Program-made: the position numbers and the translations under genes
Shown here: piece after piece, positions 1 through 64,000 of the stretch
How positions within the stretch are numbered: position 1 is the stretch's first letter
How the letters are laid out: every line of letters starts with the position of its first letter
Origin: Rhodoplanes sp. Z2-YC6860
GTDB taxonomy: Bacteria; Pseudomonadota; Alphaproteobacteria; Rhizobiales; Xanthobacteraceae
DNA length: 64,000 nt
NCBI RefSeq assembly: GCF_001579845.1
Contig: NZ_CP007440.1
Location: 4,920,029-4,984,028 of the forward strand
Direction of reading: 5' to 3'
The notes under the pieces: model-generated
Database searches by the model: none
Told to the model about the DNA's origin: nothing
The model's input: only the letters and a program-made list of their open reading frames with translations

Positions 1-208
1 CCAGACTCGGATCCTGCTTGCTGCGAAACTGCGGCGCGACCTTGCGGCCTTTGCGCTTTCTGCCGCTGCCGCGTGTGGGTTTATCACCGGTTAATTTGGA
101 AAGCTGCTTGCGAAGGTCTTCGGCACGACTCGAAATAGCCTCGGCCACTTCATCGCGAAGTTTGAAAAGGGCTTCCACCGACATCGAGGCGAGACTTTGT
201 TTAGCCAT
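1..208 (-). CDS. H-NS histone family protein (3' end outside window)
   Basis: The first 69 codons of a small nucleoid-associated protein are visible; the C-terminus lies beyond base 1. The N-terminus (MAKQSLASMSVEALFKLRDE) is the helical oligomerisation segment of the rhizobial H-NS/HvrA family. A basic linker follows, containing RGSGRKRKGRKVAPQF, which leads into the DNA-binding region. A GGAGATT ribosome-binding site lies just before the ATG at 208. Family role: binding of AT-rich DNA and silencing or modulation of transcription. The truncation is only the window edge. The family call is firm; target genes are unknown. Confidence 0.85.
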   Translation of the reverse strand, partial: MAKQSLASMSVEALFKLRDEVAEAISSRAEDLRKQLSKLTGDKPTRGSGRKRKGRKVAPQFRSKQDPSL

Positions 209-467
209 ACCAATCTCCTGGGAAAGCGCGGGTTTTCGCAGAAATCACGCCAAAGGCAAGCACGCCAAAGTGGTATGCATTGATAGCACACGGACTGAAA
301 GACATTAGGCGGGGATTTCCTTGCACAATGTGCGGCCGATCCGTGCGGAAATTAAGGGCACGGGTATTGTCGGCCCGCAATCTCGTACATCGCTGCGATA
401 CCTGAGGCGAAAGCTCAAAGTTTGACGCCATGCTTTCGAATTCTCGAACGAGATGTTCGATGGGCGA

Positions 468-641
468 CTATGCCCGAAAAATAGTAAGTCCCAAAACCAA
501 CAAGACCAGAAAGATCACCACGAAGATGTAAAAGAGAATGCGCGCAATATCTGCACTTGCGGCCGCGATACCGGTGAAGCCGAACAACGCGGCCACGAGA
601 GAGATCACCAGGAATATCAGCGCCCATTTCAGAAGCGACAT
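468..641 (-). CDS. DUF1328 family small membrane protein
   Basis: A 57-residue protein starting [20 protein letters not shown]. It has two hydrophobic segments, about residues 5-25 and 33-54, separated by [14 protein letters not shown]. This is the layout of the DUF1328 (YtjA-type) inner-membrane family, whose members are about 55 residues long. The frame stays open upstream to 731, but the ATG at 641 has a GAGG site about nine bases ahead and matches the family start. No biochemical function is known for the family. Confidence 0.85.
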
Positions 642-1019
642 GAAGTTTGTCCTCGCACATTCGACCGAACAACAATGCAATGATGCTTTGGTTCCGAAAC
701 CTTTCCGGTGCGTTGGCGTTGGATTAGGCACACGCCGGGTGGCAACCGGTCACAATGGGGAACGACGGACGCAGTTGATTTTGCCGGTTTCTAACTGCGG
801 CAGCAGCGCATCGGTACGCGCCGGCGTCTAACCTGTTCCCGGCGCGTGTCCGATTTTCCAGGCACCGGTTATCTTGCATCCGTTCTTCGGGGCGGTACGG
901 CGCAAAGCCCCTCGCCTCGTCGCAAGGCGCAGCCTATAAGTCTCCATCTCATTCGAAGCCGGATGTCGGCTGGCTTGATCCAAGTCTGTCCCGGACGGCT
1001 GCAATATGGAGGAATTACC
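642..1019. other. Intergenic, no gene seen
   Basis: This is a divergent gap between the DUF1328 gene (minus) and the haem-binding protein gene (plus). It should hold both promoters. I saw no RNA gene, strong hairpin or repeat here; the long open frames crossing it continue from neighbouring genes and have no family signature. Confidence 0.5.
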
Positions 1020-1544
1020 ATGCGCGCGATCACGCTCGACGAGGCCGTCAAGATCATCAATGAGACCTTCGCCGAAGCGAAGCGCCGCAACGCCTATCCG
1101 CTGACTGCCGTATTGCTCGACGCCGGCGGACGCATGAAATGTGCGATGAAGCAGGACGGCGCCTCGTTGCTGCGCTTCGAAGTCTCCTACGGCAAAGCCT
1201 ATGCGGCGCTGGCCATGGGCCGCGAGTCCCGCCAGGTGCTGCAGAAGGCCAAGGACAAGCCGCTGTTCATGCAGTCTTTCATGGAGCTCGCCGACGGTCC
1301 CATGTTCCTCGAAGGCGGCGGCCAGCTCATTCGCGACAATGAGGGCGAGGTGATCGGCGCGATTGCCACCACCGGCGACACCAACGAGGTCGACGACCTT
1401 TGCGCCATCGCCGGCATCCGCGCATCGGGCTTCAAGACCGACCACGACTTCAGCGAAGCCGACATGCGGCGGTTGAACATCAAGCGCGGCAAGCCCATCG
1501 AAGACCCGGAAAAGGCCGGCAAGACGCACCTGAAAACCGTCTGA
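1020..1544 (+). CDS. GlcG/HbpS family haem-binding-type protein
   Basis: A 174-residue protein of the GlcG/HbpS fold (PF03928). The sequence opens ITLDEAVKIINETFAEAKRR, continues with LTAVLLDAGG, and has FLEGGGQLI followed by EVIGAIATTGDT. These are the usual helix, strand and glycine-rich turn of the family. There is no signal peptide, so it is probably cytoplasmic. Family members bind haem or sit beside oxidoreductases; the ligand here is unknown. The ATG at 1020 follows a strong GGAGGAAT site. The frame extends upstream to 846 without family similarity. It stands alone, with no oxidoreductase beside it. Confidence 0.85.
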   Translation: MRAITLDEAVKIINETFAEAKRRNAYPLTAVLLDAGGRMKCAMKQDGASLLRFEVSYGKAYAALAMGRESRQVLQKAKDKPLFMQSFMELADGPMFLEGGGQLIRDNEGEVIGAIATTGDTNEVDDLCAIAGIRASGFKTDHDFSEADMRRLNIKRGKPIEDPEKAGKTHLKTV

Positions 1545-1725
1545 GCCCGAAGGCCTGTAGCCGTCCAATCGATCGGGGCGTCCGCTGTGCGGGCGCCCCG
1601 ATGGCTTTTCAGGGGACGGACAATGGCCGGTGGAACCGAACGCGGAACCGTTGGTTATCGGCGCGGCCGGATGTCGGCCCGACATTGTCTCGTATCACGC
1701 CGCCCTCTCGGCGAAAGGATCGGCC

Positions 1726-1887
1726 ATGGCCACGCTCATCAGCGCCCTGATTACCTTTGTTGTTATCATTCTGGTTCTCTATCTGGTGAACTTGCTGCCG
1801 ATCGACGGCCGCGCCAAACAGATCGTCCGCGTCATCGTTGTAATTATCGGCATTCTTTCGCTGCTGCGCTATCTCGCCGTATTCTAG
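1726..1887 (+). CDS. Thivi_2564-type small membrane protein
   Basis: A 53-residue protein, MATLISALITFVVIILVLYL at the N-terminus. It has two membrane segments joined by NLLPIDGRAKQIVR and ends LSLLRYLAVF. The length and the LPIDGRAKQIVR loop match the small Thivi_2564-type membrane family known from proteobacterial genomes. AAAGGA precedes the ATG. No function is assigned to the family. It is probably a single-gene unit. Confidence 0.7.
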   Translation: MATLISALITFVVIILVLYLVNLLPIDGRAKQIVRVIVVIIGILSLLRYLAVF

Positions 1888-2030
1888 AAAACATCCGCCG
1901 GTCTAAGGATAAGCTTCCGAGCATGCATTAATAAGATGCCCCGCATTCTAGCGGGTATCTGCACGGCACTCATCGATCGTCGTGCTGGCAGAAGCGCGGC
2001 TCGCGGTGGCCTTCGTGCCACCGGGCATCG

Positions 2031-2591
2031 TCACATCTTCGACAGCTTTGCCACGTCGATCGCCTGCGCGTAGGCGAGCTTGGACGCGCCATCGGCCGAG
2101 CCTTCGACCGAGATCAGGAACTTGTTGGCGACCACCATCTTGACGTTGCCATCGCCGTCCTGGATCGCGCGTTGATTGCCGACTTTGACGAGCTTGCCCA
2201 TGGCGCCGGCCATCGCCGGGTTGTTCAGAAAGGTCGCAATCTGCGTCACGATCGCGGAATCGCCGGAGATCTGCACCTCGACGCGATCGCCTTTGGCATT
2301 GGTATAGGCGCGGCTCGCGGTCGAGGCGCCGAAGCCCGCAGCTCCGAGCGCCGTGGTCTGCGCCTTCTCGGCCTTCCAGCCGGGCAGCGCGTTGGGGAGC
2401 AGCACCGCGAAGGCGTCGGCATTCTTCTGGCCGATGAGTTGCGACGCGAGATCGAGCGATTGCTTGGCTGAGCCGAGATCGCCGGCCTGATAGGCCTTGC
2501 GCGCCTGGTCCATCGCATCGGTGATGTCGTCGGCGAACGACGGCGCAGCGGATACGGCAAGCAAAATCAGCGCAGCAGTCAGGCGTGTCAT
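2031..2591 (-). CDS. Secreted hypothetical protein, tetratricopeptide-like N-terminus
   Basis: A 186-residue exported protein. The signal peptide MTRLTAALILLAVSAAPSFA is cleaved before DDITDAMDQ. The first mature segment (about residues 22-55) reads ARKAYQAGDLGSAKQSLDLA, which looks like one TPR-type helical hairpin. The remainder is alpha/beta and contains NALPGWKAEKAQ, and VMVANKF-like strands near the end. The start is set by the signal peptide and a GGGAGA site; the frame is open further upstream to 2693. No function is recognised. Confidence 0.7.
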   Translation of the reverse strand: MTRLTAALILLAVSAAPSFADDITDAMDQARKAYQAGDLGSAKQSLDLASQLIGQKNADAFAVLLPNALPGWKAEKAQTTALGAAGFGASTASRAYTNAKGDRVEVQISGDSAIVTQIATFLNNPAMAGAMGKLVKVGNQRAIQDGDGNVKMVVANKFLISVEGSADGASKLAYAQAIDVAKLSKM

Positions 2592-2649
2592 ATGTCTCCC
2601 CGGAATACGAATCGCGATCGGCAATTTAGCACAGGCCGAAATAGCTGAA

Positions 2650-2669
2650 GGCCGGCCTTGCGGCCGGCC
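2650..2669. terminator. GC-rich hairpin between two minus-strand genes
   Basis: GGCCGGCC at 2650-2657 and 2662-2669 enclose a TTGC loop. It lies downstream of the His/Lys-rich secreted protein gene. On the minus strand it is followed by only a short, T-poor tail, so it is a weak intrinsic terminator at best. Confidence 0.4.
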
Positions 2670-2697
2670 CCCAGTGCCCGAACAGCGAAGCAACCAA

Positions 2698-3027
2698 TCA
2701 GTTGCCGGCCTTCGGCGCGCTACCCGTGGTCACCGCCGCAGGCTTTGCCGGCGCGGCCTTCACGGTCGCCACATGCTTGACGTGATGGCGGCCATGACGC
2801 GCGACCTTGATGTGCTTTTTCATCTTGGTGTTGCTCACCGCTTTGATGTGCTTGCGGTGCTTGGCATGCTTGACGACCTTGTGGGTCTTGCCGTTGACCG
2901 TCTTGACCACACCCTTGGTCATTTCGGCCGTCGTGGCGGAGGCCGTGTTGGTCGCAGCAGCCTGCGCCAGCACCGGCGAGGCGATGACGGAGGCGGCAAG
3001 GAGAGCCGCAGCGAGTGACTTCAGCAT
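2698..3027 (-). CDS. Secreted His/Lys-rich small protein
   Basis: A 109-residue protein with signal peptide MLKSLAAALLAASVIASPVLA. Its mature part is very basic. Between about residues 45 and 85 it contains THKVVKHAKHRKHIK, KKHIKVARHGRHHVKH and similar runs, with about nine histidines. It ends in an Ala/Pro/Lys-rich tail. Such composition could bind metal, nucleic acid or polyanions in the periplasm, but no family function is known to me. The ATG at 3027 is chosen because it begins the signal peptide. Confidence 0.7.
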   Translation of the reverse strand: MLKSLAAALLAASVIASPVLAQAAATNTASATTAEMTKGVVKTVNGKTHKVVKHAKHRKHIKAVSNTKMKKHIKVARHGRHHVKHVATVKAAPAKPAAVTTGSAPKAGN

Positions 3028-3438
3028 GATCGTAATCCCTGTTTCGCGCGCCGGCCCGATTGCCGGTCTTGCGCTTTGTGAGGGCATTATCGGCTGCGGC
3101 GCTGAACGGCCTCTGAGAACGGTTGACACCTGTCGTTCAGGTGTATGAACCGCCGTTGCGGCTTGGGTTTGCCGGCAGGCGGCGCCAAGGCGAATTCATG
3201 GCCGGGTAGAATGGTTTTCCTCGCGCTTCACGGCGAGTTGAATGCGAACGTTCAAATCGCGCTTTTGGGTTATTTTCAACCCGGCTGACGCCAAATCGAC
3301 GCGGTTTTGACTACGGCTGGAGAGCGCATCATGACAAAAATTTCATGGTGCTTTTCTTGAAGACGTCAGCCGGACCCGCACGCGCGTCGAGCCGCCGCAT
3401 CGCGATGTCGTCGCGAGGCTCGATTTTCGAGCGGGACC
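3028..3438. other. Intergenic with one short palindrome
   Basis: This 411-base gap holds the promoter region of the secreted His/Lys-rich gene and the downstream end of the hypothetical gene at 3439. Apart from the palindrome at 3126-3144 I see no structured RNA, repeat or gene. Confidence 0.5.
3126..3144. promoter_or_regulatory. Perfect inverted repeat, possible operator
   Basis: ACACCTG (3126-3132) and CAGGTGT (3138-3144) form a perfect 7-bp inverted repeat with a 5-base centre. It lies about 100 bases upstream of the minus-strand start at 3027. A TTGACA overlaps its left arm on the plus strand. It has the size of a dimeric regulator site, but no regulator is identified. Confidence 0.35.
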
Positions 3439-3903
3439 TCAGCCGCGTCCGAACCACTGCCGCAGAGAACCGCCGACTTTGGCAAGCATCTCACCGATGC
3501 TCACCCGGTTCGCGACCGAACGCGCCCGCGCTGCGATCATGTCGCCGGTGATCATGCCGCTGTAGTGGCAGTCGCACAAAAGGTAATGCACTTCCGCCTG
3601 CGACAGGTCGAAGAATGTCATGCCGTCGGCCAGCCGATCGCCCGCGAGGCCCTGCGCGCGCAGCACCGGATCGCGGTAGGCGATCTCAAGTGGCGAGTTA
3701 TCGATCCTGAGTGGCAGGCGGTCAGGTTCCGGAAGATATTCGATCCTGGTCAGCAATGTTACGGGACCGGCATGCTGCGCCAGCACGTGGGCCAGTCTTT
3801 GCAATCGCATCCGGCGCAACTCGCGCGGCGACGGCGCGACGCGTTTTTCAAGTTCGACAATCGCCGCTTGGTTTCGCAGCTGTTCTAGCGGTTTGTGCTC
3901 CAT
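3439..3903 (-). CDS. Conserved hypothetical protein with CDCH motif
   Basis: A 154-residue soluble protein. The first 45 residues are helical and basic (LEKRVAPSPRELRRMRLQRL). A central block DRLPLRIDNSPLEIAYRDPVL leads to GLAGDRLADGMTFFDLSQ, then VHYLLCDCHYSGMITGDMI around residue 115. The Cys-Asp-Cys-His cluster could be a metal site. An AGGAGCG site precedes the ATG at 3903. It resembles uncharacterised rhizobial proteins; I do not recognise a function. Confidence 0.65.
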   Translation of the reverse strand: MEHKPLEQLRNQAAIVELEKRVAPSPRELRRMRLQRLAHVLAQHAGPVTLLTRIEYLPEPDRLPLRIDNSPLEIAYRDPVLRAQGLAGDRLADGMTFFDLSQAEVHYLLCDCHYSGMITGDMIAARARSVANRVSIGEMLAKVGGSLRQWFGRG

Positions 3904-4256
3904 CGAACGCTCCTTTCACGAAATATGATCGTTGCAAGAGATCGTTCGCCGCGGAGATTTCCGTAGCGGACGTTGGTCGTAGATTGATCGCATCGCCGGC
4001 TGCCGCGGCGGTTTCGTGAGCAGGTGCTCGGCGGCGGCAAACACCGCGATGCTAAAGGCCGATGAACGAACAAACGCGCGTTCGCGATCCTGGTTGCCTT
4101 AAGACACCAAGATTCCGCGGCAAAACAATGGCCCGATGCCGGGAAGCCGGCATCGGGCCATTCCTATCGATCTCCGCACGCAATCGAGCGGAGCACTTTT
4201 TGAAACGCGCGGTCAGCGCGTTCCAAAGCCGGATTGCCGACCAAATCCCGAGACGC
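3904..4256. other. Intergenic containing a terminator hairpin
   Basis: This 353-base gap is upstream of the hypothetical gene at 3439-3903 and downstream of the gene at 4257-4589 (both minus). Its only clear element is the hairpin at 4128-4161; the rest shows no coding signal. Confidence 0.5.
4128..4161 (-). terminator. 15-bp perfect hairpin, probable terminator
   Basis: ATGGCCCGATGCCGG at 4128-4142 pairs perfectly with CCGGCATCGGGCCAT at 4147-4161 around a four-base loop. On the minus strand the stem is followed by TGTTTTG. It sits about 95 bases after the stop codon of the minus-strand gene ending at 4257. Confidence 0.6.
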
Positions 4257-4589
4257 TCAGTGCCGCAGATGCGATTTCACGCCAGTGTCTTCGGATTTCT
4301 CGCCTTCGGCCTCCAATTCAACCAGGACCTCGGTCGTTTGCGGCGCATGCGGCGAAAGACTCGTTGCACTGTCGTCGGTCCAGGTCGCGAGATTGACCAC
4401 CGCCGCGACCTCGGCACCCGAGTCGTCGCGCTCGATCGGCTCGACGATGTTCAAGCCATTGGGAGCGAGGAAATAGGTATGATCGCCCCACAGGCCCCGG
4501 ATCTTCTCCATCGACGGGTGGTCCTCGGGAAGGACCTGGGCTTCGAATTGGCTGAGGGCCTGCTCGACGCGTGCTTGGCTCAGTCTCAT
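4257..4589 (-). CDS. Conserved hypothetical protein
   Basis: A 110-residue soluble acidic protein. After MRLSQARVEQALSQFEAQVL comes PEDHPSMEKIRGLWGDHTYF, then LAPNGLNIVEP and a variable C-terminus rich in Thr and Glu. The N-terminal half resembles small uncharacterised rhizobial proteins. The start at 4589 follows GGGAGCG; an in-frame ATG 57 bases upstream lacks a comparable site. Function unknown. Confidence 0.65.
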   Translation of the reverse strand: MRLSQARVEQALSQFEAQVLPEDHPSMEKIRGLWGDHTYFLAPNGLNIVEPIERDDSGAEVAAVVNLATWTDDSATSLSPHAPQTTEVLVELEAEGEKSEDTGVKSHLRH

Positions 4590-4722
4590 GTCACGCTCCC
4601 TATGGCGTTGGGGTTTGCGGGTTTCGCCCGTCACGCGGAACCGCAACGACCGCGGCTCCGCTCGCCCTCACCTGGGATCGTTCGTCGATGTGTCAACCGG
4701 CGCGCCGGCACTTCTTTCGCGG

Positions 4723-5058
4723 CTAATCTTTGACCTCGGCCTCGCCGGTCGCCGCGAGCAGCCAGCCGAGATAGGATTTTTCCACGCTTTCCAGCGGCAT
4801 CACCAGAATCGCCGGTGTCTCATAACTGTGCAGGGCTTTCACCGCGTCGGACACGTCGGCGGCGAGCGACGCCCGGGTCTTGACGATCATCACCGCCTCC
4901 TCGCCGCGCTCGACCGCACCCTGCCAGCGATAGATCGAGGTCATATGGGGCAGGATGTTCACGCAGGCCGCCAGCCGGCGCTCCACCAGCTGCCGGCCGG
5001 CGGCCTCCGCCTCGACAGCCGAGGGCCAAGTCGTATACACGAACACCGCGCGTTCCAT
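4723..5058 (-). CDS. cutA: CutA1 divalent-cation tolerance protein
   Basis: A 111-residue protein of the trimeric CutA1 (PII-like) fold. It opens [20 protein letters not shown], continues [14 protein letters not shown], and has the family motif [37 protein letters not shown] and YLGWL follow near the end. The full family length is present. Members bind divalent metals such as copper, though the physiological role in most bacteria is unclear. The ATG at 5058 follows GAGGGACC. It is divergent from the NAD kinase gene, with 61 bases between starts. Confidence 0.93.
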
Positions 5059-5119
5059 GGTCCCTCGCCTTGATGGCAGTCCCGATGGCATGGGCGCGCC
5101 GGGGGTCGGTGGCCGCGCC

Positions 5120-5899
5120 ATGCTTCGCAAGACAGGATACGAGCGGATCGCCTTCGTCGCGAGCCCTGCGCCGGAGGCACGCAAGGCGTTGGCCAGCCTG
5201 ACCAGGCGCTACGGCAATGTCGCGCCATCGAAAGCCGACGTTGTGGTGGCGCTCGGCGGCGACGGTCTCATGCTGCGAACCCTGCACAAGCTGATGCATA
5301 CCGACAAGCCGATCTACGGCATGCACCGCGGCACCATCGGCTTCCTCATGAACGACTTCTCGGAGACGAAGCTCCGCGACCGGCTTGCCGCTGCGCACGT
5401 CGCGGTGATCCATCCACTGACGATGCGAGCCCGCGACACCCGCGGCCGGCTCCACGAGCACTACGCCATCAACGAGGTGTCGCTGTTCCGCCAGACCTAT
5501 CAGGTGGCGCGGATGGCGATCGAGATCGATGGCCAGGAGCGCATGCCCGACCTGATGGGTGACGGCGTGCTGGTCTCCACGCCCGCGGGCTCGACGGCCT
5601 ACAATCTTTCCGCCCAGGGCCCGATCATCCCGATCGACGCGCCGCTGCTCGCGCTCACCCCGATCAGCCCGTTCCGGCCGCGCCGCTGGCGCGGCGCGCT
5701 GTTGCCCGACCGCGCCAAGGTCACGATCCGCGTGCTCGATCCGAAGCGGCGCCCGGTTGCCGCCGTCGCCGATCACGCCGAGGTGGGCTCCGTGCGCGAG
5801 GTCGAGATCGGCATGGATTACACCGTGTCGATGCAGATGCTGTTCGATCCAGGCCACAGCCTTGACGAGCGCATTTTGCGCGAGCAGTTCGGGTACTAG
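5120..5899 (+). CDS. nadK: NAD kinase
   Basis: A 259-residue ATP-NAD kinase that makes NADP from NAD in the cytoplasm. The diagnostic GGDG motif is in [20 protein letters not shown] near residue 50. Next come [13 protein letters not shown], the NE motif in [10 protein letters not shown], and [20 protein letters not shown] with the nucleotide-binding serine and threonine. The C-terminal beta domain is complete. The ATG at 5120 gives the usual rhizobial N-terminus (YERIAFVAS). Earlier in-frame ATGs at 5057 and 5090 would extend into the cutA promoter and add atypical residues. Confidence 0.95.
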
Positions 5900-6010
5900 C
5901 CCGAAGTTGGGCGGGATGGGCAGCGCCCACTCGCCTCGCCAATTCGATCAAGACCTGATTTCGTTTCCGCGCGCGGCGTTCTAGCATCCTCCCAAATCAG
6001 GGAGGCTAGC

Positions 6011-7192
6011 ATGCACGGGATGAGCAACAAGAAACTTGGGCTGGGCGCAGCGCTGCGGTCGCTGCTCGGCGCGCTGCTTGCGAGCGCTCCGCAGGTCGCG
6101 ACCGCGGCCGACGAGCCGCCGCCGATGGTGCTTGCGAAGACCGGCTATTTCTTCGTCGGCGGCAAGATCGATGCTTCCGTGCCCGGCTCGCCGATGACCG
6201 GGCAGATGTATGTCGAATACTTCATCCCGAAGACGCTGTCGCATCCCTACCCGATCGTCATGATCCATGGCGGCAGCCAGACCGGCACCAACTTCACCGG
6301 CACGCCGGATGGCCGCGAAGGCTGGGCGCAGTATTTCGTGCGCCGCGGCCACGCCGTCTATGTGGTCGATCAGGTGGCGCGCGGCCGCGCCGCGCATTTC
6401 TCGCAGTCGCAGGGCAAGGTCGCTGACGGCAATCTCAATCGCACCGAGCAGCGCTTCGTCGCGCCGGAACGTTTCAACCTCTGGCCGCAGGCCAAAATGC
6501 ACACCCAGTGGCCGGGTGCCGGCAAGCCTGGCGATCCGGCGTTCGACCAGTTCTACGCCTCGCAGTTTCCCTCGCTGGTCGACTTCCCGACCCAGCAGCG
6601 CCTCAACCGCGATGCCGGCATCGCGCTGCTCGACAGGATCGGCCCCGCGGTGCTGCTCACCCATTCGCAATCCGGCACCTTCCACTGGCCGATCGCGGAT
6701 GCCAGACCCAATCTGGTGAAGGCCATCATCGCGGTCGAGCCGAATGGCCCGCCGATCTACGAGACCGAATTCAAGGGCGCGCCGGAATGGTTCGCCGACA
6801 TGGGTAAGAAGAAGCCGTCGGGGCTCGGCGAAGTGCCGCTGACTTACGATCCGCCGCTCAAAGCCGGCGAGGAGCTCGCCTTCGTCAAGCAGGACAAGCC
6901 CGACCGGCCGGATCTCGTTCGTTGCTGGCAACAGCAGGAGCCGGCGCGCAAACTCAAGAACCTCGCCGGCATCCCGATCGTGATCGTGATGTCGGAGGCG
7001 TCGTATCACGCCTCATACGATCACTGCACCGCGAACTATCTGACCCAGGCCGGCGTGCACAACACCATGATCAAGCTCGGCGAGATCGGCATCCACGGCA
7101 ACGGCCACATGATGATGCTGGAGAAGAACTCAGACGACATCGCAGCCGTGATGCGCGACTGGCTGATGAAGACTCTGCCGCCGAAGAGCTAG
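6011..7192 (+). CDS. Secreted alpha/beta-hydrolase (esterase 713-like)
   Basis: A 393-residue exported hydrolase. The signal peptide (about residues 1-33) ends APQVATAADE. The core shows the oxyanion-hole region VMIHGGSQTGTNF, then TPDGREGWAQYFVRRGHAVYVVD, then the nucleophile elbow THSQSG. A likely acid follows in AIIAVEPNG, and the catalytic histidine is in GIHGNGHMMMLE. The SxSxG elbow and the early acidic residue resemble the Alcaligenes esterase 713 group, not typical lipases. The substrate is unknown. A GGAGG site precedes the ATG. It appears monocistronic, 73 bases before the aldehyde dehydrogenase gene. Confidence 0.85.
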   Translation: MHGMSNKKLGLGAALRSLLGALLASAPQVATAADEPPPMVLAKTGYFFVGGKIDASVPGSPMTGQMYVEYFIPKTLSHPYPIVMIHGGSQTGTNFTGTPDGREGWAQYFVRRGHAVYVVDQVARGRAAHFSQSQGKVADGNLNRTEQRFVAPERFNLWPQAKMHTQWPGAGKPGDPAFDQFYASQFPSLVDFPTQQRLNRDAGIALLDRIGPAVLLTHSQSGTFHWPIADARPNLVKAIIAVEPNGPPIYETEFKGAPEWFADMGKKKPSGLGEVPLTYDPPLKAGEELAFVKQDKPDRPDLVRCWQQQEPARKLKNLAGIPIVIVMSEASYHASYDHCTANYLTQAGVHNTMIKLGEIGIHGNGHMMMLEKNSDDIAAVMRDWLMKTLPPKS

Positions 7193-7265
7193 GTAAATCA
7201 CTCGACACCGGCCGCAAACCGCGATTCACTGTCGGCTGCCCTCGATCACACGATGGGGCTCTGAC

Positions 7266-8783
7266 ATGACGCTTGCGGACGAGGTTGCTTCGCTGCTCCG
7301 GGAGCTGGGCGTTCCTCAGGACCGCACCAGCCATGGCACGCGTACGGTGCATTCGCCGTTGACCGGAACGGCCATCGCCAGCGTGCCGGACACGATGGCC
7401 GACGGCGTAGCCGAGGCCGTCGGGCGAGCCGAAATAGCCTTCCACCAGTGGCGATCGACACCGGCACCGCGGCGCGGCGAGTTGGTCCGCCTGCTCGGCG
7501 AGGAGCTGCGCGGCGCCAAGCCCGCGCTGGGCCGTCTCGTCACCATCGAAACCGGGAAAATCCTGTCGGAGGGCACCGGCGAGGTCCAGGAGATGATCGA
7601 CATCTGCGACTTCGCGGTCGGTCTCTCCCGCCAGCTCTACGGCCTCACCATCGCCAGCGAGCGGCCCGATCATCGGATGATGGAGCAGTGGCATCCGCTC
7701 GGCCCGGTGGGTGTCATCACCGCCTTCAACTTTCCGGTCGCGGTCTGGTCGTGGAACGCCGCGCTCGCATTGGTGTGCGGCGACCCGGTGATCTGGAAGC
7801 CGTCGGAGAAGACCCCTCTGACCGCGCTCGCCGTGCAGGCGCTGTTCGAGCGCGCGGCGGCGCGGATGCAGGACATCCCGGCCGGCCTGTCGACCGTGCT
7901 GATCGGCGGGCGGGATATCGGCGAGAGACTGGTCGATGACCCGCGCGTGCCGCTCGTCTCGGCGACAGGCTCCACCGCAATGGGCCGGGCGATCGCGCCG
8001 CGGCTCGCCCAGCGCTTCGCCCGGGCCATTCTGGAGCTCGGCGGCAATAACGCATCGATCGTGTGTCCGTCGGCGGACCTTGATCTGGCGCTGCGCGCCG
8101 TCGCGTTCGCGGCGATCGGCACCGCCGGTCAGCGTTGCACGTCACTGCGAAGGCTGTTCGTGCATTCCACCGTTTACGATGCATTCGTCGCCCGGCTGAA
8201 GCAGATCTATGAGTCCGTTCGGATCGGCAATCCGCTTCTCAGCGAAGACATCCTGGTCGGCCCGCTGATCGGCGAAGCGGCGTTCCAGAACATGCAGGCC
8301 GCCCTCGCGGATGCGCGAAAGCTCGGCGGGAGGGTGTCGGGCGGCCAGCGCGTCGACGACAAGCAGCATCCCGCGGCCTATTACGTCAGGCCAGCGCTGG
8401 TCGAGATGCCGGCGCAGACCGGCCCGGTGCTGCGCGAGACCTTCGCGCCGATTCTCTACGTCATGGAATATTCGGACTTCGACGCGGCGCTGGTGCTGCA
8501 CAACGGCGTGCTGCAGGGCCTGTCATCCTCGATCTTCTCGAACGATGTTCGCGAGGTGGAAAAGTTTCTCTCCGCGGCGGGCTCGGATTGCGGCATCGCC
8601 AATGTCAACATCGGTCCATCCGGCGCGGAGATCGGCGGGGCGTTCGGCGGCGAAAAGGAAACCGGCGGCGGCCGCGAGGCGGGCTCGGACGCATGGAAGG
8701 CCTATATGCGCCGCGTCACCAGCACCATCAATTTCGGGCGCGAGCTCCCGTTGGCACAGGGTGTCAGGTTTGACATCGACTGA
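7266..8783 (+). CDS. ALDH7-type aldehyde dehydrogenase (aminoadipate-semialdehyde dehydrogenase-like)
   Basis: A 505-residue NAD(P)-dependent aldehyde dehydrogenase. The catalytic Glu lies in ILELGGNN and the catalytic Cys in TAGQRCTSLRR. Family-7 marks are MEQWHPLGPVGVITAFNFP, AVWSWNAALALVCGD and the C-terminal GGAFGGEKETGGGREAGSDA. Family 7 includes human antiquitin and bacterial piperideine-6-carboxylate dehydrogenase (AmaB/Pcd) of lysine catabolism. That substrate is likely but not proven here, since no other lysine-pathway gene is adjacent. A GGGGCT site precedes the ATG. Confidence 0.9.
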   Translation: MTLADEVASLLRELGVPQDRTSHGTRTVHSPLTGTAIASVPDTMADGVAEAVGRAEIAFHQWRSTPAPRRGELVRLLGEELRGAKPALGRLVTIETGKILSEGTGEVQEMIDICDFAVGLSRQLYGLTIASERPDHRMMEQWHPLGPVGVITAFNFPVAVWSWNAALALVCGDPVIWKPSEKTPLTALAVQALFERAAARMQDIPAGLSTVLIGGRDIGERLVDDPRVPLVSATGSTAMGRAIAPRLAQRFARAILELGGNNASIVCPSADLDLALRAVAFAAIGTAGQRCTSLRRLFVHSTVYDAFVARLKQIYESVRIGNPLLSEDILVGPLIGEAAFQNMQAALADARKLGGRVSGGQRVDDKQHPAAYYVRPALVEMPAQTGPVLRETFAPILYVMEYSDFDAALVLHNGVLQGLSSSIFSNDVREVEKFLSAAGSDCGIANVNIGPSGAEIGGAFGGEKETGGGREAGSDAWKAYMRRVTSTINFGRELPLAQGVRFDID

Positions 8784-8905
8784 CGCTGCGCTGTATCGCG
8801 CGACGCGGCGTCAACGCCGTTCGGCACGGCGCGTGCGTGCGCTGCTCGGCCCAATCGCCACAGCTCAACACCACGAACAAAGACCACAGCGCCGGATCTC
8901 GTCTG

Positions 8906-9307
8906 TCAGACACCCCAATAGCGCGGCGCCTTGTAGTAGTGGTGAATCACGATCTCCTGGCTCCGGTCGCCCCAGTCGAACTCCTCATCCGCCTCATAGG
9001 CGGGAGCGCGAGTGAGCTCCTCGTCCGTGAGATCGACCTGGTAAGCCTCCTGAGCGAGGTCGTATTTCAGCCGCGTCCATGGGATTGGCAGGTGCTTCTT
9101 CTCCATTCCCAGAAAGCCACCGAAGCTCAACACCGCATAAGCGACGTTGCCACTGAGCTTGTCGATCATCAGCCGCTGAATGGCGCCGATTTTTTCTCCA
9201 TTTGGCCGGCGCACCGGCGTTCCCTCAACCCGGTCACTTGCGATCAGGGTATGAGGTTTCAGGCCGGATGGCCGGCGCGTCTGCACTTCTGCCGTATGCA
9301 TTGTCAT
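8906..9307 (-). CDS. PRC-barrel domain protein
   Basis: A 133-residue protein. A PRC-barrel domain covers about residues 20-90: LIASDRVEGTPVRRPNGEKI, then GAIQRLMIDKLSGNVAYAVL and SFGGFLGMEKKHLPIPW. The C-terminus is acidic and ends in a His/Tyr-rich tail. PRC barrels occur in photosynthetic reaction centre H subunits, RimM and many small stress-related rhizobial proteins; this is the stand-alone type. The ATG at 9307 follows a very strong GGAGGTGACC, so the longer open frame to 9517 is not used. Confidence 0.88.
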   Translation of the reverse strand: MTMHTAEVQTRRPSGLKPHTLIASDRVEGTPVRRPNGEKIGAIQRLMIDKLSGNVAYAVLSFGGFLGMEKKHLPIPWTRLKYDLAQEAYQVDLTDEELTRAPAYEADEEFDWGDRSQEIVIHHYYKAPRYWGV

Positions 9308-9605
9308 GGTCACCTCCATGAGCTCGACGTGAGCTTTCACGACATGAGGTTTCGCGACAGAAAACATGGCTATCAGCCGCTGAACGGGCGACTGCCCGAT
9401 CAAGCGCCAATCCGTCTGTCTAGATACAGGGAAATCGAAAGCCACATGTTCACCGCAGTAACCTCCGGCAAATGAGGCGACCTCAGCGGCAGGAACACGG
9501 TCACACGCTCCGATCATTTGGCGACTCGGCCGGCCGCTTCGGTGCGCATCCTGTTTGACTTAGGCGCCAGCGCAGCGTTTGCAAGGGTCGCGCCAGCGAA
9601 GGTCT

Positions 9606-10862
9606 TTACGCCGCGCGCTTCCGCTTCACAGCCTTGACTGCGCGTTTCTTCGGCGCTGCCTTTTTCGGCGCGGGTTTCTTCGCGGCCTTCTTGCCCCTGC
9701 CCCACAGCTCCTTGGTCGCAAGCCGCGCTCCCTCGGCGAGCGCCTCGAGCTTCGCCCACTGGATGCTCGGGTGCACCCGCTGATGAGTCGGCTGCTGCGC
9801 GAAGCCGCAGTCGGAGCCTGCGATCACGTTCTCGCGGCCGACCAGCTTGGCGAGCCGCACGATGCGCTCGCAGATCAATTCCGGATGCTCGACCACGTTG
9901 CTGACATGGCTGATGACGCCCGGGATCAGCACCGCGCCCTTCGGCAGCTTGATGTCTTTCCAGATCTGCCATTCGTGCTCGTGGCGCGGATTGGCCATCT
10001 CCAGCACGAAGGCGCCGGCGCGCACGCTGAGGATCAGGTCGATGATTTCGCGCATCGGCACGTCGGTGGTGTGCGGACCGGGCCAGCTGCCCCAGCAGAC
10101 GTGATAGCGGATCTTCTCCGACGGGATGCCCTTGATGGCTTGGTTGGTCACCGCCATCTGCCTGGCGACCCACTTGCGGTAGTCCTTCATGGTGCCGGGC
10201 GGCACCATGCGGTCATAGGTGACCGCGGCGCGCGCGTCGTCGAGTTGCACCAGGAAGCCGTTGTCGACGATCTGCTTGTATTCGTCGTGCATCGCCGCCC
10301 CGATCGCGTCCATCAGGTCGTCGTCATTCTGGTAGTATTCGTTCTTGCGGTCGGGGATCACCGACGCAGGCGCGGCGACCGGCATGAAGCCCTCGACCGC
10401 CTTGGTGTTCTTCATCGCCGCCTTGAAGTTGTCGATGTCCTGCTGGAGCGCCGCCTGCCCGGTGTACTTGATCGGACCGATCACGACCGAGTCCGTCGTC
10501 ACCTGGATGTGGTCGCGGGCGTCGAGCTCCTTGTAGAACTCGGCGAAGCGCGTGCGGTCCGCGCCGCGGGTGAACGGATTGCCGGTCGGCGTGAACGGCC
10601 GCCGCTCGAAACCGCCCATGCGCTCGATGACATATTGCGACCACGAGATGCCCTTGCCGAACTCGCCGTCGCTGACCACGTCGACGCCGGCCTCGGCCTG
10701 ATGGCGCACCACATCGGCCACCTCCTCGGTCAGCGTCTTGGCATGGGCCGCGGCGTCATAGCCCTCGCCCTTTTGCTTGGCGCGCAGATGCGCGCGGACC
10801 GATTCCGGGCGGATCAGGCTGCCGACGTGAGTGGTGAGGATGCGATCGGTGCTGCGGTGCAT
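9606..10862 (-). CDS. MetE-like (cobalamin-independent methionine synthase C-terminal family) protein with basic tail
   Basis: A 418-residue TIM-barrel protein of the UROD/MetE-C-terminal superfamily. The N-terminus reads TDRILTTHVGSLIRP and DVVSDGEFGKGISW. Candidate zinc ligands are His254 and Cys256 (YHVCWGS), Glu288 (VLEMANP) and Cys352 (AGSDCGF). There is no N-terminal MetE half, so this is not a canonical MetE. Close families are annotated as methionine synthases or as epoxyalkane:CoM-transferase-like proteins. The last 28 residues are about half Lys/Arg (AAKKPAPKKAAPKKR and onward), which is not part of the fold. The ATG at 10862 follows AGGGACC. Confidence 0.8.
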   Translation of the reverse strand: MHRSTDRILTTHVGSLIRPESVRAHLRAKQKGEGYDAAAHAKTLTEEVADVVRHQAEAGVDVVSDGEFGKGISWSQYVIERMGGFERRPFTPTGNPFTRGADRTRFAEFYKELDARDHIQVTTDSVVIGPIKYTGQAALQQDIDNFKAAMKNTKAVEGFMPVAAPASVIPDRKNEYYQNDDDLMDAIGAAMHDEYKQIVDNGFLVQLDDARAAVTYDRMVPPGTMKDYRKWVARQMAVTNQAIKGIPSEKIRYHVCWGSWPGPHTTDVPMREIIDLILSVRAGAFVLEMANPRHEHEWQIWKDIKLPKGAVLIPGVISHVSNVVEHPELICERIVRLAKLVGRENVIAGSDCGFAQQPTHQRVHPSIQWAKLEALAEGARLATKELWGRGKKAAKKPAPKKAAPKKRAVKAVKRKRAA

Positions 10863-11097
10863 GGTGGTCCCTGTCTTACGCGGTCGCGCGATGGTTAGCA
10901 GGTCGGCGCAGGCTTGCAAACGCGGCAGCGAAGGCCTGCAGCGCCCACTTTTGGGCCCATGTTTTCGATCCGAGTCAGGGCGGATGCCCACCACCTGCTT
11001 CGCCCTTGTTGGGCGGATTTCTATCCTAAACCGCTCGTTAACGGCCATCACCTAAAATGCACTGTGATATCGAAACTGTTTCTGTGGCGTGAGGCTT

Positions 11098-11655
11098 ATG
11101 GTTCGCATTGATTTCAACCGCCTGCGGTTTCTCGTCATCGACGACAATCCCCACATGCGGCGGATCATCCGCACACTGCTGCACGGGCTCGGCACTCGCG
11201 ATGTGTTCGAAGCCGATGACGGTGCAACCGGTCTCGACGCCTTCACTCATAACGGGCCCGACATCGTGCTGATCGACTGGGCCATGCCGGTGTTCGACGG
11301 ACTTGAGCTCACGAAGATGATCCGCGAGACGGAGGGCACCGCCAACCCCTATGTGCCGATCATCATGATCACCGGCCACACGGAGAAAGACCGGGTGACC
11401 GCGGCGCGCGACGCCGGGATCACCGAATTCCTCGCCAAGCCGATCTCGGCCAAGGCGCTGTATCATCGGATCGCGAACGTGGTTGCGCATCCGCGGCCGT
11501 TCATCAAGACCAAGACCTACTTCGGCCCCGATCGTCGCCGCAACACCAATCCGAGCTATGCCGGCCCCGAGCGCAGAACAGGCGGCCGGGCGGAGGTGAT
11601 CCGGCAGCAGAGCCTGCGCGAAACGACGAATCCCGTCGCGGCGAAGGGGCACTGA
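11098..11655 (+). CDS. Single-domain response regulator (CheY-like) with GPDRR/GPERR tail
   Basis: A 185-residue receiver protein. The acidic pocket is FLVIDDNP (Asp15, Asp16) and the phosphoacceptor is Asp60 in IVLIDWAMP. Thr in IIMITGHTE and Lys in LAKPIS complete the active site. There is no DNA-binding or enzymatic domain. The C-terminal 60 residues carry YFGPDRRR and YAGPERR repeats, a tail seen in some alphaproteobacterial stand-alone receivers. The ATG at 11098 follows GAGG; a GTG nine bases earlier is possible. It ends five bases before the HPt gene, so the two are co-transcribed and probably exchange phosphoryl groups. Confidence 0.88.
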   Translation: MVRIDFNRLRFLVIDDNPHMRRIIRTLLHGLGTRDVFEADDGATGLDAFTHNGPDIVLIDWAMPVFDGLELTKMIRETEGTANPYVPIIMITGHTEKDRVTAARDAGITEFLAKPISAKALYHRIANVVAHPRPFIKTKTYFGPDRRRNTNPSYAGPERRTGGRAEVIRQQSLRETTNPVAAKGH

Positions 11656-11660
11656 TCGAG

Positions 11661-12227
11661 ATGGCCAGCAGAGTCGCCGGCGACGACCCCAAGGTCGCGA
11701 CGTTCAAGGATCATCAGGTGATCACGCCGGATACGCGCAAGCTGCGCCGAACGGTGCGCGCGGCGATGCCAGGCGAGCCCGATCAGATCGAAGCCGCCGA
11801 GCAGGCGCTGGCGCGGCTCTCCGGCGATTTCCGGCTGTGGATGAACGACGAGTGCGCCAAGCTCGACGCGATGCGTCGCAAGATCAAGGACAGCCCACTG
11901 TCGAAGGAAACGAGCCAAGAGCTGTTTCTCGCCGCCCATAACATCAAGGGCGACAGCAGCACTTTTGGCTTTCCCGAAGTGGCATACGCGGCCGACAGCC
12001 TTTGCCGGCTGATCGAGTACACACCCGAGCTTGCCAAAATCCCGCTCACGATCATCGATCAGCATGTCGACGCGATCCGCGCCATCGTGCGCGAGCACGA
12101 ACGCGAAGACATCTCGAAAATCGCCGGCACGCTGACACAGTCGTTGCGCGCCGTGACCGACGAATTCCTGCTCGCCGAAAACAAGCACCGCCCGGACGTG
12201 CTGCGGATCATCCGCAAGCAGGCTTGA
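11661..12227 (+). CDS. Histidine phosphotransfer (HPt) domain protein
   Basis: A 188-residue, mostly helical protein. The HPt signature is FLAAHNIKGDSSTFGFPEVA, making His93 the phosphorylation site. There is no kinase or receiver domain. An N-terminal stretch of about 60 residues precedes the four-helix bundle and may bind a partner. It starts five bases after the receiver gene. I infer that it takes phosphate from, or gives it to, that receiver. No cognate histidine kinase is in the window. Confidence 0.85.
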   Translation: MASRVAGDDPKVATFKDHQVITPDTRKLRRTVRAAMPGEPDQIEAAEQALARLSGDFRLWMNDECAKLDAMRRKIKDSPLSKETSQELFLAAHNIKGDSSTFGFPEVAYAADSLCRLIEYTPELAKIPLTIIDQHVDAIRAIVREHEREDISKIAGTLTQSLRAVTDEFLLAENKHRPDVLRIIRKQA

Positions 12228-12240
12228 AGGCTCTTCCGAT

Positions 12241-13425
12241 CTAGGCCGCCTCTGCGTGCCATTCCGGATCGACCGTGATCCGGCCGGTCGCCACGAGCTC
12301 GTCGCAGAACAGCCGGGCCTCGTCGCGGGCGGCTTCGGCCGCGAAGCGGCGAAGCAGCGTCAGCAGCGGCTCGATCTCGTCGGCCGCGTCGCTCTCGCAA
12401 CGGCTCAGCGCCCGCTCGATGATGCGGCGCTTGAGACGGCTCGCGCCGCCCGGCTCCATGACGAAACCGTCTTCTCGCATCGCTTCGAGCGCCTCACGGA
12501 ACACCAGGAACGTTGAAGGCGGCAGCCCGGCCTTCTCGTAGAGCGCGCGGAAGCTCGCGCCTTTGCGGTCATGAACGATGCCGGCGACGCGGGAGAGCGG
12601 CACCTGCGCGAGTTCGGCCAGCGACTCTTCGAGGAACGAGACATTGCCGGACAGCAGCGAGCGCAGGATCAGCCCGGCATTGAGCTGGCCGCTTTCGCAG
12701 AGATGGCGGATCAGCGGCCGCACCTCGGAGCCGGGCGAGTCGGCGGCGAGCACCACCGTGGCACGCTCGCAGGCCTCGCGGGTCACGCGCTCGGCGCGCT
12801 CCGGCTCGAGCCACTCGCGGGCGGTGACAAATTCGGCGAGCGTCCGGGAGAGCTTCTGCACCAACGCCTGTCGCGTCGACGCCGTCAGGTCGAGGCGCTG
12901 CAGCAGCACGTCGCGGATCGCGGCGAGATGGCCGTGGCGCTCGATGATGCGGTCGAGCGAGAACGGCACGAGCTCGGCATGAGAATTTTCGAGAAGCAGC
13001 AGGCAGGCTTCGGCGGAGCCGACTTCGGCTATGGCTGCGGCCACCGAGCACGGCAGCAGCGCGCGCATCGCGACGGCAGCCTGACGCTCGACATCCCCGC
13101 TCGCGACCGCCTCGACCAGATCGGCGTCGAGCAGCAGCGGCGAGCGATAAAGAACCGGCCCCGCCACGTCCGGCTGATCGCTGGCCAAGGCATGAACGAT
13201 ATTGGGCGGGGCGGCTTCGCTTGCCGCGAACACGTCGGCGAGCGCGCGCCGCACCAGCGGCGACGGATCGTCGAGCAGCATCGTCATCGCGCCTTCGGCG
13301 GCGATGCGGTCGCTGTCGGAAAGATCCGAATAGAGATAGGCGCGAGCGAGAGCGCCGGTGGCTTCAGCGCGAGTGCCCGACGGGGCGGTGCGCAGCCAGT
13401 GCAAAAACTGACGAACGATCATCAC
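12241..13425 (-). CDS. DUF2336 domain protein
   Basis: A 394-residue helical-repeat protein of the alphaproteobacterial DUF2336 family. The N-terminus has HEAT-like repeats: LARAYLYSDLSDSDRIAAEG, then MLLDDPSPLVRRALADVFAA, then PPNIVHALASDQPDVAGPVL. The C-terminal half contains LAQVPLSRVAGIVHDRKGAS and a helical end. It has no signal peptide. The gene converges on the receiver-HPt pair with a 13-base gap. The family lies near signalling genes but has no established biochemical role. A second in-frame ATG at 13422 is an equal candidate start. Confidence 0.8.
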   Translation of the reverse strand: MMIVRQFLHWLRTAPSGTRAEATGALARAYLYSDLSDSDRIAAEGAMTMLLDDPSPLVRRALADVFAASEAAPPNIVHALASDQPDVAGPVLYRSPLLLDADLVEAVASGDVERQAAVAMRALLPCSVAAAIAEVGSAEACLLLLENSHAELVPFSLDRIIERHGHLAAIRDVLLQRLDLTASTRQALVQKLSRTLAEFVTAREWLEPERAERVTREACERATVVLAADSPGSEVRPLIRHLCESGQLNAGLILRSLLSGNVSFLEESLAELAQVPLSRVAGIVHDRKGASFRALYEKAGLPPSTFLVFREALEAMREDGFVMEPGGASRLKRRIIERALSRCESDAADEIEPLLTLLRRFAAEAARDEARLFCDELVATGRITVDPEWHAEAA

Positions 13426-13537
13426 GACACCACAGGTACGAACACCCGGTCGACTCGCCGGTACACACGCACCATAGCGTCAGGGGCTTAACAAAGCGTT
13501 CAGCATAAATCTTAACCTGCTGAGCGTTGACCCGCGA

Positions 13538-14560
13538 TCAGACGCGGCCGCGAAACAGCGCTCGGGCGTCCGGAAGCTGATCCTGGAAAAGATCGAGCGG
13601 CTGCGGCCTTCGTGGCGGCTCGGGTGAAGCCGGAAGCTGCGGCTCCGGCGCGACGGGAGCGTAGGCCGTGGCCGGCGTGGCAGATGCGTCGGACGCTGGC
13701 GATGTCGGAGCGGCTGGCGGCGTGCCCCAGAGCGCACTGACAACGGGCGCCACCTGCTCGTTGTCTCCGCCCGAGCGGAACAGCCCGTGGAACATCGGGT
13801 TGGCGTTTCTGACGACCGGCGCGGTCTGCTGTGCATTGGCGGCTGCCACCGTGGCCTGATCCGGCAACACCGTCGGTCGCGGATTGGGAAGCGGCGGCCG
13901 CGCCATTGCGGTGGAAGCGGCCGGAGCATTGCTGGCCGGCGCGGCACGGGCCGTGCCATAGCGGCCGAGCAGCGTCTTGTAGACCGCCGCGGCGCCGCGG
14001 GCGTTGCCGCTCGCATCAAAAAAGATCGACGGGTTGGAGCGCGCCGGCCCGGGAAACAGCGCAGCGGCCGGCGTGTAAGGCCGCGATTCGGCAAGATCGA
14101 TGAGGCGCATCGCGCCGTTCGGCCCGAGGAAGTGCGCGATGTAAAGTTCGCCCTCGCTCGGCGCGCGGCCGAACCGCTCGGAGAGCTTGCCGGCATTGGC
14201 CCGCGTGTAGGCTCCCGCCATCACGGCGTTCGCGGTCGGGTCCGAACGCATGTCCATGATGCGGTTGTACATCCGCGGATCGGACACCGAATATTGCCCC
14301 GAAGCCTGCCGCGAGATCGCGTTGGCGTAAGGCGCGTAGCCCAGCGCCGTGCCCTGCTCTTTCAGCGTCGACAGCCAGGTCTGCTCGATGAATTGAAACA
14401 GCCCCTTGGCCGAGGAAGACGGCGCCTGGGCGTTGGGGTTGAGGTTCGACTCGACCTGGGCGGTCGCAAGCAGATATTTGAAGTCCGCACCGGTCATCCG
14501 CGCGGCCTGGCGAATGGCGCCAGTCGCGGCCGTCTGATTGCCGGTGGGCTCGATGTTCAT
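13538..14560 (-). CDS. Transglycosylase SLT-domain protein
   Basis: A 340-residue protein with an N-terminal SLT lysozyme-like domain. The catalytic Glu is in YLLATAQVESNLNPNAQA, followed by SAKGLFQFIEQTWL and SDPRMYNRIMD. IAHFLGPNGAMRLI closes the domain near residue 160. The second half is a low-complexity Pro/Ala linker with PVAPEPQLPASPEPP. No Sec signal peptide is visible, unlike envelope MltE/Slt enzymes. Export by another route, for example a flagellar or secretion apparatus, is therefore possible. Predicted role: local cleavage of peptidoglycan glycan strands. Confidence 0.85.
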   Translation of the reverse strand: MNIEPTGNQTAATGAIRQAARMTGADFKYLLATAQVESNLNPNAQAPSSSAKGLFQFIEQTWLSTLKEQGTALGYAPYANAISRQASGQYSVSDPRMYNRIMDMRSDPTANAVMAGAYTRANAGKLSERFGRAPSEGELYIAHFLGPNGAMRLIDLAESRPYTPAAALFPGPARSNPSIFFDASGNARGAAAVYKTLLGRYGTARAAPASNAPAASTAMARPPLPNPRPTVLPDQATVAAANAQQTAPVVRNANPMFHGLFRSGGDNEQVAPVVSALWGTPPAAPTSPASDASATPATAYAPVAPEPQLPASPEPPRRPQPLDLFQDQLPDARALFRGRV

Positions 14561-14675
14561 CGCAGTCTTCGACGGCCTTCTGCCTGCCGAGTCGCGGACA
14601 GCGATCGGGCTTAAGCGAACTGTTAACGATTATGGTAAACGAAACCTTAACTTGAGATCGAACGGAGAACACAAA

Positions 14676-15170
14676 ATGGCCGACAGCAACACCATCACGG
14701 CGCACCGGCACCAGCGAGGCGGGCTCTATTTCGAGGGCTTCGAGGTCGGCTCGCTGACCGAGCACCGCTATCGGCGCACGGTGACGCAGATGGACAACAT
14801 GCTGTTCTCCAACATGACGCTCAATCCGCAGCCGCTGCACATCGACCGGCACTTCTGCGAGACCGAGACCGACTGGGGCCAGCCGCTGATGAACTCGCTG
14901 TTCACGCTCGGGCTGATGGTCGGCATCCAGGTGTCCGACATGACCAATGGCACCACCATCGCCAACCTCGGCATGACCGACGTCAAATTCCCCCACCCGC
15001 TGTTCGAGGGCGACACCGTGCATTGCTCCACCGAGGTGATCGGCAAGCGCGAGTCGAAGTCGCGGCCGGGCGCCGGCATCGTCGAGTTTCACCACCGCGC
15101 CTACAATCAGGACAACAAGCTGGTCGCCGAGTGCAAGCGGCAGGCCTTCATCAAGATGCAGCCGAAGTAA
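14676..15170 (+). CDS. MaoC-like hotdog dehydratase
   Basis: A 164-residue MaoC/(R)-hydratase-type protein. It opens GGLYFEGFEVGSLTEHRYRR and has NPQPLHIDRHFCETETDWGQ, with the Asp/His pair of the hydratase motif. NSLFTLGLMVG follows, and it ends with VEFHHRAYNQDNKLVAECKR. It probably hydrates an enoyl-CoA. A TTT binding protein and a CitE-like CoA-ester lyase lie downstream on different strands. This suggests a C4/C5 dicarboxyl-CoA route such as mesaconyl- or citramalyl-CoA metabolism (inference). The ATG at 14676 follows GGAGAAC; upstream codons are leader. Confidence 0.88.
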   Translation: MADSNTITAHRHQRGGLYFEGFEVGSLTEHRYRRTVTQMDNMLFSNMTLNPQPLHIDRHFCETETDWGQPLMNSLFTLGLMVGIQVSDMTNGTTIANLGMTDVKFPHPLFEGDTVHCSTEVIGKRESKSRPGAGIVEFHHRAYNQDNKLVAECKRQAFIKMQPK

Positions 15171-15187
15171 CAGCAGACGGACCACTT

Positions 15188-15222
15188 GCGCTCCGTCTGA
15201 CGATGCGAGTTAGACGGAGCGC
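15188..15222. terminator. 11-bp hairpin between convergent genes
   Basis: GCGCTCCGTCT (15188-15198) pairs perfectly with AGACGGAGCGC (15212-15222). It lies between the 3' ends of the MaoC gene (plus) and the TTT gene (minus). A long U-tract is lacking, but the position fits a bidirectional terminator. Confidence 0.55.
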
Positions 15223-15297
15223 GCGAACGGGCTGAGATCCATCCGCACCAGCCGGGCATTGGAGCGCCCTGGCCACCAACGAAGCGAACGATGTCGC

Positions 15298-16275
15298 TCA
15301 CTGCGCCTTGAGGCCGGCCTGCTCCGCGATCTTGGCCATGCGCTGTGCCTCGGCGTCCAGCGCGGCGCGATAGTCTTCGGGCCCGGCGCCGACCGGCTCG
15401 ATGCCCGCGGTCGCGAACTGCGAAATGATGTCGGGCTCCTTCACGATCGCCGCCATCTCGGCCGCGATCTTGTCGACCGCCGCTTTCGGCGTGCCGACAC
15501 GCGTGGTGATGCCCTGGATCACCGCAAGATCGAAGCCCGGCGACAGTTCGGCGATCGCCGGCACGTCCGGCGCCTGCGGCGAACGCTTCGGACCGTTGCT
15601 TCCGAGAATGACCACCTTCCTGGTCTCGGCCGCCGGGCGAAGCCCTGCATAGGCGGCGAACAGGATGTCGATGTGACCTCCGAGAATGGCGCCGATGGTC
15701 TCGCTCGAACCCTTGTAAGGGATGTGGTTCATCTTCAGACCGAACGCGGCATTGAACGCCTCCATCGACAGATGATGGAAGCTGCCGATGCCGATCGAGC
15801 CGTAGTTGAGCTTGCCCGGATTGGCGCGGGCGTAGTCGATCAGTTCCTTGAGGTTCTTCGCCGGCACCTGCGGATTGATGGCGAGAAACAGCGGCGCACG
15901 CGCGACCATCGCGACCGGCAGCACGTCCTTCGGGTTGTACGGCAGCTTGGCGTACAGCAATGGACTGATCGACAGGATCGCGCCGTCGGCCATCATCAGC
16001 GTGTAACCGTCGGCCGGTGCCTGGGTCATCGCCGCGGTGCCGATACCGGAATTCGCGCCCGGCCGATTTTCGATCACCACGGGCTCGCCAATCCGCTCCT
16101 GGAGCCGCTTGCCCACGATCCGGCTGAGGGTGTCCGGCAGTCCGCCGGGCGGGTTCGGCACGATGATCTTGATGGTCTGGTTGGGGTACGGCGCCTGAGC
16201 CAGCGCACCGAGCGGCGCCATCGCGGCGATCAACGCTGCAGCCAGAAGGCTCGCGCAAAATGGCTGTGGTCGCAT
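15298..16275 (-). CDS. Tripartite tricarboxylate transporter (TctC/Bug) substrate-binding protein
   Basis: A 325-residue periplasmic protein with a Sec signal peptide (about residues 1-27, ending APLGALAQA). The Bug-family start follows: YPNQTIKIIVPNPPGGLPDT. Other signatures are VIENRPGANSGIGTAA, LAINPQVPAKNLKELIDYAR and MNHIPYKGSSETIGAILGG. Family members bind small carboxylates and pass them to TctAB or act as sensors. No TctA/TctB gene is nearby, so it is an orphan binding protein. The start at 16275 follows GGGGGCG. Confidence 0.92.
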   Translation of the reverse strand: MRPQPFCASLLAAALIAAMAPLGALAQAPYPNQTIKIIVPNPPGGLPDTLSRIVGKRLQERIGEPVVIENRPGANSGIGTAAMTQAPADGYTLMMADGAILSISPLLYAKLPYNPKDVLPVAMVARAPLFLAINPQVPAKNLKELIDYARANPGKLNYGSIGIGSFHHLSMEAFNAAFGLKMNHIPYKGSSETIGAILGGHIDILFAAYAGLRPAAETRKVVILGSNGPKRSPQAPDVPAIAELSPGFDLAVIQGITTRVGTPKAAVDKIAAEMAAIVKEPDIISQFATAGIEPVGAGPEDYRAALDAEAQRMAKIAEQAGLKAQ

Positions 16276-16426
16276 GGTCGCCCCCCTCTTCCCGCCAATA
16301 TTCTGGCGGGCGGCATCGGCCATGGATAGGGGCTGCGACCAATCGCCGGGCCGCCGGACGGCAGTCCCCAAACGACACGCGGCCACCCGAAACCGGGCAG
16401 CCGCGTCATGTCAAAGTCGCAACGCG

Positions 16427-16543
16427 TCAGATTTTGACGACGCCGGCGAGCTCCAGCACGCCAAACGCGATCAGAATAACCATCAATACGAGAGCAAACC
16501 GCCTGAAGGCATCGCCGCCTGGATTGCTGGTGGTTTCAGTCAT
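16427..16543 (-). CDS. Small single-pass membrane protein
   Basis: A 38-residue product, MTETTSNPGGDAFRRFALVL followed by a hydrophobic helix ending LELAGVVKI. A GAGAAGGGCGATGTC leader precedes the ATG. Short Thr-rich N-terminus plus one membrane helix is a common pattern among rhizobial small proteins. The longer open frame to 16657 lacks similarity. Function unknown, and coding status is moderately supported. Confidence 0.5.
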   Translation of the reverse strand: MTETTSNPGGDAFRRFALVLMVILIAFGVLELAGVVKI

Positions 16544-16763
16544 GACATCGCCCTTCTCGAATTTTTTGCACCGGTCCACGTTTGGCCGTGCGGTTGCAGG
16601 AGGCATCATGCACAGATCGCCAAGGCCAAACATTAAAGCTTTGTCATGTGGGGACATCGGACGGGCGCCAGCCCAGGGACCGGCAGTTCAGAGCCCTCGT
16701 TGACCTCGGCTGGTCCCCAATGGCATCGATTCCGACCCTTTATGGCCAACGAGGTCCGGCACC

Positions 16764-17642
16764 ATGCGCTCTTTCCTCTTCATTCCCGGCGACAGCCCCA
16801 AGAAGCTCGAAAAGGGCCTGGGCAGCGGCGCCGACGCGCTGCTGCTCGACCTCGAGGATTCGATCTCGCCGCAGAACAAGGCCGCGGCGCGCGACACCAC
16901 GCTGGCCTTCCTCAAGGAGGCCGTGCCGGTCAAAGCGCGGCCGCGCATCTATGTGCGCATCAACGGCCTGCAGACCGGGCTCACCGACTCGGACCTCGAC
17001 GTCATCGTGGGCGGCAAGCCCGACGGCGTGATGTTTCCCAAGGCCGAAGGCGGCGCGGCGGTGACCCATTGCGACGCCAAGCTCGCGGCGCGCGAGGCCA
17101 TCCATGGGCTGCCGGACGGCGCGCTCGACATCATCGCCATCGCGACCGAGACCGCGCAGGCGATTTTCCTCGCCGGCACCTATGGCGGCTCAAGCAAGCG
17201 GCTCAAGGGTCTGACCTGGGGCGCGGAGGACCTGTCGGTGGAGCTTGGTGCGGAGGCGAACCGCGACCGCGATGGGCATTTCCTGGCGCCCTATCAGCTC
17301 GCCCGCAGCCTCTGCCTCGCCGGTGCCGCAGCCGCGCAGGTGCAGGCGATCGATACGGTTTATATCGACTTCCGTAACGAGGCGGGCCTGCGCCTCGAAT
17401 GCGAGGAAGCGCGGCGCGACGGCTTCACCGGCAAGATGGCGATCCATCCGGCGCAGGTCGCAGTGATCAACGAGGTGTTCACGCCGACCGCCGATGCGGT
17501 GAAGCGCGCCGAAGCCGTGATCGCGGCCTTTGCCGAGAACCCGGGCGCCGGCACCGTCGGCATCGGTGGCGTGATGTACGACCGCCCTCATCTCGAACGC
17601 GCGCGGCAATTGCTGGCGCGGGCGAAGGCATTTCAGAAATAG
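16764..17642 (+). CDS. HpcH/HpaI (CitE-like) CoA-ester lyase
   Basis: A 292-residue TIM-barrel lyase. It opens RSFLFIPGDSPKKLEKGL, with the Mg-binding acidic motif in LLLDLEDSISPQNK. The second metal residue is in IIAIATETAQAIF. LKGLTWGAEDLSVELGAEAN and GFTGKMAIHPAQVAVINEVF are typical of citrate lyase beta and malyl/methylmalyl/citramalyl-CoA lyases. No citrate lyase alpha or gamma genes are nearby, so a free-standing CoA-ester lyase is more likely. Together with the MaoC hydratase it suggests a dicarboxyl-CoA route. The ATG follows CGAGGTCC. Confidence 0.9.
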   Translation: MRSFLFIPGDSPKKLEKGLGSGADALLLDLEDSISPQNKAAARDTTLAFLKEAVPVKARPRIYVRINGLQTGLTDSDLDVIVGGKPDGVMFPKAEGGAAVTHCDAKLAAREAIHGLPDGALDIIAIATETAQAIFLAGTYGGSSKRLKGLTWGAEDLSVELGAEANRDRDGHFLAPYQLARSLCLAGAAAAQVQAIDTVYIDFRNEAGLRLECEEARRDGFTGKMAIHPAQVAVINEVFTPTADAVKRAEAVIAAFAENPGAGTVGIGGVMYDRPHLERARQLLARAKAFQK

Positions 17643-17651
17643 ACCACCGAC

Positions 17652-17757
17652 GTCATTCCGGGGCGCGCCGATAGGCGCGAACCCGGAATCCAGACGCGCA
17701 CGCACTTTCTCCTTGGCTGGATTCCGGGTTCGGCCCTTAGGGCCGCCCCGGAATGAC
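17652..17757. repeat. Nested palindromic intergenic element
   Basis: Two perfect nested inverted repeats are present. Outer arms are GTCATTCCGGGGCG (17652-17665) and CGCCCCGGAATGAC (17744-17757). Inner arms are CGAACCCGGAATCCA (17678-17692) and TGGATTCCGGGTTCG (17718-17732). A third palindrome GGCCCTTAGGGCC fills the right side. This is the layout of dispersed palindromic elements common between genes in Bradyrhizobium relatives. It lies between convergent genes (CitE-like and hisI) and may also terminate both. Confidence 0.8.
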
Positions 17758-17789
17758 CGCGGGGAGAGATCAATCCAACGTTGCGCGGC

Positions 17790-18230
17790 CTACTCAGGCT
17801 TGCTGTAAGTTTCGGCAGGATCGAAGGTCTTGGCAGCGTCCAGGAACTCGAGCGTGACGGCACCGACCTGCCGCAACGGTATCCCGCGATAAAAACAGGA
17901 CCGTCGGCCGGTGTGGCACGCGCCCGGTCCAGTCTGCTCGACCCTGATCCAGATCGCGTCCTGATCGCAATCGATCCGCATCTCGATGACGCGCTGGGTG
18001 TGGCCCGAGCTCTCGCCCTTCTTCCACAACGCGCGGCGCGAGCGAGAATAGTACCAGGCCTCGCCGGTCTCGATGGTGCGGCGCAACGCCTGCTCGTTCA
18101 TGTGCGCGACCATCAGCACCTCACCGGTCCAGGCGTCGGTCGCGACACAGGTCATGAGGCCGTCGGCGTCGAACTTGGGCATCAACGCCAAGCCCTCTTC
18201 AACAGCCTGCTTCGATGGGTTCTCGGGCAT
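17790..18230 (-). CDS. hisI: Phosphoribosyl-AMP cyclohydrolase
   Basis: A 146-residue HisI enzyme (third step of histidine synthesis) opening the adenine ring of phosphoribosyl-AMP. It reads [20 protein letters not shown], then [20 protein letters not shown]. The metal-binding [20 protein letters not shown] and RRSCFYR contain the Asp and Cys ligands. The length matches stand-alone HisI, without a HisE fusion. It follows folE on the same strand by 137 bases, the usual rhizobial neighbourhood. No other his genes are in the window. Confidence 0.95.
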
Positions 18231-18312
18231 GATTCAGCAATCTGAAGGTGAAGTATTTCGGGAAAGATAGCGCATTGCGGGCCGGCCTTCGAGCCGAAGC
18301 CTGGAGACGCGA

Positions 18313-18335
18313 ATGCCCGGCTCGGAGCCGGGCAT
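18313..18335. terminator. Short hairpin between folE and hisI
   Basis: ATGCCCGGCTC (18313-18323) and GAGCCGGGCAT (18325-18335) are perfect complements, folding with a small apical loop. It lies in the folE-hisI gap. No U-tract follows on either strand, so it could be a weak terminator or a processing hairpin. Confidence 0.4.
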
Positions 18336-18366
18336 CGCACGATTCAAATCAGCCAGATCGGCGCCG

Positions 18367-19026
18367 TTACCGCTGGCCTCCGCGCACCAACTGGATGAAG
18401 CGGACCTGTTCGTTCGTATCCTCACGGAAGGCGCCGCGGAATTGGGTCGTGACCGTGAGCGCGCCGGGCTTCTCCACGCCGCGCAGCGACATGCAGGTGT
18501 GCTCGGCCTCGATCATCACGGCGACGCCGCGGGGTTTGAGGATCTCCTCGATCGCGGTGGCGATCTGGGAGTTCATATGCTCCTGGGTCTGAAGCCGCCG
18601 CGCATAGACATCGACCAGGCGCGCAAGCTTCGAGAGGCCAACCACCTTGTCGACCGGCATATAGGCGACGTGCGCCTTGCCGGTGAATGGCATCATGTGA
18701 TGCTCGCAGGCCGAATTGAACGAGATGTCGCGCACCAGCACGAGATCGTCGTAGTTGCCGGTCTCCGAGAAGGTGCGCTCCAGCGCCTCAACCGGCGACT
18801 CGCGGTAGCCGCGATAAAGCTCTTCGTAGGCTCCGACCACGCGCTTGGGCGTGTCCAGCAAGCCTTCGCGGGCAGGATCGTCCCCGATATAGGCGAGCAG
18901 CGTCCGCACCGCGGATTCGGCCTGCTCGCGCGACGGGCGCGGGCTGACGGGATCTGGCGCTTTACGGACGTGGTCACTGAGTGGGGAATTGGAGCCCACG
19001 ACTGCGGGCTTAACGATGGCGTCCAT
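18367..19026 (-). CDS. folE: GTP cyclohydrolase I
   Basis: A 219-residue FolE (type IA) that converts GTP to dihydroneopterin triphosphate for folate. Zinc ligands lie in [20 protein letters not shown] (Cys, His) and [13 protein letters not shown] (Cys). [20 protein letters not shown] and [19 protein letters not shown] are family blocks. The N-terminus (about 30 residues) is a variable extension. GGAGAGACCG precedes the ATG. It is divergent from the IscU-like gene. Confidence 0.96.
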
Positions 19027-19279
19027 CGGTCTCTCCGTTCGACCAGAGCCTGGTCAGGGCATTCCGCCGAGCCTGCTCCGGATGTGTCACCGGGGGGCCG
19101 CGTCGCTAACGCGCCCGGGCGTGCGGTCTAGCACGGCGGGCGCCTGAACGTCGCATTCCCTATGTGCATGGCTCATCCACCGGGAAGAGCCATCACCTCG
19201 CCGTTCCGTGAGCGTGAACCGCTCTTTCCGGAAGGGTTCGGTCGAGCCATATATAGAGCAACCCGCCCTGAGGATTGCA

Positions 19280-19726
19280 ATGCTGAACGAGGTCTACAAC
19301 CGCCGCATCCTGGAATTGGCGGGGGGGATTCCGCGTCTTGGCCGCCTTTCGGAGCCGGACGCTTCCGCGACCGCCCACTCCAAGCTCTGCGGCTCGACCG
19401 TCACGGTCGACCTGAAGATGGACGGCGACACCGTCACCGACTTCGCCCATGAGGTGAAGGCCTGCGCGCTGGGTCAGGCTTCGTCCTCGATCATGGCGAG
19501 CCATGTGGTTGGCTCGAAGGCCGCCGAACTGCGCGAGCTTCGCGACACCGTGCGAAAGATGCTCAAGGAGAACGGCGCCCCGCCCAAGGACGGCAAATGG
19601 GCCGACATCGCGGTGCTCGAACCGGTGCGCGATTACAAGGCGCGCCATGCTTCGACGCTGCTCACCTTCGACGCGGTGGTGGACGCCATCGGTCAGATCG
19701 AGAAGCGCAACGGCAAGGCGGGCTGA
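19280..19726 (+). CDS. IscU/NifU-N-like Fe-S scaffold protein, third Cys absent
   Basis: A 148-residue protein of the IscU-like fold, MLNEVYNRRILELAGGIPRL at the N-terminus. The first scaffold Cys is in HSKLCGSTVTVDL and the second in VKACALGQASSSIMASHVVG. Where canonical IscU has its third cluster Cys this protein reads YKARHASTLLTFDAV. There are only two cysteines overall. Rhizobial genomes commonly carry a gene of this type beside folE and yidD. It may be a carrier or divergent scaffold, not a full IscU. The ATG at 19280 follows GAGGATT. Confidence 0.85.
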   Translation: MLNEVYNRRILELAGGIPRLGRLSEPDASATAHSKLCGSTVTVDLKMDGDTVTDFAHEVKACALGQASSSIMASHVVGSKAAELRELRDTVRKMLKENGAPPKDGKWADIAVLEPVRDYKARHASTLLTFDAVVDAIGQIEKRNGKAG

Positions 19727-20018
19727 GGCTCGTGACATCCCGTGGGGCGGCACATGGCGGGCGGGCGCCATCGCCGCGGTGGCAAGCTTAGCTCCGGCCC
19801 TGCCGGCCCGGTCCAACGGCTGCGGCCGCGAAGCGGCCTCGATCCGCAAGGCCGAGCCCCGGCTCCCTCGCCTCGAGATTGCCCCTCCCGCCGACCAGCA
19901 GATCGTCTGCATCACGCTCGGGGGCTGAGCAGCCTGGTGTCGCGGTTCGCAAGTTCGCCGATATTATGGTGGGGAAGCCGGTTTTGTCTGATGCGGCCTC
20001 CAGAGTCGGTGAACGGTC

Positions 20019-20624
20019 ATGACAGTGGCGCTCCTTGTGAAGAATCTGAGCAGTGCCGTCGCCGGCCCATTTGAATTGAGCCTCGACAAAGGCACATGCG
20101 CCGCAATTACGGGCCCGTCGGGCTCCGGCAAGAGCGTCTTTCTCCGCATGATCGCCGATCTCGATCCGAATGACGGCGAGGTCTGGCTCAACGAGTCCGC
20201 ACGCGCCGCAATGCCCGCCCCGGCTTGGCGCAGGCAGGTCATGTACGTGCCGGCAGAATCCGGATGGTGGGCCAACACCGTCGTCCAACACTTTCCGGCC
20301 GACCAGCACGGCGAACTCACGGCCCTTGCCGCCCGCCTCGGCCTGCGCAGCGACATTCTCGATGCGCCGATACGAGAACTCTCCACCGGCGAGAAGCAAC
20401 GCTTGTCCTTGATCAGAGCCTTGCTGCTGCAATCGCCCGTCCTGCTCCTGGACGAGCCGACCGGTCCGCTGGATGAGGACTCCACGGCCGCGGTCGAGAC
20501 GATCCTGCGCGAGCGGATGGCGGGCGGCACATCCGTTGTTCTGGTCACGCACAATCCGAGCCAGGCCGATCGCCTCGGCCACCAACGCTACCGCATGGTG
20601 GCGCGCCGCCTGGAAAAGCCATGA
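20019..20624 (+). CDS. FetA/YbbL-type ABC transporter ATPase
   Basis: A 201-residue ATP-binding protein. Walker A is ITGPSGSGKSVFLRMIADLD, the signature is RELSTGEKQRLSLIRALLL, Walker B is PVLLLDEPTGPLDEDS, and the switch His is in VVLVTHNPSQ. It overlaps the permease gene by four bases (ATGA). The pair matches FetAB (YbbLM), described in E. coli as an iron exporter that relieves oxidative stress. Substrate assignment rests on this pairing. No iron-responsive box was recognised upstream. Confidence 0.85.
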   Translation: MTVALLVKNLSSAVAGPFELSLDKGTCAAITGPSGSGKSVFLRMIADLDPNDGEVWLNESARAAMPAPAWRRQVMYVPAESGWWANTVVQHFPADQHGELTALAARLGLRSDILDAPIRELSTGEKQRLSLIRALLLQSPVLLLDEPTGPLDEDSTAAVETILRERMAGGTSVVLVTHNPSQADRLGHQRYRMVARRLEKP

Positions 20625-21412
20625 ACCCGATTCTCCTGACGCCCCTGGACATATCGGTCGCCGCCACGCTCATCGTCCTCGATGCCGGCCTCTCGATCTG
20701 GCTCAATCTTCAGCTTCACGGGAAAATCATCATCGCCGCCGCGCGGATGGTGGTGCAGCTCGTTGCGATCGGCTACGTGCTGCGTTTCATCTTTTCGATG
20801 AACCATCCCGCTGTCACGCTGCTGCTCGTGGTGGTCATGGTGCTGGTCGCCGCGCGCGAGGTGGCGGCGCGCCCCGAGCACCGGCTCAAGGGACCATCCA
20901 ACTTCCTGATTGGATTTGTCAGCGTGGGCTTCGCCACATTCATCACGGCGGTCCTCGCCCTGACGACGGCGATCCGCCCCGATCCGTGGTTTGATCCGCA
21001 CTATGCGATCCCGCTGGCCGGAATCATCCTGGGCAATGTCTTGAATTCGGCGAGCCTGTCGCTCGACAGCTTCCTGTCGTCGGTGGGCCGGGAACGCCAA
21101 GCGATCGAGGCACGGTTGTGCCTCGGAGAACGCTACGGCGTTGCCACGGCGCCGATCGTGCGCGATGCCATCCGGCGGGGTCTTCTGCCGATCATCAATC
21201 AGATGTCGGCTGCGGGAATCGTAACGCTGCCGGGCATCATGACCGGACAAATTCTCGCCGGGCTCGACCCGCTTGAGGCGGTCAAATACCAGATTCTCTT
21301 GATGTTCCTGTTGTCCGGTGGCAGCGGATTGTCGGCGCTGGCCGTGTCCTATTTGGCCGCCTGGCGCCTCACGGACGAGCGCCAGCGACTTCGATTGGAT
21401 CGGTTGCGATAG
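20621..21412 (+). CDS. FetB/YbbM-type ABC transporter permease
   Basis: A 263-residue integral membrane protein with about six to seven helices. It opens LTPLDISVAATLIVLDAGLS and contains AARMVVQLVAIGYVLRFIF. The family core is YAIPLAGIILGNVLNSASLS, then EARLCLGERYGVATAPIVRD and the long motif around MSAAGIVTLPGIMTGQILAG. These match the UPF0014/FetB family. The start overlaps the ATPase stop, so the subunits are translationally coupled. It converges on the secreted ClpP-fold gene with a 54-base gap. Confidence 0.9.
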   Translation: MNPILLTPLDISVAATLIVLDAGLSIWLNLQLHGKIIIAAARMVVQLVAIGYVLRFIFSMNHPAVTLLLVVVMVLVAAREVAARPEHRLKGPSNFLIGFVSVGFATFITAVLALTTAIRPDPWFDPHYAIPLAGIILGNVLNSASLSLDSFLSSVGRERQAIEARLCLGERYGVATAPIVRDAIRRGLLPIINQMSAAGIVTLPGIMTGQILAGLDPLEAVKYQILLMFLLSGGSGLSALAVSYLAAWRLTDERQRLRLDRLR

Positions 21413-21466
21413 GCTTTAGCCGCACCGTTCGTATTTGTGCTGACGTCAGCGTTCGGCTTCGGGGCT

Positions 21467-22771
21467 CTAACCGCCGCCCTGCTGGCGTGCGGCGGTCCGC
21501 GCGGTGTTGCGCATGCGCTGCTGGCTCGCAACCGCGGCGCAACCGGTCGACAGCGATGGCAGCACCCGGCTGATGCCGGCATTGCCGACGCGGATCACGG
21601 TCGAGGCGTCATTGCTCACCGTCTCGACCGTGAGCGAGCGGCCGTTGCGGTCGGCGAAGCTCTGCAGCACGTCGAGCGGGACGCGCCCGGTTGCGAGCGT
21701 CGCGAGCCCCGCCGCGCCGCCGCCTTGCGCCCTGTCCGCCGCGCGCGACGACACGACCTTGAGCGGAACCGAACGACCGACGATCGACAGATCGACCTCG
21801 GTGACCGCCGACGGAGTCTTGCCGCCCGACGCGCGGCGCTGCTCGGTGTAGGTCACCATCACGTCGCGGCCCTGCTCGCTGCAGGCAAACGCCAGATCGA
21901 AGGTGCCGAGGTCCTCGCCCTCAACAGTCAGCGGATGGCTGCGGCCAAGCGCCGGACGGCTGTCGCCCGCGAGCATCGCCCAGGCGCGACTGTTGACGGT
22001 CGCGCGGGCGCCGCTCGACAGCGCCACCGAATTGGTGGTCGGGCCCGCGTTCGTGTCGCTGGAATCGCCCGAGGTCGTCGTCATCTTCATGCTGCGCAAC
22101 TCATCGCGCGACAGCTGCCGCATCGGCTCCCACGGCGGAATCTTCAGCGCGATCTCCAAGAGGTCGACGCTGCCGCCCATCTCGAAGGTGTATTGCGCAA
22201 GCCGTCCGATGTCGCGCTGGACCACCACGAGGTCCTCCGCCGAATAGTTCGCCGCGGTCGGATCGTCTCTGCGGTCGCCGAGCCAGATCTGGTGAACCAT
22301 GACGCGTGCTTCGGCCGGCACCTGGCGCTCGACACCGGCGAGCAGCAGGAAGGCGCACATCGACTCGCAGAAGGCGCGCGGCTGGAGCTTGGCGCGCTTG
22401 CGGCCGCCATCGTTCGCCGAAAGATCGACCGTGCGGCCGACCGTGGTGATCATGCCAAGTTTGCGGATCGCGCGGCCGAGCGAGAGTGCGCCGAGCACCG
22501 AGCCGCCGTCGGAGTCGAGCGCGATCGTCATGCCATCGAGATTGCGGGTCTTGGCGAAGGCCTCGAAGTCCTTCGGCGTGTCGGCGGTGATGGCGCCACT
22601 TGCGGAAATCCAGGTGCGGCACTTGTCGCCGCAGGTTTGAGCCGGACCTTCGGTCCATTGCTCGAACTGCATGGGCAGCGACCGCGAGTCAGGTGCGGCA
22701 GAAAGTTGCGGACTGGAAGCGAAGAGCATGCCGGCGGCCACCGCGCCCACGGCGGAAGCAAGTCGATTCAT
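21467..22771 (-). CDS. Secreted ClpP-fold (COG3904-like) protein
   Basis: A 434-residue exported protein; the signal peptide ends FASSPQLSAAP. The first half resembles ClpP/crotonase-fold periplasmic proteins. TIALDSDGGSVLGALSLGRA gives the oxyanion-type loop, CESMCAFLLLAGVERQVPAE gives a candidate nucleophile Ser, and RVMVHQIWLG gives a candidate His. The second half (after about residue 240) is beta-rich with no clear family. Prediction: a periplasmic peptidase-like protein; catalysis is unproven. It faces the fetAB-like genes tail to tail. Confidence 0.7.
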   Translation of the reverse strand: MNRLASAVGAVAAGMLFASSPQLSAAPDSRSLPMQFEQWTEGPAQTCGDKCRTWISASGAITADTPKDFEAFAKTRNLDGMTIALDSDGGSVLGALSLGRAIRKLGMITTVGRTVDLSANDGGRKRAKLQPRAFCESMCAFLLLAGVERQVPAEARVMVHQIWLGDRRDDPTAANYSAEDLVVVQRDIGRLAQYTFEMGGSVDLLEIALKIPPWEPMRQLSRDELRSMKMTTTSGDSSDTNAGPTTNSVALSSGARATVNSRAWAMLAGDSRPALGRSHPLTVEGEDLGTFDLAFACSEQGRDVMVTYTEQRRASGGKTPSAVTEVDLSIVGRSVPLKVVSSRAADRAQGGGAAGLATLATGRVPLDVLQSFADRNGRSLTVETVSNDASTVIRVGNAGISRVLPSLSTGCAAVASQQRMRNTARTAARQQGGG

Positions 22772-23058
22772 TCAAATCCCCCTGCGTCAGGCTCCATGCC
22801 CGAGCGACCCCCTTTTACGACTCTGCAATCCGCGGGAGTTTTCCCCGCGTTATTGCCTACGCTGGTTATGCAAGTGACGGACCGAATCAGGTTGCTTCAC
22901 TGTTATACGCAGACCGATTCCGGTCTAGTGCAAACGGGCAACGCCAAATGATCGCGTGCCGGCAAGGTGATGTCTGGGAATGATGACGTAATCAAGGAAC
23001 GGTCAGCTTTTATGCTGGCAAAATAGCGTTTTATACGTAGTTGTCCGTATCGGGTTCC

Positions 23059-23403
23059 ATGCGGGAGATGTCTCCGGTGATCGATCCGGCTTCATTGTGG
23101 CGCAACGTCGCGCGAGTTCCACGGCTCCTCGGCCGCGGGCTCGTCAAACTCTACCGCTACACGCTCTCACCGCTCGTCGGGTTCCATTGCCGCTACCTGC
23201 CGACCTGCTCTGACTATGCCGATCAGGCGCTGGAGCGGCACGGACTGTGGGCCGGCGGCTGGATGACACTCGCGCGGCTCATGCGGTGCCATCCTTGGGG
23301 CCATTCGGGACTGGATTTTGTCCCGGCTGTCCCACCCGCGGACGCGCGCTGGTACCTGCCGTGGCGCTACGGCTGCTGGCATGGAACCAACGCAACGCCT
23401 TGA
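23059..23403 (+). CDS. yidD: YidD membrane-insertion efficiency factor
   Basis: A 114-residue YidD protein. Family blocks are RGLVKLYRYTLSPLVGFHCR, YLPTCSDYADQALERHGLW, and RLMRCHPWGHSGLDFVP. The three conserved cysteines and the amphipathic N-terminal helix are present. YidD assists YidC-dependent insertion at the inner membrane. Its normal partners (rpmH, rnpA, yidC) are not adjacent; proximity to thrS is a rhizobial arrangement. The ATG at 23059 is used; another at 23068 is possible. Confidence 0.93.
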   Translation: MREMSPVIDPASLWRNVARVPRLLGRGLVKLYRYTLSPLVGFHCRYLPTCSDYADQALERHGLWAGGWMTLARLMRCHPWGHSGLDFVPAVPPADARWYLPWRYGCWHGTNATP

Positions 23404-23414
23404 AGGCGCCGCGC

Positions 23415-24389
23415 TCAGCCGTCGAACTTCAGGTTCCGCTCCCGGATCACAGTCGTGAACAGCCGCATGTCAGACTCGATCTGCCGCGTCATCGCGTCAG
23501 GCGTGCCGGGGCCGGGCTTGAAACCCATGGCGTTGAAGGCACGGATCGCGGCGTCCGTGCGCAGCGTTGCGCTGAGCGCGCCGGAAAGCCTGGCCACGAC
23601 GGCGGGCGGCGTGCCCTTCGGCGCCAGGAGCCCATTCCAACCCGGCACCACGAAATCCTTGAGCCCAAGCTGCGTCAGCGGCTTGATGCCCGGAAGGTTG
23701 AACCACTCCTCCGCCGAGGTGACGCCGAGCCCCACCACGCGATCCTCGTCGATCAACGGCTTCGCGGTGGTGAGGAACATCAGATCGATGCGGCCGGCGA
23801 CCAGATCGATAATCGACGGAGCCTCGCCGCGGTACGGCACGTGAGTGAGGTCGATACCGGCCGCGCCCTTCAGCATCTCGTCGATCAGATGATGCGCCGA
23901 GCCGATGCCGACGCTGCCGATCTTGAGTTCGCCCGGCTTGGCCTTCGCCAGCGTCACCATCTCGGCAAAGGTCTTCACGCCGAGTTGTTTGCTGGCGCAG
24001 AGCGCATAGACGCTGTTGCCGGTCTCGCCGATCGGCGCGAAGTCACGAAGCAGATCGACATTTGCGTCGGGCTTCACTGCCGCGTTGGTGGTGTGCGGAC
24101 TCGCGGCTTGAAGAAGCGTGTAGCCGTCGGGCTCGGCCTGCTTGAGCCGCATGGCGCCGACCTGGCCGGCTGCGCCGCCGACGTTCTCGACGATAAGCGG
24201 CTGGCCGAGCGCCTTCTCGATGCCGACCTGTACGATCCGCACCGCGCTGTCGGCGGGCCCGCCTGCCGGAAACGGCACGATGACCTTGATCGGCTTGGTG
24301 GGGAATGTTTGCGCGAACGAGGCGCGCGGTAGCGCCGATGCAGCCAGCGCCGCGCCCGCTTGAAACAAGAAGCCCCGGCGATCCGTCAT
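23415..24389 (-). CDS. TTT (TctC/Bug) substrate-binding protein with Tat-type signal
   Basis: A 324-residue periplasmic binding protein. The N-terminus MTDRRGFLFQAGAALAASAL has the twin-arginine RRxFL pattern, so export by Tat is likely. The mature start TFPTKPIKVIVPFPAGGPAD and IVENVGGAAGQVGAMRLKQA are Bug-family marks; VPYRGEAPSIIDLVAGRIDL forms the second lobe. No TctA/B partners are present. It is inserted between yidD and thrS and faces yidD tail to tail with 11 bases between stops. The start follows GGAGGGTG. Confidence 0.9.
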   Translation of the reverse strand: MTDRRGFLFQAGAALAASALPRASFAQTFPTKPIKVIVPFPAGGPADSAVRIVQVGIEKALGQPLIVENVGGAAGQVGAMRLKQAEPDGYTLLQAASPHTTNAAVKPDANVDLLRDFAPIGETGNSVYALCASKQLGVKTFAEMVTLAKAKPGELKIGSVGIGSAHHLIDEMLKGAAGIDLTHVPYRGEAPSIIDLVAGRIDLMFLTTAKPLIDEDRVVGLGVTSAEEWFNLPGIKPLTQLGLKDFVVPGWNGLLAPKGTPPAVVARLSGALSATLRTDAAIRAFNAMGFKPGPGTPDAMTRQIESDMRLFTTVIRERNLKFDG

Positions 24390-24549
24390 CTGCGCACCCT
24401 CCCCGTTTGACGCGAGGTTCGCACTGCCCCGGCAGCGTTTCAATGCGGGTCGGGCTCGGGCGCAAGGTTGCCTTCTGGCGCAAGCTGTCTTATTTCCGGG
24501 CTGCGCTTACCTGCATTCGTAGGCAGCGAGTGAGCAAAAGGAGCATGGA

Positions 24550-26544
24550 ATGGTCGCGCTGACCTTTCCCGACGGCGCACGTCGGGACTATCCCCAAGGC
24601 ACAACCGGTCTCGACATCGCGAAGGGCATCTCGCCTTCGCTCGCAAAGCGCACGGTCGCGATGGCGCTCGACGGCACTGTCGCCGACCTCGGCGATGCGA
24701 TCGAGAAGGACGCCAAGATCGAATTTATCTCGCGCGAGGACCCGCGCGCGCTGGAGCTGATCCGCCACGACGCCGCCCATGTGATGGCCGAGGCCGTGCA
24801 GGAGCTCTGGCCCGGCACCCAGGTCACCATCGGCCCGGTGATCGACAACGGCTTCTACTACGACTTCTACCGCAACGCGCCGTTCACGCCGGAAGACCTG
24901 CCGGTGATCGAAAAGAAGATGCGCGAGATCATCGCCAAGGACAAAGCCTTCACCAAGGAGGTCTGGCCGCGCGACGAAGCCAAGCGCGTGTTCAAGGAAA
25001 AGGGCGAAAACTTCAAGGTCGAGCTGGTCGATGCGATCCCGCCCGGCCAGGACCTGAAAATCTATCGCCAGGGCGATTGGTTCGATCTCTGCCGCGGGCC
25101 GCACATGACGTCGACCGGCAAGATCGGCAACGCCTTCAAGCTGCAGAAGGTCGCGGGCGCCTATTGGCGCGGCGACAGCAAGAACCCGATGCTGACGCGC
25201 ATCTACGGCACGGCCTTCGCCAAACAGGATGAGCTCGACGCCTACCTGCATCAGCTCGAGGAGGCCGAGAAGCGCGACCACCGAAAGCTCGGCCGCGAGA
25301 TGGACCTCTTCCACTTCCAGGAGGAAGGCCCCGGCACGGTGTTCTGGCATCCCAACGGCTGGACCATGTTCCAGGAGATGGTCGCCTATATGCGCCGCCG
25401 CCTGAAGGGCGACTATCGCGAGGTCAACGCGCCGCAACTCCTCGACAAGTCGCTGTGGGAGACCTCGGGCCACTGGGGCTGGTTCCGCGAGAACATGTTC
25501 ATGGCGCAGTCGGCCGGCGACGAGACCGAGGACGAACGCGTCTTCGCGATCAAGCCGATGAACTGCCCGGGTCACGTTCAGATCTTCAAGCACGGGCTGC
25601 GCAGCTATCGTGAGCTGCCGCTGCGCTTCGCCGAGTTCGGCATCGTGCATCGCTACGAGCCGTCGGGCGCGCTGCACGGGCTGATGCGGGTGCGCGGCTT
25701 TAGCCAGGACGACGCGCACGTGTTCTGCACCCAGGACCAGATGGCCGAGGAGTGCCTGAAGATCAACGATCTGATCCTGTCGACCTATTCCGACTTCGGC
25801 TTCCAGGGCGATCTCACGGTGAAGCTCTCGACACGGCCGGAAAAGCGGGTCGGCTCGGACGAGGCTTGGGATCACGCCGAAGGCATCATGCACGACGTGC
25901 TCAAGCGCATCGCCCAGAACAACAACCGCATCAAGACCGCGATCAATCCGGGCGAAGGCGCGTTCTACGGGCCGAAGTTCGAGTACGTGCTGCGCGACGC
26001 CATCGGCCGCGACTGGCAGTGCGGCACCACGCAAGTGGACTTCAATCTGCCGGAGCGCTTCCAGGCGTTCTACATCGCGGCCGACGGCTCCAAGGTGCCG
26101 CCGGTGATGATCCACCGCGCGATCTGCGGCTCGATGGAGCGTTTCCTCGGCGTGGTGCTGGAGCATTATGCCGGCCACCTGCCGCTGTGGCTTTCGCCGG
26201 TGCAGGCCGTGGTCGCGACCATCACGTCCGACGCCGACGACTTCGCCCGCGAGGCGACCGAGCTTGCACTGCAGTCGGGCCTTCGCGCCGAGAGCGACCT
26301 GCGCAACGAGAAGATCAACTACAAGGTCCGCGAGCACTCGCTGGCCAAGGTCCCGGTGCTGCTCGTGGTCGGCAAGAAGGAAGCCGCCGAACGCACAGTG
26401 TCGATCCGCAGGCTCGGCAAAGAGGGCCAGCAGGTGATGCCGCTCGATCAGGCGCTCAAGATGCTCGCCGACGAGGCAACGCCGCCGGATTTGAAGCGGG
26501 CGAAAGCCGCGAAGGCGCCGGCGCCGGTGACTGCATTGGCGTAG
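24550..26544 (+). CDS. thrS: Threonyl-tRNA synthetase
   Basis: A 664-residue class II synthetase. It has an N-terminal TGS domain ([20 protein letters not shown]), then the editing domain with [20 protein letters not shown]. The editing/zinc-type [14 protein letters not shown] follows. Motif 2 lies around [20 protein letters not shown] and motif 3 around [18 protein letters not shown]. The anticodon-binding domain at the end contains [14 protein letters not shown]. The full length is present. AAAAGGAGC precedes the ATG. No T-box or other leader was recognised. Confidence 0.97.
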
Positions 26545-26600
26545 TGCTGTAGCGTACGATCTCGAAGCCGAAGCAACGCTGCCGCGACATCGGCAGCGAG

Positions 26601-26712
26601 CTCCCTCTCCCGTGGAGAGAGGGTTGGGGTGAGGGCGTTCGCACTATTGAGAGACCGTACCCCCTCACCCGCCGCGCTTCGCGCGTCGACCTCTCCCCGC
26701 AGGAGAGGTGAA
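26601..26712. repeat. Structured intergenic repeat with three hairpins
   Basis: It contains successive inverted repeats. CCCTCTCC pairs with GGAGAGAGGG at 26603-26623. GGGTGAGGG (26626-26634) pairs with CCCTCACCC (26662-26670). ACCTCTCC (26689-26696) pairs with GGAGAGGT (26702-26709). Purine/pyrimidine-rich blocks of this type are dispersed between genes in many proteobacteria. It lies between the convergent thrS and DUF6065 genes and could also stop transcription. Confidence 0.75.
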
Positions 26713-26758
26713 GAAGCAAGCGGCGCAGTCGAATTCCAAAACTCTGATTCACCCAAAT

Positions 26759-27499
26759 TCAGCCACCAGGCTTCGTGAACGGCTTCAGCTTCAGCCGCGT
26801 GCGGTGGTCGCCGATGCCTGACGGCGCACCGCCGAGGCGCTGGCCGCGGTGGTAGAGCTTCTGCCACTTCTCGGCCTGCGCCTCGCTGCCGGGCTCATGC
26901 AGTTCGGCGTTGAACTTCGAGCGGTTGGCAGTCCAGGTCTCGTGCTCGCGCTTCAGTTCGGGGTTCTCCGACAGAAGGCGCAGCTCCGGCTCGACCGTTT
27001 CGAGCTCCCCTCGCCGCACCGGCATCAGATGACAGAACGGCTCGCCGCGCTCGAAGCGCACCGGAATGCCAGGCCGCGTGAACAGCCAGTTCATGGTGAA
27101 GCTGAACGGCGACCAGTCGGTCTCGATGATGCCGGTGAGCGCCGCGATCGCATCCTTCGGCGCATTGATCGGCCCCTGCACCATCAGGTCGTAGCCCGGT
27201 TCGGTGCGAAACAGGCACGAGACATGGAATGTCAGCACACCCGCGCCGAAATGGCCGAGCGCCGGAGCGTGCGTACCGGGATCGGGCGTGACCTGCACCG
27301 ACGCCTTGTCCCGTCCGCCATCCCAGATCGCCGTGAAGCCCGCGCTGCACAGAATTTCCCAGCCATGCGTATTGGCGATGCTGAGCGGCAGGCAGCGATA
27401 GGCATAGCGCTGGTCGGTGTTGTCCATCCAGTCGCGCTCGACCGGCGCGGGACGGATCTCGACGGTGTGACCGTCAATCACATAAGCGGTGAGCTTCAT
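26759..27499 (-). CDS. DUF6065 family protein
   Basis: A 246-residue soluble protein. The N-terminus reads MKLTAYVIDGHTVEIRPAPV, then RDWMDNTDQRYAYRCLPLSI and ANTHGWEILCSAGF, the conserved opening of the DUF6065 family. Further blocks are VLTFHVSCLFRTEPGYDLMV, GPINAPKDAIAALTGIIETD and the Trp-rich SPFSFTMNWLFTRPG. The family is of unknown function and often lies near secondary-metabolism or glycan genes. Here it is third in a run after two RNA methyltransferase genes, with 40 bases between. Confidence 0.8.
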   Translation of the reverse strand: MKLTAYVIDGHTVEIRPAPVERDWMDNTDQRYAYRCLPLSIANTHGWEILCSAGFTAIWDGGRDKASVQVTPDPGTHAPALGHFGAGVLTFHVSCLFRTEPGYDLMVQGPINAPKDAIAALTGIIETDWSPFSFTMNWLFTRPGIPVRFERGEPFCHLMPVRRGELETVEPELRLLSENPELKREHETWTANRSKFNAELHEPGSEAQAEKWQKLYHRGQRLGGAPSGIGDHRTRLKLKPFTKPGG

Positions 27500-27539
27500 G
27501 GTGCGATCCGTTTGGCGCGGTCCGTACGATCCGCCGAGT

Positions 27540-28286
27540 TTAGGGCTTCGCCAGCGCGTGGAGAAGGATCGCCGCGCTCGCGGCGACATTGAGCGACTGC
27601 ACGAAGCCCGAGCCCGCGATGGTGACGATCGCGTCGCAGGCCTTCAGCGTCGACTGCGGCGAGCCATGCTCCTCGTTACCGAGCACCAGAGCGAGCGGCC
27701 GGTCAGCGCGCCGCAGTTCCTCAACCGGCTTGCCGTTCTCGGCCGCGGTGCCGATCACGCGGTAACTCCGCCGCAACTGTTGCAGGGTTTTGACGAAGCC
27801 CGCGCTGCGGTAGAGCTCGACATATTCGAACCCGCCTTCGGCAACACGGTAGCTCGCGTCCGACGGCATGGCCTGCGCCGGGTGATCCGAGAGCACGATC
27901 CGCGGCAGTCCGAGAAAGGCCGCGGTCCGCACGATCGCGCCGAGATTGTGCGGATTGCCGATGCCGTCGAGCAGCAGCAGCGGCTTGCCGTCGCGCGCCC
28001 AGCCCGCGGCTTTGGCGGGATCGAGCATCGGCACCGGCTTCGGCTGCGCCCAGGCGACGACGCCACCATGCATAACCGCGCCCGCCACACGTTCGAGCTC
28101 GTCGGACTCGACCATGCGATAGGACTTCCGCGCACGGGCAAGCTCAGCGCAGAAATCGCCGACCTGCGACTTAAGGCGCTGATCGAAGAACAGCCGCTCG
28201 ACGCGCTGCGGCGCGGTGGCGAACAAGGCCTTCACCGCCGGCAGGCCCGCGACGCGCAGAAGCTTGGTGCGGCTTGCGGGCTTCAT
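27540..28286 (-). CDS. TrmH/SpoU-family RNA 2'-O-methyltransferase
   Basis: A 248-residue SPOUT methyltransferase. It has an N-terminal substrate-binding region (LLRVAGLPAVKALFATAPQR), then the trefoil-knot domain. The three motifs are LLLLDGIGNPHNLGAIVRTA (motif 1), LALVLGNEEHGSPQSTL (motif 2) and IAGSGFVQSLNVAASAAILL (motif 3). It belongs to the group acting on rRNA or tRNA riboses; the exact nucleotide cannot be read from sequence. Its ATG overlaps the stop of the upstream RlmM-like gene by four bases. Confidence 0.9.
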   Translation of the reverse strand: MKPASRTKLLRVAGLPAVKALFATAPQRVERLFFDQRLKSQVGDFCAELARARKSYRMVESDELERVAGAVMHGGVVAWAQPKPVPMLDPAKAAGWARDGKPLLLLDGIGNPHNLGAIVRTAAFLGLPRIVLSDHPAQAMPSDASYRVAEGGFEYVELYRSAGFVKTLQQLRRSYRVIGTAAENGKPVEELRRADRPLALVLGNEEHGSPQSTLKACDAIVTIAGSGFVQSLNVAASAAILLHALAKP

Positions 28287-29191
28287 GCCTTGTCGTCCAG
28301 TTTGATCCAGGTCAGCTCGTGCTTGTTGTGATGAAGGTGCAAGAGCCGCGAACCCGGGATCGCGGCGAACGCCTGCATCGCCTCGAAGTCCGTCGCTCCT
28401 TGAAACTTCACCGTGCAGACAAAACGCCGCGCCGCGTCCGCGGCGAGCCATCGTTGCACCAGCGTCAGCAGGCGCTTCGGATAACACACGACGTCCGAGA
28501 ACAGCCAGTCGACGGGTCCTATCGCGCGCGGATCAAGCCCGAACGCGCTCTCGCCCCGGTATTCGACACCGGGAAGCATGGCGACGCTCGGATCGAGCGG
28601 CGCCTTGTCGACGCTGATGACGCGCGCGCCGAGCCTCTGCAGCACCCAGGTCCAGCCGCCGGGGCTCGAGCCGAGATCGATGCAGAGTTCAGGCGGCTTC
28701 GGCCGCTCGCCGAGCAGCGTCAGCACGTCCCAGAGCTTGAGATAGGCCCGGCTCGGCGCCGTGCGGTCCTCGACGAACGCGACCTCGCCGTTCGGAAACG
28801 GACTGGAGCAAGACGCCGCGGCGAGCATCATGTCCGGCGCGATCAGCGTCCATGACCCGAGCGGCGCGACCGGCGCCGGCGTGCCGAAGGTGAGCGGCTT
28901 GGCCGAGACCTTCGGCAGCTTATCCACGATCAGCGCGGCTCTGCGGTGATGGCCGGACGAATAGAGAGCCCAGTTGCGCTGGATGTCGCGGAGCTTCTTC
29001 GCGCCGTCGCCGATCGAAGCGATCGGGATCTGCACCGGATCGCGCCAGACATTCGCGACCCACGCGACCGGCGTGGGCGGCGCGTGCGCCAGCACCAGCC
29101 GCCCGTGGGTTTCGACCACGGCGCTGCCAAGCTCCTGCGTCAGCTCGGTGAGAAAGCCTTCGGGGGCCAGATAGCCGGTCAGCTCGGACAA
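28283..29191 (-). CDS. RlmM/FtsJ-like SAM-dependent RNA methyltransferase
   Basis: A protein of about 302 residues with a C-terminal Rossmann methyltransferase domain. The SAM loop is CIDLGSSPGGWTWVLQRLGA. The catalytic tetrad residues are probably Asp in VDWLFSDVVCYPK, Lys in FVCTVKFQG and Glu in HHNKHELTW. The N-terminal part (SELTGYLAPEGFLTELTQEL) resembles RlmM of 23S rRNA. No ATG is available near the N-terminus. The TTG at 29191 fits the family start and follows AAAGG. A TTG at 29254 would add 21 residues. Confidence 0.8.
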   Translation of the reverse strand: MSELTGYLAPEGFLTELTQELGSAVVETHGRLVLAHAPPTPVAWVANVWRDPVQIPIASIGDGAKKLRDIQRNWALYSSGHHRRAALIVDKLPKVSAKPLTFGTPAPVAPLGSWTLIAPDMMLAAASCSSPFPNGEVAFVEDRTAPSRAYLKLWDVLTLLGERPKPPELCIDLGSSPGGWTWVLQRLGARVISVDKAPLDPSVAMLPGVEYRGESAFGLDPRAIGPVDWLFSDVVCYPKRLLTLVQRWLAADAARRFVCTVKFQGATDFEAMQAFAAIPGSRLLHLHHNKHELTWIKLDDKA

Positions 29192-29266
29192 GGGCGGAGT
29201 AGCCTTTAGCGGATGTTTCCTTGTAGCCGAAGCACGCTCGGCAAAGCCAGGCAAGGCCGACGCGAT

Positions 29267-29656
29267 CTACTCGCCGATTTCGAGCTGGCTTCCGCTGATC
29301 CGTCTGGTTGGCACCGAAGCTGGATCGAAGCCCTCGAGGCAACGGGTGTTGATGGCCCATCCCTCGAATTTCGTGGCCCCTGCCTGCCGTTCGGCCGGCG
29401 TTGGATCGCTCGGCTTGCGAAAGAGCAGGATGCCGCAAACCGGGCAGAAATAGTCGGCGGCCGTCATCGAACCCCAACGATAAACGCTCAGCTCCGAAAG
29501 CGGCGTCAGCAGCCGGAACGCTTCCGTCGGCACGCGGTAAATCAGAGCGCCGCGTCGCGCGCAGATCGAACAGTCGCACGCGCGCACGTGGTCGATCTCT
29601 GCATCGATTTCAAAGCGGACCTTCTTGCAATGGCATGAACCGCGATAGGCCTTCAT
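29267..29656 (-). CDS. GFA-family zinc protein
   Basis: A 129-residue protein of the glutathione-dependent formaldehyde-activating (GFA) fold. Zinc ligand pairs are in RGSCHCKKVRFEI, ACDCSICARRGALIYRVP and FCPVCGILLFRKP. GWAINTRCLEGFDP is a family block near the end. Known members include the Paracoccus Gfa protein and CENP-V; most bacterial members have no proven reaction. The ATG at 29656 is preceded directly by an in-frame GTG. It is a stand-alone gene. Confidence 0.9.
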   Translation of the reverse strand: MKAYRGSCHCKKVRFEIDAEIDHVRACDCSICARRGALIYRVPTEAFRLLTPLSELSVYRWGSMTAADYFCPVCGILLFRKPSDPTPAERQAGATKFEGWAINTRCLEGFDPASVPTRRISGSQLEIGE

Positions 29657-29745
29657 CACTTGGTTCTTTCAAATCAGGACATCGAGCATGCAGTGACCCA
29701 CTGGATGCTGGACGTTGCCGGGCGCTTGCGTCCCGGAAGCGCGCA

Positions 29746-30279
29746 TCATTGCCCGGCGGGCAGCCGCTTCCACACGAGCTCGGCCGATTCCGCAGGATTC
29801 GCGGTCGAACTCGCCGCAGTGTAGCGCAGTTCGTCGGCCGTGAACGCAAACTTGCGTTGCTGGTCCGTCCCGTTCCAGTTCGGGAACGAACTCTGCTCGA
29901 TGTGCAACGTGACCACATGATCGGACTCGTCGACCGTGTAAGTCCCGAAATACGCTACGACCCGCTGCGATACTGTCTTGTTCTCTTCGGGCGTTCCGAT
30001 CATCCGGTTGTTCGAGGCAAACCGCGGCCGATCCACTGCCATCACCTGCGTCGCAAAGCGGCCGCCGGCGTCGAAGAAGAGCATCCCCTTGGCGCCCGGC
30101 CCGAACGGCTCGACCTTGCGGCCGTCTTTCTCGATGTAGTGGATCGACACCAGGGACCAGGTGCCGACGAACTGGCGTTGCGCGGACGATGGCTCTGCGG
30201 CGGCCTCGCCTGTACGCAGCCCAAGGACCAGCCCCGCGACGGCCGCAAGCTTCAGCCCATCCTGCAGATTCATTTTCAT
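29746..30279 (-). CDS. Lipocalin-like domain protein, exported
   Basis: A 177-residue protein. A short hydrophobic N-terminus (LKLAAVAGLVLGLRTGEAAA) is probably a signal peptide. The rest is a lipocalin-like beta barrel: QRQFVGTWSLVSIHYIEKDG, then GMLFFDAGGRFATQVMAVDR and YFGTYTVDESDHVVTLHIEQ. This matches the PF13924 group seen in single-domain bacterial proteins of unknown ligand. It is divergent from a LysR gene, with 115 bases between starts, suggesting that LysR controls it. GGGAGCG precedes the ATG. Confidence 0.82.
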   Translation of the reverse strand: MKMNLQDGLKLAAVAGLVLGLRTGEAAAEPSSAQRQFVGTWSLVSIHYIEKDGRKVEPFGPGAKGMLFFDAGGRFATQVMAVDRPRFASNNRMIGTPEENKTVSQRVVAYFGTYTVDESDHVVTLHIEQSSFPNWNGTDQQRKFAFTADELRYTAASSTANPAESAELVWKRLPAGQ

Positions 30280-30366
30280 GGTTCGCTCCCTGCTGGTGCA
30301 GCACACGCGCTGCGGATGGGCGCGACCGTGATGCGTCCCCTACTCGTGTGATAATTTGCTATTATT

Positions 30367-30381
30367 CGAACGGGTTGTTCG
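30367..30381. promoter_or_regulatory. Perfect inverted repeat in the lipocalin/LysR divergent promoter
   Basis: CGAAC (30367-30371) and GTTCG (30377-30381) flank GGGTT. The repeat lies 14 bases upstream of the LysR start and between the two divergent genes. The arms and spacing fit a LysR-type half-site pair, but the T-N11-A rule is met only loosely. Confidence 0.4.
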
Positions 30382-30394
30382 CCTGGATGGAACA

Positions 30395-31366
30395 ATGCGC
30401 GGGACGCAATTCGCCGAGATGTCCGCCTTTGCGGCCATCGCCGAACAGAAAAGCTTCGCCAAGGCGGCGACCTTGCTCGGCATCGGTCGCTCCACCCTGA
30501 GCCAGAACCTCCGCTCGCTGGAGGAGCGGCTTGGCGTGCGCCTGCTCCACCGCACGACCCGCAGCGTCTCGCTCACGGAGGCCGGCGCCCGCCTGCTTGC
30601 GCGCGTGCGGCCGGCGCTCGACGAGTTGACCGCCGCAACCGACGAAGCGACCGATCAGCGCGGCATGCCGCGGGGCCTGTTGCGGCTTGTGGTCCAGCCG
30701 CCGGTCGCGATGTTCATGATCGCACCGATGCTGGCGCGCTTCATGCGGGCATGCCCGGGAGTTCAACTCGACGTCGCCGTCATCAAGATGCCGGGCGACA
30801 TCATTCACGACGGGTACGACGCCGGCATTCGCATGGGTGAGCAGGTCGAGCGTGACATGATCGCGATGCAGGTCATGGGCGAGGCCCGCTTTCTGGTCGT
30901 CGGATCGCCGGACTACCTGGCCCGCCACCCGGCGCCGAAGTCGCCGCGGGACCTGCGTGACCATGACTGCATCCGCAATCGTCTGCCCAACGGCGCCATC
31001 TTCGGTTGGGACTTTGCCAAGAACGGTCGCGTCGTCCATGCCGCTGTCGCCGGCCGCCTGATCGTCAACGACATCGACCTGTCGATCCGCGCCGTGCTCG
31101 ATGGGCTTGGGCTTGCCTATTTGCTCCGCGACTATATCGCGGCCGACATCGCAGCGGGCCGGCTCGTGCCGGTTCTCGAGGATTGGACCCCGTCCATGTC
31201 GGGGTTCTTCCTCTATCATTCGAGTCGCCGCCGCACGACGGCGCCGCTCCAAGCATTCATCACCTTCGTGAAGGACGAGGCCAAACGACGCGGCGTCGCG
31301 CCATCTGCGCCACCGCGCGCCGGTGTGCGTCCCAACTACCGATTGGTCGGCACCGCGCGCCGATAG
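30395..31366 (+). CDS. LysR-family transcriptional regulator
   Basis: A 323-residue regulator. The N-terminal winged helix-turn-helix reads MSAFAAIAEQKSFAKAATLL, GIGRSTLSQNLRSLEERLGV and RLLHRTTRSVSLTEAGARLL. The effector domain has LRLVVQPPVAMFMIAPMLAR and AGIRMGEQVERDMIAMQVMG. It belongs to the DsdC/AaeR-like group that usually controls a divergent gene, here the lipocalin-like gene. The inducer is unknown. The ATG at 30395 follows GGATGGA. Confidence 0.92.
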   Translation: MRGTQFAEMSAFAAIAEQKSFAKAATLLGIGRSTLSQNLRSLEERLGVRLLHRTTRSVSLTEAGARLLARVRPALDELTAATDEATDQRGMPRGLLRLVVQPPVAMFMIAPMLARFMRACPGVQLDVAVIKMPGDIIHDGYDAGIRMGEQVERDMIAMQVMGEARFLVVGSPDYLARHPAPKSPRDLRDHDCIRNRLPNGAIFGWDFAKNGRVVHAAVAGRLIVNDIDLSIRAVLDGLGLAYLLRDYIAADIAAGRLVPVLEDWTPSMSGFFLYHSSRRRTTAPLQAFITFVKDEAKRRGVAPSAPPRAGVRPNYRLVGTARR

Positions 31367-31375
31367 ACGGCGAAG

Positions 31376-32293
31376 CTACCGCGCCAGCACCTCGATCTCA
31401 CCGTCGACGCCGGGGATCACGGTGAGATCCTGCTGATAGACCTTGTTGTCGTTGCGCGCGATCACCTTGTACTCGCCTTCGGCAAGGATCACGCGCGGAA
31501 ATGCGCCCTTGGATTCCGCGATGGTGTCGCCGGCCGGCGAGATCACGGCCCAGTCGGTGTTGGCGAGCGCTTCGCCGCCGCGGCGGCTGACCAGCTTGAA
31601 CATGATCTGCGCGGCGCGGTGCGTGACGATGATGTCGGTGAGCTTGCCGGCCTGCACGCGCACGTCGGAGCGCACCACCGCGTTGCCGTCGCCGTATTTC
31701 GACAGGATGTAATAGGTGCCCTCCGGTACCAGCACCACGTCGCCGGTCAGAACGCTGGTGGCGAGCGGACGCCGCTCGCTCTGCTCGAACTGGCTGCCCT
31801 TGTAGATATCGAACGAAATCTGCGAGTTCGGAATCTTGGCGTTGCCGACGCGGCCCTCGATGCGAAGCCCGCCGCCCGGAATTTCAAAGGTTTCGCGCGA
31901 CGTGCCGCCGGCAATCTGAATGGGCTTCGCCGCGCTCGCGAGCCCAAAGGCCACGTGCAGAACGTAGTTTCCGTTCGGAAGCACGAAGGTCGGCTGCGGG
32001 TTGCTGTCTTCCTTGAACAGACGGAACACGCCGTTCTGGTCCGGCTTGTCGGCATACACCCGCCAATGCAGCCCGCCATTGATGACGCCGCCGTCGCGGC
32101 TGTATCGCGCCTGCACCGCAATCGCGCCCTCGCCCGCCTTCATATTGGCGGGCGCCTGCACCGGCGGTGGCGGCGGATTGGGGAACAGCGACTGCTGCGC
32201 GAACGCCTGCGTCGAAACGCAGGCGAAAAGAGCAACAGCCGGCATAAGGCTGCGGCTGAGCTGAGCCGGTCGAAGCTGTCGCAAACGGATCAT
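31376..32293 (-). CDS. Secreted hypothetical protein, beta-sandwich repeats
   Basis: A protein of about 305 residues with signal peptide ending ALFACVSTQAFAQQ, then a Pro-rich stretch (FPNPPPPPVQAPANMKAGEG). The remainder is beta-rich with recurring carboxypeptidase-regulatory or PEGA-like units. Examples are PTFVLPNGNYVLHVAFGLAS, DVVLVPEGTYYILSKYGDGN and RVILAEGEYKVIARNDNKVY. Such units pack as small beta-sandwiches in envelope proteins. No catalytic motif is visible. Start choice rests on the signal peptide; the frame continues open to 32377. Confidence 0.7.
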   Translation of the reverse strand: MIRLRQLRPAQLSRSLMPAVALFACVSTQAFAQQSLFPNPPPPPVQAPANMKAGEGAIAVQARYSRDGGVINGGLHWRVYADKPDQNGVFRLFKEDSNPQPTFVLPNGNYVLHVAFGLASAAKPIQIAGGTSRETFEIPGGGLRIEGRVGNAKIPNSQISFDIYKGSQFEQSERRPLATSVLTGDVVLVPEGTYYILSKYGDGNAVVRSDVRVQAGKLTDIIVTHRAAQIMFKLVSRRGGEALANTDWAVISPAGDTIAESKGAFPRVILAEGEYKVIARNDNKVYQQDLTVIPGVDGEIEVLAR

Positions 32294-32440
32294 CGAAGGT
32301 GTTGTCGGAGCTGCCCCTGCCAGGGTTTTCGGATCAAATCGCGGCGATTTCAAGCCGCCAAACATGGCTTCCCACACCGGCGCATCGCGTCAGCGGCTGC
32401 TGCGTGGCCCCAGAGCGCTCCTTGACCAGACAACCCGGCA

Positions 32441-33463
32441 TCAGCCGCCGCTTGCACCTCGTTCCGTCTCAATGCGGCGGTCGGCCCCCTGTCTGCTGTT
32501 CAGCATCGAGACAAGCCAGATGGCAGCCATCAGGCACACGATGAAAATGCCGACGGCTCCAAGATGCTCGTTGAGATCCGCAATGGCGCGCCATGTCGAG
32601 CCTTGCAGATTCAACCGATCCGCCAGCAAGCCGAACGCCTCGATGCCGCCGACCACCGCCGCCACCACGATCGAAATCGACGTGATGACGATGTTGTAGA
32701 TGAGCGTGGATGCAGGATTGCGCGACGCCCAGCCGTAGGCGCCCACCATCAGGATGCCGTCGGCGGTGTCGACCAGCATCATGCCCGCCATGAACAGCGC
32801 CGGGAAGATGATGATGGCGCCGGGCGAAAGGCTGCCGGATTGCTGGGCGGCCATCGCGAAGAGGCCGATCTCGCTCGCCGTGTCGAAGCCGAGCGCGAAC
32901 AGGAAGCCAACCGGAAACAGGTGATAGCTCTCGGTCACGAGACGCGAGACCGGGCTGATCAGGCGCGCCAGGAAGCCCTGAGGCTGGAGCGCTGCCGTGA
33001 TCTGGCCTGGCGATCCTCCCCGGCGAACGCTGAAATAGGATTGCACCAGGCTTCGCAGCACGGACGCGTTCGCCGCCGCGATCCCCAACAGAAAAGCGAC
33101 CGATGCCAGCGTCCCGACGAGCCCGCCGATCTCCCGGTAAGGCGCGAACGCATCGATCAGCGAATGCGCCGCGAGGGCCACCGCCAGCGAGGCGAGCATC
33201 ACGACCGTCGAGTGACCCAGCGCGAACCACAATCCGACCGTCAGCGGCTGCTTGCCACGCTGCATCAGGTTGCGGGTGACGTTGTCGATGGCGGCGATGT
33301 GATCGGCATCGAGCGCATGGCGCAGGCCGAGACCGTAGGCCAGCACGGCGGTGCCGAGCGAGACTGTGTGGGCTGACAGCACGGCAAGCGCCCACACCCA
33401 CACCGCGACATTCGCGGCGATCAGCGCGCCCAGCACGAAAAACACGCGCCGTCCAAGGGGCAT
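32441..33463 (-). CDS. NiCoT-family nickel/cobalt transporter (HoxN/NixA type)
   Basis: A 340-residue inner-membrane permease with about eight helices. The NiCoT signature is GLGLRHALDADHIAAIDNVT in helix II, carrying the metal-binding His and Asp residues. LWFALGHSTVVMLASLAVAL, FLFALGFDTASEIGLFAMAA and ADGILMVGAYGWA are the other conserved blocks. Family members take up Ni2+, Co2+ or both. A NikR-type operator about 130 bases upstream argues for nickel control. No cobalamin riboswitch was seen. No urease or hydrogenase genes are in the window. Confidence 0.93.
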   Translation of the reverse strand: MPLGRRVFFVLGALIAANVAVWVWALAVLSAHTVSLGTAVLAYGLGLRHALDADHIAAIDNVTRNLMQRGKQPLTVGLWFALGHSTVVMLASLAVALAAHSLIDAFAPYREIGGLVGTLASVAFLLGIAAANASVLRSLVQSYFSVRRGGSPGQITAALQPQGFLARLISPVSRLVTESYHLFPVGFLFALGFDTASEIGLFAMAAQQSGSLSPGAIIIFPALFMAGMMLVDTADGILMVGAYGWASRNPASTLIYNIVITSISIVVAAVVGGIEAFGLLADRLNLQGSTWRAIADLNEHLGAVGIFIVCLMAAIWLVSMLNSRQGADRRIETERGASGG

Positions 33464-33591
33464 GGATTTTCCTTTGTCAGATTGTCGCTCCGGCGGAGCG
33501 GGATTTTGCCGATGGCTTTGTCACGCCATGGCGGTGTCCTGTGCCGGCTCAGGCCCAAGCCTCAACCCGCAGGACAAATCCTGGAAGCCGG

Positions 33592-33619
33592 GTATGATGT
33601 TGTCAACAATTATACATAC
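33592..33619 (-). promoter_or_regulatory. Probable NikR operator before the NiCoT gene
   Basis: GTATGA at 33592-33597, sixteen bases, then ACATAC at 33614-33619. The E. coli NikR consensus is GTATGA-N16-TCATAC, so eleven of twelve positions match with exact spacing. On the minus strand a TTGACA (33606-33601) inside the site, 17 bases, then CAGGAT (33583-33578) could be the -35 and -10. Repression by nickel-loaded NikR is therefore the likely control. No nikR gene is in the window. Confidence 0.7.
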
Positions 33620-33812
33620 TCATTCGCCATGACGGAACGCGTGCGCTTCCTCGCAGCGCTGCGGCCGCCACGCCCGTGACCGGCAGGTCAACCGAACGCC
33701 TGGAGCGCTCTGATCCCATTCGCGTGAATGCTGAGCAGGCGTGCGGGCGATCGCGCACCATGGCGGCTCGAAGTGGCGGACCGATCGCCGGGGCGATGAA
33801 TTTCAAAAAAAT

Positions 33813-33850
33813 GGGCGACCGGTCCGAGAACGTGCCCGGACCGATCGCCC
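33813..33850 (-). terminator. Intrinsic terminator of the secreted-protein gene
   Basis: GGGCGACCGGTCCG (33813-33826) pairs with CGGACCGATCGCCC (33837-33850) with one mismatch. On the minus strand the stem is followed by CATTTTTTTG. A 14-bp GC-rich stem plus a T-run about 65 bases after the stop at 33916 is a classical Rho-independent terminator. Confidence 0.85.
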
Positions 33851-33915
33851 GATGGTGATGTCGATGAGCTAATGGCGTGCAGCCAAAAGCCTTCGGTCAT
33901 CGCACCAGTCGCGCA

Positions 33916-35604
33916 TCACTGTTGTGCCGTGACGACGCTTCCCGGCGTGAACGAAACACCACGGAGAACCTCACCGAAGCCCGCCGCTCGGGCCGTCGTA
34001 AAGCTCTCCGCTGCGGGAAGAGCGGTCGCCGCCAGATTGTCGGTGATCGTGACCAGCTTGTTCGGATCGGCACCCACGTCGCCGTTGCCGCTCACGGTCG
34101 AGGTGACGGCCCAGATCGTGGCGGTGCCGTCGCCGTTGACCCGGCCGGTGATGTTACGCAGGCCGTCGGTTGCGGGCGACCACGGGAGTCCGGTCTTCGG
34201 ATTAAGACCGGTGGGGTAGCCAGCCACGGTGTACGGCACGCCCAGGTTCAATCCAGCCTGCAGGATGTAGGCCTGCTTCCATTGTCCAAGGTTGTCGTCG
34301 AACACCCACTTCTGGAGTCCCGCCGTGGTCTGAGCGGCCGCAGCCGTGTATTGGCCCGCCGTTGCGCTGTATGTCTTCGTGCCGTTGCCTTCGTCCGCGA
34401 CATACGCCGTCTTGGCATTGGCAAACCAGATTCCGAACGGAAACGCGGTCTTGCTCTTCGTCGCCGTCGGAAAGCCCTTCAGAATGCACATGTTGTAGGG
34501 CGTGACGCCCTTCGTCTGAAGCGCCGAGGCGTCATAGACGATGGGCGAGCTTGGCAGGCTTGCCGATGGCGCCGGCAGTCCAACCCCTTGCGGGCACGCA
34601 AGAGGTTTGCCGTTGCCGTCGTACCCCGATGTGTCGACGAAGTAGAGCGTGTTGACTCCGTTGCTGCCGCTGCCCTTGGTGTAATAGAGGACATTTCCGA
34701 AGATGGTCAGACCGCGGAAGTTGGTGTCCTTGCCGATTTTGTCCGTCGCCAGCCCGAGCTGGGCGATGTTGAAGCTGCCGACCGGCGTCGGCAGATCCGG
34801 GTTTTGCGCGACGAGCGCCTTGGTTTCCGCATTCACGATCTGCGCGCCCGCGCCGATGATGATGCCGTTGGGCTGAGGATCGGATCCGGCGCCGGCGTTG
34901 CCGGCGGTGTAGAGCAGGCTTGCGCCGTTGCTGCTGTTCATGATCGCGGCGCGGCCGTTGTCGCCGCTATACGCGTTTGTTTTCGTGAAGTGGAATTTCC
35001 CGTGCTGGTCGACCTGCGCAACCACGCGATAGGACGTCCCGGTGTCCGGGTTGGTCGGATCGATGATCGCGGGCGTGTTGGTGTTGGACACGTCGAGCGC
35101 ATTGATCGGCGCAAGATATCCCATGAAGGTCACAAACCGCCCGTCGGTCGACAGGTTCAGCGCGAGCTCCGATTTGGAGGAGAAGCTGCCGGCCAAATGA
35201 TCCTTCGTCGGCGGCATGCCATTCTGTGAGCTGTTAGGCACCTCGATCGAGCTGATCAACGAGCCGTTCGGCTTCAGCTGATCCAGGATAATCCTGGTCG
35301 TGATGCCGAATTGTCCGTCGACCAACGCGTTGTTCCAGACCGCAGGGTATGTGCCGCTGTCGGTCGCAAGCACGCACGCCGAGGGCGCGCAGTTGGGCGG
35401 CAGTTGTGTCACGCCCGCTTTGACGTTGTCTGCGTTGTTGTCATAGACAACGCGGCTGACGAGCAAATTACCGGGCTGAAAAGCAGCGCCCTGATCGTCG
35501 GCGCGAGCGGACGAACCGCCGGACACACCCGACACAAGCATCGCGAGCGCGAACGCCGAGCGGTACTTCCGGTTTGAGAGTATGTGAGCTTTTGTAATCT
35601 GCAC
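33916..35604 (-). CDS. Large secreted protein of unknown function
   Basis: A 562-residue exported protein. The signal peptide ends SGVSGGSSARADDQ. The mature chain is rich in Gly, Asn, Thr and Ser, with blade-like beta motifs such as LALNLSTDGRFVTFMGYLAP, KGSGSNGVNTLYFVDTSGYD and GIWFANAKTAYVADEGNGTK, suggesting a beta-propeller. Four cysteines could form two disulfides. No enzyme motif is recognised. The start is a GTG after AGGGGATTG. Codon use is less GC-extreme than in neighbours, and it stands alone with its own terminator. This is compatible with later acquisition. Confidence 0.75.
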   Translation of the reverse strand: MQITKAHILSNRKYRSAFALAMLVSGVSGGSSARADDQGAAFQPGNLLVSRVVYDNNADNVKAGVTQLPPNCAPSACVLATDSGTYPAVWNNALVDGQFGITTRIILDQLKPNGSLISSIEVPNSSQNGMPPTKDHLAGSFSSKSELALNLSTDGRFVTFMGYLAPINALDVSNTNTPAIIDPTNPDTGTSYRVVAQVDQHGKFHFTKTNAYSGDNGRAAIMNSSNGASLLYTAGNAGAGSDPQPNGIIIGAGAQIVNAETKALVAQNPDLPTPVGSFNIAQLGLATDKIGKDTNFRGLTIFGNVLYYTKGSGSNGVNTLYFVDTSGYDGNGKPLACPQGVGLPAPSASLPSSPIVYDASALQTKGVTPYNMCILKGFPTATKSKTAFPFGIWFANAKTAYVADEGNGTKTYSATAGQYTAAAAQTTAGLQKWVFDDNLGQWKQAYILQAGLNLGVPYTVAGYPTGLNPKTGLPWSPATDGLRNITGRVNGDGTATIWAVTSTVSGNGDVGADPNKLVTITDNLAATALPAAESFTTARAAGFGEVLRGVSFTPGSVVTAQQ

Positions 35605-35929
35605 GGGTCAATCCCCTGTCTGTGGTGCTCTTGCAATGCGCCCCGCGGGGACCGTGCTGATCCGGTGTTACAGTTGTGAGACAGACGTGTGAAATAGGTT
35701 TCGCTTGAGACTGTTCCGCAATGCTGCGCGCTTATCGCCCGAACACACGCGCGACGAATGCTGATTGCCAGGGACTAAAGACGCGGTCGCGTGCGCCAAG
35801 CGCCTCGATCACATCATCGGCGATGACTGCGGATGAAATTCAATACCGAGTGTCTTTGCGAACCGACGGCGCTCGGTGGCCAACGGGCGAAGCTCGCCGC
35901 TTCGAAGCTGCCGCGAGCGATTCGCTAAT
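35605..35929. other. Intergenic, no intact gene
   Basis: This gap lies between the GST gene's stop and the start of the secreted-protein gene. It must contain the latter's promoter. A 31-codon open fragment on the minus strand (VIADDVIEALGARDRVF and onward) is too short and unrecognised to call. No hairpin or repeat stands out. Confidence 0.45.
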
Positions 35930-36544
35930 TTACTTTCCCTTGCACCGCTCGCTTGCGCGCTGAAAGGCTGGTCGTGCCTGCAACCGACCCTGGTAGTCGC
36001 TGAGCTTTGGCGACGGTTTGCCTCCGAGCGCACCTTGCCAGGTGCCGATGCCGCAACTGACCGAAATGTCGGCGAGCGTCAGCGCGCCCCCGACGAGATA
36101 GTGGTCCTCCCCGAGGGAACGCTCCGTGTGGTTGAGGGCACGCTTTAAACGCTGCTCCAACCCGTTCACCGACCAGTTTCGCTTGTCAGCATCAGCAGCC
36201 ATGAAATGGGCTGCAAGCAGTGGATTGAGACTCATCCCGATCTCAGTCTCCCCGAAAACCGTCCATTGCAGACACCGGGCAAAGTGGGCCGGTTCTCTGG
36301 ACGGCAGCAGCGCCGTCGGCCCATGCGTTTGCGCGAGATAGAGCATGATAGCGACGGACTCACTGAGGACGACGTCGCTGCCATCCTCCAGCAGCGGCAC
36401 GGTCCCCAATGGGTTTAGCGCCCGGTACGCGTCGGGAACCGGATAGCCGTAGTTTTGGACCGAATAGGTGAGCCCCATTTCCTCGCATAGCCACATGGCA
36501 CGCAAACCGCGCAAGCCACCCACAAAATTGTGAATTGTCATCAT
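35930..36544 (-). CDS. Glutathione S-transferase family protein
   Basis: A 204-residue GST. The N-terminal thioredoxin-like domain shows FVGGLRGLRAMWLCEEMGLT and NPLGTVPLLEDGSDVVLSES, where the cis-Pro and the SES glutathione-binding motif are visible. The helical C-terminal domain contains YLVGGALTLADISVSCGIGT. Substrate unknown. It is the third gene of an operon after the ArsR regulator and the AHSA1-domain gene, which suggests induced detoxification. The gap to the AHSA1 gene is 26 bases. Confidence 0.88.
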   Translation of the reverse strand: MMTIHNFVGGLRGLRAMWLCEEMGLTYSVQNYGYPVPDAYRALNPLGTVPLLEDGSDVVLSESVAIMLYLAQTHGPTALLPSREPAHFARCLQWTVFGETEIGMSLNPLLAAHFMAADADKRNWSVNGLEQRLKRALNHTERSLGEDHYLVGGALTLADISVSCGIGTWQGALGGKPSPKLSDYQGRLQARPAFQRASERCKGK

Positions 36545-36570
36545 CGCTTGGGCTCTCGTGTTGAGGTCGT

Positions 36571-37035
36571 TCAGATCACTGTCTCAAGCCGGGCGTAGCT
36601 GGCCTCCATGCCGTGCTCCATGCCGCTGGCGAGCATCGCCGTGCGGGTCGCCGCATCTGGAAGCGTCATCCGCATGGTCATCAGCGTTCCCCCGCCCTCC
36701 CTGGCGAAAGTCGTGACCACATGATTGTCCGGCGTCGTATTGGGCATGTGCATCCGCTCGACGTGAACGATGCGGCTATACGGCGTCAACTCGATGAACT
36801 CGCCGGTGAGATAGAATCCGCCACCCTTGCCGTCGTCCCATTCGTAGCGAATCTTGCCGCCAGGCCTTGCATCGCAAATGCACACCGGCATGGACCAGCC
36901 TTCCGGCCCCAACAACCAGCGCTGGATCAGCGCAGGCTCCGTGTGTGCGCGATAGACGTCTTGAGGCGGCGCGGCGAAGCGACGCGTCACCACCACAAAG
37001 CGGTCGCCTTCGGTTTCGATCTTCAATTTGGCCAC
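36571..37035 (-). CDS. AHSA1/SRPBCC-domain protein
   Basis: A 154-residue START/Bet v1-fold protein of the AHSA1 type. It reads RFVVVTRRFAAPPQDVYRAH, then EPALIQRWLLGPEGWSMPVC and GGKIRYEWDDGKGGGFYLTG, with EREGGGTLMTMRMTLP-like strands near the end. The start is GTG at 37035, two bases after the ArsR stop codon; the GGAGGAAA ribosome site is inside the end of arsR. ArsR plus AHSA1 pairs are frequent and the AHSA1 partner may bind a hydrophobic ligand. Its role is not established. Confidence 0.9.
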   Translation of the reverse strand: MAKLKIETEGDRFVVVTRRFAAPPQDVYRAHTEPALIQRWLLGPEGWSMPVCICDARPGGKIRYEWDDGKGGGFYLTGEFIELTPYSRIVHVERMHMPNTTPDNHVVTTFAREGGGTLMTMRMTLPDAATRTAMLASGMEHGMEASYARLETVI

Positions 37036-37036
37036 G

Positions 37037-37369
37037 TCATTTCCTCCGTCGCTTTGTCTTCATGCCGGCTAGAACGTCGTCCAGCCGGTCGTAATTTTTG
37101 GCCAAGGCCTTGCGCAGCACGCTGAGCCACTGGTCAATCTCGGCTACCCCGTCAGCAGCGAGCCGGCATGGCCGCTTGGTCCCCTCGATGCGCCGGACAA
37201 TAAGGCCCGCGCCTTCAAGTACCTTCAGATGCCGGGAGATCGCGGGCTGCGTGAGCTCGAATGGCTCAGCGAGTTCCATCACCGTCGCTTCTCCAAGTGC
37301 GAGGCGCGACAGCAGCGCACGACGGGTCGGGTCAGCCAGCGCTGCGAATGCGGTGTCGAGATTGGGCAT
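37037..37369 (-). CDS. ArsR-family transcriptional regulator
   Basis: A 110-residue winged-helix repressor: FAALADPTRRALLSRLALGE, then PFELTQPAISRHLKVLEGAG (recognition helix) and LIVRRIEGTKRPCRLAADGV. It lacks the ELCVCDL metal-binding motif of classical ArsR/SmtB sensors, so a non-metal signal is likely. It heads the operon with the AHSA1 and GST genes. A perfect palindrome directly upstream (37384-37407) is its probable own operator. Confidence 0.92.
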   Translation of the reverse strand: MPNLDTAFAALADPTRRALLSRLALGEATVMELAEPFELTQPAISRHLKVLEGAGLIVRRIEGTKRPCRLAADGVAEIDQWLSVLRKALAKNYDRLDDVLAGMKTKRRRK

Positions 37370-37383
37370 GTAAAACCCGCTTA

Positions 37384-37407
37384 TTATATAACAAATATGT
37401 TATATAA
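37384..37407. promoter_or_regulatory. Perfect AT-rich palindrome, probable ArsR operator
   Basis: TTATATAACA (37384-37393) and TGTTATATAA (37398-37407) are perfect complements around AATA. The site lies 15 bases before the arsR start codon and stands out from the surrounding GC-rich DNA. ArsR-family operators are typically imperfect AT-rich palindromes overlapping the promoter. The TATATAA elements could also serve as the -10. Confidence 0.7.
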
Positions 37408-37558
37408 ACGGGTGCGCATGGTCAAGAGCGCACTGCCTGAGGGCTCAGATTGGCCGTTGAGGTGACGAAGGCCGGGAAACGGGTGACGCGGGCTGAGTTC
37501 GCTGGAGGGGTCTCACAAGATTTGCAGTAGAAAACCAAGAGCGCTCGACCGGTTTCAA

Positions 37559-37801
37559 TCAACCAGCGTCCTGGCTCGCTTCGCCATCAACACGTCGCGC
37601 GCTTTCAAGACATTGCGTGAGAGCATTCACATGATTGCCGTCCGCGTCCTCATTGGCGTAGATGCCCACGCACCGGTCTGGAAGTTTGACAGAAATGCCG
37701 CGCGCGAAACGCAGACATCGCGGTGAACATATTCAGCACCCTTCTGAGAGACATCGATCCCATCCGGATTTTTGTTCTTGATACGTTCACGAATATCGCT
37801 T
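37559..37801 (-). pseudogene. Possible frameshifted small-gene remnant
   Basis: Two minus-strand frames join imperfectly. One runs LSDIRERIKNKNPDGIDVSQ and KGAEYVHRDVCVSRAAF. The other continues RGISVKLPDRCVGIYANEDA and DGNHVNALTQCLESARRVDG before a stop at 37559. Together they read like one short protein broken by a frameshift near 37690-37710. No homologue is recognised, so this may be chance. Confidence 0.3.
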
Positions 37802-37987
37802 AGACGCGATTCTGTCTTGCACCGTCGAAGGCGTCGTCGATCGCGACGCCGGATGACGGAGCAAGACGCGGCCGCCGACAACGCGGACCGCGGATGGAGC
37901 GCCAGGAGGCGCCGGGCTCTTCGCACGGGCCCGCGCGCCCCGGGACCCCCACTGCCCTCACAGCTTTGGGTCCCGGAAGCTCGGCGC

Positions 37988-38040
37988 GCAGGCCGGCCGA
38001 TCGCAAGGCTGGCCTGACGGAGCCTCGCAAGCTCCGTGGC
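37988..38040. repeat. Two adjacent hairpins sharing a TCGCAA loop
   Basis: AGGCCGGCC (37990-37998) pairs with GGCTGGCCT (38008-38016) with one G-T. ACGGAGC (38017-38023) pairs perfectly with GCTCCGT (38031-38037). Both loops contain TCGCAA. The flanks (37800-38130) hold more GC-rich inverted repeats. The arrangement suggests a dispersed palindromic repeat or a structured leader ahead of the nitroreductase gene. Confidence 0.5.
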
Positions 38041-38228
38041 GCCTCCCGGCGCTCCATTCCTTTCCCGTTCGGGAGAGAGAAGGAAAACAGGGAGACGGGC
38101 GCACCCGGGCGTCCGAAAACAAAACCCCGGGCCAGCGGAGCGTTGGCTGAGCGCATCTCAACACTTGGAGCATCTCAAATTGTGTCCCGGGTTGGCGCGT
38201 GATAGGCGCAAGGCAAAATGGAGTTCGC

Positions 38229-38801
38229 ATGCCTGAGGCCATCGACCTTCTGAAAACCCGGCGTTCGGTGAAGCCGATCGAGCTGTCCGGTCCGGGGCCC
38301 ACTCCCGAACAGATCGCTACGTTGCTCACCGTGGCATCGCGCGTGCCCGACCACGGCAAGCTCACGCCTTGGCGCTTCATCGTGTTCGAGGGCGATGCGC
38401 GGCTGAAGGCCGGCGAAAAGATCGCCGAGATCTTCAAGCTGAACCGGCCGGACGCCACGCCCGACCAGGTCGAGATGGAAGGCAAGCGGCTCGCCCGTGC
38501 GCCGCTCGTGATCGCGGTGGTGAGCCGCGCCGGTCCGCACGTGAAAATCCCCGAGTGGGAGCAAGTGCTTTCGGCGGGCGCCGCCGCGACCAGTCTGGTG
38601 TTTGCGGCCCATGCGCTGGGCTTTGCCGCGAACTGGCTCACCGAATGGTACGCCTATGACCGCCGCGTGCTCGATGCGCTGGGGCTTGCGCCGAACGAGA
38701 AGATCGCGGGCTTCGTCCATATCGGCCGGACCACCAAGGCCTCGGAGGACCGCCCGCGTCCGCCGCTGCATGATATTGTGTCGCGCTACGGCGCAGGCTG
38801 A
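38229..38801 (+). CDS. Nitroreductase family protein (YdjA-like)
   Basis: A 190-residue FMN-dependent oxidoreductase. It opens AIDLLKTRRSVKPIELSGPG, where the Arg-Arg-Ser binds the FMN phosphate. RVPDHGKLTPWRFIVFEGDA and LSAGAAATSLVFAAHALGFA are typical blocks, and GFVHIGRTTKASEDRPRPP closes the fold. Its size fits the minimal YdjA subgroup. The natural substrate is unknown. GGAG precedes the ATG at 38229. A flavin reductase-like gene follows after 42 bases, suggesting a flavin-related operon. Confidence 0.9.
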   Translation: MPEAIDLLKTRRSVKPIELSGPGPTPEQIATLLTVASRVPDHGKLTPWRFIVFEGDARLKAGEKIAEIFKLNRPDATPDQVEMEGKRLARAPLVIAVVSRAGPHVKIPEWEQVLSAGAAATSLVFAAHALGFAANWLTEWYAYDRRVLDALGLAPNEKIAGFVHIGRTTKASEDRPRPPLHDIVSRYGAG

Positions 38802-38843
38802 AATGGTCCGCCAAGAGTTCTCCTTCAGGAATTGCCGCATCCC

Positions 38844-39461
38844 ATGTTCTACGACACCCGCAAGAACGACCACGGCCTGCCCTACAATCCGTTCAAGGCG
38901 ATCGTGACGCCGCGCCCGATCGGCTGGATCACCTCGATGAGCGCGAAGGGCGAGGTCAACCTCGCGCCCTACTCGTTCTTCAACGGCATCACCGACAAGC
39001 CGCCGATCGTGATGTTCTCGAGTGAAGGCGCAAAGGATTCGGTCGCGTTCGCCGAAGAGACGAAAGAGTTCGTGTGCAGTCTCGCGACCTTCGACCTGCG
39101 CGACCAGATGAACGGCACGTCGGCGCCGTTGCCGCGCGGCGAAAGCGAGATGAGGTTCACGGGCCTGGAGCCCGCGCCGTCACAGCTCGTGAAGCCGCCG
39201 CGCGTTGCGGCCTCGCCGTGCGCGCTGGAATGCAAATGGCTGCAGACGGTGCGGCTCCACGACGTCGAAGGCCAGCAGCTCGAGCGCTACGTCGTGTTCG
39301 GCCAGGCGATCGGCGTCTACATCGACGACCGCTTCATCAGGAACGGCCGGCTCGACACCGCGGCGATGAAGCCGATCGCGCGCTGCGGCTATGACGAATA
39401 CGCCGTGGTCGAGAGCGTGTTCAAGATGACCCGCCCGCCCGGCGGCGGCAAGAACGCGTGA
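38844..39461 (+). CDS. Flavin reductase-like (FMN-binding split barrel) protein
   Basis: A 205-residue split-barrel flavoprotein. PFKAIVTPRPIGWITSMSAK and GEVNLAPYSFFNGITDKPPI are the FMN-binding blocks of the flavin reductase-like family. FAEETKEFVCSLATFDLRDQ and VVFGQAIGVYIDDRFI follow. It may reduce flavin for a monooxygenase or act as a chaperone-like flavoprotein. It is co-oriented with the nitroreductase gene. The ATG at 38844 is chosen; a TTG at 38832 is in frame but sits directly against the AGGA. Confidence 0.9.
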   Translation: MFYDTRKNDHGLPYNPFKAIVTPRPIGWITSMSAKGEVNLAPYSFFNGITDKPPIVMFSSEGAKDSVAFAEETKEFVCSLATFDLRDQMNGTSAPLPRGESEMRFTGLEPAPSQLVKPPRVAASPCALECKWLQTVRLHDVEGQQLERYVVFGQAIGVYIDDRFIRNGRLDTAAMKPIARCGYDEYAVVESVFKMTRPPGGGKNA

Positions 39462-39466
39462 GGCCC

Positions 39467-39506
39467 GTTCGCGCTGGCGAGCCGAAGGCGAGCGGCCAGC
39501 GCGAAC
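39467..39506. terminator. 12-bp hairpin between convergent genes (repeat type A)
   Basis: GTTCGCGCTGGC (39467-39478) pairs perfectly with GCCAGCGCGAAC (39495-39506). It lies between the flavin-reductase gene (plus) and the CBS gene (minus). A closely similar copy occurs at 55056-55087, so it may be a mobile palindromic repeat used as a terminator. Confidence 0.6.
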
Positions 39507-39521
39507 TTGTAACGGGAAGGC

Positions 39522-39953
39522 TCAGGCGGTTTGAATGTATTCGCGGAGCACCGACTGCTCGTGCTCCATCTCGTGCAGGCGATGCTTGACCACGTCGCCG
39601 ATCGAGATGATGCCGGCGAGCCGGCCCTGCTCCACCACGGGCAGGTGGCGGAATTTGCCTTGCGTCATCCGCTCCATCACCGAAACCACGGTGTCGGTCA
39701 TGGTGCAGGTCGTGACTCGGCGCGTCATGACATCGGTCAGCGACAGGTCGAGCGAGGCCGGACCGTGAGCGGCAAGCTCCTGTACGATGTCGCGCTCCGA
39801 CACGATGCCGACGATGCGCCGGTCGGCACCGGTCACGACCAGCGCGCCGATCGCATGCTCGGCGAGCAGTCTGGTCGCATCCGCGAGTTTCTTGGTGGGC
39901 TCGATGGTCAGAACATCGGTGCCCTTTTTCGACAGAATGGCTTTGACGGTCAT
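39522..39953 (-). CDS. CBS-domain pair protein
   Basis: A 143-residue protein of two CBS domains. Domain 1 includes ADATRLLAEHAIGALVVTGA and RRIVGIVSERDIVQELA. Domain 2 includes DTVVSVMERMTQGKFRHLPV and VEQGRLAGIISIGDVVKHRL. A short helical tail with MEHEQSVLREYIQTA follows. CBS pairs bind adenosine nucleotides and sense energy state; the partner here is unknown. GGGAGCG precedes the ATG. It is probably a single gene. Confidence 0.92.
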   Translation of the reverse strand: MTVKAILSKKGTDVLTIEPTKKLADATRLLAEHAIGALVVTGADRRIVGIVSERDIVQELAAHGPASLDLSLTDVMTRRVTTCTMTDTVVSVMERMTQGKFRHLPVVEQGRLAGIISIGDVVKHRLHEMEHEQSVLREYIQTA

Positions 39954-40138
39954 TGAGGTCGCTCCCTGTGCACGCCCCGTCCCGCAGCCTCCTGGATTGG
40001 TACCGTAGACTCGGAGAGCCGCGGTCGGATTGCCAATACGCTAGCGCGATAACGCCGCGAGGTGGGTCAGGGTTGCTGACAGGAACAGCGGGCGTGCGCG
40101 CCAGCCATGCGGTGCGCGCCTGACAACGCCATTGCGCC

Positions 40139-40912
40139 TCAATGGATTGTGGAATCGCCCGGCAGGGATATGAAATCATCCGGCGGAAACAGGCGCGGCG
40201 GCGGATCGAATGCCGAGAACAGCAGCAGGCCTGCGAAAAAGCCGCCGACATGGGCTTCCCACGCGACCGCCTGGCCGGCGGTGCCTGGCAGCGACAGCGA
40301 GCCGAGCCCGAACAGCAGATTGAGGCAGAACCACACGCCGACGAAGGTGACGACGCGCGGATTTCGCAACGCAGCAAGAAGCGGCGCGGCCGGCACGAAG
40401 TCGGCGTACTCGCGGTTGCGGTGCCACATGTCGAGCGAGCCACCGGGCTCGAAGGCAAAGCGGGCGGCAGCGCCCATCATGCCGGAGATGCCGGCCGAGA
40501 TACCGACCATCGGGCTGCGCTCGCCGGCGTGCATCACAAGATACGCAAGCGCGCCGGCCGCGACCGTCACAGCAAGGAACGCAAGGAAACGCATGACGCC
40601 GAAGCGCCGCGCCACCGGGCTGCCGAAGGCGAGCAGCGACACCGCATTGAAACCGAAGTGCGTCCAGTCCGCGTGCAGCAGCGCGTAGGTGAAGAAGGTC
40701 CAGACCTCGGCGCCCGAGCCGCCGGGATAAACTCCTTCGGTCAGCAGCGAACTGTCGTAGCGCGCCGGCACAAAAGCGAGCGACCACACCAGCGTGGCGT
40801 CGGTCGCATCCGACAGCACGTATTCGCGCACCGCGTGAAGGAGGCCCAGCACCAGCAGCACCGCGACGACAACACCCGGGACATTGAGGATCGGTTCGCG
40901 CCGCTGGTCCAA
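40139..40912 (-). CDS. Rhomboid-family intramembrane serine protease
   Basis: A 257-residue membrane protein with six to seven helices. The rhomboid HxxxN is in LLHADWTHFGFNAVSLLAFG. The catalytic Ser is in SPMVGISAGISGMMGAAARF (GISAG). The catalytic His is in AVAWEAHVGGFFAGLLLF. All three catalytic elements are present, so activity is expected. The start is a TTG preceded by CAGGAGTTGTT. The substrate is unknown. Confidence 0.92.
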   Translation of the reverse strand: MDQRREPILNVPGVVVAVLLVLGLLHAVREYVLSDATDATLVWSLAFVPARYDSSLLTEGVYPGGSGAEVWTFFTYALLHADWTHFGFNAVSLLAFGSPVARRFGVMRFLAFLAVTVAAGALAYLVMHAGERSPMVGISAGISGMMGAAARFAFEPGGSLDMWHRNREYADFVPAAPLLAALRNPRVVTFVGVWFCLNLLFGLGSLSLPGTAGQAVAWEAHVGGFFAGLLLFSAFDPPPRLFPPDDFISLPGDSTIH

Positions 40913-41387
40913 AACAACTCCTGAAGATCGAACGCCTTAGCAGAGGAACCCGGCGCTGGCGCCTTGGTAAGCGAGACCGGCTGAGCAATCAAATAAAGAA
41001 ACCGGCCCAAAAGCAGGTGGGGAAAACAAGAAAAACGGCCAAATAAAAAAGGGCAAAGAAAAAGGGCAAAGAAAAAGAGAGAGCCGCGAGGCCCTCCCTT
41101 TCCGTCACATCCCCTTCTCCCCGAAGGAACAAGTGCGCCTGCGCTCAGTCAGCGCCGGCAAAGTCAGTGTGGATCGAGGGCGACCGTAGGCGCGCGATCT
41201 GCCGCTGCCAACCGCGGGCGCGATTTAACGCTAACGCGCGAGAGGCGCGGCGCGCTCACGCCAAAACCACCTCACGGCACATGCCCTGCTCCGTCGCCTG
41301 CCAACGCAGCGAGGCGTGGCGCGCCTGTCCCAGCCGGGGACGCGCGCTGCGCCAAGACAGGACACAAGGCAGGACAAAGGGCAGGAA
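40913..41387. other. Intergenic between divergent genes with an A-rich tandem repeat
   Basis: This 475-base divergent region holds the promoters of the rhomboid gene (minus) and the PAS gene (plus). It includes a purine-rich A-tract block around 41010-41077 with a 13-bp tandem repeat. Apart from this block I see no conserved element or gene. Confidence 0.5.
41046..41077. repeat. 13-bp tandem repeat in an A-rich tract
   Basis: AAAAAGGGCAAAG occurs at 41046-41058 and 41059-41071, with a partial third copy to 41077. The block lies in A-rich DNA unlike the flanks. It could be a slippage-prone tract or a curved promoter-upstream element. Confidence 0.7.
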
Positions 41388-41975
41388 ATGAAACACCCGT
41401 CCAACCGTGAGCTCTACGAGTATTGGAACCAGCGACGCGGTGACCGCCTTGCGCCCGAGCGCGGCGAGATCGAGCCCGGGGCGATCCGCTCCATTCTGGG
41501 CGACACGTTCGTGCTGGAAATGAATGGCGTGAACAACGCGACGTTCCGATTGGCCGGTACGCGGCTGTGCGCGCTGTTCGCGCGGGAACTCAAGGGCGAG
41601 AGCTTCACGCGGCTCTGGGAGCGCACCGGCCAGACCGCGATGCGGGAGCTGATTGCCGTGGTGATGGACGAGAAGGTTGGCGTGGTGGCGAGTGTTTCGG
41701 GCGCGACCTCGGACGACCTCCTTCAGCCCGTCGGCCTGGAACTGCTGCTGCTGCCGCTCGCCGCGGAACATCGTGGCGACGCGCGGGTGATCGGTGCGCT
41801 GGCGCCGATGTCGGCTCCATATTGGCTTGGCGCCAAGCCAATCGGCCCACTGACGCTCGGCATGTTCCGGCATCTCGGTCCGATGGTCGACACAACGGCG
41901 GCGCCGCGATTACGCCCGGCCGCCGGCCGGTTGCGGCACGGTCTTACCGTCCACGAAGGCGGCCGCACGACGTAG
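41388..41975 (+). CDS. PAS-domain (PF07310-type) protein
   Basis: A 195-residue protein of the alphaproteobacterial PAS_5 group. The N-terminus reads NRELYEYWNQRRGDRLAPER, then GAIRSILGDTFVLEMNGVNN and ATFRLAGTRLCALFARELKG. The C-terminal part has LELLLLPLAAEHRGDARVIG and GALAPMSAPYWLG. It is a single PAS domain with no output domain. It precedes a PilZ protein gene and a LapG-like peptidase gene on the same strand. This suggests a c-di-GMP-related surface-control module. AGGAA precedes the ATG. Confidence 0.85.
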   Translation: MKHPSNRELYEYWNQRRGDRLAPERGEIEPGAIRSILGDTFVLEMNGVNNATFRLAGTRLCALFARELKGESFTRLWERTGQTAMRELIAVVMDEKVGVVASVSGATSDDLLQPVGLELLLLPLAAEHRGDARVIGALAPMSAPYWLGAKPIGPLTLGMFRHLGPMVDTTAAPRLRPAAGRLRHGLTVHEGGRTT

Positions 41976-42029
41976 CGCTTGCTCGACCATGAGCTGCCTT
42001 TATGGAGCATTACAACGTCACGCTTGCAG

Positions 42030-42044
42030 CTAACCGACCGTTAA
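42030..42044. promoter_or_regulatory. CtrA-like box upstream of the PilZ gene
   Basis: CTAA at 42030-42033, seven bases, then TTAA at 42041-42044. The CtrA consensus is TTAA-N7-TTAA, so seven of eight positions match. It lies 48 bases before the PilZ gene start, within promoter range. Cell-cycle control of a c-di-GMP effector would be biologically sensible. Confidence 0.4.
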
Positions 42045-42091
42045 CGTGACATCCATAACTTGGCAGGCGAACGTCCAGAGGTTCGCTCTCC

Positions 42092-42709
42092 ATGGCTGTG
42101 CCGCAACAGAAGTTCAACACGCTGCCGCATGCCATGGAGCGTCGGCGCCACCAGCGCGTCCGCGTCAATCTTCTGGGCCGTTACATGCTGGAAGACCGCC
42201 GGGAATTTCCCTGCCAGGTCGTCAACATGTCGCCCGGCGGTATGGCCTTGATCGCGCCGGTCGGCGGCGAGATCGGCGCGCGCGTCATCGCCTATGTCGA
42301 CCATCTCGGCCGGCTGGAAGGCAAGATCGCGCGGCAATTGCAGAACGGCTTCGCCATGACGATCTCGGCGACGCCACGCAAACGCGACAAGCTCGCAGCC
42401 CAGCTCACCTGGCTCGCCAACCGCAGCATCCTCAATCTGCCGGAAGACCGCCGTCACGGCCGTTTCGTGCCGAAGATCGTGGCCGCCCGCCTCATCATGC
42501 CGAATGGCACCAATGTGGGCATCCGCATCATCGACTTGTCGCTGTCCGGCGCCGGTATCGCCACGCCGAACCGGCCGGAGGTCGGCAGTCTGGTGACGCT
42601 CGGCAAGATCTCCGGGCGGGTGGTGCGCCACCTCGAGGAAGGCTTCGCCATGGAGTTCACGCGGCTCCAGCACCCGGACTCCATCGAAGAAAACGCCACC
42701 GCTCAGTAA
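42092..42709 (+). CDS. PilZ-domain protein (tandem PilZ-like halves)
   Basis: A 205-residue protein. The c-di-GMP-binding RxxxR is in MERRRHQRVRVNLLGRYMLE, and the second motif NMSPGG lies in VVNMSPGGMALIAPVGGEIG. A second PilZ-like half follows: VAARLIMPNGTNVGIRIIDL and SLSGAGIATPNRPEVGSLVT. It lacks a clear second RxxxR but keeps the DxSxxG element. Expected role: c-di-GMP receptor acting in the cytoplasm. A CtrA-like box is upstream. Confidence 0.9.
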   Translation: MAVPQQKFNTLPHAMERRRHQRVRVNLLGRYMLEDRREFPCQVVNMSPGGMALIAPVGGEIGARVIAYVDHLGRLEGKIARQLQNGFAMTISATPRKRDKLAAQLTWLANRSILNLPEDRRHGRFVPKIVAARLIMPNGTNVGIRIIDLSLSGAGIATPNRPEVGSLVTLGKISGRVVRHLEEGFAMEFTRLQHPDSIEENATAQ

Positions 42710-43047
42710 ACGAAAACTTTCCGGCTGAGCCGGCCCGGCGCCGAAATCCGGCGCCGATCGTCGTCGTTGCCCGACGCCCCTTCAGGGCACATCCGATATC
42801 CCTCCTTAATGCCACACCGCCGCGCGGAGCATTCGCGCGCGAATTTCCGTCGTTTGCGCGATTAAAGATAAAATTTTACGCAAATTGTATTTGTCTGCAT
42901 TTGATCTAATTTTTCTGAAAGCTTGAATAGTATTCGCTGCAGTTTTTACTTTGGTTTGCTGCAAAAGCCGCGCGTCGACTTAGCGGCAATACAATCGCTT
43001 TGTGCGAACTATGGCCCCAACAGGACGGGTTGAGGGGTCAACAAAAA
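42710..43047. other. Intergenic with an AT-rich island
   Basis: A GC-rich hairpin (two CGGCGCCG blocks) directly follows the PilZ gene and may terminate it. From about 42850 to 42960 the DNA becomes markedly AT-rich, holding the promoter of the LapG-like peptidase gene. No gene or RNA is recognised. Confidence 0.55.
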
Positions 43048-43722
43048 ATGTCGCCAAGATCCAAAGCCGTATTGGGCACTGCCCTCGCGGCCGCGATGAT
43101 TGTCGTGCTGGGCGCAGCGACCGCACAGAGTGGCGAGCGCGTGGAGCGCGTGGCTTATGCGGCGGTCGGCGGCCAGGTGCGTCCGCCGATCGGCTGGGTC
43201 GAGTTCTGCAACGAGAATCCCAAGGAATGCGAGGCCCGTTCGAGCGAACCGCGTGACGTGGTGCTCACGTCCACAGTCTGGAAGGATCTCGTTCGCGTCA
43301 ACCGCTGGGTCAACGAAACCATTCAGCCCGTCACCGACATGGACCACTGGGGCGTGGTCGAGCGCTGGTCTTTTCCGGACGACGGCAAGGGTGATTGCGA
43401 AGATTACGTGCTGCTCAAGCGCCGCATGCTGATGCAGGCCGGCTGGCCGCGCGAGGCGCTGCTGATCACCGTGGTGCGCGACAAGAAGGGCGACGGGCAC
43501 GCCGTGCTCACCGTCAAGACCGACAAGGGCGAGTTCATCCTCGACAACCAGGCCGAGGAGATCCTGCTCTGGTCCGAGACCGGCTACCGCTTCGTCAAAC
43601 GTCAGTCGCAAGCCAATCCGAACGTCTGGATTGCGCTGGGCGATCCGCGGCCGCCGACTTCGACCGCAAGCCCGCGTGCCGACATCACGCTTCCGCAAAA
43701 CCAAGTCAGCGCCGTTCGCTGA
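43048..43722 (+). CDS. Transglutaminase-like cysteine peptidase (BTLCP, LapG-like)
   Basis: A 224-residue periplasmic protein with an N-terminal export signal (GTALAAAMIVVLGAATAQSG). The catalytic triad is Cys117 (GDCEDYVLLKRRML), His151 (GDGHAVLTV) and Asp166 (FILDNQ). WGVVERWSFPDDGKGD is the family lead-in. LapG, the characterised member, cleaves biofilm adhesins under LapD/c-di-GMP control. No LapD or adhesin gene is in the window, but the upstream PilZ and PAS genes fit a c-di-GMP context. GAGGGGT precedes the ATG at 43048. Confidence 0.9.
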   Translation: MSPRSKAVLGTALAAAMIVVLGAATAQSGERVERVAYAAVGGQVRPPIGWVEFCNENPKECEARSSEPRDVVLTSTVWKDLVRVNRWVNETIQPVTDMDHWGVVERWSFPDDGKGDCEDYVLLKRRMLMQAGWPREALLITVVRDKKGDGHAVLTVKTDKGEFILDNQAEEILLWSETGYRFVKRQSQANPNVWIALGDPRPPTSTASPRADITLPQNQVSAVR

Positions 43723-43850
43723 GTTTCAGGAGACCCGCGGTCCCGGTCACGTCCCCACCCCTCCCCGTCCCCGACCGGGTTCGCGCGCGGCCGGCGTCCC
43801 CAACGCCGGCCGCACCCTTTTTTTGAAAGCCGAAACTCCCGCAAAGTCGC

Positions 43851-44402
43851 TTAATTCGCGGCGACCTCGGCGACCGGCCCGTTTGGGTCGCGCGCGGCCA
43901 CCCCCCTGCAATCGGCGCGTGGCGTCGGCATGGGATCGCGGCTTCCAACACGCCGCAGGTTCACCACCACCGGGTTCGGACAGTGGTCCAAGCCTGCTCC
44001 ACTGGCGATATCGACTACCGCGCCAGCCGCGCCTCCAATGATCGCGTTGCCGACGAATCCCGCGGCGCCACCTGCGCTCGCCTTCGGCTCGACCCGCATC
44101 GTGAAGGATTCATAACCGGGCTTGGCAAAGCTGAGCGCAACGATATCGCTGCGAGGCACAGTAATGGTGCACGGCCTGACGCAAGGTGGCCCGCTTCGCG
44201 GCGGACGGTCTGGCGGCATTCTCGTCGCTTGGTCGGGGTAATTCTTTTCGACGCATGCCCGGTCGCATGCCACCAAGAACGTGACGCCGACATTGGCACC
44301 CGGTGGGCTTGTCTCGACGATCAAGTCCTCGGTCGTTCCGCGCGTCACCGTCGCGCAAGCACTCAGCGCCAGCCCGCAGGCCAGCCACACCCACACACGC
44401 AT
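43851..44402 (-). CDS. Lipoprotein with PEGA-like domain
   Basis: A 183-residue lipoprotein. MRVWVWLACGLALSAC gives a lipobox (LSAC) at residues 13-16, so it is acylated and exported. TVTRGTTEDLIVETSPPGAN begins a PEGA-like beta unit. Cysteine-rich loops with DRACVEKNYP and PPCVRPCTITVPRSD follow, and the Gly-rich NAIIGGAAGAVVDIASGAGL suggests membrane contact near the end. This family is sometimes misnamed translation initiation factor 2 in rhizobial genomes. GGAGGGCGAA precedes the ATG. Confidence 0.75.
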   Translation of the reverse strand: MRVWVWLACGLALSACATVTRGTTEDLIVETSPPGANVGVTFLVACDRACVEKNYPDQATRMPPDRPPRSGPPCVRPCTITVPRSDIVALSFAKPGYESFTMRVEPKASAGGAAGFVGNAIIGGAAGAVVDIASGAGLDHCPNPVVVNLRRVGSRDPMPTPRADCRGVAARDPNGPVAEVAAN

Positions 44403-44572
44403 TTCGCCCTCCCTCGCCCCAAGGCGAGCGAAGAGTCTAACACAACCAAAGGTTTCGGGTATCCCGCTGCTTGCAGTCACGTCTCATTCGGTGCCACGCC
44501 TCGACTGGGAGACGCGGGCCAAACTTTTGCGACCGATTGTTGCCGCAGAAAATACGACCACGCTGATGACAG

Positions 44573-45103
44573 CTACCCGATCCGCTTCAGGGTCTTGGCG
44601 TATTGCTGCCAGCGCTTGACGTAGATGTCGGCGCCGCCGGCAATCATCTTGGCCATCTTGTCGTCGACCTGCCGGATCACGCGGGCGGGCGCGCCGACGA
44701 TCATCGAATTGTCTGGGAAGGTCTTGCGTTCCGTGATGAGGGCGCCGGCGCCGACCAGCGAGTTGTTGCCGACCTTGCTGCCGTTGAGCATCGTCGCGCC
44801 CATGCCGATCAGGCTGTTGTCGCCGACGGTGCAGCCGTGCAGCATCACCTTGTGGCCGATCACGCAGTTGCTGCCGATCACCATGGGAAAGCCCGGGTCG
44901 GTGTGCAGCGTGGCGTTGTCCTGGATCTGCGAGCGCTCGCCGATCTCGATCCACTCGTTGTCGCCGCGCAGGACGGCGCCGAACCAGACGCTGGCATGAC
45001 TTTTCAGCCGCACGCGGCCGATCAACACCGCGGTCTCGGCAATCCAGTATTGCCCGTCGGCCGGAAACTCCGGTCCCTGCCCGTCCAACTCGTAAATCGG
45101 CAT
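44573..45103 (-). CDS. Gamma-carbonic anhydrase family protein
   Basis: A 176-residue left-handed beta-helix protein. Hexapeptide repeats run from YWIAETAVLIGRVRLKSHAS to VIGSNCVIGHKVMLHGCTVG. The three zinc-binding His residues of the trimeric gamma-CA fold are in ATLHTDPG, IGHKV and LHGC. It lacks the long N-terminus of Cam-type enzymes and resembles YrdA/PaaY-type proteins, so enzymatic activity cannot be assumed. GAGGAATGC precedes the ATG. Confidence 0.92.
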   Translation of the reverse strand: MPIYELDGQGPEFPADGQYWIAETAVLIGRVRLKSHASVWFGAVLRGDNEWIEIGERSQIQDNATLHTDPGFPMVIGSNCVIGHKVMLHGCTVGDNSLIGMGATMLNGSKVGNNSLVGAGALITERKTFPDNSMIVGAPARVIRQVDDKMAKMIAGGADIYVKRWQQYAKTLKRIG

Positions 45104-45168
45104 TGCATTCCTCCGGCCTCAATCTGCCGGAGCCAAGCTGCCATGATCGAAGGAGCGAAGCGAGCCGG

Positions 45169-45531
45169 TCAGGCGACGATGCGCCCGATGGCCTGCAAGG
45201 TCATCGCCACCATGGTGCCGGACATCAGGCTCCAGAATCCGGCGAGAAATGCCGCCAAGGCGGCAAAGCCGAAGCTCCTGCCCTCGAGCCGCGCGCCGCG
45301 GATGGTGTTGCGGATGATGATGAAGGGTGCCGCGAATAGCAGGAACGGCACCGCGGCCAGTGCCCTGTTGCGCTCAGGCTCATGCAGCAGGCGGAAGCTC
45401 GCAGGCTGCATGGTCATGAGCTGATAGCCGCTGCACAGCGCACCGGCAACCGCAAAGCCCAAGGCCAGTTCGACCAGCGAACGCGCCGAATCCGACCAGA
45501 ACAATGCGTAGACCAAATCTTCGGGCGTCAT
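45169..45531 (-). CDS. Conserved four-helix membrane protein, unknown function
   Basis: A 120-residue membrane protein, MTPEDLVYALFWSDSARSLV at the start. Hydrophobic segments are about residues 20-38 (LALGFAVAGALCSGYQLMTM), 58-75 (FLLFAAPFIIIRNTIRG) and 85-112. Small rhizobial membrane proteins of this layout exist (I believe DUF6949-type), without known function. The ATG at 45531 is preferred over the frame opening at 45609. It is divergent from the gene at 45670, with a perfect CtrA box between them. Confidence 0.65.
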   Translation of the reverse strand: MTPEDLVYALFWSDSARSLVELALGFAVAGALCSGYQLMTMQPASFRLLHEPERNRALAAVPFLLFAAPFIIIRNTIRGARLEGRSFGFAALAAFLAGFWSLMSGTMVAMTLQAIGRIVA

Positions 45532-45601
45532 GACGCCAAGCCCCCGAATGCGCGATTTTTTTTGACTGTCACAGATCATCGGCTGCGCCGCCAGCACATG
45601 C

Positions 45602-45616
45602 TTAAGCAAAGGTTAA
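45602..45616. promoter_or_regulatory. Perfect CtrA-type box TTAA-N7-TTAA
   Basis: TTAAGCAAAGGTTAA at 45602-45616 matches the full alphaproteobacterial CtrA consensus with exact spacing. It sits between two divergent envelope-protein genes, 71 bases from the minus-strand start and 54 from the plus-strand start, within promoter range of both. Confidence 0.55.
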
Positions 45617-45669
45617 CGCTTGCCGTGTTTGATTAACGGAGCGATTCGGATCGGACGATTCAGGTATCA

Positions 45670-46380
45670 GTGCCAATGACTTACGCGGCGACCTTGGGAC
45701 GCAGACGCAGGAAAGGCGGCGGCTTGATCGGCCGTATCCTGGTGATGCTTGCAGGCCTCGTTGCCGCAGCGATTGCGGCTGCGCCAGTGGCCTACATGCT
45801 CTGGCCGGTCGGCACCACGCTCGCCCCCGATGCGCCGTCCATTCCGGTGACCATCGGCGGCGTCGCGTTCAACGTCCCGCCGGCCGCGATCCGCTTCAAG
45901 ATGCAACGGAAGTCCGGCACCCAGCCGCGGATCGACATGACCTTCGTGTGGCCGTCGATGACGCCGCCCGACCCGGCCATCAAGCCGCAGCCGACCGACA
46001 CGCCCGACGTCACCGACCGGCTGTTCGTCACCATCGCGGCGAGCGACAGCACGCTCGCGCCGATGGATCGGCTGAAGACGATCTATCCGCGCTATCTCGA
46101 TGCCGCGCCGATCGTGAGCACCGACGGGCTCAGCACGCAGGTGTTCCGCGACGGCACCGCCTATCAGGGCGAGGACCTGGTGCTCGATCCGTCGCGGCCC
46201 GAACAGTTCCTGCTCCGCTGCACGCGGACCTCCGGGCTCACGCCTGCGATGTGCCTGCATGAGCGCAGAATTGGCGGCGCCGACATCACGGTGCGCTTTC
46301 CGCGCGACTGGCTGTCGGACTGGCGAGCCGTATCGGAAGCGATCGACCGCTTGATCGCGGGCTTCAAGCCGCAGGTCTAG
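45670..46380 (+). CDS. Membrane-anchored periplasmic hypothetical protein
   Basis: A 236-residue protein with a basic N-terminus (LGRRRRKGGGLIGRIL), one hydrophobic helix (about residues 22-46, AGLVAAAIAAAPVAYMLWPV) and a soluble remainder outside the inner membrane. It contains AFNVPPAAIRFKMQRKSGTQ and RLFVTIAASDSTLAPMDRLK. A cysteine pair lies in FLLRCTR and AMCLHERR. Similar proteins are conserved in rhizobia without assigned function. The GTG start follows CAGG; ATG at 45676 is an alternative. Confidence 0.65.
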   Translation: MPMTYAATLGRRRRKGGGLIGRILVMLAGLVAAAIAAAPVAYMLWPVGTTLAPDAPSIPVTIGGVAFNVPPAAIRFKMQRKSGTQPRIDMTFVWPSMTPPDPAIKPQPTDTPDVTDRLFVTIAASDSTLAPMDRLKTIYPRYLDAAPIVSTDGLSTQVFRDGTAYQGEDLVLDPSRPEQFLLRCTRTSGLTPAMCLHERRIGGADITVRFPRDWLSDWRAVSEAIDRLIAGFKPQV

Positions 46381-46513
46381 CCACTCCGAACGCGGCGGCG
46401 ATGGGCGTAGCCGGCCCGGGACGAGCTGCGTTATATTTCGCCAGATACACTGAAGGACAAACGACTGTCGAATCCGGCGATCGCCGCGCAGCGCCAAGTG
46501 TCGAGGAGCAAGG

Positions 46514-47515
46514 ATGCCCAGGCCGGTTGAAGCAAGGGGGCTGATCTTCTCGCTGCGCCACGCGCCGTGCGCGCACATCTGCCGCTACTGCCTCGTGTCC
46601 GAAACCCGCAAGGGCACCAAGCTGCCCTTCTCGCGCTTCGAACAACTCGTTCATCGCTTCTACGACTGGCGGGATTCAGGCGGCACCGACATCGTCATCC
46701 GGACGTTCATCGGGCCTTCCTTCGACTACGATATCGAGACGCTTGAAGGCGTGCGCCGTCTACGGGCGCGGCGCGGCAACGCGTTCGAAATCCTGAATCT
46801 CGGCGGGCTGCGCATGCGCGATCCCGATGCCCTGAAGGTCTGGATGGACGAGCGGCAGGCTGCCGGCATCGTGGGCTTCCACACATCGCTCGCCGGTTGC
46901 GGCAAGGTCCATGACCGCTGGAACGGCAGGCCCGGCGACTTCGACTACCAGATATCGATCCTGCGGATGGCCGCCGAGCGCGGAATGGTCTGCCAGGAGC
47001 GGCTGTTCCTGACGAAAAACACTCTGCCGGTTTTTGACGAATTGCTCGACATCATGGAGAGCATTCCGGGCGAGCCGCGCCGCACCGTCACGCCCTATTT
47101 CTATGCCGGGCTCGCCCGGCGTTACGAAGACGAGCGCATCACCGAGGACATCCGCGACGCATTGCCCGCACGGATCATGAATCTGCGGCGCGGTCGCTTC
47201 AATGACTGGCGCTCGGAACGGGAGTGGATTCCGATGCTGATGGAAACCGCCGATCAGCCTCGAAAACTTGCGATGAAGCTCGATGTGCATGAAGGCAACA
47301 TCGACGAGCTCGAGCAATCGTCCTGCGAGGAAATTCTGGCCAGACAGGATCGGCTCTATCGCGACGACTACAGCCGCATGCCCTCGTTCGAAGAGCTTTG
47401 CGCGCGCTATGGCGATACCGACGGCCGCAAGATCTACATGCAGCCGCGCGACCTCGAAGGCAAGTGGATGGACATGCATGAGCGCGAGACGGGCATCAAA
47501 ATCCCGCTCGACTGA
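46514..47515 (+). CDS. Orphan radical SAM protein
   Basis: A 333-residue radical SAM enzyme. The cluster motif is C19xxxC23xxC26 within SLRHAPCAHICRYCLVSETR. The core barrel continues TDIVIRTFIGPSFDYDIETL, FEILNLGGLRMRDPDALKVW and GIVGFHTSLAGCGKVHDRWN. There is no SPASM-type multi-Cys tail and no short precursor peptide beside it. The C-terminal 100 residues (RGRFNDWRSEREWIPMLMET and beyond) are specific to this group. Substrate unknown. Neighbours give no pathway clue. Confidence 0.88.
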   Translation: MPRPVEARGLIFSLRHAPCAHICRYCLVSETRKGTKLPFSRFEQLVHRFYDWRDSGGTDIVIRTFIGPSFDYDIETLEGVRRLRARRGNAFEILNLGGLRMRDPDALKVWMDERQAAGIVGFHTSLAGCGKVHDRWNGRPGDFDYQISILRMAAERGMVCQERLFLTKNTLPVFDELLDIMESIPGEPRRTVTPYFYAGLARRYEDERITEDIRDALPARIMNLRRGRFNDWRSEREWIPMLMETADQPRKLAMKLDVHEGNIDELEQSSCEEILARQDRLYRDDYSRMPSFEELCARYGDTDGRKIYMQPRDLEGKWMDMHERETGIKIPLD

Positions 47516-47527
47516 CGCAGGTCCGGC

Positions 47528-47944
47528 TCAGCCGACCGGGTCGAGATCGACATCGAGGATCGGCAGCTCGAAAATGTACGAGCGGCGGCCCTTCTCGTTC
47601 TCGACGAACAACACGCCGAGAAACTCCTCGCCGATATAGGCTTCGAGCGAGTCCGTCTTCTTCGGCCGCGTCACCACACGGATGTTCTCGTTGTCGAACT
47701 TGGCGCGCAGGTAAGTCGTCAGTGTCGGCACCGGCGCGAAGCTCGGATCGTTGCTGACCTGGATGACCATCCGGAAATTGTAGGAGCGGTCGCCGTCCTC
47801 GTCGTCGACGGTCAGCACGCCGAGATCATCCTCGCCGATGAAAATCTCGGCGGTGTCGCCCTTCTTCGGCACCACGCGAATGTCCGGGTTGCCGAACAGC
47901 TTGCGCAGATAGGCGTCGAGCTTCTTGACTTCCGCTACGTCCAC
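47528..47944 (-). CDS. DUF3126 family protein, tandem duplication
   Basis: A 138-residue protein made of two similar halves. Unit 1: LDAYLRKLFGNPDIRVVPKK, then DTAEIFIGEDDLGVLTVDDE and GDRSYNFRMVIQV. Unit 2: LTTYLRAKFDNENIRVVTRP, then SLEAYIGEEFLGVLFVENEK and GRRSYIFELPILD. Each half matches one DUF3126 unit; family members I know are a single unit of about 70 residues. Function unknown. The start is GTG after GAGAGGGTCC. It lies between the radical SAM gene and cysE. Confidence 0.85.
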   Translation of the reverse strand: MDVAEVKKLDAYLRKLFGNPDIRVVPKKGDTAEIFIGEDDLGVLTVDDEDGDRSYNFRMVIQVSNDPSFAPVPTLTTYLRAKFDNENIRVVTRPKKTDSLEAYIGEEFLGVLFVENEKGRRSYIFELPILDVDLDPVG

Positions 47945-48010
47945 GGACCCTCTCCGGTTTATGGGGCCGCTGTACCACGGACGCCCGGGATTGCCTACCG
48001 CCGTCCCACT

Positions 48011-48826
48011 CTATCCTGGGAACATGTGGTCCATGGTGCGTGATGGCTCTGCGCATGGCGCATCGCCGACGACCTTGGCCGGGATGCCGGCCACCGTGAC
48101 GTTGTGCGGCACCGTGGTCAGCACCACCGAGCCTGCGGCCACGCGCGCGCAATGACCGATCTCGATGTTGCCGATGATCTTGGCGCCGGCGCCGATCAGC
48201 ACGCCATCGGCGATCTTGGGATGGCGGTCGCCATGATCCTTGCCGGTTCCGCCGAGCGTGACGTCATGCAGCATCGAGACGTTGTCGCCGATCACCGCCG
48301 TCTCGCCGACCACCAGTCCGGTGGCGTGATCGAGGAAGATGCCGCGGCCGATCCTGGCGGCCGGATGGACGTCGCACTGGAACACCGCCGACGAACGGCT
48401 CTGAAGATAGTACGCGAAGTCCTTGCGACCTTGGCTCCAAAGCCAGTGCGCAAGCCTATGAGTCTGAATGGCGTGGAAACCTTTGTAATAGAGCATCGGC
48501 TCGATGAAGCGGTCGGTCGCCGGATCGCGGTCGAACACCGCGACGATATCGGCGCGGAAGGCTTCGCCCAGCTTCGGATCGGCTTCGAGCGCGTCGGTAT
48601 AGGCCTTTCGGATCAGCTCAGCGGTGACGTCCTGGTGATCGAGACGCTCGGCGACGCGGTTGATGACCGCGGCTTCCAGCGTGTCGTGATGCAGGATCGA
48701 GGAAAAGATGAAGGTGCCGATCTCCGGCTCGTGATGGACGATGGCATTCGCTTCGTCGCGAATTTTCGCCCAGACCGGATCGAGCTTCTGCACCGCGCTT
48801 TCGGGCCTGGTTTGCTTCTGAGCCAT
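48011..48826 (-). CDS. cysE: Serine O-acetyltransferase
   Basis: A 271-residue CysE making O-acetylserine for cysteine synthesis. It has a helical N-terminal domain (LDPVWAKIRDEANAIVHHEP, then FIFSSILHHDTLEAAVINRV) and a C-terminal left-handed beta-helix. Active-site blocks are FQCDVHPAARIGRGIFLDHA, TGLVVGETAVIGDNVSMLHD and VTLGGTGKDHGDRHPKIADG. The C-terminal tail ends in MDHMFPG; the classical feedback-type Ile end is absent. A strong GGAGGGACT site fixes the start. Confidence 0.95.
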   Translation of the reverse strand: MAQKQTRPESAVQKLDPVWAKIRDEANAIVHHEPEIGTFIFSSILHHDTLEAAVINRVAERLDHQDVTAELIRKAYTDALEADPKLGEAFRADIVAVFDRDPATDRFIEPMLYYKGFHAIQTHRLAHWLWSQGRKDFAYYLQSRSSAVFQCDVHPAARIGRGIFLDHATGLVVGETAVIGDNVSMLHDVTLGGTGKDHGDRHPKIADGVLIGAGAKIIGNIEIGHCARVAAGSVVLTTVPHNVTVAGIPAKVVGDAPCAEPSRTMDHMFPG

Positions 48827-48936
48827 AGTCCCTCCGGTCCACGCCGGGATGATCCTGGAGCGCGGTTTTAGCACAGTTAGGGCACAGTCATATTAAGCGC
48901 AATGCCAAGCATAGAACAACATTACAATTCAAAGGC

Positions 48937-49830
48937 TTAAGCGGATACTTTCAACTCTTTAAGAAACCCCTCAATGGCGTTTGCGAACTGATCGTTGCGG
49001 TCGCCGGCCACCATGTGGCGAGCTCCGGTGACGTCCACGTATCGAGCGTGCGGCACGAGCTTGAGAAAATCCTTGGCGTGCTCCTCACCCACCAGTTCGG
49101 AGGACGCGCCCCGCACCAGCAGCGTCGGAATGGTGATGCGCCGCGCGGCCTCGACCAGCACCCGCTCGACCTCGCCCGAGCCCGGGCCGATCCGGCGGTT
49201 GCCCTCCAGGAACCGGGGGTCCCAGTGCCAACGCCAGCGACCATCGGGGTGCAGCCGCAGGTTCTTCTTCAGCCCCTCGTGGGAGCGCGGCTTCGGCCGA
49301 TGCGGCAGGTAGGCCGCGACCGCGTCGGCGGCCTCGGCGATCGAGCCGAAGCCCTCGCGCAGATTGGCCCGCATGAAGCCCTGGATCTTGGCGACCCCCT
49401 CGCTGTCGATGCGCGGCGTAACATCGACCAGCACCAGCGCGGAGAAGGCTTCCTTGCCGTGCGAGCCGCCGCCGTTGGCGAGCAGCGCCGCCATCCCGCC
49501 GAGCGAGGCGCCGACGGCCACGGGCCGCGCGCCACCGATCCGTTCCGCAAGTGTATCGGCGAGCGTCCGGGCGTCGGCGGCGAAATCTTCGTATTGGTAG
49601 GCGCCGTCCTGGACCCATTGGGAATCGCCATGACCGCGCTGGTCGACCGCGTAGGCGGTGCGGCCGATCTGCGCGATCAGTTCGCCGGTTTTCTTCCAGG
49701 CGTGCCGGGTCTGACCGCCGCCGTGAAGCAGCAGCACCGGGGCGCCCTGCTCGCCATAGACATCGCCGATCAGCGTGTTGTCCGACGCGCCCTTGAAGGT
49801 CGCGGCGGCCGGCAGTGGCGGACGCGTCAT
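48937..49830 (-). CDS. Alpha/beta-hydrolase
   Basis: A 297-residue hydrolase of the fluoroperoxidase/haloalkane-dehalogenase-like type. The oxyanion motif is VLLLHGGGQTRHAWKKTGEL, the nucleophile elbow is AVGASLGGMAALLANGGG, and ALVLVDVTPRIDSEGVAKIQ is typical of this group. A late Asp/Glu and GARHMVAG supply the acid and His. A cap domain lies about residues 140-215. Its ATG overlaps the stop of the upstream hydrolase gene by four bases. Substrate unknown. Confidence 0.88.
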   Translation of the reverse strand: MTRPPLPAAATFKGASDNTLIGDVYGEQGAPVLLLHGGGQTRHAWKKTGELIAQIGRTAYAVDQRGHGDSQWVQDGAYQYEDFAADARTLADTLAERIGGARPVAVGASLGGMAALLANGGGSHGKEAFSALVLVDVTPRIDSEGVAKIQGFMRANLREGFGSIAEAADAVAAYLPHRPKPRSHEGLKKNLRLHPDGRWRWHWDPRFLEGNRRIGPGSGEVERVLVEAARRITIPTLLVRGASSELVGEEHAKDFLKLVPHARYVDVTGARHMVAGDRNDQFANAIEGFLKELKVSA

Positions 49831-50579
49831 GGCCGCTCCGCCAGGAATTCCAGCACGCCGGCTTTGTAGACCTTGTCGCCGACCGCGATCATGTGGTCAC
49901 GGTCGGGAATGGGCAGCGAGCGCGCATTTGGCATCAGCGCCACGAGCCGGTCGGGCGAGCCCGCAACGAGGTCGCGGGTTCCGATCGCCACCAGGGTCGG
50001 CGTCTTGATCGATCCAACCTGCTCGCGCGTCATCTCCTGCCGCGAGCCGCGAATGCAGGCCGCGAGCGCGCGGCGATCCGACTTGGTCTTGTCGGCGAAG
50101 GCGCGGAACGCATAGCCCTGCGCGTCGGTGACGTCGGCGAGCGACGGCGCCTCCATCGCGTCGGCGATGCTCTCGGGCAGCCCGACGCCTTCGACCAGGT
50201 GGATGCCGAGCCCGCCCAGCACGATGGAACGCGTCAGCTCCGGGCTCTCCAGCGCGAGAAACGCGGTGATCCGCGCGCCCATCGAATAGCCCATCACGTC
50301 AGCGCGGCCGATGCCGAGATGCGCCATCAAGGCCCGCACGTCGGACGCCATCTTGGCGGTGTGATATTCGGCCGGGTCATAGAGCTTGGCGGACTGACCG
50401 TGGCCACGATTGTCGAGCGCGATCACGCGGCGGCCTGCGCTCTTGAGCGTCGTGAACCAGCTGGTCTGGGCCCAATTCACGTCCTTGGACGAGGCGAACC
50501 CGTGGATGAGGATGATGGGATCGCCCTGCCCCTCATCGAGATAGGCGATCTCTACAGAACCGTGGCTGAAGGTCGGCAT
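49827..50579 (-). CDS. Alpha/beta-hydrolase
   Basis: A 250-residue hydrolase. It opens VEIAYLDEGQGDPIILIHGF, with DNRGHGQSAKLYDPAEYHTA, the nucleophile elbow DVMGYSMGARITAFLALESP, and the acid and His near TRDLVAGSPDRL and IPDRDHMIAVGD. The order is that of small carboxylesterase-like enzymes. It is translationally coupled to the second hydrolase gene. The two share only fold-level similarity, so they are not a recent duplication. Confidence 0.9.
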   Translation of the reverse strand: MPTFSHGSVEIAYLDEGQGDPIILIHGFASSKDVNWAQTSWFTTLKSAGRRVIALDNRGHGQSAKLYDPAEYHTAKMASDVRALMAHLGIGRADVMGYSMGARITAFLALESPELTRSIVLGGLGIHLVEGVGLPESIADAMEAPSLADVTDAQGYAFRAFADKTKSDRRALAACIRGSRQEMTREQVGSIKTPTLVAIGTRDLVAGSPDRLVALMPNARSLPIPDRDHMIAVGDKVYKAGVLEFLAERP

Positions 50580-50612
50580 GCGGGGGAGATAGAGACCAGG
50601 AACGCCGAAGGA

Positions 50613-51761
50613 TCAAGCCTTCGCGCCGGCTTTGACACCGAGCATCGCCGCATAGCGCGCCTGCTCACGGGCCCGCTTCCGCGCCAGATGGCGCTCGGTG
50701 GCGCGCTCGACACCGGACTTGGCGGACGAGACAAAACCAAACAGGGTTGCGATCGCACCCAGGATCCACATCGCCAGATTGAACGAGCTGATGGAGAGCA
50801 GGATCGCGCCGCGACCCAGCGTCTTGAGGATTGCCCGGGTCTTGCCGCCCTTCTTTTCGGCGAGCTTGGCGACGCGCGCCACTTCGGCGGGATTGTTGGC
50901 GATCTTCAGGCTATCCAACGCGGCCCGCGTCCCGGCTTTGGTCTGCACCTTGCCGACATCGCCGACCAACTGGACCAAGCCGCCGGCCTTCTCGACCTTC
51001 ACGGCCTCGCGCGCCGTGCGCACCGCGACGACCGGCTCGGCCAGCGAACCGCCGGCGCGCTTCAACGCCGCCCAATCGACGGTCTCGCGCAGCGAGCGGC
51101 CGATCCAGGACGCCATCGAGCCTGTGATCTTCCCGGTGCGGCGCGCGGCCTTGACGGCCGACAATCCGATCCGCGCCGGCGCGCCAAAGCCGATGGTCGC
51201 ATAGGTGCCGGCCGTGATGGCGATGCCGACACAGGCGAGCCCGAGCACGAGCTGATCGTAGTTCTCGCCGCTGGCGTAGCGGCTGCCTTCCCGCACGGCG
51301 TCGCGGATGTCGCCGAACACGAACAGATCACCGACCGCCGTACCGGCCAGGCCGACCGCATCCGCCGGATCGCCGGTGATCAGGCCGCGCGCGAAGCTGT
51401 TGGCGGCAGCAGCAGCCGAATTGGCTTCCTCCACGGCATCGTCGACCCGCTTGCGAAGATCGGACGAAAGCTCGACGTGCCGGTCATCGGCCAGCTCGAC
51501 GAAGCTTTTCGCAAGATCAGCGTCGTTGGCCTTCAGGGCCGATTCGATCTCGGCCGTCGCGACCTTGCCGTCGAAGGCGCGCGACAACGCGCGGTCGCTG
51601 ATCGCCACCGGATCTTCGTAGGCCTTGAGCAGCGAATTCGCTTCGAACGCCAGCGGCGCGCAGAACACCGCCGCGACGGCGAATCCGGTCGCTGCCGTCC
51701 AGGCATGCCAGACCGGCCGATGCGGCCGTGGAACGCGGATCATGCGGTGTGTCGCAGACAT
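50613..51761 (-). CDS. Multi-pass membrane protein of unknown function
   Basis: A 382-residue protein. Hydrophobic segments are about residues 20-40 (TAATGFAVAAVFCAPLAF), 165-190 (QLVLGLACVGIAITAGTYAT) and 325-350 (LAMWILGAIATLFGFVSSAK). The N-terminal soluble part is helical and acidic. The middle motif VGDLFVFGDIRDAVREGSRY followed by the membrane helix occurs in uncharacterised envelope proteins and looks like regions that precede toxin domains. The C-terminus is basic (ERHLARKRAREQARYAAMLG). ATG at 51761 is preferred over an upstream TTG. Confidence 0.65.
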   Translation of the reverse strand: MSATHRMIRVPRPHRPVWHAWTAATGFAVAAVFCAPLAFEANSLLKAYEDPVAISDRALSRAFDGKVATAEIESALKANDADLAKSFVELADDRHVELSSDLRKRVDDAVEEANSAAAAANSFARGLITGDPADAVGLAGTAVGDLFVFGDIRDAVREGSRYASGENYDQLVLGLACVGIAITAGTYATIGFGAPARIGLSAVKAARRTGKITGSMASWIGRSLRETVDWAALKRAGGSLAEPVVAVRTAREAVKVEKAGGLVQLVGDVGKVQTKAGTRAALDSLKIANNPAEVARVAKLAEKKGGKTRAILKTLGRGAILLSISSFNLAMWILGAIATLFGFVSSAKSGVERATERHLARKRAREQARYAAMLGVKAGAKA

Positions 51762-51915
51762 CGTTTCAACTCGCCACAATCAACCGGCTGGCCTTCAGAC
51801 GTGTTCCAAATGCGGTGAATTTGAGGATTTGCGGAAAGCTGTGACTAGGAAAGCTTAATGCAGATCGTTATGGTGCAGCGCATAACTGCACGTCAGGCCA
51901 GAAATCTGCGGAACC

Positions 51916-52158
51916 ATGTCCGACCATATCGTTCCCCACTTCCACAACGATCCGGGTGTCGCGGTGATCGAGATCGGCGCACACGAATTCCAGTGCGTCG
52001 GCGCCAAGCCGCCGTTCGACCACCCTCATGTGTTCCTCGATATGGGCGCCGACAAGGAGATCATCTGTCCTTATTGTTCGACGCTCTACCGGCACGATCC
52101 GAATCTCGATCCTCATGAGGCGCGGCCGGCGGCCTGCGCATTGACCGAAGCAGTGTGA
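51916..52158 (+). CDS. CHCC zinc-finger protein (NDUFS6-like)
   Basis: An 80-residue protein of the zf-CHCC type (PF10276), related to the zinc-binding NDUFS6 subunit of complex I. Ligands are in EFQCVGAKPPFDHPHVFLDM (Cys, His) and EIICPYCSTLYRHDP (two Cys). DHPHVFLDMG is the family hallmark. Rhizobial genomes often place it before an FAD monooxygenase gene, as here (13 bases apart). Whether it assists complex I or the neighbour is not known. Confidence 0.9.
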   Translation: MSDHIVPHFHNDPGVAVIEIGAHEFQCVGAKPPFDHPHVFLDMGADKEIICPYCSTLYRHDPNLDPHEARPAACALTEAV

Positions 52159-52171
52159 ACGCGGGAGCTCC

Positions 52172-53419
52172 GTGGCGTCATCGCGCAACGTCCTGATCGC
52201 GGGCGCGGGCATCGGTGGATTGAGTGCCGCGCTGATGCTGGCGCGGAGCGGTTTCCGCGTCACGCTGATGGAACAGGCCGAGCGGCTCGAAGAGACCGGC
52301 GCCGGCATTCAGCTCTCCCCGAACGCCACCCGCATCCTGATCGAAATGGGCCTCGGCTCGCGGCTCAAAGCCGATGTGTTCGAGCCGAAAGGGATCACGA
52401 TCCACACCGCATCGGGCAGCACGCTGGCCCGCATCCCGCTTGGAGCTGACGCCGAGAAGCGCTACGGCGCGCCCTACTGGTCGATCCATCGTGCCGATTT
52501 GCAGATGGCACTGCTCGAAGCCGTGCAGGCGAACCCCGACATTTCGCTGCGGCTTGGCACCCGGGTCGAGGATTTCGTGGTGCACGCCCACGGCGTCAGC
52601 GCCGCCTGCCGCAGGCGCTCCACGGCATCCGAGGAACACGGCATTGCGCTGATTGCCGCTGACGGGCTGTGGTCGGTGCTGCGGCCGCGGCTCGGCGTGC
52701 GCGCCCGCCCGCAATTCCGCAAGCGCACCGCCTGGCGGGCGCTGGTGCCGGCCTCCACCGTCGACGCCGAGTTCCGCGCGCCCGAGGTGCAGCTCTGGCT
52801 CGGCCGCAGCGCCCACATCGTGCATTACCCGGTCAAGACCGGCGCGCTGATCAACATCGTGGCCATCGTCGACGACAACTGGGCGGAGCCCGGCTGGGCC
52901 GCGAGCGGCGACCGCGAGCAGCTCCTCTCGCGCTACTCGCAGTGGAGCTGGTGCGCGCCGGTGCGTGACTTCCTGGCGCAGCCGGACCGCTGGACGAAAT
53001 GGGCGCTCTACGACATCGATCCGTTCAGCCCCTGGAGTGACGGCCCGGTGACGCTCCTGGGAGATGCCGCCCACCCGATGCTGCCGTTCCTTGCTCAAGG
53101 CGCCGCCATGGCGATCGAGGACGCCGCCGTGCTGGCCGATTGCATGGGCCGCTATCCCGACGACGTCGCCTCGGCGATGCGCCGCTACGAGCGGGCGCGA
53201 CGGCGGCGCACCGCGCGGGTGCAGAATGCCGCCCGCAGCAACGGCCGGACCTACCACATGAGCGCGGCCGAGGCCGTGCTGCGCAATATCTTTCTGCGAT
53301 TGGCCGGCGGTCCCCTGCTGCTGTACCGCTACAATTGGCTCTATGATTGGCACACCGCCACGCCGGGCAGCGTGGCCCGCGAGCATAAGCTGCCCAGCGC
53401 GCGGCCCGATGACGAATAG
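52172..53419 (+). CDS. FAD-dependent monooxygenase (salicylate hydroxylase-like)
   Basis: A 415-residue class A flavoprotein monooxygenase. The Rossmann GxGxxG is in VLIAGAGIGGLSAALMLARS. The DG motif is in GIALIAADGLWSVLRPRLGV and the GD motif in VTLLGDAAHPMLPFLAQGAA. AGIQLSPNATRILIEMGLGS is typical of the salicylate/3-hydroxybenzoate hydroxylase group. The substrate is unknown. The start is GTG after GGGAGCTCC. It follows the zinc-finger gene and precedes the core-MetE gene by 32 bases. Confidence 0.92.
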   Translation: MASSRNVLIAGAGIGGLSAALMLARSGFRVTLMEQAERLEETGAGIQLSPNATRILIEMGLGSRLKADVFEPKGITIHTASGSTLARIPLGADAEKRYGAPYWSIHRADLQMALLEAVQANPDISLRLGTRVEDFVVHAHGVSAACRRRSTASEEHGIALIAADGLWSVLRPRLGVRARPQFRKRTAWRALVPASTVDAEFRAPEVQLWLGRSAHIVHYPVKTGALINIVAIVDDNWAEPGWAASGDREQLLSRYSQWSWCAPVRDFLAQPDRWTKWALYDIDPFSPWSDGPVTLLGDAAHPMLPFLAQGAAMAIEDAAVLADCMGRYPDDVASAMRRYERARRRRTARVQNAARSNGRTYHMSAAEAVLRNIFLRLAGGPLLLYRYNWLYDWHTATPGSVAREHKLPSARPDDE

Positions 53420-53451
53420 GCCTGCGAGTAAGCCAAGCCGGAGCTGCTCAG

Positions 53452-54471
53452 ATGTTTCCGACCACCATCGCGGGCTCGCTGCCCAAGCCCTCGTGGCTGG
53501 CCGAGCCCGACAAGCTATGGCCGCAATGGCGGCTCACGGGCCCGGATCTTGCGGCCGGCAAGTTCGACGCGACGCTGTTGGCGCTCAAGCTGCAGGAGGA
53601 CGCCGGCATCGACATCGTCACCGATGGCGAGCAGTCGCGGCAGCACTTCGTCCACGGCTTTCTCGAATTCGTAGACGGCATCGACTTCGGCAAGAAGGTC
53701 GAGATGGGCATCCGCAACAACCGCTACAAGGCGATGGTGCCCACCGTCACCGGCGCGTTGAAGCTTCGCGGCCGCGTCCACGGCGCGGAGGCCCGCTTTG
53801 CCCGCGCCCACACCACGCGCAAGCTCAAGATCACCATGCCCGGTCCGATGACCATCATCGACACCATCGCCGACGCGCATTACGGCGACCGGGTGAAGAT
53901 GGCGTTTGCCTTTGCCGACCTCCTCAACCAGGAGGCTCGCGCGCTCGAGGCCGACGGCGTCGACGCCATCCAGTTCGATGAGCCGGCCTTCAACGTCTAC
54001 ATGAAGGACGTCTCGACCTGGGGCGTCGAGGCTCTGCATCGCGCCATTGACGGGCTCAAATGCCGGACCGCAGTGCACATCTGCTACGGCTACGGCATCA
54101 AGGCCAACATCGACTGGAAGACCACACTCGGCGGCGAATGGCGGCAATACGAGGACACCTTCCCGGCGCTCGCGGCAAGCCGCCTCACCGAGGTGTCGCT
54201 GGAATGCATCCACTCGAAGGTGCCGATCGAATTGCTTGCGCTGCTCAAGGGTAAGGATGTCCAGATCGGCGTCATCGACGTGGCGACCGATGCGATCGAG
54301 ACACCCGAGCAGGTCGCCGCAACCATCGAGGCGGCGCTCAAGCATGTGGCGAAGGAGCGCATCATCGCCGGCACCAATTGCGGCATGGCGCCGATGCGCC
54401 GCGACATCGCGGCGGCGAAGCTTGTGGCGTTGGGTCAGGGCGTGGCGCTCGCGCGCAAGCGCTTCGGCTGA
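53452..54471 (+). CDS. Core-MetE type methionine synthase-like protein
   Basis: A 339-residue TIM-barrel protein matching the catalytic C-terminal half of cobalamin-independent methionine synthase. Zinc ligands are His209 and Cys211 (VHICYGYG), Glu251 (VSLECIHSK) and Cys310 (AGTNCGM). VDAIQFDEPAFNVYMKDVST is the conserved substrate block. Core-MetE proteins lack the N-terminal half and some use methylcobalamin as methyl donor. The reaction in this organism is untested. It ends an operon with the zinc finger and monooxygenase genes. Confidence 0.88.
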   Translation: MFPTTIAGSLPKPSWLAEPDKLWPQWRLTGPDLAAGKFDATLLALKLQEDAGIDIVTDGEQSRQHFVHGFLEFVDGIDFGKKVEMGIRNNRYKAMVPTVTGALKLRGRVHGAEARFARAHTTRKLKITMPGPMTIIDTIADAHYGDRVKMAFAFADLLNQEARALEADGVDAIQFDEPAFNVYMKDVSTWGVEALHRAIDGLKCRTAVHICYGYGIKANIDWKTTLGGEWRQYEDTFPALAASRLTEVSLECIHSKVPIELLALLKGKDVQIGVIDVATDAIETPEQVAATIEAALKHVAKERIIAGTNCGMAPMRRDIAAAKLVALGQGVALARKRFG

Positions 54472-54485
54472 GGACGCCGCACGGC

Positions 54486-54860
54486 TCAGTACACCGTGCG
54501 CCCGCTCGAATACTTGTTATCGATGGCGCACTTCTTCTCGGCCGAAGCGCGCGCCAGTTCTTCGAGATCGCCGCCGGTCTGGACGTATTCGGTGCGGTAG
54601 GCGATTGCGTTGACGAACTCGCCGCCGGCCGACTGCGACGAGCGCGCCATCAACTGCTCGAGTTCGGTGCGCCGCTTCCGGGTCTCGATGATGCGAGCCT
54701 CGATATTGGGGCACGGGTAGATGGTGTACTTCCCCGGCGACACGGCCGCGCGGCCCCCAAACTCGTCGCTGACCGTTCCGCAGCCGGCCAAGGCCAATGC
54801 CGCAAGCACGCTGCTGCAGGCCAAGAGCCAGCGCGGTCGCGCACGCCAAACGTTGCGCAA
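54486..54860 (-). CDS. Small lipoprotein, coiled-coil-like
   Basis: A protein of about 124 residues. A lipobox (LALAGC) ends the signal LLACSSVLAALALAGC. The mature part includes GKYTIYPCPNIEARIIETRK and RRTELEQLMARSSQSAGGEF, a helical segment with heptad character. The last part has LEELARASAEKKCAIDNKYS. No start ATG is well placed; a TTG at 54860 after GAGCAGGG gives a normal lipoprotein signal. It converges on the core-MetE gene with 14 bases between stops. Function unknown. Confidence 0.65.
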   Translation of the reverse strand: MRNVWRARPRWLLACSSVLAALALAGCGTVSDEFGGRAAVSPGKYTIYPCPNIEARIIETRKRRTELEQLMARSSQSAGGEFVNAIAYRTEYVQTGGDLEELARASAEKKCAIDNKYSSGRTVY

Positions 54861-55055
54861 CCCTGCTCGATGATTCCGTGGTGACTGCTCGCGCAGGCCT
54901 AAATCCCCATCCCGACAGGCGGGAGATAACCAGAAAAAGTAAAGAATCCAGGGCGCAATTCTGGCATTGGCGAGGCCGCGCCGCCGAGCCATCAGCGCGT
55001 TTACGCGCGTCTTCGACGCGCTATGGCGAGGATCCGGCGCGGCATACCACCAAGC

Positions 55056-55087
55056 GTTCGCGCTGGCGAACGAGCGGCCAGCGCGGC
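55056..55087. repeat. Second copy of palindromic repeat type A
   Basis: GTTCGCGCTGGCGA at 55056-55069 and CGAGCGGCCAGCGCG at 55071-55085 resemble the arms of the hairpin at 39467-39506. The inner arms CGCGCTGGC and GCCAGCGCG pair perfectly. This copy lies between the universal stress protein gene and the lipoprotein gene. Two copies 15 kb apart indicate a dispersed palindrome. Confidence 0.6.
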
Positions 55088-55116
55088 ATCCGATCCAAAA
55101 GAAGATCGGAGGTAGG

Positions 55117-55962
55117 TCAGTGCGCCATGAACACCGGAAGGTCGGCATGAGCCAGGATATGGCTCGTCGCGCCGCCGAAGATCATCTGCCGCAACCGGCT
55201 CTGGGTGTATGCGCCCTTGACCAGAAGATCGCAGCCCTCGGCCTTGGCCTGCTCGAGGATCACCTGTCCGGTGGTCTTGCCATCGAGGTTGACGGTCTTG
55301 AGCTTGGCCGGGATGCCGTTGAAATGAAGATGCCGCAGGAACTGCTCGGCCGACGGACCCGGCACACCCTGGCCGCCGGGAACGAACAGCACCGTGACCT
55401 GTGAGGCCTGATGCAGCAACGGCATGGCGAAGGCCGTGGTCCGCGCCTGCTCGGTGCTGCAATTCCAATGGATCAGGATGTTGGTGGCGATCTGCTTGGG
55501 CGGTGTGGGCGGCGCCAGCAGGATCGGCTTGCCGCTTTCGAACAGGCCCGACTCGATGGCGCGGTTGTGCAGCCCGATCGTATTGGCGTCAGGCCGCCCC
55601 AGCACCGTGACGTCGAACACCCGGCCGTAGCTGCCGACGAAGCCCTCGCCTTCGGGCGCCTCGTCGAGCCAGGCGCACGACAGCCCCTTGGAGGCTGCGC
55701 CGGCCCGCGGAATGCTCCGCTCGGTCATGAACCCTTCAAACATCTTGCGTGCCTGGGCAGCCTCTTCGAGGCTTTCCTGGCGATAGGATTCGAGCGGAAT
55801 CGATCCAGCCGGATCGACCGCCACGAACTCGCTGATGCCGAAGCGTAGCGGGAACCCTTCAATGTAGCTGTCGCATTTCCGCGCCAGCAGCAACGCTGTC
55901 TCAAGCACCGACGCCATGCCGTCGTGCGGCTCCATAGGAACCAGAATGGATTTCATGCTCAT
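55117..55962 (-). CDS. Universal stress protein (tandem Usp-like)
   Basis: A 281-residue UspA-family protein of two Usp-like halves. The first begins MKSILVPMEPHDGMASVLET and the second ATNILIHWNCSTEQARTTAF. LEQAKAEGCDLLVKGAYTQS precedes the nucleotide-loop region RLRQMIFGGATSHILAHADL and PVFMAH. The glycine motif is partly kept (GGATSHIL), so ATP binding is possible. Role: stress-induced cytoplasmic protein. The ATG at 55962 follows GGGAGCAAG; ATG at 55956 is the only close alternative. Confidence 0.9.
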   Translation of the reverse strand: MSMKSILVPMEPHDGMASVLETALLLARKCDSYIEGFPLRFGISEFVAVDPAGSIPLESYRQESLEEAAQARKMFEGFMTERSIPRAGAASKGLSCAWLDEAPEGEGFVGSYGRVFDVTVLGRPDANTIGLHNRAIESGLFESGKPILLAPPTPPKQIATNILIHWNCSTEQARTTAFAMPLLHQASQVTVLFVPGGQGVPGPSAEQFLRHLHFNGIPAKLKTVNLDGKTTGQVILEQAKAEGCDLLVKGAYTQSRLRQMIFGGATSHILAHADLPVFMAH

Positions 55963-56181
55963 GACTTGCTCCCGCGGGTCGTCATCGAAGGCATCCCCTC
56001 CTTCGGCGATCGTGACCGAATGCAGTGTCACCCGATCGAAGCAGACAACCGGATTTCAGCTATCCGCTCAACGGCGACGAGTCGGTCGAGTATCATCAAA
56101 CTATGTGATTTGCCTGACGTTTTTGTCAATCGCGGCCACCGCCTCGCGCGCACGCGCCGCACCGTTCCGGACGCAGCGCAC

Positions 56182-56213
56182 AAAAAAATCCCTCTCCCAT
56201 TTTTGAGAGAGGG
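56182..56213 (-). terminator. Intrinsic terminator of the chemoreceptor gene
   Basis: CCCTCTC (56190-56196) pairs with GAGAGGG (56207-56213). On the minus strand the stem is followed by ATTTTTTTG. It lies 35 bases past the stop codon at 56248. Stem plus T-run is typical of a Rho-independent terminator. Confidence 0.8.
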
Positions 56214-56247
56214 ACAAGAGATACACGCGCCGGTCGTATGAGAGCGC

Positions 56248-58629
56248 CTAGAACTCTGCCCAGTCGGGATCGTTCTTGACCGCCAGCGCGCCCTGCGTGA
56301 CGGCGCGGGCAGACTTTGCCGCCGGCTTGCTGACGGACGGCCTGATCGGCGCAGCCTTTCGCACAACCGAAGCAGCGCTGCGGCTCGCACCGGCGTGGTC
56401 CATGGCGCTGACATGGAAGAACGCCACCCGCTCGTCCATGGCACGGGCCTGCTGCTCCAGCACCTTGGCGGTCGCGGCATTCTCCTCGACCAGCGCCGAG
56501 TTCTGCTGCGTCACCTCGTCCATCTGGCTCAGCGCCTTGTTGACCTGCTCGATGCCGGATGACTGCTCGCTGCTGGCCGTGGCGATTTCGGCCACGATGC
56601 TGGCCACGGTCTTGATCGACTCGACGATCTCCTGGAGCGCCTGTCCGGCCCTGTTCACGAGGTCGACGCCCTCTTGCACTTGACCGCTCGAATTGGTGAT
56701 CAGGTCCTTGATGTCTTTCGCCGCCTGGGACGACCGCTGCGCGAGGCTGCGGACTTCGGCCGCCACCACCGCGAAGCCCCGGCCGGCATCGCCGGCACGC
56801 GCCGCTTCGACTGCCGCGTTCAGCGCCAACAGATTCGTCTGCCGTGCGATCTCGTCGATCACGCCGATGATATCGGAGATCTGCCGCGACGACTCCTCGA
56901 TCTTGGCCATGGCATTCACGGCCTTGGCGACCACCTCGCCGCCGCGGTCCGCCACCGCCCGTGTTGCCGCAGCCGAATGATTGGCCGCCTGGGCGTTCTC
57001 GGCGTTCTTCTTCACCGTGGTAGAGATTTCCTCCATCGAGGCCGACGTCTCCTCAAGGCTCGCGGCCTGTTCCTCGGTCCGCTGCGACAGATCGGTCGTG
57101 CTTGTGGAAATTTCCTTCGAGGCGTTGGTGACCTCGCCGGCCGAGGTCTTGATGCCACCGATCGTTTCTTCGATCTGGCCGATCGCCGAATTGAAATTGT
57201 CGCGGATTTGCCGATAGGCCTCGCTGAAGCCTTCTCCCAGCCGGAAGCTGAGTTCGCCTTCGGTCAGCTTCTGCAGGCCTTCGGCCAGCATGCCGACCGC
57301 ACGGCCCTGCTCTTCGGCGACCTTCGCCTGGGCGCGAGCCTCAGCATCCTGGCGCTCGGCTTCGAGGCGGGCCGCTTCGGCCTGACGATCCGCCTCCGAC
57401 TTCATGCGCTGCGTGGCCTCGGCGGCCTCGCGCCGCGCCTTCTCGTCCGCCAGCACCTTGAATTTCTCGACGGCATTCGACACGTCGCCGATCTCGTCCT
57501 TGCGATCGAGCCCCGGCAGCACCACTGAGAAGTCGCCTTCCGCCACCTTCAGCATTGCCTGCTGAATCTGGCGCAACGGGCTCGTGACCCGGCGCGTCAC
57601 CACGAACATCATGCCCGCGCTGAAGGCGATCGCGACGAGCAGCAACGAAACTTGAATCGAAAACGAGGTGATCGCCGCGGCGTGTTCACGCGCGGCGTGC
57701 TCCTTTGCCGTGTCCAGCGCCGACTCGGCGACATGCAGCAGCGTGCCGAGCTTGCCGACCGACATCGGCAGCCAAGTGGCGACCGTGTATGGCACCGCCT
57801 CCTTGGCCATCAGGGCCTTGAACGTCTTCAGCCGCAGTTGACTGTAGTCACCGAAGAACTCCTGCTTGGCGGTGGCAACCGCCTTGTGAAAGGCTGCCGG
57901 CAGATTTAGGCCCGAAGCGACCTGTTCAAGCGTGGCCCAGGCGTTCTCCGCCTTGGCGACACTCGCGGTGTAGGTCATCATCGCGTCCGGCGGCAACGCC
58001 ACACCGCCAAGCGTGTTCGAGATCATCACCGACGAGTCGCCGGCACTGTTGCGCGTTTCCCAAGCAAGCTGCTTGATCAGAAGCAACTGGTCGACATAGC
58101 CATCTTCGAGCTTCACGGACGCCATCATCCGCGCCGTCAGACTGTCGATCATCTGAACAAGGCCATCCATCTCGGCGAAGGCCTCCTTGGCGAGGCCAGA
58201 CGGCCGCGAAGCCTTCGGCTGCGCCAGAGCTGCAGCGGATGCCTTGTGCAGCACTTCGAGCTTCTTGATCGACTTGTCGAGCGCGGCGACCGCGGCATCG
58301 CGCCCGGGGAAGTCCAGGTTGGCCATCGAAGCAAGCCCCGCCTTCAGAGCCGGCATTTCGGCCTCACGCAGGGTGCGCAACTGGTCAGGCAGCGTCGAAT
58401 AGGTGCGGTCCGAGGCGAGTTCGCGGGACGTCGTCGAACGATCGACCCGCAGATTGTGCAGCGCCGTGAAGAAGCTCGCCGACGTCTCGACGACTCCCGC
58501 GATCCGTTGGACCGTCGCCTGCCGGTGCCACGAGTTCCAGGCACCGACCGACAGCACGATCACGATTGCGGCCGACAGCGTCAGGATGACCGACTTCAAC
58601 AGCAGGTTGACGGATAGGCGTTGGATCAT
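56248..58629 (-). CDS. Methyl-accepting chemotaxis protein
   Basis: A 793-residue chemoreceptor. TM1 is about residues 12-30 ([19 protein letters not shown]), then a long helical sensor domain (about 35-310) of unknown ligand. TM2 is about 315-345 ([20 protein letters not shown]) followed by HAMP. The signalling tip is [20 protein letters not shown] and [20 protein letters not shown], invariant in MCPs. The C-terminus ends PDWAEF, an xWxxF-type pentapeptide used by CheR/CheB for docking. No che genes are in the window, so it is an orphan receptor. Confidence 0.94.
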
Positions 58630-58859
58630 TGCGGCACTCTTGATTGTGTTTTTAGGCGCAGGGCGAACGGTTCAGCGGCACCCTTCGCGGATTCGCCAAA
58701 TTGTCAGGTATTAAGATTTGAAAGGTTTCGATTAATTTCGCGTAAACCATCAGGGCGGAACTGTGCCGGCGCGACAATTGCCCCCGCGGACGGGCATCCG
58801 GCAGGCCGACCATTCAACCGATGGCATTTTGAAACCGCCGCCGATGCGGCGCGGTGATT

Positions 58860-59196
58860 TGGTGCGGGCGGCCGGACTTGAACCGGCACAGCTCTTTCGA
58901 GCCTAGGGATTTTCGTACCCGCTACGGCTTTCGCCGCCTGGGCTTGGCATGTTCAGCCGAAGCCCTGTTTGGGGTCTGGACTATACCTTCACCGTGACGC
59001 ACTCGCGCGCTTTAGGTGCTGCCCGTCTAGTCTCTACACCTTCATGCCGGCCGCGCGACAATCGTTCGGCTGGCATGCTTGGCTCGGGATTGCCTGTCAC
59101 CGGTTTCCCCGAGTTTGAGCAGTTCTGCATCCAGGGTTTCCCCGGGAGCACTCAAGTCTTCAAGTCCCTTGCGTCTACCAATTTCGCCACGCCCGC
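58860..59196 (-). tRNA. tRNA-Leu(UAA), interrupted by a group I intron
   Basis: Exon 1 is 59196-59162 (35 nt) and exon 2 is 58913-58860 (54 nt including encoded CCA). Acceptor arms GCGGGCG and CGCCCGC pair. The spliced anticodon arm is AGGGA-CTTAAAA-TCCCT with anticodon TAA. A leucine-type long variable arm (GGCTC-GAAA-GAGCT) and T arm GCCGG-TTCAAGT-CCGGC are complete. Without splicing, no 7-nt anticodon loop can form. The intron splits the anticodon between U34 and A35, the same position as in cyanobacterial and plastid tRNA-Leu(UAA). Confidence 0.93.
58914..59161 (-). ncRNA. Group I self-splicing intron in tRNA-Leu(UAA)
   Basis: A 248-nt intron without an open reading frame. Exon 1 ends in U and the intron ends in G, as group I splicing requires. 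P1 can form between exon ACUU and intron GAGU with a terminal U-G. Core elements: P is AAACTCGGGGAAACC (59116-59102), Q is AATCCCGAGCCAAGC (59091-59077), R is GGTGTAGAGACTAGACGG (59040-59023), S is AAGGTATAGTCC (58989-58978). P4 pairs CTCGGG with CCCGAG and P7 pairs GACTA with TAGTC. A GGCGAAAGCC hairpin near the 3' end fits P9 with a GAAA loop. The layout fits subgroup IC3. Confidence 0.92.
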
Positions 59197-59313
59197 GAAT
59201 GCCGATCTATAGCCTTGGCGCACGTCCGACGCCAACACGCTGCATCCCGTTATTCAGCAGCAAAATGGCCGGCTCGAAGGCCGGCCATTGCAATCCTCGC
59301 CATCCCGATCGGA

Positions 59314-59760
59314 TCAGGCCTTGCCGGTATGGCCCCAGACCTCGTCCCAGATCTTGCCGGTCGGATCGGTGACGCGGCCGTCCTTCTCGTAAAATTTGTT
59401 CGGCACCTGGAAGATCGCCAGCATCAGGCCACCGTCCGGGCACCAGGCCGAATGGCGACTGCCCGGCTCGCGCCAGACGAACTCACCCTTCTTGGCCTCA
59501 AGGCCCTCAACCGGGCCTTCCTTGTCGACCAGGCGCCCTTCGAGCACATAGGTCTGCTCGATGTTGACGTGCTCATGGTCCGGCAGAACGGCGCCCGGCG
59601 CAAAGCGCATCAGCGCGGTCATCAGGCCGGTCTTCTCGTCCATCAGCAGGGTCTTTACTTCGCAGCCCGGAAAGCGCGTCGGCTTCCAGTCCATGTCGGC
59701 GGGCTTCACCACGTGCGAGTGCTCGTCGGCGGTGATGTGTTTCGGCGTGACGGCGTCCAT
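59314..59760 (-). CDS. Cupin-domain protein (ChrR-type)
   Basis: A 148-residue single-cupin protein. Metal-binding residues are in GAVLPDHEHVNIEQTYVLEG (two His, one Glu) and EPGSRHSAWCPDGGLM (His). It opens SHVVKPADMDWKPTRFPGCE and KTLLMDEKTGLMTALMRFAP, similar to the anti-sigma factor ChrR cupin and to acetylacetone-cleaving-type cupins. No sigma factor is adjacent, so a small dioxygenase or stress role is possible. GGAGGATCG precedes the ATG. Confidence 0.9.
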   Translation of the reverse strand: MDAVTPKHITADEHSHVVKPADMDWKPTRFPGCEVKTLLMDEKTGLMTALMRFAPGAVLPDHEHVNIEQTYVLEGRLVDKEGPVEGLEAKKGEFVWREPGSRHSAWCPDGGLMLAIFQVPNKFYEKDGRVTDPTGKIWDEVWGHTGKA

Positions 59761-59867
59761 GACGATCCTCCGTGCTTTCGGCGCAGAACTTCGGGTCTCC
59801 CCGCCATCATAGCGGAGAGCAGCAGGCCGCCGCTAGGTCGTGTATGCATAGCGGCCGTAGGTGTTTC

Positions 59868-60827
59868 ATGGAGCTCCCACCCCCATTGCGGCAGGCCGTC
59901 GACCGCGCGCTGACCGGTGTCGCGTTGGCCGATCTCGCCGACGCCGCGGCGGAACTGTCACGCCGCTATCGCGCAGAGCGGCGCGATGGTTCGCTTCACG
60001 TCGCAAGCCGCCGGGATGCGCTCGCCTACCTCGCCGTGCGACTGCCTGCGACCTACGCAGCGGTACGCTCGGCTTTTTCTGCCATCGCCGAGGCACGACC
60101 GGAGTTTTCGCCCAAAACCATGCTCGATATCGGCGCAGGCCCCGGCACCGCACTTTGGGCCGCAACCGATTGCTGGGCTCTCACCGACGCGCTGCTTCTG
60201 GAAGCAAGTCCGGTGTTTCGCAACTGCGGCGAACAGCTCGCAGCCGCGGCCGACCTGCCATCCGTCTCGTGGCGCAACGCGGACATTGCGAAAGACAAAA
60301 TCGACGACGCGCCACGCGATCTCGTCACGCTGGCTTATGTTCTGAACGAACTTGATCCGGACAAACGGCCGCAAGTTCTACAGCGGCTCTGGCAGTTGAC
60401 CGCCGACACGCTCGTCATCGTCGAGCCCGGCACGCCGGCCGGCTGGCAGCGGATCGTCGCCGCGCGGCGGCAATTGCTTGAAGCGGGCGCACACGTCATC
60501 GCGCCCTGCCCTCATGCCCACGGCTGCCCGCTGCAGGCGCCCGACTGGTGTCATTTCGCCGAGCGCGTGGCGCGTTCGCGGCTGCATCGCCAGGCCAAAG
60601 GCGCCGAGGTGCCGTGGGAAGACGAGAAGTTCAGCTATGTGGCGCTGTCGCGAACGCCTGCACCCTCCGCGCGCCAGCGCGTCATTGCTCAGCCGCGCAA
60701 AGGCAGCGGCCGCGTCACGCTGAAGCTCTGCCGTCCTGACGGCTCGGCCAGCGAGCAACTGATCTCGCGCCGCGAAGGCGAACTGTACAAACGCGCTTCG
60801 CGTAGCGATTGGGGGTCCTCGCTATGA
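59868..60827 (+). CDS. Rsm22-like ribosome-associated methyltransferase-fold protein
   Basis: A 319-residue protein of the small-ribosomal-subunit Rsm22 family (mitochondrial METTL17). The SAM-type fold shows KTMLDIGAGPGTALWAATDC, then ALLLEASPVFRNCGEQLAAA and LVTLAYVLNELDPDKRPQVL. A cysteine cluster sits in VIAPCPHAHGCPLQAPDWCH, with a further Cys in LKLCRPDG. In mitochondrial homologues the equivalent cysteines hold a [4Fe-4S] cluster. Expected role: small-subunit assembly factor; catalytic methylation is uncertain. The ATG at 59868 follows TAGGTG. Confidence 0.85.
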   Translation: MELPPPLRQAVDRALTGVALADLADAAAELSRRYRAERRDGSLHVASRRDALAYLAVRLPATYAAVRSAFSAIAEARPEFSPKTMLDIGAGPGTALWAATDCWALTDALLLEASPVFRNCGEQLAAAADLPSVSWRNADIAKDKIDDAPRDLVTLAYVLNELDPDKRPQVLQRLWQLTADTLVIVEPGTPAGWQRIVAARRQLLEAGAHVIAPCPHAHGCPLQAPDWCHFAERVARSRLHRQAKGAEVPWEDEKFSYVALSRTPAPSARQRVIAQPRKGSGRVTLKLCRPDGSASEQLISRREGELYKRASRSDWGSSL

Positions 60828-60900
60828 GGTGCTCCGGCTTACAATGCTGCACAACGCAGCCATCTGCGGAGGGCCGCAACATGAAAGGCGAGCGACAGCA

Positions 60901-61335
60901 ATGAAGAAAGCGATGACCACCAAAAAGAGCGGCTCGAAGGAAGGCGCCGCGGCAGGCACTCCCTCCCAGCTGATCGATACGAGGATCAAGGAGCTCGGCG
61001 ACTGGCGCGGCGAGATGCTCGCCCGGGTTCGTGCGCTCATCAAGCAGGCCGATCCCGAAGTGGTCGAGGAGTGGAAGTGGCGCGGCGTTCCGGTGTGGGA
61101 GCACGCCGGCATCATCTGCACCGGCGAGACCTACAAGGCCGTCGTGAAGCTGACCTTCGCCAAGGGCGCATCGCTCGACGACCCTTCGCGACTGTTCAAC
61201 TCCAGCCTCGAAGGCAATACCCGGCGTGCCATCGACATTCACGAGGGCGACAAGATCGACGAGAAGGCGTTCAAGACGCTCGTTCGCGCCGCCGTGACGT
61301 TGAACGTGTCCAAACCCGCCCGGCGGAAAACCTAG
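60901..61335 (+). CDS. DUF1801 (YdhG/Fra-like) domain protein
   Basis: A 144-residue protein. A Lys-rich N-terminus (MKKAMTTKKSGSKEGAAAGT) precedes the DUF1801 fold: WRGEMLARVRALIKQADPEV, EEWKWRGVPVWEHAGIICTG and KAVVKLTFAKGASLDDPSRL. NSSLEGNTRRAIDIHEGDKI is typical near the end. The family is related to frataxin-like folds and has no settled role. Its 3' end overlaps the converging TTT gene by four bases. Confidence 0.88.
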   Translation: MKKAMTTKKSGSKEGAAAGTPSQLIDTRIKELGDWRGEMLARVRALIKQADPEVVEEWKWRGVPVWEHAGIICTGETYKAVVKLTFAKGASLDDPSRLFNSSLEGNTRRAIDIHEGDKIDEKAFKTLVRAAVTLNVSKPARRKT

Positions 61336-62306
61336 TTCTCCAGCTTGATCTTGGCCTTCTCGATCACTTCGCGGAACTTGCGGCTTTCCGCTTCGACGAA
61401 AGCCTTGAACTCGGCAGGACTGGTCTTGCGCGCGACGATGCCCTGATCGCTGAGCGTCTTCGCGGTCTTGGGCTCCGCCAGCGTCTTGTTGGTGACGGCG
61501 TTGATCTTGTCGATCACGTCGGCGGGCGTGCCGCCGGTCGCAAACAGCCCGAACCAGTTGAGCAGCTCGTAGCCTTTCAGCCCCGGCGCGCCGTCCTGCA
61601 AGGGCGCCACATCGGGAAGCTGCGGCATCCGATCGAGCGAGGTCACCGCGACCGCGCGGATCTTGCCCGACTGCATCAGGCCCTGCACCGTGGCCAGGCT
61701 TGAGAAGCTCATGGTCACGGCGCCGGTCGCCACGTCGGTCACCGCGGGTGCAGACCCGCGATAGGGCACGTGCAGCACGTTGGTTCCGGCCATGATGTTC
61801 ATGAGTTCGCCGGCAAGCTGCTGCGGATTGCCCACGCCCGACGAGGAGAACGACAGCTTGCCGGGATTGGCCTTGGCATACGCGATCAGTTCCTGCGGCG
61901 TGCGCACCGGCGTCGCTTCGGCCACCACCACGACGCAAGGCACGATGCCGACCAGCGCCACCGGCGCGAGTTCCTTCAGCGGATCGTAGGTCATCTTCTC
62001 TTTGTAGAGATGATGGCTGATCGCGATCTCGCCGGACGTTGCCATCAGAAGGGTGCGCCCGTCGGGCGCGGCCTTGGCCACGGTGCTGGCCGCAATCATG
62101 CCGGCGGCGCCGGTGCGGTTCTCGACGATGGTCGGCGCGCCGAACGCGTCTTTGATCGGATCGACCAAAAGCCTCGCCGAAACGTCAATGCCGCCGCCGG
62201 CGGGAAAGCCTGCAATGATCCGGATGGTCCGATCGGACTGCGCCAGCGCCGGCCCAGCGTACAGCGCGGCTCCTGCGCCCGTCACCATCGTGCGCCGTGT
62301 CAGCAT
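61332..62306 (-). CDS. TTT (TctC/Bug) substrate-binding protein
   Basis: A 324-residue periplasmic protein. MLTRRTMVTGAGAALYAGPA has a twin-arginine and a short hydrophobic stretch, so Tat export is possible. The mature start DRTIRIIAGFPAGGGIDVSA and IVENRTGAAGMIAASTVAKA are family blocks. VPYRGSAPAVTDVATGAVTM and LSDQGIVARKTSPAEFKAFV complete the two lobes. It is third in a run after the cinA-like and gpt genes; no TctAB is present. GGGAGGGTACG precedes the ATG. Confidence 0.92.
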   Translation of the reverse strand: MLTRRTMVTGAGAALYAGPALAQSDRTIRIIAGFPAGGGIDVSARLLVDPIKDAFGAPTIVENRTGAAGMIAASTVAKAAPDGRTLLMATSGEIAISHHLYKEKMTYDPLKELAPVALVGIVPCVVVVAEATPVRTPQELIAYAKANPGKLSFSSSGVGNPQQLAGELMNIMAGTNVLHVPYRGSAPAVTDVATGAVTMSFSSLATVQGLMQSGKIRAVAVTSLDRMPQLPDVAPLQDGAPGLKGYELLNWFGLFATGGTPADVIDKINAVTNKTLAEPKTAKTLSDQGIVARKTSPAEFKAFVEAESRKFREVIEKAKIKLEN

Positions 62307-62337
62307 CGTACCCTCCCGTGATCTTTGTTTCTTGTAT

Positions 62338-62844
62338 TTACGCGCCGCCCTCGCGGATCGGCGGCAGGAACGCGAGCCCCGTATCCCAGGGGAAGTAGAT
62401 CCAGGTGTCCTGCGACACCTCGGTGATGAACGTGTCGACCATCGGCCGGCCCATCGGCTTCGCATAGACGGTTGCGAAATGCGCCTCGGGCAGCAGTTCG
62501 CGAGCCACTTTCGCGGTCTTGCCGGTATCGACTAGGTCGTCGACGATCAGCACACCCTTGCCGCGGTTCGCCATGATGTCGGGCGCGACAGGCTTGATCA
62601 GCCGCAACTCGCCCTGCTTGGTGTATTCCTGATAGCTCTCGATACAGACTGTCTCGATCAGCCGCACGTTCAATTCACGCGCCACGATCGCGGCCGGCAC
62701 CAAGCCGCCGCGGGTGATGGCGACAATCGCGGTAAACGGCCCGGCGGCGTGAAGCCGCCAAGCGAGCGCGCGGGCGTCGCGGTGAAACTGGTCCCACGAC
62801 ACCGGAAATGCCTTGTCCGGGAAGGCTTGCGGTTGCGCCATCAT
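62338..62844 (-). CDS. gpt: Xanthine phosphoribosyltransferase (Gpt type)
   Basis: A 168-residue PRTase that salvages xanthine and guanine to nucleotides. The PRPP-binding motif is [40 protein letters not shown] and [20 protein letters not shown] are typical of Gpt, and YFPWDTG with [10 protein letters not shown] ends the protein as in family members. Two adjacent ATG codons (62844 and 62841) compete for the start. It lies 35 bases after the cinA-like gene on the same strand. Confidence 0.93.
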
Positions 62845-62879
62845 TGCCCCAGCCCCGCCATACGCTTCAGCATCATAGG

Positions 62880-63641
62880 CTAGGCGGTCTGCTTCAGCGT
62901 GGTGTGCACGCGCGCCAGCATGTCTTCCACTGCGGCCTTGGCGGCGGCGAGCTTCTGCGGATCGCGCGAACGCACTACAAGATTGGTGTTGGGCCGGCCG
63001 TCGTCCTGGAACGGGTAGCTGCCGATCATCACGTCCGGATGAGCCTTGGCGACCTCGCCCAACGGACCGCCGATGTCGCCCTCCCGGCAATTGGCGCGGA
63101 TCGTCTCGGACAGCATTTTCACGCCGGTCTTGAGCGTCGGCGCCACCTCGTCGAGCATGGCCTGCATGATCGAGGGCACGCCCGCCATCACATGCACATT
63201 GCCGATGCGAAAGCCCGGCGCCGCCGACACCTTGTTGAGAATGAGATCGGCGCCCTTGGGGATGCGCGCCATGCGCAGCCGCGCCTCGTTCAGGTCCTTC
63301 TCGGCGATGCGGGTGAGCAGCAGCGCGCGGGCGCGCGGGTCCACGTCGATCGAAACGCCGAACGCCTTGGCGACGCAGTCGGCCGTGATGTCGTCATGGG
63401 TCGGGCCGATGCCGCCGGTGGTGAACACGTAGGTGTAGCGGTGGCGCAGCGCGTTCAGCGCGTTGACGATCTCTTCCTCGATATCGGGCACCACGCGGAC
63501 CTCGCGCAGGTCGACGCCGATATTGGTCAGATATTCGGCGATGTAGCCGATGTTCTTGTCCTTGGTCCGGCCGGACAGGATTTCGTCGCCAATCACCAGG
63601 ATCGCCGCGGTGATGACGGCTGTGCCCGACGTGTCGTTCAT
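62880..63641 (-). CDS. CinA N-terminal/MoaB-type molybdopterin-binding domain protein
   Basis: A 253-residue protein of the competence/damage-inducible CinA N-terminal family. It shows [40 protein letters not shown] and [20 protein letters not shown], and [20 protein letters not shown]. The C-terminal deamidase half of full CinA is absent, so this is the short form common in alphaproteobacteria. In some bacteria the domain acts in NAD-related repair of pyrophosphates. GGGAGGTCAGAA precedes the ATG. It is divergent from the proteasome-like gene. Confidence 0.9.
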
Positions 63642-63818
63642 TTCTGACCTCCCGCGGGCCTGGATTCGCGCTCGGCACCGCCTCAAAATCCTGTACCCCG
63701 GCAGCCGGGGCCGCTCAAGCGAGCGGACGGCCTCCAAACAGGCATTTTCTCTGGCTTTTGCGCCGTTGCCGAGCCCGCGCGGGCATCGCTATAACCGGTC
63801 CCCGGGCGGAGGACTTTC

Positions 63819-64000
63819 ATGACCTATTGCTGTGGCATCCTGGTGCGCGACGGACTCGTGATGGTCGCCGACACCCGCACCAATGCGGGCCTCGACAACA
63901 TTTCGACGTTCCGCAAGCTGCACGTGATCCGGGAGCCCGGCCAGCGGGTGATGGCGCTGTCGTCGTCCGGCAATCTGTCGATCAGCCAGTCGGTGATGGC
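63819..64000 (+). CDS. Anbu proteasome-type protease (partial, 5' part)
   Basis: The first 60 codons of an Anbu (bacterial proteasome-like) peptidase are visible and run off the window. MTYCCGILVRDGLVMVADTR begins with the Thr that becomes the N-terminal nucleophile after Met removal. TNAGLDNISTFRKLHVIREP and RVMALSSSGNLSISQSVM match the family. Anbu forms open ring assemblies; physiological substrates are unknown. A GGAGGAC site precedes the ATG. In many genomes it neighbours transglutaminase-like and peptidase genes, which would lie beyond the window. Confidence 0.85.
   Translation, partial: MTYCCGILVRDGLVMVADTRTNAGLDNISTFRKLHVIREPGQRVMALSSSGNLSISQSVM

Follow-up and report, generated by a model that had tools for sequence, protein, structure and literature searches.

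A group I intron in the anticodon of tRNA-Leu(UAA) in an alphaproteobacterium, with an empty site in sister species

Results

The split tRNA-Leu(UAA) gene

On the minus strand, positions 58860-59196 of the window (the whole 64-kb stretch of DNA analyzed here) read as a 35-nt 5' exon, a 248-nt intron and a 54-nt 3' exon:

59162..59196, minus strand: 5' exon of tRNA-Leu(UAA), 35 nt, last base U34 (ARAGORN with introns allowed and on the spliced exons; sequence)
58914..59161, minus strand: group I intron, 248 nt, G at both ends (ARAGORN junctions, RF00028 match, covariation)
58860..58913, minus strand: 3' exon of tRNA-Leu(UAA), 54 nt, first base A35, CCA encoded (ARAGORN; sequence)

An earlier note on this DNA had claimed that the tRNA becomes complete only when 248 nt, inserted between U34 and A35, are removed. 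When introns were allowed, ARAGORN returned tRNA-Leu(taa)i(36,248) from the unspliced strand, which agrees exactly, with the intron starting at position 36 and its junctions falling mid-anticodon between U34 and A35. The U said to precede the 5' junction and the G at the 3' end of the intron are both present in the sequence, and the joined exons, submitted to ARAGORN, gave an 89-mer with a tRNA-Leu(taa) fold. The note had suggested that standard annotation may miss this gene. ARAGORN with default settings found no tRNA anywhere in the 64-kb window, and Rfam at curated thresholds reported neither the split tRNA nor the intron. The sole Rfam report in the window was an unrelated RNA, the Rhizobiales sRNA Atu_At1 (RF02496), at 730-843 on the plus strand (80.5 bits). 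The covariance model for group I introns, RF00028, matched positions 58961-59171 over its entire length (model positions 1-253 of 253) once the threshold was relaxed, scoring 42.7 bits with an E-value of 1.7e-9, yet under the model's 50-bit cut-off; with strict filters, it missed the window intron in its own genome. Since the split gene is invisible to routine tRNA and Rfam settings, the tRNA set of the host is easily recorded one short.

Core helices and covariation

Helices P1 to P9.1 were assigned manually on the window sequence, and their pairs were scored in an alignment of 49 introns at the same site, comprising 49 of the 53 rows from the alphaproteobacterial part of the intron tree (three near copies and one hand-added row were omitted). 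The main elements are:

59150..59153, minus strand: internal guide sequence GAGU, the P1 partner of exon ACUU, with a U-G pair remaining at the 5' junction
59117..59122, minus strand: 5' strand of P3, CUGCUC (partner GGGCAG at 59019-59024)
59108..59113, minus strand: 5' strand of P4, CUCGGG (partner CCCGAG at 59083-59088)
59028..59032, minus strand: 5' strand of P7, GACUA, the guanosine site (partner UAGUC)
58979..58983, minus strand: 3' strand of P7, UAGUC (alignment of 49 introns)
58940..58965, minus strand: P9 hairpin, 75% of cells paired, six of six pairs changed on both sides
58925..58936, minus strand: P9.1 hairpin, CGGC GAAA GCCG, four of four pairs changed on both sides

The pairings that had been named for P4 (CTCGGG/CCCGAG) and P7 (GACTA/TAGTC) were thus both located on the minus strand. 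Across the named helices, 94.7% of 2,436 cells were paired, and 26 of the 52 named pairs showed changes on both sides. None of 500 shuffles scored as high as the real alignment on any of five measures, and sliding the partners by 1-3 columns lowered pairing to 30-45%. This covariation among homologous introns, unequaled by the shuffles, confirms that the insert is a group I intron in tRNA-Leu(UAA), beyond chance.

The U-G pair at the 5' junction was present in all 49 introns. P3 was paired in 100% of cells, with changes on both sides in one of its six pairs, while the first pair of P4 was lost in 12 of the 49 introns and P2 of the window copy held one internal C-U mismatch. P7 was unchanged throughout the alignment, so covariation is silent on this helix, and the covariation support for the P3-P7 pseudoknot comes from P3. 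The terminal G of the intron was also invariant, in an alignment whose delimiting rule itself required that G. Unprompted, RNAalifold drew helices P2, P3, P4, P5, P8, P9 and P9.1 in addition to most of P1 and a portion of P6a; P6 and P7 were not drawn in its consensus, pseudoknots being beyond its reach. The single-sequence fold (z -2.79) is a weaker argument than covariation. No homing endonuclease was found in the window intron, in which the longest inner frame is 56 aa at most and overlapping frames, of up to 97 aa, contain no HNH motif by eye.

UUA decoding in the host genome

The earlier note had suggested that this may be the organism's UUA-reading tRNA, and had named an intact tRNA-Leu(UAA) elsewhere as what would speak against its account. 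We looked for such a gene in the host genome, searched as one 8.19-Mb contig in which 5,000 bases near the 16S gene, at the rRNA genes, are N. A tRNA search, a DNA search and two patterns found no second tRNA-Leu(UAA) in the readable genome. The tRNA search gave 48 hits, among which ARAGORN read the leucine anticodons CAA, GAG, CAG and UAG. Used as a DNA query, the spliced tRNA found each of its own exons as a separate match, and tRNA-Leu(UAG) with 74% identity; all other matches were short and partial. A loose anticodon pattern had four matches in the genome, none lying inside a tRNA according to ARAGORN, and a D-arm pattern with up to two mismatches matched only the split copy and tRNA-Leu(CAA). 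The genes for tRNA-Ala(UGC) and tRNA-Ile(GAU), which are usually located near the 16S gene, were likewise not found in the readable genome and, because of the masking in the rRNA region, the absence of an intact tRNA-Leu(UAA) holds for the readable part. The split gene is the only detectable tRNA-Leu(UAA) of the genome. UUA is rare but in use, accounting for 18 of the 17,047 codons of 53 ORFs predicted in the window, picked by length and left uncurated.

An empty site beside the same gene in the genus

The locus was anchored in sister species by the gene upstream of the split tRNA, which lies outside the intron:

59314..59760, minus strand: upstream neighbor gene, 148 aa

This neighbor, which we take to be a cupin, had a sub-threshold NCBIfam match to the ChrR anti-sigma factor, and is ~81% identical in two genomes of the same genus (G008 and G010). 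In both of these, an intact tRNA-Leu(UAA) adjoins the same neighbor, with CTTAAAATC unbroken across the site, and when split and intact genes were aligned, the intron appeared as one clean gap. In another genome of the genus (G006), the same neighbor adjoins a split tRNA with a related intron, on a contig that ends within the 3' exon. The downstream flank had no match in sister species, so orthology of the locus is read from the upstream gene alone. Among 11 genomes of the genus, two matched the split pattern, two the intact pattern and seven neither; among 296 genomes of the family, 22 matched the split pattern and 129 the intact pattern, and the 146 that matched neither are untyped. The direction of change at the window locus, gain or loss, is one that we infer. 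With split and intact alleles next to one and the same gene, the genus offers a clean system for measuring intron gain, loss and cost. In the wider family, one genome (G275) has three split tRNA-Leu copies (L250, L251, L252), and another (G123) has one split and one intact copy (L248, L249); these multiple copies suggest mobile carriers.

Relatives across bacteria

A scan of named genome contigs for the 5' exon plus the intron core found at least 117 stretches. Among the 80 matches listed were Cyanobacteria, Alpha- and Gammaproteobacteria, together with four Bacteroidota (two of them Saprospiraceae), one Acidobacteria MAG and one Bacilli-labeled MAG. Since many of the records are MAGs, and one Tatlockia-labeled contig has a cyanobacterial-type intron, single MAG records are untrustworthy on their own. 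The Tatlockia-labeled contig (L118) is either in the wrong bin or the product of a recent transfer.

With strict filters, RF00028 detected introns in 7 of the 101 relatives searched, in 30 of 385 genomes from the class and in 33 of 398 from the phylum. These counts include introns of other genes and are lower bounds, because the window's own intron was missed each time. By reading of the anticodon stem, the survey hits include tRNA-Arg(CCU), tRNA-Arg(UCU), tRNA-Lys, tRNA-Ile(CAU), tRNA-Thr and tRNA-Leu(CAA), and two (L217 and L257) had no tRNA-like flanks by eye. The introns in tRNA-Leu(CAA) came from other genomes of the order and class (L034:1425-1736 and L228), that of L034 being inserted apparently after U33. 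Further hosts in the phylum, judged by eye, were tRNA-Lys (L221, L227, L229, L238), tRNA-Thr (L240), tRNA-Arg UCU (L258, L261) and tRNA-Ile CAU (L262, L266).

Among the relatives, seven longer tRNA-Leu(UAA) introns, and only these, contain an HNH-like frame of ~150 aa in the P6 region. The frame is antisense in six gammaproteobacterial introns of ~690 nt (688-698 nt; L079, L080, L083, L099, L107, L127), and is on the sense strand in the Bacilli-labeled L104 (677 nt). Two of the seven frames were scanned against Pfam, and both matched HNH families. With the same kind of intron found in several bacterial phyla and on plasmids, the old question of descent or transfer becomes testable.

Phylogeny of the introns

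Introns could be delimited at 102 of 135 loci tried, with 33 failing; one locus (L035) was then added by hand and one (L233) dropped, and the resulting tree of 102 introns was built from 214 columns, with an unsettled bootstrap and 48 of its 98 inner branches unresolved. In this tree, the cyanobacterial introns and the Tatlockia-labeled contig formed one set, supported at 100/100, whose branch measures 1.84 changes per column, and 18 gammaproteobacterial introns formed a set of their own (97/96). The window intron was placed in a set with four family members (99/91, and 95/89 after 13 more rows were included). Its nearest intron by path was that of G006, from its own genus, with 86% identity over the tree columns, and its nearest named introns were those of Bradyrhizobium and other Alphaproteobacteria. 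These named relatives, together with the Rhizobiales sRNA in the window, point to an alphaproteobacterial host. Bradyrhizobium sp. LMTR 3 (L092), which is in culture, is one example that has the split gene.

A second tree was built on the core, with 54 of the 102 rows picked by hand and 20 others, of which 68 of the 74 were used; six had no core by our rule (two Arg CCU, two Ile CAU, one Arg UCU and one Leu CAA). In this tree, introns of other tRNAs separated the alphaproteobacterial, gammaproteobacterial and cyanobacterial sets at low support. Four tRNA-Arg(CCU) introns fell on long branches among the alphaproteobacterial tRNA-Leu introns, and the gammaproteobacterial tRNA-Leu introns lay near tRNA-Lys introns (91/90, not starred). 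An AU test did not reject a core tree with all UAA introns in one set (p 0.166). The question of descent or transfer that the earlier note had raised is answered in part, in that the nearest introns are alphaproteobacterial and not cyanobacterial; the U34/A35 site shared with cyanobacteria may reflect either ancient descent or repeated targeting.

Split tRNA genes on plasmids and in Escherichia coli

The split tRNA matched 1,269 of 72,556 plasmid records, most of the 25 listed covering no more than 68% of the query, and we read four plasmid loci in detail (L280-L283). On a 316-kb conjugative plasmid of Bradyrhizobium, trb genes lie near a complete split tRNA-Leu(UAA) (L282:3001-3290), and a B. 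elkanii plasmid, likewise conjugative, has a decayed one near transposase genes (L283:2440-2800). Plasmids of E. coli (L280:3001-3297) and Aeromonas (L281:3001-3300) carry complete split tRNA-Leu(UAA) genes of the alphaproteobacterial type, each adjoining aac(3)-II and an AAA ATPase gene, presumably tmrB. The E. coli intron nested among alphaproteobacterial introns (98/93 and 98/98). At an E-value of 0.001, RF00028 found no match in this locus, nor in the endonuclease-bearing L079 and L104, and for both L280 and L281 the ARAGORN placement of the junctions differs from our manual reading. Phages were considered as carriers and rejected: the only two records that matched both belong to one Gordonia phage, over 23% of the query.

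Matches to the L280 gene were found in 635 of 5,426 complete E. coli genomes, in 624 over at least 80% of its length, and identity was at least 95% in 657 of 658 matching records. The places matched were plasmid in 589 of 670 cases and chromosomal in 81. When 60 records were sampled at even steps, no annotated feature lay under the match in any of them, including one that matches over 18% only. We give about even credence to the idea that the alphaproteobacterial split tRNA-Leu(UAA) is a traveling unit, which would move on conjugative plasmids among Alphaproteobacteria and would have entered the Enterobacteriaceae; it draws on presence and on the phylogenetic placement of single representatives, and splicing, use and homing enter it as presumed steps. 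If true, an unannotated foreign tRNA-Leu(UAA) able to splice itself would be present in roughly one in nine complete E. coli genomes, and the HNH endonuclease genes of the gammaproteobacterial relatives would drive the intron into the same anticodon site.

Discussion

Taken jointly, the explanation that we hold with high confidence is that the window intron is a functional group I ribozyme, predicted to splice, which interrupts the only detectable tRNA-Leu(UAA) gene of its alphaproteobacterial host, and that it belongs to an alphaproteobacterial tRNA-Leu(UAA) lineage gained and lost at one site. By established group I chemistry, the window transcript would splice as follows. The guide sequence would hold the end of the 5' exon, ACUU, in P1, with U and G paired at the splice site; P7 would bind a free guanosine that cuts after U34; and the freed 5' exon would then attack after the last G of the intron, joining U34 to A35. 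The product would be an ordinary UUA-reading tRNA, presumably aminoacylated and used, and the only tRNA of this kind found in the genome would depend on an RNA enzyme.

It is possible, although we consider it rather unlikely, that vertical descent from an ancestral alphaproteobacterium accounts for the intron, with many losses and no movement between species. The occupation of the same site in many alphaproteobacteria fits such a history, as does the closest intron by path, which lies beside the same gene in the same genus, and precise loss would leave an identical empty site; an AU test did not reject keeping all alphaproteobacterial introns as one set (p 0.196). However, one supported set (98/85) unites the family member G118, Chelatococcus and G703 of another order, and on this account movement among Alphaproteobacteria is favored over pure descent. 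The genomes with three split copies, or with a split and an intact copy, and the complete split genes on the Bradyrhizobium and E. coli plasmids also weigh against inheritance without movement. Label changes on the tree (11 for the family and 14 for other Alphaproteobacteria) point the same way, in counts that are inflated because at least four rows labeled 'alpha' are Bradyrhizobium and may fall in the family, and on a short alignment with about half its inner branches unresolved.

A decayed relic that no longer splices, in a host that reads UUA otherwise, is very unlikely. The sub-cut-off Rfam score, the decayed copy on the B. elkanii plasmid and the fact that splicing is read from sequence would suit a relic, but the junctions and cloverleaf are intact by ARAGORN, the core columns agree with those of 48 other introns, and a replacement tRNA is absent from the readable genome.

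Insertion between U34 and A35 is the site of the published cyanobacterial tRNA-Leu(UAA) introns, for which IC3 is the subgroup label. Judged by identity and tree placement, a recent cyanobacterial or plastid source of the window intron is unlikely, and as a rival explanation we consider it highly improbable. The cyanobacterial introns interrupt the same tRNA with the same core layout, and those loci also showed the U34/A35 site; AU tests, in trees built from bacterial introns, reject neither a grouping of the window intron with the cyanobacterial introns (p 0.368) nor a core tree in which the alphaproteobacterial and cyanobacterial tRNA-Leu introns make up one side (p 0.168). In contrast, the best identity to the window intron is 56.7% among 23 cyanobacterial introns and 82.8% among 22 from the same family, and the cyanobacterial introns form their separate, fully supported set on a long branch, whereas support is found for grouping the window intron with family members. 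Finally, a chance insert or a protein-spliced bulge-helix-bulge intron, which according to one review is the usual kind in tRNA anticodon loops of archaea and eukaryotes (PMC4033280), is extremely improbable, given the full group I core with its covariation and the many species that have homologs at this site.

The window intron is a genuine added member of a known intron family, and its empty site is unusually clean. In 2002, Vepritskiy et al. reportedly described the first tRNA-Leu(UAA) intron from outside the cyanobacteria, in a gammaproteobacterium. Gammaproteobacterial introns resemble that of the window in their tRNA, their proteobacterial host and their absence from annotation, but they form their own set and are at most 63.9% identical to it. 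Interrupted tRNA-Leu(TAA) and tRNA-Arg(TCT) genes are described in Beggiatoa and Thiomargarita (PMC4853749), and the review records group I introns in bacterial tRNA genes from cyanobacteria and from a few alpha- and betaproteobacteria (PMC4033280). We found no report of alphaproteobacterial tRNA-Leu(UAA) introns among the papers listed from the open-licence PMC literature, outside which the classic papers mostly fall. In the same host class, the tRNA-Arg(CCU) intron of Agrobacterium and Bartonella is also located in the anticodon loop of an unannotated tRNA, and in Bartonella it self-splices (PMC7717549); it differs from the window intron in its tRNA and insertion point. The tRNA-Ile(CAU) intron of Azoarcus, for which crystal structures are mentioned (PMC3984707), is likewise a proteobacterial tRNA intron of the same ribozyme class, but interrupts a different tRNA, and two other tRNA-Ile(CAU) introns met here lacked a core by our rule.
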